A stretch of 12,999 nucleotides of DNA, taken from the NCBI GenBank assembly GCA_003353825.1, contig PIVW01000126.1, forward strand, positions 1 to 12,999, read 5' to 3'. Positions 1 to 12,999 of the stretch are shown here, piece after piece. Source of the DNA: Chloroflexota bacterium (lineage in GTDB: Bacteria > Chloroflexota > Anaerolineae > J102). Within the stretch, counting starts at the first letter, position 1. Each line of letters opens with the position of its first letter. The position numbers and the translations under genes were made by a program. The notes beneath the pieces were generated by a model, which was given only the letters and a program-made list of their open reading frames with translations, had not been told where the DNA came from and did no database searches.

Positions 1-1047
1 CTGTGGGCTGCCGGTGATGCAGAGAATATTCCCGACGTGCTCTTCCTCTTCCCGGTTCCCAGTTACGCCGCCGATGGCGTGCTGGAAAATCTGGATCCCT
101 ACATCGCTGAATCGGGTATGGACCTGAGCGATTACTGGCCGGGATCGATTGACACCACAAGTCTTGATGATAGCGTTTATGGATTTGTGCGCGATATTGG
201 CATGGAAGTGCTGTACTATAACAAGGACCACTTCGATGCCGCTGGATTAGACTATCCCGATGACACCTGGACGTGGGATGATCTGCGAACCGCCGCCGAA
301 GCCTTGACGATCAAGAGCGCTGCCGGTCGGGTTGAGCGCTATGGTCTGGGAATGGAGGGTGGCAAATATGGCCAATTCCTCATCTCCAATGGAGGCGGTC
401 TGTTCGACGACACTTTCAATCCTTCAGAATGCTGGTACGACAAGCCAGAGTCGATCGCCGGCTTTGAATTCATCGCCGGGCTGATGAACGATGAACTGGC
501 GATGCGCGATGCCAACCTCAATCAAGCGGGTGGCGACTCAGCGGTCTTCCAGAGTGAGCAGGTTTCGATGATCGTCCAGAATGCCAGTCGTGTGCCCGGA
601 TTCAATGCCGCCGGCATGAACTACGACGTGGCTCCTGTTCCTACTGCCGCCGGTGGTGTTCGTGCGACTGGTGCAGCTGGTGCGGCCTGGACGATAAGCG
701 CCCTAAGCGACAACAAGGAAGCAGCTTGGGACTACCTGCAGTTCCTGCAAAGCGTCGATGGCGGGCTTTCGATTTATCCTGCCTCCGGCGAAGCCTTCCC
801 TCCCTTGCGTTCTGTGGCTGAAAGTGAAGCCTGGTTGGACAACGATGTCTTGCCCGAGGGTCGTCAGGCCTGGCTGGTTCAAGCCGAAGGCGCCACAGCT
901 CAGACCAATGGTTTCTTTGATGAGTGGAACGACATCAATGGAACCATCATCGGCCCTGCCCTGACTGCGATCTGGGCTGGCGAAGCCGCCCCCGCCGATG
1001 TCCTTCCTGGCGTCTGCGAGGATATCGACGCCGTGCTGGCACAATAA
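1..1047 (+). CDS. ABC transporter extracellular solute-binding protein (family 1), 5' end missing
   Basis: The frame is open from base 1 to the TAA at 1045-1047, giving 348 residues; the signal peptide and first part of lobe 1 lie outside the window. The GTG at 37 is internal and should not be taken as the start. Seen: a text pattern typical of sugar-type family 1 binding proteins, with IPDVLFL near the start, a segment YGFVRDIGMEVLYYNKDHF around residues 60-78, then TWTWDDLRTAAEALT, and late SGEAFPPLRSV. In this family the protein is exported, often lipid-anchored, and hands sugar or oligosaccharide to the MalF/MalG-type permeases. The two permease genes follow directly on the same strand, which supports that role. 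The substrate cannot be told from sequence. No ATPase gene is nearby, so a shared MsiK-like ATPase elsewhere is likely (inference). Confidence 0.9.
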   Translation: MWAAGDAENIPDVLFLFPVPSYAADGVLENLDPYIAESGMDLSDYWPGSIDTTSLDDSVYGFVRDIGMEVLYYNKDHFDAAGLDYPDDTWTWDDLRTAAEALTIKSAAGRVERYGLGMEGGKYGQFLISNGGGLFDDTFNPSECWYDKPESIAGFEFIAGLMNDELAMRDANLNQAGGDSAVFQSEQVSMIVQNASRVPGFNAAGMNYDVAPVPTAAGGVRATGAAGAAWTISALSDNKEAAWDYLQFLQSVDGGLSIYPASGEAFPPLRSVAESEAWLDNDVLPEGRQAWLVQAEGATAQTNGFFDEWNDINGTIIGPALTAIWAGEAAPADVLPGVCEDIDAVLAQ

Positions 1048-1069
1048 CCGCTCTCTACTGAGATTCTAG

Positions 1070-1141
1070 TTCAGGAATGGCAGTTCTTGCGGCTTTTAGA
1101 TGCCGCTTTCAGACGGCCGCCGTCGGACTGCCATTCCTGAA
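1070..1141. repeat. Branched inverted repeat between binding-protein and permease genes
   Basis: A perfect 15-base inverted repeat (TTCAGGAATGGCAGT at 1070-1084, complement at 1127-1141) encloses two smaller hairpins: GCGGC 1089-1093 with GCCGC 1102-1106, and GACGG 1112-1116 with CCGTC 1120-1124. As RNA this would fold into a three-way, cloverleaf-like structure beginning 22 nt after the binding-protein stop and ending 12 nt before the permease ATG. In malE-malF type operons such structures stabilise the upstream message or reduce readthrough, so that more binding protein than permease is made. That role here is inference. There is no U-tract, so it is not a classical terminator. Confidence 0.8.
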
Positions 1142-1153
1142 TGATGAAAAATC

Positions 1154-2191
1154 ATGAGTGAGCCAACAACAACGCCTCCACAGGTTACTGAAACCTCTGA
1201 ACCGAGATCATGGCTGAGTAAACTTGGCATTGGCACTTGGCGCCCTGACCAACAATCGGAAGGCTATCTCTTTTTATTGCCGAGCTTGATCGGATTTGTG
1301 CTGTTTGTTATTTTCCCTATCATCGCTTCTCTGGTGCTTAGCTTTTACAAATGGGACTTGCTGACACCGGCGGAATTTATAGGCCTGGAAAACTATGTGG
1401 GGCTGGCCAGCAACGACCCCTTAATGGGGCAAGTTCTGTTCAATACGTTCTTTTATATGTTGACCATTGCGCCCATCCAACTGGTGATTGGCTTTGTATT
1501 GGCGCTGGCGCTTAACAGCGGATTGCGCGGCATGGGTTATTATCGGATGATCTACTTCATGCCAGTAGTAACCAGTATTGTTGCGGCTGCGATGGTATTT
1601 CAGTTTTTGCTCAACCGTGATAGCGGCATCCTCTCGGCCTACATCTGGTGGGGCGTCGAAAAGCTGTTCGAGTACGACTTTGTAACCTCGAATGAGGCAG
1701 TAGCAGAGTTTGTCCGCACCTATCTCACACCGCCCGACTGGTTGAATGACCCCAAATGGGCTAAGCCCGGCGTGATTCTGCTAACCCTCTGGAAAAACGT
1801 TGGTTTCACAATGGTGATCTATTTAGCCTCCCTGCAGGGCGTTCCCCAAACACTTTACGATGCGGCCAAGGTGGATGGCGCCGGTATTTGGCAACGTGTG
1901 CGTCACATCACTATTCCCCTGGTGAGCCCAACGACCTTCTTCTTACTGGTCATCCAAATGATTGGAGCCTTTCAGATTTTTGAAGAGCCGTTCGTGATGA
2001 CAGCAAACACACAAGGCCAGGCACCCCCAGCTTCGATGTCTATTGTGATCTACGTCTTTCTGAACGCATTCAGATTTCAGCGGATGGGCAAGGCCGCAGC
2101 CATCGCCTGGGTGCTATTTGCCATGGTGTTTGTACTGACCATCATCCAGATGAGGTTGCAAGACCGGTGGGTTCATTACGAGACAGAATAG
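1154..2191 (+). CDS. ABC sugar-type transporter permease, MalF/UgpA-like
   Basis: Inner-membrane subunit of 345 residues, the usual size for this family. A hydrophilic N-terminus of about 36 residues is followed by likely membrane segments near 38-64, 98-120, 131-152, 206-228, 258-280 and 310-332. The EAA loop that contacts the ATPase is clear at about 236-257 (DAAKVDGAG followed by IWQRV and IPLV). It follows the binding protein and precedes a second permease by 31 bases, the standard order for carbohydrate importers. The ATG at 1154 is chosen because upstream ATGs at 1141 and 1144 do not give this long frame; no strong Shine-Dalgarno sequence is visible, and the 3' arm of the inverted repeat at 1127-1141 lies just upstream, so its folding may influence initiation. 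Substrate unknown. Confidence 0.93.
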   Translation: MSEPTTTPPQVTETSEPRSWLSKLGIGTWRPDQQSEGYLFLLPSLIGFVLFVIFPIIASLVLSFYKWDLLTPAEFIGLENYVGLASNDPLMGQVLFNTFFYMLTIAPIQLVIGFVLALALNSGLRGMGYYRMIYFMPVVTSIVAAAMVFQFLLNRDSGILSAYIWWGVEKLFEYDFVTSNEAVAEFVRTYLTPPDWLNDPKWAKPGVILLTLWKNVGFTMVIYLASLQGVPQTLYDAAKVDGAGIWQRVRHITIPLVSPTTFFLLVIQMIGAFQIFEEPFVMTANTQGQAPPASMSIVIYVFLNAFRFQRMGKAAAIAWVLFAMVFVLTIIQMRLQDRWVHYETE

Positions 2192-2222
2192 TGACAGTCA
2201 ACTTTATGCAGTAGAATCAATT

Positions 2223-3086
2223 ATGACTGAAACATCACAGTTTGATCCAGAACCTGTTCGCCGCTTTCGATGGCAACACATCTTGCTGCACATCGCTTTG
2301 CTGGTCGGATGTATCATTATGCTTCTGCCATTCTTCTGGATGCTGAGCACCTCCCTGAAAGGGCGTAGCGCCGTTTTTCAAGAATTCCCTCCTCGGTGGA
2401 TACCATCAGAATTCGTCTGGTCCAACTATATCGATGCATGGACATCCGTACCATTTGGGCGATTCTACTTCAACAGTGTCGCCGTAGCTGTAAGTGTTAC
2501 AGCTTTGCAGATATTGACATCATCGATGGCGGCATTCGCCTTTGCCCGCCTTAAATTTCGAGGGCGGGATACCCTATTTCTTATTTATCTCACTGCCTTG
2601 ATGATTCCCTTCGCCATTTTGCTACTCCCAAACTTTTTGATTGTCACAAAGTTAGGTTGGTTTGATAGCTATGCTGCGTTGATCATCCCGCCTTCCTTTT
2701 CGGCATTCAGCACTTTTTTGATGCGACAATATTTTCGCGGTATTCCCCTGGACCTGGATGAAGCTGCCCGTATGGATGGAGCGACATCGCTGCGCATCTG
2801 GTGGCAAGTGATCATGCCCAATAGCTTACCCGTGATTGGGGCGCTGTCGGTATTTGTCTTTTTGGGCATATGGAATAGCTTGCTATGGCCGTTGGTGGTT
2901 ACCAATTCGCAAGAAATGCTCACGGTGCCGGTCGGATTGACCTATTTTCAGGGCCAGTTCTACGTACGTTGGGAATTGCTGATGGCTGCTGCGGTGATTG
3001 CGATGCTGCCGGTGCTGGCTCTTTACTTCCTTGCTCAGAATTGGTTCATCAAGGGCATGTCGGTGAGTAGCGGTCTGAAAGGATGA
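2223..3086 (+). CDS. ABC sugar-type transporter permease, MalG/UgpE-like
   Basis: Second inner-membrane permease, 287 residues, pairing with the gene before it to form the heterodimeric channel. Predicted membrane segments lie near residues 19-41, 82-105, 115-137, 146-166, 196-217 and 252-272. The EAA loop is at about 180-200 (EAARMDGATSL, then IWWQVIMPNSLPVIG), a near-ideal family match, and the C-terminus ends in the typical QNWFIKGMSVSSGLKG. The gene starts 31 bases after the upstream permease stop and is followed after 19 bases by the FG-GAP lipoprotein gene, so all are probably cotranscribed. No adjacent ATP-binding subunit is present in the window. Substrate not determinable. Confidence 0.94.
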   Translation: MTETSQFDPEPVRRFRWQHILLHIALLVGCIIMLLPFFWMLSTSLKGRSAVFQEFPPRWIPSEFVWSNYIDAWTSVPFGRFYFNSVAVAVSVTALQILTSSMAAFAFARLKFRGRDTLFLIYLTALMIPFAILLLPNFLIVTKLGWFDSYAALIIPPSFSAFSTFLMRQYFRGIPLDLDEAARMDGATSLRIWWQVIMPNSLPVIGALSVFVFLGIWNSLLWPLVVTNSQEMLTVPVGLTYFQGQFYVRWELLMAAAVIAMLPVLALYFLAQNWFIKGMSVSSGLKG

Positions 3087-3105
3087 TGATTTACAGAGAA
3101 GAGCA

Positions 3106-4836
3106 ATGGTTAGGCTAACTCAGTTGAAGCACTCTCTCATTTATCTGCTTCTCCTATTCCTGATCGCAGGCTGTACCATCACAGAAACAAGCAGCCCCTC
3201 AGTAGGTGGATCGGCGACACGAACCATTTCTATCACGCCGGTCCCAGCTCCAGAACTGCAATTACCGGCAAGTACAGCACCAGTGACGATAGAATCCATC
3301 CCTCTGAAAGAAATCAACAGTAATTGTTCCGGCCGGTTTGTCGTCCACCAGCTCGATCACACCACCACCGTTCCTGGTGGTGATCGAGTCCGCATGTTCG
3401 AGGCCAATGGCGGCGGTGTGGCCATCAACGACCTGGATAACGACGGTGATCTGGATATTGTTTTAGCCAATCACGCCGATCCCAACACCATCCTCTGGAA
3501 TGAAGGTGGGTTAGACTTTCGCAGTGAGCGCATCGCTGAAGGGGACTCGCGAGCGGCAAATATCGTGGATGTGGATGGTGATGGCTGGCTGGATATCGTT
3601 TTTACTCGCCGAGTTTCGGCCCCCAACTACTGGCGCAATGAGGATGGACAGCATTTTAGGCGTACCCTGTTGCCCGGGGTAGACAAACCCCTCTACGCTA
3701 TCAACTGGACCGATTTGGATAGAGATGGTGATCTTGATTTTGTGGGAGGTACCTATGATGCGGGCCTACTCACCGATTTTGGAGCCGAATTTCTAGCGAG
3801 TGGCAAGGCTGGAGTCTATGTCTACGAAAACCAGGGTGGCCGCTATGCCGTGACACTTCTGGCCGACCGTGCGCAGACAATGGCCCTGGTTTTACCCGAC
3901 CTCAATGGCGATGCTCGTGCGGATATTATCGTCGGCAATGATTTTGCTCTGCCTGATTACGCCTGGCTGCAAAGCGATGAAGGTTGGCTGGAATCGCCCT
4001 TTGACAGCACCAGCCACAGCACCATGAGCCTGGATCTAGGAGACATTGACAACAACGGTTCCTACGAGATCTTCTCAACCGACATGATGCCCTATGACGA
4101 CGGTCCATCCATCGAAGCTGCCTGGGCGCCTATCATGGACGATATGATGGACGACCCCCATCCCCAAGACGACCCGCAGATGATGGCCAACATGCTGCAA
4201 ATGCATACCAACGTTGCCGGTTATGAAAACACTTCCGGGCCGCGTGGTCTTGACGCCACAGGTTGGAGTTGGTCGTCCAAGTTCGGAGATTTGGATCAAG
4301 ATGGCTGGTTGGATTTATACATCGCCAATGGCTTTATCGAATACTCTACCTTCGGCCATCTACCCGACCACGAATTGGTCGAGGAAAATCAGGCGATGCG
4401 CAATATCGGCGACGGCTACTTCAGGTCGGCGCCCGAATGGGGCCTGGGCTCCACACAAAGTGGTCGGGGGATGAGCATGGGCGATTTGGACAGTGACGGC
4501 GACCTGGATATCGTGATCAACAATCTGCGCGGGCCGGCCCAGCTCTTCGAAAACCAGTTGTGCAGTGGAAACAGCCTGCAAGTTGATCTGTTTTGGCCCA
4601 ACGTAGAGAACGGCAGGGCGATCGGTAGCACACTTGCCCTGCGTACGAATCAGGGCTTCTACTATCGGTCGGTCAAGGCTGCCAGCGGCTATCTGTCTGG
4701 AGATCCGGCCCGAATCCACTTTGGCCTTCCCCACGACGCCGATATACGTTGGTTGGAAATCACCTGGCCGGATGGAGAAACAACGATCGTGGATGATCTA
4801 CAGGCCGGAACGATGATTTCCGTGAGTCGAGAGTGA
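3106..4836 (+). CDS. FG-GAP/VCBS repeat lipoprotein with C-terminal ASPIC/UnbV domain (CRTAC1-like)
   Basis: 576-residue exported lipoprotein. The signal peptide ends in a lipobox LIAGC with Cys23, followed by a Ser/Thr/Pro-rich linker to about residue 55. Seven calcium-loop repeats of the DxDxDG type can be read at about residues 109 (DLDNDGDLDIV), 155 (DVDGDGWLDIV), 203, 265, 313, 395 and 460, which is the pattern of a beta-propeller. The last 80 residues (about 497-572) match the ASPIC/UnbV domain, including RAIGSTLAL, SGYLSGDPARIHFGL and WPDGE. A Met- and Asp-rich insertion lies at about 340-375. Proteins of this kind are extracellular and probably bind calcium, glycans or proteins; the exact function is not known. 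The gene sits 19 bases after the permease gene and its stop overlaps the next start by 4 bases, so it is coupled to the peroxidase gene. Confidence 0.92.
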   Translation: MVRLTQLKHSLIYLLLLFLIAGCTITETSSPSVGGSATRTISITPVPAPELQLPASTAPVTIESIPLKEINSNCSGRFVVHQLDHTTTVPGGDRVRMFEANGGGVAINDLDNDGDLDIVLANHADPNTILWNEGGLDFRSERIAEGDSRAANIVDVDGDGWLDIVFTRRVSAPNYWRNEDGQHFRRTLLPGVDKPLYAINWTDLDRDGDLDFVGGTYDAGLLTDFGAEFLASGKAGVYVYENQGGRYAVTLLADRAQTMALVLPDLNGDARADIIVGNDFALPDYAWLQSDEGWLESPFDSTSHSTMSLDLGDIDNNGSYEIFSTDMMPYDDGPSIEAAWAPIMDDMMDDPHPQDDPQMMANMLQMHTNVAGYENTSGPRGLDATGWSWSSKFGDLDQDGWLDLYIANGFIEYSTFGHLPDHELVEENQAMRNIGDGYFRSAPEWGLGSTQSGRGMSMGDLDSDGDLDIVINNLRGPAQLFENQLCSGNSLQVDLFWPNVENGRAIGSTLALRTNQGFYYRSVKAASGYLSGDPARIHFGLPHDADIRWLEITWPDGETTIVDDLQAGTMISVSRE

Positions 4837-6314
4837 GACAGATGTTCTTGTTCAAACGATTTATCATCCTTGGTCTGATTTTGAGTGCCCTATCACTGGC
4901 TGCGTGCAGTGCGGAGACTGGTGATCCGGTAAATTTGGACGCTCAACTGCAAACGATTATCGATCAAAACAATCTGACCGGCGACCCCGACGCCGGTCGT
5001 GACCTTCCCCAGATAACAGACCCCGTGGCCCAATTGGGGTTGAAGCTCTTCTTCAGCAAAGCGCTGAGTGGCAACAATGATACAGCTTGCGCCAGTTGCC
5101 ATCATCCGCTGTTGGGTGGCGGTGATGCGCTATCTCTTTCGATTGGAGTGGATGCAGATGACCCCGACCTTCTGGGGCCGGGCCGCACCCATCCCGATGG
5201 CCCCACCATCCCTCGCAATACACCGACCACATCCAATGCGGCGCTGTGGGACCAGGTCATGTTCCATGATGGTCGGATCGAAAGTTTGGATAAGACGCCC
5301 GCACAGAATGGCGCGGGAGTCCAGGGGATCAGGACGCCTGATACAAGCTTTGGCGAAGCCGATCCTGATGCGGGGCCAAACCTGACCGTCGCTCAGAGTC
5401 GTTTCCCGGTCACCTCGGTAGAGGAAATGAAAGGGGAAGCATATGAAGTTGTCGGGCACTTCAATCGAACTGTCAGAACCCATCTAACCGACAAAATCGG
5501 CGGTTTTGGTGCTGGTCCGCCTGAAGATGAATGGCTGTCAGAGTTTCAACGAGCATTCAACACTTCAGCCGGAGCGGAAACACTCATCACAGAAGCCAAC
5601 ATCTTCAACGCCATTGGTGAATACGAGCGCTCTCAGGTCTTTGTTGATACACCCTGGAAGGCTTACGTGGAAGGAGATCGTGACGCTATCAGCACATCAG
5701 CCAAGCAAGGTGCATTGCTATACTTCAGATCAGTTAAAGAGGGTGGAGCAGATTGCGCCAAGTGCCACAGCGGTGATTTTTTTACCGACGAGAAATTCCA
5801 CGTCCTGGCCATTCCTCAAATCGGGCCAGGGAAAAGGGATGGCCCAGATGGAGATGATGATTTCGGTCGTTTCCGGGCATCTGGAAACCCAGCCGACCTC
5901 TATGCTTTCAGAACGCCCACACTGCTAAATGTAGAAGTCACCGGCCCATATGGCCACGATGGTGCATATACCACGCTCGAAGGCATCGTGCGCCAACATC
6001 TCGACCCAGAAAGAGCCTTGGATAGTTTCGACTACACTCAGTTAGGTCCGGCCATTCAAGTCAGTAACACAATGGCCAATACCTCCAAGGCATTGGCCCA
6101 GCTCGAGGAAAACAGAACCAGAGGCCAGGATGTTATCGAAACCATTACCTTAAGCGATGAACAGGTTGTTTACATCATTGACTTTCTGTTGACGCTCACC
6201 GACCTTTGCGTAAAAGATCGAGTATGTCTGACGCCCTGGCTACCATCTGACACTGATCCTGCTGGCCTGCAACTCATAGTCACTGGGCAGGAGGACCTGC
6301 AGTTGTTTGAATAA
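4833..6314 (+). CDS. Di-haem cytochrome c peroxidase / MauG-family lipoprotein
   Basis: 493 residues. The N-terminus is a lipoprotein signal ending LSLAAC (Cys25). Two c-type haem sites are present: CASCH at residues 86-90 and CAKCH at 308-312, each in the right half of the protein for this family. Other family text includes LGLKLFFSKALSGNNDTACASCH, the MFHDGR segment near 146, and PTLLNVEVTGPYGHDG near 365. Enzymes of this family reduce hydrogen peroxide or carry out other oxidations outside the inner membrane. The GTG at 4833 overlaps the upstream stop (GTGA), which favours translational coupling; the ATG at 4842 gives a signal peptide three residues shorter and is an equally possible start. 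The C-terminal 50 residues after the second domain are low in recognisable motifs. The electron donor and physiological substrate are unknown. Confidence 0.93.
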   Translation: MRQMFLFKRFIILGLILSALSLAACSAETGDPVNLDAQLQTIIDQNNLTGDPDAGRDLPQITDPVAQLGLKLFFSKALSGNNDTACASCHHPLLGGGDALSLSIGVDADDPDLLGPGRTHPDGPTIPRNTPTTSNAALWDQVMFHDGRIESLDKTPAQNGAGVQGIRTPDTSFGEADPDAGPNLTVAQSRFPVTSVEEMKGEAYEVVGHFNRTVRTHLTDKIGGFGAGPPEDEWLSEFQRAFNTSAGAETLITEANIFNAIGEYERSQVFVDTPWKAYVEGDRDAISTSAKQGALLYFRSVKEGGADCAKCHSGDFFTDEKFHVLAIPQIGPGKRDGPDGDDDFGRFRASGNPADLYAFRTPTLLNVEVTGPYGHDGAYTTLEGIVRQHLDPERALDSFDYTQLGPAIQVSNTMANTSKALAQLEENRTRGQDVIETITLSDEQVVYIIDFLLTLTDLCVKDRVCLTPWLPSDTDPAGLQLIVTGQEDLQLFE

Positions 6315-6373
6315 TCGGCGTGGTTCAGAATCAGCATCCCACATCTTTACAAAATGATGTTCTGAGGATTTAA

Positions 6374-6448
6374 GATCAAAGATTGAAAATTGAAGATTAA
6401 GGACGATCGGCAGAAGAATCCTTAATCTTTAGTCATTGATCTTTGATT
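6374..6448. repeat. Long imperfect AT-rich inverted repeat downstream of the peroxidase operon
   Basis: Arms of about 30 bases (6374-6403 and 6419-6448) match at roughly 23 of 30 positions, with perfect blocks GATTAAGGA/TCCTTAATC (6395-6403, 6419-6427) next to a 15-base loop and ATCAAAGAT/ATCTTTGAT (6375-6383, 6439-6447) at the base. It begins about 60 bases after the last + strand gene and could end that transcript or protect its 3' end. No U-run follows, so a simple intrinsic terminator is not supported. It could also be an eroded miniature element. Confidence 0.6.
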
Positions 6449-6511
6449 CTGTTCGCAATCACAAACTTAGATTTGTAGAGATGCAAACTCGGCAGAATGA
6501 ACCATGCCCGT

Positions 6512-6667
6512 CTTTCGAATAAACTGCCGCAGGCTTGCGACTGGACCGACTGCAAAAACCAGGTGGGCGGTTTGAGCCGCTGCAAATGCAACTCGGCCTG
6601 TTCCTGCGCCCGCGTCAATGAGGATCTTTTTCTCCACAGGAGCAATCATCGCGACCTCGTCGAACTA
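6512..6667 (-). pseudogene. Fragment of a class I SAM-dependent methyltransferase
   Basis: On the - strand, reading from 6667, the translation gives FDEVAMIAPVEKK, then ILIDAGAGTGRVAFAAAQ and HLVFAVGPVASLRQFIRK. The DAGAGTGR block is a textbook SAM-binding motif I, and the following A-V-x-P is the acidic-loop region where methyltransferases usually have an E before P; here it is G. The similarity stops abruptly after RQFIRK (about 6512) and a TAG lies just upstream of FDEVA, so only about 50 of the expected 200 or more residues remain. It is a remnant, not a gene. It abuts a fragment of the phosphatase gene on its right. Confidence 0.65.
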
Positions 6668-6716
6668 TGCAACAAGGCCGGCAATGGTCAGGTCCACGGG
6701 GGTGCATTGGCATAAT
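6652..6716 (-). pseudogene. Eroded 3' fragment of a SpoIIE/PP2C phosphatase gene (copy A)
   Basis: On the - strand this stretch reads P-V-D-L-T-I-A-G-L-V-A-stop-F-D-E and aligns with the end of the intact phosphatase (LDLAIADFVGPVAQFDD), with about three codons deleted and the Gln codon CAG changed to TAG. At DNA level, TCGAACTATGCAACAAGGCC near 6659-6678 corresponds to TCGAACTGTGCGACAGGGCC near 8768-8787. It lies between the methyltransferase fragment and the insertion sequence. The overlap with the methyltransferase remnant at FDE reflects that both families can have this text there, so the exact junction is uncertain. Confidence 0.55.
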
Positions 6717-6740
6717 ATGACATCAAAGTAAAAGGTTGAA

Positions 6741-8050
6741 TCAAGCGAGTGAAAGAGCAGGTTGAAAGAGTTCGACATCCTGACAATCATCAAGAATTAA
6801 CAAGGCACGAGCTGGCTGCCGGAAGGCATTTCTCCAAAAGATGAGCCATCGCCCTGAAAGTAATTGAGAACGTAGAAACAGGAAATACTCAGCCATGTCT
6901 CGTTTCCAAAACGTGCCGGCAGATTTGAGTCGTAGATTGATGATGCGGCGAATGGCACTTTCGACACAACCACTGCCACAAGGAATGTAGGCGTTTTTGA
7001 ATGCATGATACTGCATGCGTTTTCATTTTTCTCAAAGTAATCATGCCATTTTTTGAGTGCCTGCTGCTGCTTTCTTCCTGTCAGTAGGCGGTAGATTTCC
7101 TGCTGAAGTCCCTGAATATCGCCATGCCAAAGCAGGTTTGTCCACTTTTCGGCTATTTTTTCCTTCTTTTGAACTCGCTTGGCGACTAAGTCAATGATAT
7201 CCTGTAAATTCTGTTTGGCATGAATGTAGTCCAATACCTGATAAACGAAACATGTTTCAAGCAACCCCATCCGTCTACACAGCGCTTCCAGGTCAGACCA
7301 TATCCAGGGTGCGCCATCGCCGCAGAAAACTAGGCGAGCGGCATCGGCTAACGGCAGAGCAGATAGGTATCGCTCCAACAGGGCAAACATGTCCTGTTGG
7401 TTCCCCATCGTGGCATCATGCAAAGGCGAAAACGACTGAACGGTTTTGCCTTGTTTGTCCAACAGATAAATGGTGAATAGCTTGGGTTCGCGCCACTCAC
7501 CGTTATACCCATGCCTCTTCTGTCCCTTCTTTTTTCGACCCCGTTTGGGACATCTTTCCCGTAAGCGACCACCGTCAACACCAATGACGACCGTGAATCC
7601 ATGCAAATCTTCATGCCCATCAAGCGACACTTGTCCCCGAAAGCGCATGCCCTTCTCTGCTAATTGGCGGCAAAAGCGGCGTATCGTGCTCACATCTATT
7701 TGTATCCCCCGCCCGGCCAACATTTCTTTGGCTATCTCAAACGATGGGCACAACACTGCCATTTTGACGACTTCGCCAACTAAAACGGGACTACCTCGTC
7801 CTATCAATCCCAAAACCTCCAGTCCCAAATGGCCGCCTCGTCCATTTGGCCCTCGTTTCTTCCGACCTCTTTTCGGTTTCGCTTTGACAAAGTATGGTGT
7901 CGGTATGAGCATTGTCCTTCCGGTAGCGGAATAGACCGTAACCGTGCGATATTCTTTGAAACGCATCCCTTTTCGCGCTCCTAAGTGCTTTAGTTTTGCC
8001 AAAAAGTCAGCCGACTTCAGCAATTCCGTCAATTTGATGGCTGTAATCAC
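6741..8050 (-). pseudogene. DDE transposase, ISKra4-like, broken by a frameshift near 7019
   Basis: The first part, read from GTG 8050, has a basic segment KPKRGRKKRGPNGRGGH, a helix-turn-helix-like region near 95-125, and two candidate catalytic aspartates: D159 in VIGVDGG and D245 in VFCGDGAPWIW. After WHDYFEKNEN (about base 7019) the frame loses similarity, and the match continues in the -1 frame as RMQYHAF, then PCGSGCVESAIRRIINLRLK, which holds the expected catalytic Glu of the GSGxVESA motif, and ends at the TGA at 6741. One base has been lost in the run near 7019; adding a base after AAC restores NENRMQYHAF. No classical slippery heptamer is present, so decay is more likely than programmed frameshifting. 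Family assignment is from recalled motif style; ISLre2/UPF0236 is the main alternative. Confidence 0.8.
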
Positions 8051-8187
8051 TAGACCTGGCGCATCAACTCATCTAACCCTTGTTCAAAAGCCGCAAAGTC
8101 AAGCGTCTCTGCCATTTCTTGGGTTATTGTCTCAACCCGTACCTTGACGAATTGAGCAACTGCTTGTAAAAATAGGTCGGTTATCAT
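8050..8187 (-). CDS. Small leading ORF of the insertion sequence (45 residues)
   Basis: Reading begins at ATG 8187 (MITDLFLQAVAQFVKVRVET, then a helical acidic stretch ending LDELMRQV) and stops at TAG 8052-8050. The stop overlaps the GTG of the next ORF as TAGTG. A strong Shine-Dalgarno GAGGAG precedes the ATG, unlike the transposase GTG, which has none. The sequence looks like the N-terminal helical part of the transposase itself, separated by a one-base frame change; joined to the rest it would make a protein of about 480 residues, plausible for this kind of transposase. Either the element uses termination-reinitiation at TAGTG or an indel split one gene. It is too short for independent family recognition. 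Confidence 0.6.
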   Translation of the reverse strand: MITDLFLQAVAQFVKVRVETITQEMAETLDFAAFEQGLDELMRQV

Positions 8188-8231
8188 CAAAATCTCCTCG
8201 TCGCTTATGGTGGGTGATGGGGAGATTTTGA
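8187..8231 (-). promoter_or_regulatory. Hairpin that would hide the ribosome binding site of the transposase ORF
   Basis: A perfect 11-base inverted repeat, TCAAAATCTCC at 8187-8197 and GGAGATTTTGA at 8221-8231 on the + strand, with a 23-base loop. On the - strand transcript the downstream arm contains part of the GAGGAG Shine-Dalgarno sequence and runs into the first base of the ATG at 8187. A transcript entering from outside would form the full hairpin and block translation, while one starting inside the loop would not. IS10 and IS50 are known to use this kind of protection; its use here is inference. Confidence 0.6.
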
Positions 8232-8430
8232 CCTAGTTTTCTTGTTTTGTCACATGTCGCTGTCGCGCAAAAGTTACTATGAGGCGCTATCCCGGGCGAA
8301 AATCATCGGATTACGCCCTCATTTCAAGGGGGGAAAAACCGGCCCATTAGAGAGAGTGCTCTCTCATCCATCCGGTTGCCGTAGTAGATTTCGCGGTATT
8401 GCCATATGTCACTTTTTGCAATTGCACCCG
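8232..8430. other. Non-coding stretch right of the insertion sequence
   Basis: No gene is supported here. The region is expected to contain the right end of the insertion sequence and the breakpoint to the phosphatase remnant. The open frames on both strands have no recognisable protein text. A short perfect palindromic block (GAGAGTGCTCTC near 8351-8362) is the only structure seen. Confidence 0.5.
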
Positions 8431-8514
8431 GTCCACGGCGTACACAACGTTCACTGCAGGTGCATGCCAGAGCTGGTAGATTACCTGCTGCAGACGCTCT
8501 ACTCCAAAGTCCTG
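8431..8514 (-). pseudogene. Eroded 3' fragment of a SpoIIE/PP2C phosphatase gene (copy B)
   Basis: These 84 bases align without gaps to 8810-8893 in the intact phosphatase gene, with about 65 of 84 positions identical by my count, including 25 identical bases in a row covering the codons for LQDFGVERL. The - strand translation reads LQDFGVERLQQVIYQLWHAPAVNVVYAVD against LQDFGVERLLRVISRQRHASAVDVVSALD in the full gene. Similarity ends on both sides: before LLQDF there is no YTDGVTDA metal motif, and after AVD no LAIADF. It is therefore a remnant of a paralogue or a partial duplication. Mismatches fall mainly at third and some first codon positions, so the copy probably diverged while still coding. 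Confidence 0.8.
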
Positions 8515-8731
8515 CAGCAATTCCCGAAGATAGCGGAGTGGTATAATCATGGTCAAGTATTCGTAAAGGCTGACTGCTCTTGTCATCCACCCAATCACAA
8601 GGAAGCATACTCAGGACTATGTGCCTTGATCCCTGCTGACCTGCCAGGTTAGCCATTCGTCGACGGGTTGGTGGTCACGACGAAATGAAGGAGGTGCGGA
8701 TACGAGCGTGAAAACAGCCCTCCGTCTGCAG
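8515..8731. other. Non-coding stretch downstream of the phosphatase gene
   Basis: No supported gene. Overlapping open frames on both strands give no recognisable protein text. The stretch probably holds the 3' untranslated end of the intact phosphatase transcript, but no hairpin followed by a T-run is seen on the - strand. Confidence 0.45.
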
Positions 8732-10006
8732 TTATCGCATACGTTTGGCTACGATTAAGGCCATGTCATCGAACTGTGCGACAGGGCCAACGAAGTCAGC
8801 GATGGCCAGGTCCAGAGCGGACACAACATCCACCGCGGACGCGTGCCGTTGGCGGCTGATTACCCGCAGCAGACGCTCTACTCCAAAGTCCTGTAAGTGG
8901 GCATTTGTCGCATCTGTGACGCCGTCGGTGTAAAGCAAGACAAAATCATTCGGATTCAGATGCACGGTTCGTTGCTCATACGTAGCATCGACCTCCACGC
9001 CCAGCACCATTCCCGTACGCTCCAATTCCTGCAAACCTTGTTGGTCGGTGCCACACAACAGCGGTGGATTGTGACCTGCATTGGCGTAAGTCAGATCACC
9101 AGTCACCGGATCCAGCAGGGCGTAGAAGAGGGTGACAAACATGCCCTTAGTGGCATCGGCACAGATTAAGCGATTGGCGTGAGCCAGGATCTCAGCGGGT
9201 GAGAACATACAATCCATGTTGGTACGTACAATACTACGGGTATTCGCCATGAATAGGGCGGCTGGCATACCTTTATCGCTCACGTCGGCGATCACTAAAC
9301 CCAGTTGTCCCCCATCAACCCGGATGAAGTCATAGTAATCTCCGGCCACTTCACGCGCCGGTTGCCATTGGGCAGCAAACTGCCAACCGGGGATATCTGG
9401 CGTCTTGCCCGGCAGCAAAGCCGCCTGAATATCATAGGCCATCTGCAGCTCTCGTTCTCGCCTGGCATTCTCGATCGCCACCTGGTACAGTCGTGCGTTT
9501 TCGACGGCAATGGCTGCGGTGGCAGCGATGGATGTAAGCAGATCTAGATCCGCCTGAGTGAATCTTCCGTTTCCTTCTTGTTTGTCCACATAAATGATGC
9601 CCGAGACCTCCCCTCTAGCGAGCAAGGGGACGCCCAAGATCGAGAGCGCCCCCAGTTCTGTCGTCAGTTGGGGTACGCCGGATCCGGCTTCCTCCTGCGT
9701 GCAACAACTCGCAATGGGCTGTTTTTCGTGCAGCACCTTGTCCAGCACATGATGCGAGACCTTGGGCAGGGTACCGGGTACGGAGCCGTGCTGCATGCCA
9801 CGCGTCACGCGCATGTCAGGACCTTTGTCGACCCACTGCAACATCACAAGGCCACGCTCTGCGTCCGTAATAGTCATGACCTCATCGATAACCTGATTGA
9901 GTAATTTGTCGAGGTCGAGGCAGCAAGCATTGAAACTTTGAGAGAGACGGTAGAGTAACGCCAGGCGTTCTGCAGAGGAATCTGAGGGCATCATAGCAGG
10001 TTTCAA
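8732..10006 (-). CDS. GAF-domain SpoIIE/PP2C-type serine phosphatase (RsbU-like)
   Basis: 424 residues. A GAF domain spans about 15-172 (LLYRLSQSFNACCLDLDKLL, later LGVPLLARGEVSGIIYVDK and FTQADLDLLTSIAATAAIAVENARLY). A helical linker at 172-200 carries the typical ENARRERELQMAYDIQAALLP. The SpoIIE/PP2C domain fills 200-424 with metal motifs GDYYDF (D223, D226), IADVSDKG (D241), NAGHNPP, YTDGVTDA (D361) and FDDM (D413, D414), so it is probably active. Such cytoplasmic phosphatases dephosphorylate anti-anti-sigma type STAS proteins in response to a signal sensed by GAF; no partner is in the window. The start given is TTG 10006, which overlaps the upstream gene stop as TTGA with AAGGAGG only two bases away; ATG codons 5 and 6 (9994 and 9991) are alternatives. 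Confidence 0.93.
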   Translation of the reverse strand: MKPAMMPSDSSAERLALLYRLSQSFNACCLDLDKLLNQVIDEVMTITDAERGLVMLQWVDKGPDMRVTRGMQHGSVPGTLPKVSHHVLDKVLHEKQPIASCCTQEEAGSGVPQLTTELGALSILGVPLLARGEVSGIIYVDKQEGNGRFTQADLDLLTSIAATAAIAVENARLYQVAIENARRERELQMAYDIQAALLPGKTPDIPGWQFAAQWQPAREVAGDYYDFIRVDGGQLGLVIADVSDKGMPAALFMANTRSIVRTNMDCMFSPAEILAHANRLICADATKGMFVTLFYALLDPVTGDLTYANAGHNPPLLCGTDQQGLQELERTGMVLGVEVDATYEQRTVHLNPNDFVLLYTDGVTDATNAHLQDFGVERLLRVISRQRHASAVDVVSALDLAIADFVGPVAQFDDMALIVAKRMR

Positions 10007-10278
10007 AACCTCCTTGCCAGATAGCGTTCCATGACCTTACAAGCTTGTGTTGGCTCGAATTTATCAAGCTTCTCGCGACACTTGCCCAGCATTTCCTCTT
10101 GCTGCTGGGCGTTCATCATGGGAAGGCAGCTTTCCATCGTGTTTGGCATCATGTCCTGCATCGTAGAGCCTGCCTCTTCCGAGTCCATCGTACCGAAGCA
10201 CCGCTCCATCACGGTGGGCATCGCATCCATCATGGCTTGCCAGTCCTCTGTGTCCATAGCGCCAAACATTTCCTCCAT
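10003..10278 (-). CDS. Met/Cys-rich repeat protein of unknown function (91 residues)
   Basis: No named family recognised. Sixteen of 91 residues are Met, and there are four Cys (27, 51, 67, 80). The sequence contains about two and a half copies of a helical repeat of some 24 residues: M-M-x-A-M-P-x-V-M-E-R-C-F at 16-28, then M-M-P-x-T-M-E-S-C-L at 43-52, then EEMLGKCREKLDK at 61-73. No signal peptide or membrane segment is visible, so it is probably cytoplasmic. The repeated Met and Cys could bind soft metal ions or sense redox state, but this is inference. The stop overlaps the phosphatase TTG by four bases, so the two are cotranslated and may work together. An in-frame ATG at codon 4, just after GGAGGAA, is an alternative start. 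Confidence 0.75.
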   Translation of the reverse strand: MEEMFGAMDTEDWQAMMDAMPTVMERCFGTMDSEEAGSTMQDMMPNTMESCLPMMNAQQQEEMLGKCREKLDKFEPTQACKVMERYLARRF

Positions 10279-10388
10279 ATTCTAGGTTTCATGTCTAACC
10301 TCCACTGTAGTGGGGTGATAGATGGTTCCTTGCTGTGCGATTGTTGTCAAGCGGTCCAAAAATGCTCACGGCATTCCAGCTGCTAACC

Positions 10389-10790
10389 TCAGCCATACCA
10401 AGGTTTCTCATCCGGTTCTACTCGCAAACTACCCATCAATTTGTTGAAACCGCTAAACAAGTCGACTACAGCCATCAGTTCGAGCACTCCCTCATCATCC
10501 AGGCCTAACTTCTGCACCGCAGAAGTATGCACCCAAAGTCAGTAATCACAGGCATTCACTGCCGAGACAGCAACGGCGATGATCTCCTTTGTCAGGCGGT
10601 CAAGTTTGCCTTCCTTTACCATGACTGCCTTCACTTTGTTCCAATTCGCCTCCAGGTAATCTGGTTTGTCAGCCATGGATTTGTAGAGGTTGGGGACGAA
10701 ATCGATCCCCAATTGAGTCATGATGTCATCGTAGATCACTTTGGCTTTGCCCATTGCCTCATCTTCGGGAATCAGCTTGATAGCTGCCAT
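10389..10790 (-). CDS. AhpD/carboxymuconolactone decarboxylase-like protein, probable selenoprotein (C-D-Y-Sec)
   Basis: Start ATG 10790, with GGAG seven bases upstream. The frame has TGA at 10541-10539 (codon 84) exactly where the second Cys of the AhpD-like CxxC is expected: AVSAVNACDY, TGA, LWVHTSAVQKLGL. The same frame continues for 49 more codons with good family text (GLDDEGVLELMAVVDLFSGF, NKLMGSLRVEPDEKPWYG) to a TGA at 10391-10389, total 133 residues including position 84. Twelve bases after the internal TGA a perfect hairpin with a GGT loop is found, as expected for a bacterial SECIS. AhpD-like proteins are small helical thiol oxidoreductases or peroxidases; C81, U84 and the nearby His form the catalytic set. 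A Cys-to-stop nonsense mutation is the alternative; intact downstream coding and the hairpin speak against it. Confidence 0.82.
10508..10526 (-). promoter_or_regulatory. Probable bacterial SECIS hairpin for the AhpD-like gene
   Basis: On the - strand: ACTTCTGC (10526-10519), loop GGT (10518-10516), GCAGAAGT (10515-10508), a perfect 8-base-pair stem. It begins 12 nt after the TGA at 10541-10539, and the first loop G is 20 nt from the TGA. Known bacterial SECIS elements sit immediately downstream of UGA, with a small apical loop having a G in its first two positions; E. coli fdhF also has GGU in its loop. The element lies inside the coding frame, as expected. Confidence 0.75.
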
Positions 10791-10849
10791 GTCACTGCTC
10801 CACTAGAGATTGTGATGAGCGGTAGGAAGAACACCTGGCACGAATGTGC

Positions 10850-11122
10850 TCACTCGCTTGGTGCAGGTTCGTTTTCGTTTTCCTGTAAGGGGGTGAGAAT
10901 CTCTATGTTCTTTTCCAATGTCTGGAGCACGCCAGACCAAATTGCCTTTCACGGTCACTCGTCTGGTATGCATTCTACCATACCTTTAATCGGGTCCGCG
11001 AGCTTTTGCGAGAACCTCAAGTGCTGCTCGGTAGGTAGCAGCAGTCCGGCAATCACACCGGTGGTTACTCCTACAGTCACACCACCGATAAAGATTGTCA
11101 TACGTAAGAGCGATTTTGTCAT
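10850..11122 (-). CDS. Small membrane-anchored protein with two in-frame TGA codons, possible selenoprotein
   Basis: ATG 11122 has a strong AGGAGG eight bases upstream. The translation starts MTKSLLRMTIFIGGVTVGVT with one membrane helix at about 9-30, in the style of YtxH-like anchors, and goes on QKLADPIKGMVECIPDE, TGA, P, TGA, KAIWSGVLQTLEKNIEILTP and LQENENEPAPSE to a TGA at 10852-10850: 90 codons with TGA at 56 (10957-10955) and 58 (10951-10949). The part after the TGAs is clearly protein-like and ends in a coiled-coil-like tail. A 6-bp hairpin begins 11 nt after the second TGA. Either both TGAs encode selenocysteine (C51, U56, U58) or the gene is broken or shorter (55 residues). It is the first gene upstream of the AhpD-like gene, 59 bases away. 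Not recognised as a named family. Confidence 0.5.
10920..10937 (-). promoter_or_regulatory. Candidate SECIS hairpin in the two-TGA gene
   Basis: On the - strand: GTCTGG (10937-10932), loop CGTGCT (10931-10926), CCAGAC (10925-10920), a perfect 6-bp stem. It starts 11 nt after the second TGA (10951-10949) and 17 nt after the first (10957-10955). A G is at loop position 2, as bacterial SECIS rules require. The stem is short and could arise by chance, so it supports but does not prove recoding. Confidence 0.45.
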
Positions 11123-11238
11123 GGATCATTCCTCCTTTGGGATGGATGGCTGTCGTTTTATGGTCAATGCCTGATTTGAGTACTCGGGATGTATTGGCAT
11201 TCTCTGACCAACGCCGATTACACTTTGTGCATTCGTTT

Positions 11239-11365
11239 CTAGCAGGCTGTCGGCGAAGTACTGGGAACCGGTTCCACGTCTCCAGATGGCCTAAGTTCGG
11301 GCCCTAGAACCGGCCGAATTGAGGGCATTTTAGATGCCTAAGCGACTTCTCCGACAAACTGCTAG
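11239..11365. repeat. Large branched palindromic element
   Basis: Outer arms at 11239-11259 and 11345-11365 match in about 18 of 21 positions (CTAGCAG and its complement at the ends). Inside lie a perfect 12-base palindrome GGAACCGGTTCC (11264-11275), a GTTC/GAAC stem (11295-11298 with 11307-11310) and a hairpin GGGCAT/ATGCCT (11323-11328, 11334-11339). The last hairpin shares TTTTAGATGCC with the hairpin inside the element at 1070-1141. It has no gene on it and lies between two - strand clusters. Confidence 0.65.
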
Positions 11366-11619
11366 ATGGCTATTATCTCAACTCTTCTATTGTAACCGAT
11401 TGGTCAACAGTATCGTCAGGGACTACAGATTGGCGCAATAAGTATGGTTTTTCCTTTGACTCAGCGCCGTACCATTCGCCCGAACGGTTCACTGATATGG
11501 TCGACCCGCCAGTAAATCCGGTTTGGACGTCTCAAGAAGTACCATTCAAACCCTATTAGCTCGCGAGCAAACTCTTCATACTTGTGTGTTTTCCCATTTC
11601 TCATGTTTGCATTCCTATA
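11366..11619. other. Stretch without a supported gene
   Basis: A - strand open frame from GTG 11652 to 11461 gives 63 residues rich in Arg, Trp and Tyr but without recognisable motifs or ribosome binding site, and its start lies within the palindrome at 11620-11686. I do not call it a gene. Nothing else is seen. Confidence 0.4.
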
Positions 11620-11686
11620 GCCGGGCCAGGGTCCATCCCCATACCTGAACACGGTTGGCTGAAATGAATGGACCCTTTATCCCGGC
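11620..11686. repeat. Two-block inverted repeat
   Basis: GCCGGG 11620-11625 pairs with CCCGGC 11681-11686 and AGGGTCCAT 11628-11636 pairs with ATGGACCCT 11668-11676, leaving a 31-base loop. It lies about 40 bases downstream of the 51-residue ORF on the - strand and might end or stabilise that transcript; it may also be a member of a dispersed palindromic repeat family. No T-run is present. Confidence 0.7.
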
Positions 11687-11723
11687 CTGGGGTAGCAATT
11701 CGAATGGTTTTTAGTTGAGGTGG

Positions 11724-11879
11724 TTACGGATGCATTAGATGATCACATCCAAAAATGTAATGACAAATTGGCAAAACATCATGGAATGTGCATGCGGAAA
11801 GAAAAACAAGAATCATGCCCAAGAGCAATAGAATGATGAGTTTGTGATATTTTTCAACTGCTAAACTAATTGCCGACAT
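11724..11879 (-). CDS. Small lipoprotein-like membrane peptide (51 residues)
   Basis: ATG 11879 has the sequence ACAGGAGA eight bases upstream, a good ribosome binding site. The product begins MSAISLAVEKYHKLIILLLL, continues GMILVFLSAC, and ends TFHDVLPICHYIFGCDHLMHP before a TAA at 11726-11724. A hydrophobic stretch at 14-29 ends in LSAC, close to a lipobox with Cys30; Cys39 and Cys45 and four His follow in the short tail. It may be a lipid-anchored or single-pass peptide with metal- or thiol-binding ability (inference). It starts 26 bases after the stop of the 127-residue membrane protein, so both belong to one transcript. No known family recognised. Confidence 0.65.
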   Translation of the reverse strand: MSAISLAVEKYHKLIILLLLGMILVFLSACTFHDVLPICHYIFGCDHLMHP

Positions 11880-11904
11880 TTCAAATTCTCCTGTCAAAGT
11901 TAAC

Positions 11905-12288
11905 CTAGTTGCTGCGTAATAACGTGTCGCCCAGGATGGCAGCGCCGATCAACAATAGGATCAGCGCAAAGACGATCTCACCGATGGCAATGAAACCACC
12001 AAGACCGAGAATGAGGAGCGCTCCAGCCCAAACCCAGTCCCAAACCTTGGGATTCGGCCGATCGGGCGAGGAAGCACCCCACAGGTTCAGCAGCAGCGAG
12101 TACAGGCCTGCTCCTATGAAGATCCAACTCCAGGCGCTGGTTTGACCAATCTGTGGCAGAATGCCAAGACTATCTGCTGCAAAGACAAAACCTGTCCAGA
12201 GCAGTACCCCACCCCAGTAGAGGGCTTCCAGATACTTACGCTCACGTCGGTAGTTTTCCGTGGCGGATTCAGTCATCATGTTGCTCAT
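11905..12288 (-). CDS. Four-helix membrane protein of unknown function (127 residues)
   Basis: ATG 12288 has AAAGGAGA seven bases upstream. A charged N-terminus (MSNMMTESATENYRRERKYL) is followed by probable membrane helices at 22-42, 50-70, 84-101 and 102-120, and a short tail DTLLRSN. The third helix begins VWAGALLILGLGGF, a style seen in small LiaF-type or DUF5668-like membrane domains, but the match is too general to name. Rows of Trp at the helix borders are typical for integral membrane proteins. It lies between a frameshifted small ORF and the 51-residue peptide and is probably cotranscribed with both. Function unknown. Confidence 0.8.
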   Translation of the reverse strand: MSNMMTESATENYRRERKYLEALYWGGVLLWTGFVFAADSLGILPQIGQTSAWSWIFIGAGLYSLLLNLWGASSPDRPNPKVWDWVWAGALLILGLGGFIAIGEIVFALILLLIGAAILGDTLLRSN

Positions 12289-12309
12289 ACCAATTTCTCC
12301 TTTGAGGCA

Positions 12310-12481
12310 TCACGCCTCCGATGTGGGTTCTTCTGACGGTTTGAGTTGTGCTGATGTGGTGTTAGTGTTTTCCTGGTGTTGATCACGGTAGGGGCAGCCA
12401 TCACCCTGGTCTTTACAGAAGAAAGTCTTGAAAACCATACACAAGGCGAACAGTGCGATCACTAGCCGCAAATCGTTTCAT
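12310..12481 (-). pseudogene. Small Cys-containing membrane peptide, apparent frameshift near its start
   Basis: A strong start region GAAGGATATCGCCATG places an ATG at 12481 (MKRFA), but that frame ends soon. The protein-like frame follows at +1: CTAGTGATCGCA and so on gives LVIALFALCMVFKTFFCKDQ, then GDGCPYRDQHQ and a Thr/Ser/Glu-rich tail to TGA 12312-12310. Removing one G at about 12466 would join them into MKRFALVIALFALCMVFK and a 56-residue product with one membrane helix and three Cys. Alternatives are a true start at GTG 12462 or TTG 12471 without a proper ribosome binding site, or a base-calling error. No family recognised. Confidence 0.55.
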
Positions 12482-12500
12482 GGCGATATCCTTCAATTGC

Positions 12501-12830
12501 TCAACTCCGAGACAACCGATAACGTCCGGAGGCTGAGGCAAAAATCATGTAGATCATGGCAATGAAAGCAATATATCCAGCCCACGGAACAAAGAACGAG
12601 AGCACAACACCAATGATATTTATTATGATGCCAATCAGGATAACTCTGCTGATCGCAGGAATGATCCGTTCAACGATATCAGGATCGACCAGGCGGTATC
12701 CTCGTGTGGCATATTGCCACATGGCGAGCAATGTCAAAATGGTTGCGATTGTTGTGATGGTAAAGAATCCAGAGGCGGCGTTCATCTCAGACTCGGCGGT
12801 TGCAAAAAGCACTTCAGTTACACTGCTCAT
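12501..12830 (-). CDS. Half-length TMEM175/DUF1211-like membrane protein (109 residues)
   Basis: ATG 12830 follows TAGGAAAAG. Three membrane helices are likely at 21-40, 62-80 and 81-99. The text LTLLAMWQYATRGYRLVDPD followed by an I-x-R-x-I-x-I helix and FFVPWAGYIAFIAMIYMIFAS resembles the C-terminal half of DUF1211 (TMEM175-like potassium channel) proteins, which are usually about 200 residues. The N-terminal half with the channel-type RxxxFSDG motif is absent; upstream bases 12831-12999 do not encode it. It may be a truncated or minimal relative, possibly working as a larger oligomer. Based on recalled family pattern, so moderate confidence. It leads the small - strand cluster of membrane proteins. 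Confidence 0.6.
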   Translation of the reverse strand: MSSVTEVLFATAESEMNAASGFFTITTIATILTLLAMWQYATRGYRLVDPDIVERIIPAISRVILIGIIINIIGVVLSFFVPWAGYIAFIAMIYMIFASASGRYRLSRS

Positions 12831-12999
12831 CTTTTCCTACTCCCTTATCGATAGCTTTCCTGTACCAGTTACATTGTAGATAGTGGTTATATATTAACTG
12901 ATAGGACACCATTCTGTGTTGTAATAGTGGAGGTATAATAGGAGTACCGCCTCATGGAAGCTATCAGATTTAGAAAATGACAGTGTTTTTCGCACAAAC
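12831..12999. other. Upstream region of the - strand membrane cluster
   Basis: No gene is seen. The region is AT-rich and on the - strand contains TATATAAC near 12886-12893, a possible -10 region, but no clear -35 partner at the right distance. It probably carries the promoter of the cluster; this is inference. Confidence 0.35.

Follow-up and report, generated by a model that had tools for sequence, protein, structure and literature searches.

AhpD-like selenoproteins with a CxxU motif were already described in the Sargasso Sea survey (PMC1088965) and also in the GOS survey (PMC2398784); the earlier note on this DNA had likewise mentioned Sec-containing AhpD-like proteins from metagenomic surveys. 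The AhpD-like and CMD-domain proteins in the accessible text of these surveys share three features with the gene analyzed here: an AhpD-type domain, selenocysteine (Sec) at the second position of CxxC, and a predicted SECIS just downstream. In the same text, which permits comparison by description and not by sequence, the motif is given as CxxU and no tail Sec is given. A 2026 catalogue (PMC13188914) contains, in its accessible part, AhpD-like and CMD-like families with one Sec each. The AhpD core protein of Rhodospirillum rubrum (PDB 2ouw) has Cys where the present protein has Sec84, and its alignment ends at residue 128, short of the tail.

The window, meaning the whole stretch of 12,999 nucleotides that was analyzed, contains a minus-strand frame that starts at 10790, runs for 83 codons to a TGA at 10541–10539, and continues for 49 codons to a second TGA at 10391–10389. 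The first TGA is embedded in NACDY-TGA-LWVH, and the second is followed by GGT TAG. The earlier note had placed an in-frame TGA in the active site of an AhpD-like protein, and the frame, the position, and the coding text of the same family beyond the TGA are confirmed. It had also seen a sensible C-terminus at 10391–10389. This part has to be revised, in that the codon is very probably a second Sec codon and the true stop is the TAG at 10385–10383. We are highly confident, from sequence comparison, that the gene encodes a 135-residue AhpD-like redox protein with two selenocysteines (double-Sec decoding). Its features are listed below.

10383–10790, minus strand: whole frame, 135 residues with both TGAs read as Sec, followed by TAG (sequence comparison; Pfam CMD match)
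10798–10801, minus strand: GGAG, a possible ribosome binding site, 7 nt 5' of the ATG (sequence reading)
10548–10550, minus strand: Cys81, first Cys of the CxxU active site (nearly invariant in the alignment of relatives)
10539–10541, minus strand: first TGA, putative Sec84, second position of CxxC (TGA in 31 of 36 close loci, TGC/TGT in 5)
10508–10526, minus strand: SECIS 1, 8-bp stem, GGT loop from 20 nt past the first TGA (covariation, folds)
10389–10391, minus strand: second TGA, putative Sec134, penultimate residue (TGA in 29 of 30 readable loci with TGA at codon 84; Cys in Cys relatives)
10386–10388, minus strand: Gly135 (GGT), final residue (GGN in 27 of 29 loci with the second TGA)
10383–10385, minus strand: TAG, true stop (stop at this codon in 24 of 29 loci: TAG 11, TGA 7, TAA 6)
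10359–10377, minus strand: SECIS 2 in the 3'-UTR, 7-pair stem including G-U pairs, loop CGTGA from 18 nt past the second TGA (5 of 7 pairs changed on both sides)

Gene finders truncate the protein, because both Sec positions use a codon that usually means stop. The earlier note expected callers to stop at residue 83, and two 83-residue forms are indeed in the database, namely P0073 (the window protein itself) and P0076 (a 96%-identical relative).

The assignment to the AhpD-like family, made by the earlier note from the letters alone, is borne out by profile and structure comparisons. PF02627 (CMD) scores 54.4 bits against a cut-off of 23 and is the sole Pfam domain above cut-off in the window protein, and the AhpD core model TIGR00778 scores 50.2 bits against 27.8. 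The peroxid_rel model TIGR01926 gives 73.8 bits, below its cut-off of 81.8, for the window protein and 82.6 bits for the relative P0040. The NCBIfam families of AhpD-type selenoproteins remain below their cut-offs (NF041238, 25.2 against 175 bits; NF041047, 19.6 against 110; NF053654, 16.3 against 310; NF041537, 21.3 against 510). An AlphaFold2 model of the product has the all-helical AhpD fold with a pLDDT of 94.5, and superimposes on PDB 2ouw with a TM-score of 0.90 at 37% identity. The last block of the tail is modeled with low confidence (pLDDT 64). The active site is laid out as E69-(11)-C81-x-Y83-U84-xxx-H88. In the accessible text on PA0269, the proton relay consists of Glu36, Cys48, Tyr50, Cys51, and His55 (PMC3141380), and the spacing of E69, C81, Y83, U84, and H88 is exactly that spacing.

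A database search with the window protein gave 2318 matches, and residue counts are taken from the best 120 of these. Scanning GTDB genomes left 79 loci; L001–L033 align over at least 116 of 134 residues, and L038–L079 are remote. The 36 close loci are the window, L001–L033, and two loci from further genomes (L106 and L113). Outside this set, L034 and L035 end before residue 84, and L037 is a second copy, half masked, that shares both the genome and the TGT tail of L027. L036:8001–8420, from a Gemmatimonadales bin, is a broken relative whose N-terminal half has in-frame TAGs. The close loci come in part from metagenome-assembled genomes and are not all independent sources, because 18 of 33 (the CP070 records) look like a single project. 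Relatives are found in 26 of 400 genomes of the phylum of G001 at 1e-20, two of them with the TGA form, in 2 of 396 genomes of its class at 1e-42, and in 8 of 132 genomes of the phylum of G011 at 1e-42. The resolution of a tree of 68 proteins is too low to show in which order gains and losses took place. The gene occurs here and there across labeled phyla, but a mobile-element origin finds no support: none of 149 pattern matches in viral contigs is a relative, and neither a DNA search of plasmids nor a protein search of phages matched the gene.

Codon 84 is TGA in 31 of the 36 close loci, TGC or TGT in five (L028–L032), and TGG in none. Among the best 120 of 2318 database matches, residue 84 is Cys in 82, Trp in 33, Gly in one, and Ser in one, and is absent in three, two of which are the 83-residue forms. 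Relatives with Cys and relatives with TGA at this position, on whose existence the earlier note had made its claim depend, thus both occur, and the search for Cys at position 84 that it proposed succeeds in the proteins as well as in the DNA. The codons past the first TGA are under purifying selection. In the 26 of 30 other TGA loci compared, pN/pS against the window has a median of 0.13 and a maximum of 0.21 downstream of the TGA, and a median of 0.26 upstream. The reading of the first TGA as Sec at the second Cys of the AhpD CxxC, as the earlier note proposed, is therefore well supported by comparison: TGA predominates in the close loci, Cys replaces it in the others, and selection continues past it. 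At both TGA sites of the gene, a conserved in-frame TGA aligns with the Cys of non-Sec relatives, the pattern by which a selenoprotein is recognized.

These data also bear on two other readings of the TGAs. In favor of sequencing errors or mutations in a dying gene, automatic callers stop at residue 83 in the window and in P0076, and the partial relative L036 is visibly broken by in-frame TAGs. However, 31 loci from many genomes share the TGA at this codon, with purifying selection beyond it. We reject error or decay, which is contradicted by conservation across genomes and has almost no chance of being correct. A changed genetic code in which TGA means Trp could explain the 33 database proteins with W at position 84. 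However, every one of the 36 close loci has TGA or a Cys codon there and none has TGG, relatives without the TGA have Cys, and the window genes contain Trp codons and are terminated by TGA in 4 of 10 cases. This reading is likewise rejected, on the lack of TGG in the close loci and the use of TGA as a terminator in the window, and we regard it as extremely improbable. Since the DNA of close loci shows TGA or a Cys codon and never TGG, the Trp letters are most likely the product of gene callers that were run with a TGA=Trp code.

The Sec reading calls for a SECIS downstream of each TGA. In the accessible part of the 2026 review, a bacterial SECIS is defined by a stem, a loop of 3–9 nt with G in its first two positions, a distance of 16–37 nt from the UGA, and a minimum free energy of −7.5 or lower (PMC13188914). 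Both window hairpins agree with this definition in shape, loop, and spacing, and the energy of the upper hairpin agrees for SECIS 1 and not for SECIS 2. The window gave no match to Rfam (E up to 1) and none in a tRNA scan.

SECIS 1 is the 8-bp hairpin ACTTCTGC-GGT-GCAGAAGT at 10526–10508, which begins 12 nt past the first TGA and presents its loop at 20 nt. The earlier note had proposed this hairpin as the SECIS; the hairpin is confirmed, its role as a SECIS is supported, and its stem covaries across relatives. In one pair (columns 21/29), 30 distinct sequences have C-G in 21, U-A in nine, and no mismatch. In another pair, U-A is replaced by G-C in one of the 30 distinct sequences. The switch between C-G and U-A alternates residue 93 between Arg (CGG) and Gln (CAG), and the third base of a codon further upstream changes with it. 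The combinations of the upstream codon and codon 93 in the 31 TGA84 loci are TCT/CAG in nine, TCC/CGG in 21, and GCC/CGG in one; therefore, the protein residue follows the RNA pairing. Two of five covariation measures are not clearly above shuffles: the number of pairs with two-sided changes is reached by 30 of 500 shuffles, and that of further pair types by 500 of 500. With the partner strand slid by −2, the covariation score is nearly unchanged (0.122 against 0.125 unslid).

The folding check proposed by the earlier note gives a divided answer. The hairpin does fold, and the 52 nt from the first TGA reach −17.0 kcal/mol, but the energy stands out only modestly from shuffles: 8 of 200 are equal or better for the 52-nt fold, 4 of 200 are as good for a 56-nt fold, and 47 of 200 for a 61-nt fold begun further upstream. 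Folding energy alone is therefore modest evidence for SECIS 1, and the conservation across loci is the stronger argument. In a strict test on the upper hairpin alone (stem of at least 5 bp, −7.5 kcal/mol or lower), SECIS 1 passes in 21 of 29 loci, including the window, against 6 of 145 control ORFs and two of the five Cys84 loci. By eye, the SECIS 1 hairpin is not kept in Cys84 loci, and the two that pass (L028 and L029) do so via another hairpin.

The second TGA has a distinctive context of its own. Of the 31 TGA84 loci, 30 have a readable tail (that of L025 is unreadable); the tail codon is TGA in 29 and TGT in one (L027). The alignment shows a conserved tail, DEKPWYG-Sec-Gly. One competing account is a protein with a single Sec, as the earlier note had it. 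Here the first TGA is Sec and the second a plain stop, which would make the 3' hairpin a terminator or another 3'-UTR element. TGA is indeed a plain stop in 4 of 10 other window genes. However, the codon past the second TGA is Gly in 27 of 29 loci, and each of the four Gly codons is used (GGT 10, GGC 8, GGA 7, and GGG 2), and a stop follows after this one codon in 24 of 29. Gly and stop occur together in 23 of 29 loci, against 1 of 145 control ORFs (TGA-ending, at least 200 aa, from the window and L001–L033). In seven loci, the tail reads UGA-GGN-UGA (L014 and L033, with UGA-GGU-UGA-UAA, and L002, L004, L011, L012, and L017). In these loci, one UGA should be Sec and the next UGA, 3 nt later, a stop, which makes them a natural test of selection by SECIS spacing.

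Relatives with Cys at the tail position also speak against a single Sec. Among the best 120 of 722 relatives of the Cys/Cys protein L032, the tail matches W[YHFL]G-C in 117, and one protein each has WDGC and WVGC; P0308 has no tail, and the remaining 119 have the tail Cys. The second TGA therefore sits where many non-Sec relatives keep Cys. A W[YHF]G tail is also present in 36 Cys84 relatives of the window protein; nine of them run on as W[YH]G-C-G, and 27 stop right after W[YH]G without a tail Cys, which counts against the double-Sec reading. The proteins that stop (P0003, P0012, P0047, and similar) may be Cys84/Sec134 proteins truncated at the tail UGA; 19 of them are in the tree, mixed among Cys/Cys and Sec/Sec forms. 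Of 32 database proteins with Trp84 and a W[YHF]G tail, 31 go on as W[YHF]G-W and one (P0029) stops. Taken at the level of sequence, the TGA at 10391–10389 is almost certainly a second Sec codon, and the product would end in KPWYG-Sec-Gly, followed by TAG.

SECIS 2 was located by a script that chose, past the tail codon, the CG[GT] loop site with the most stem pairs. Such a hairpin is present in all 31 sequences given (29 TGA tails and the Cys tails of L027 and L028), with the loop starting at 16–22 nt. Behind the second TGA, the loop C-G-T/G lies at 16–21 nt in 29 of 29 loci, at a site selected by that motif; this spacing also counts against a plain stop. Presence in every row is weak evidence, partly by construction, because the place was picked for pairing. 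Covariation is stronger evidence than mere presence. Over seven pairs, 92.6% of cells are paired, five pairs are changed on both sides, and 19 cells show two-sided changes, a number reached by 0 of 500 shuffles. Sliding the partner strand lowers pairing to 18–52%. Of 27 TGA-tail loci, 10 pass the strict test for SECIS 2 (control ORFs, 6 of 145). The window is not among them; its 45-nt fold past the second TGA has an energy of −9.3.

Two of six Cys-tail loci (L027 and L028) retain the hairpin although the TGA is gone, a point in favor of the single-Sec account; in the other four (L029–L032), no hairpin like SECIS 2 is seen by eye. As for a terminator, four of the 31 hairpins have four or five T in the next 8 nt. 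However, 27 of 31 have at most three, and SECIS 2 is therefore not an obvious terminator. Weighing the codon context, the tail Cys, and the hairpin together, we consider a single Sec quite unlikely, and we keep the reading with two.

The position of SECIS 2 is unusual, because bacterial SECIS elements are located within coding regions according to the accessible part of the 2026 review (PMC13188914), and at least 24 of the 29 TGA-tail loci have a stop codon ahead of SECIS 2. Any bacterial C-terminal Sec would need a similar placement.

Genomes with the TGA form generally carry the machinery for Sec. SelA is above cut-off in 27 of 28 (the exception is G006), against 1 of 14 control genomes. SelB is above cut-off in 24 of 26 searched, against 2 of 14; the exceptions are G016 and G001, the latter with only a SelB-like start ahead of an N run. 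A tRNA-Sec of at least 64 bits is found in 26 of 28, and ARAGORN finds a tRNA-SeC in G001 too. In G004, a tRNA-Sec match of 51.9 bits adjoins the SelB match. The chromosome G014, with two Sec/Sec copies (L014 and L017), has SelA and SelB and no tRNA-Sec above the Rfam cut-off of 47. Weak tRNA-Sec matches mean little, because 5 of 14 control genomes exceed this cut-off. The Cys/Cys form occurs in five genomes. At these thresholds, SelA, SelB, and tRNA-Sec are all missing from G029 and G031 and all present in G028 and G030; G027 has SelA and tRNA-Sec and, at the edge of a contig, a fragment of SelB. Comparison thus supports the two Sec positions, the two hairpins, the family, and the Sec machinery of relatives.

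The surroundings of the gene offer hints to its role. Within ~5 kb, an ECF sigma factor is encoded in 11 of 35 loci (e.g., L001:8462–9112). A zf-HC2 zinc-finger protein resembling an anti-sigma factor is near the gene in seven of 35 (e.g., L011:5873–6133), and an unnamed CxxC protein in 12 of 35 (e.g., L018:7457–7996), often directly adjoining. The unnamed protein has ~173–180 aa when whole, with PC-x-x-CPA and GCEAA-like motifs; two copies gave no NCBIfam match, and one copy gave in Pfam only a LytB match below cut-off. Such neighbors would suit a role in redox stress. None of the three was seen in the window, which covers 2.2 kb upstream. The window gene has a GAF-SpoIIE phosphatase as neighbor (8732–10006), with a 94%-identical copy (P0122), and a small protein upstream also occurs in L001 (an Anaerolineales bin). 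Among the listed relatives of the phosphatase, the four that carry an organism name are all Anaerolineae, and the window probably belongs to this class of Chloroflexota. By eye, a minus-strand ORF at 8347–8598 resembles the C-terminal end of this phosphatase and is perhaps a decayed partial duplicate, and transposase-like ORFs, apparently in pieces, lie at 6741–8050 on the minus strand. Elsewhere, members of one protein cluster are near the gene in five of 35 loci (L010, L019, L020, L028, and L031). The longest member of this cluster resembles, as read by eye, an arsenite methyltransferase ArsM. ArsM/AhpD fusions are known as selenoproteins (NCBIfam NF041537).

Together, these features suggest how the protein could be made and used. 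UGA 1 would be decoded as Sec84 in the active site and UGA 2 as Sec134 in the tail DEKPWYG-Sec-Gly, each by SelB and tRNA-Sec through its own hairpin with the loop ~20 nt downstream, the second hairpin lying past the stop codon. Sec84 would attack a peroxide or disulfide, and Cys81 would resolve the product. The tail Sec-Gly could act as a mobile second redox center that exchanges electrons with the CxxU pair. The product may have a peroxidase or adaptor activity. The shuttling tail, proposed by analogy with thioredoxin reductase, is a possibility that we entertain without favoring it; the tail may instead bind a metal or dock to a partner. Slightly more speculative is the broader proposal of a so far unrecognized group of double selenoenzymes across several bacterial phyla, in which the active-site Sec of an AhpD protein is served by a C-terminal Gly-Sec-Gly arm and the second Sec is decoded from a SECIS wholly past the stop.

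The database forms encountered for these proteins end at residue 83 (P0073 and P0076), show Trp as residue 84, or may be truncated at the tail. The active site and the tail motif are therefore lost from the annotation in bacteria labeled as several phyla. With one SECIS in frame and one in the 3'-UTR, the gene tests how far SelB acts past a stop codon. Its UGA-dependent tail Sec would offer a small soluble model for C-terminal Sec redox relays.

CxxU AhpD-like selenoproteins are already known, and it is the double-Sec form that appears to be new as far as we found: a literature search whose reach ended at figures, supplements, and closed papers turned up no publication in which an AhpD protein that stands alone carries a Sec at its C-terminus. 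NCBIfam double and triple selenoproteins, such as the ArsM/AhpD fusion NF041537, also have more than one Sec but differ in architecture. The GUXX-star, UXX-star, and KCU-star families have, judging by their names, a Sec near the C-terminus, also in a different architecture. Thioredoxin reductase of the mammalian type ends in Gly-Cys-Sec-Gly and has FAD and NADPH domains. Like the window protein, it has its penultimate Sec in a short tail with a possible function for a redox active site. In contrast, the tail of the window protein is Gly-Sec-Gly without an adjacent Cys, and its fold is the all-helical AhpD fold without FAD or NADPH domains. If our reading is true, the Gly-Sec-Gly arm would be a bacterial parallel of the mammalian thioredoxin reductase tail.
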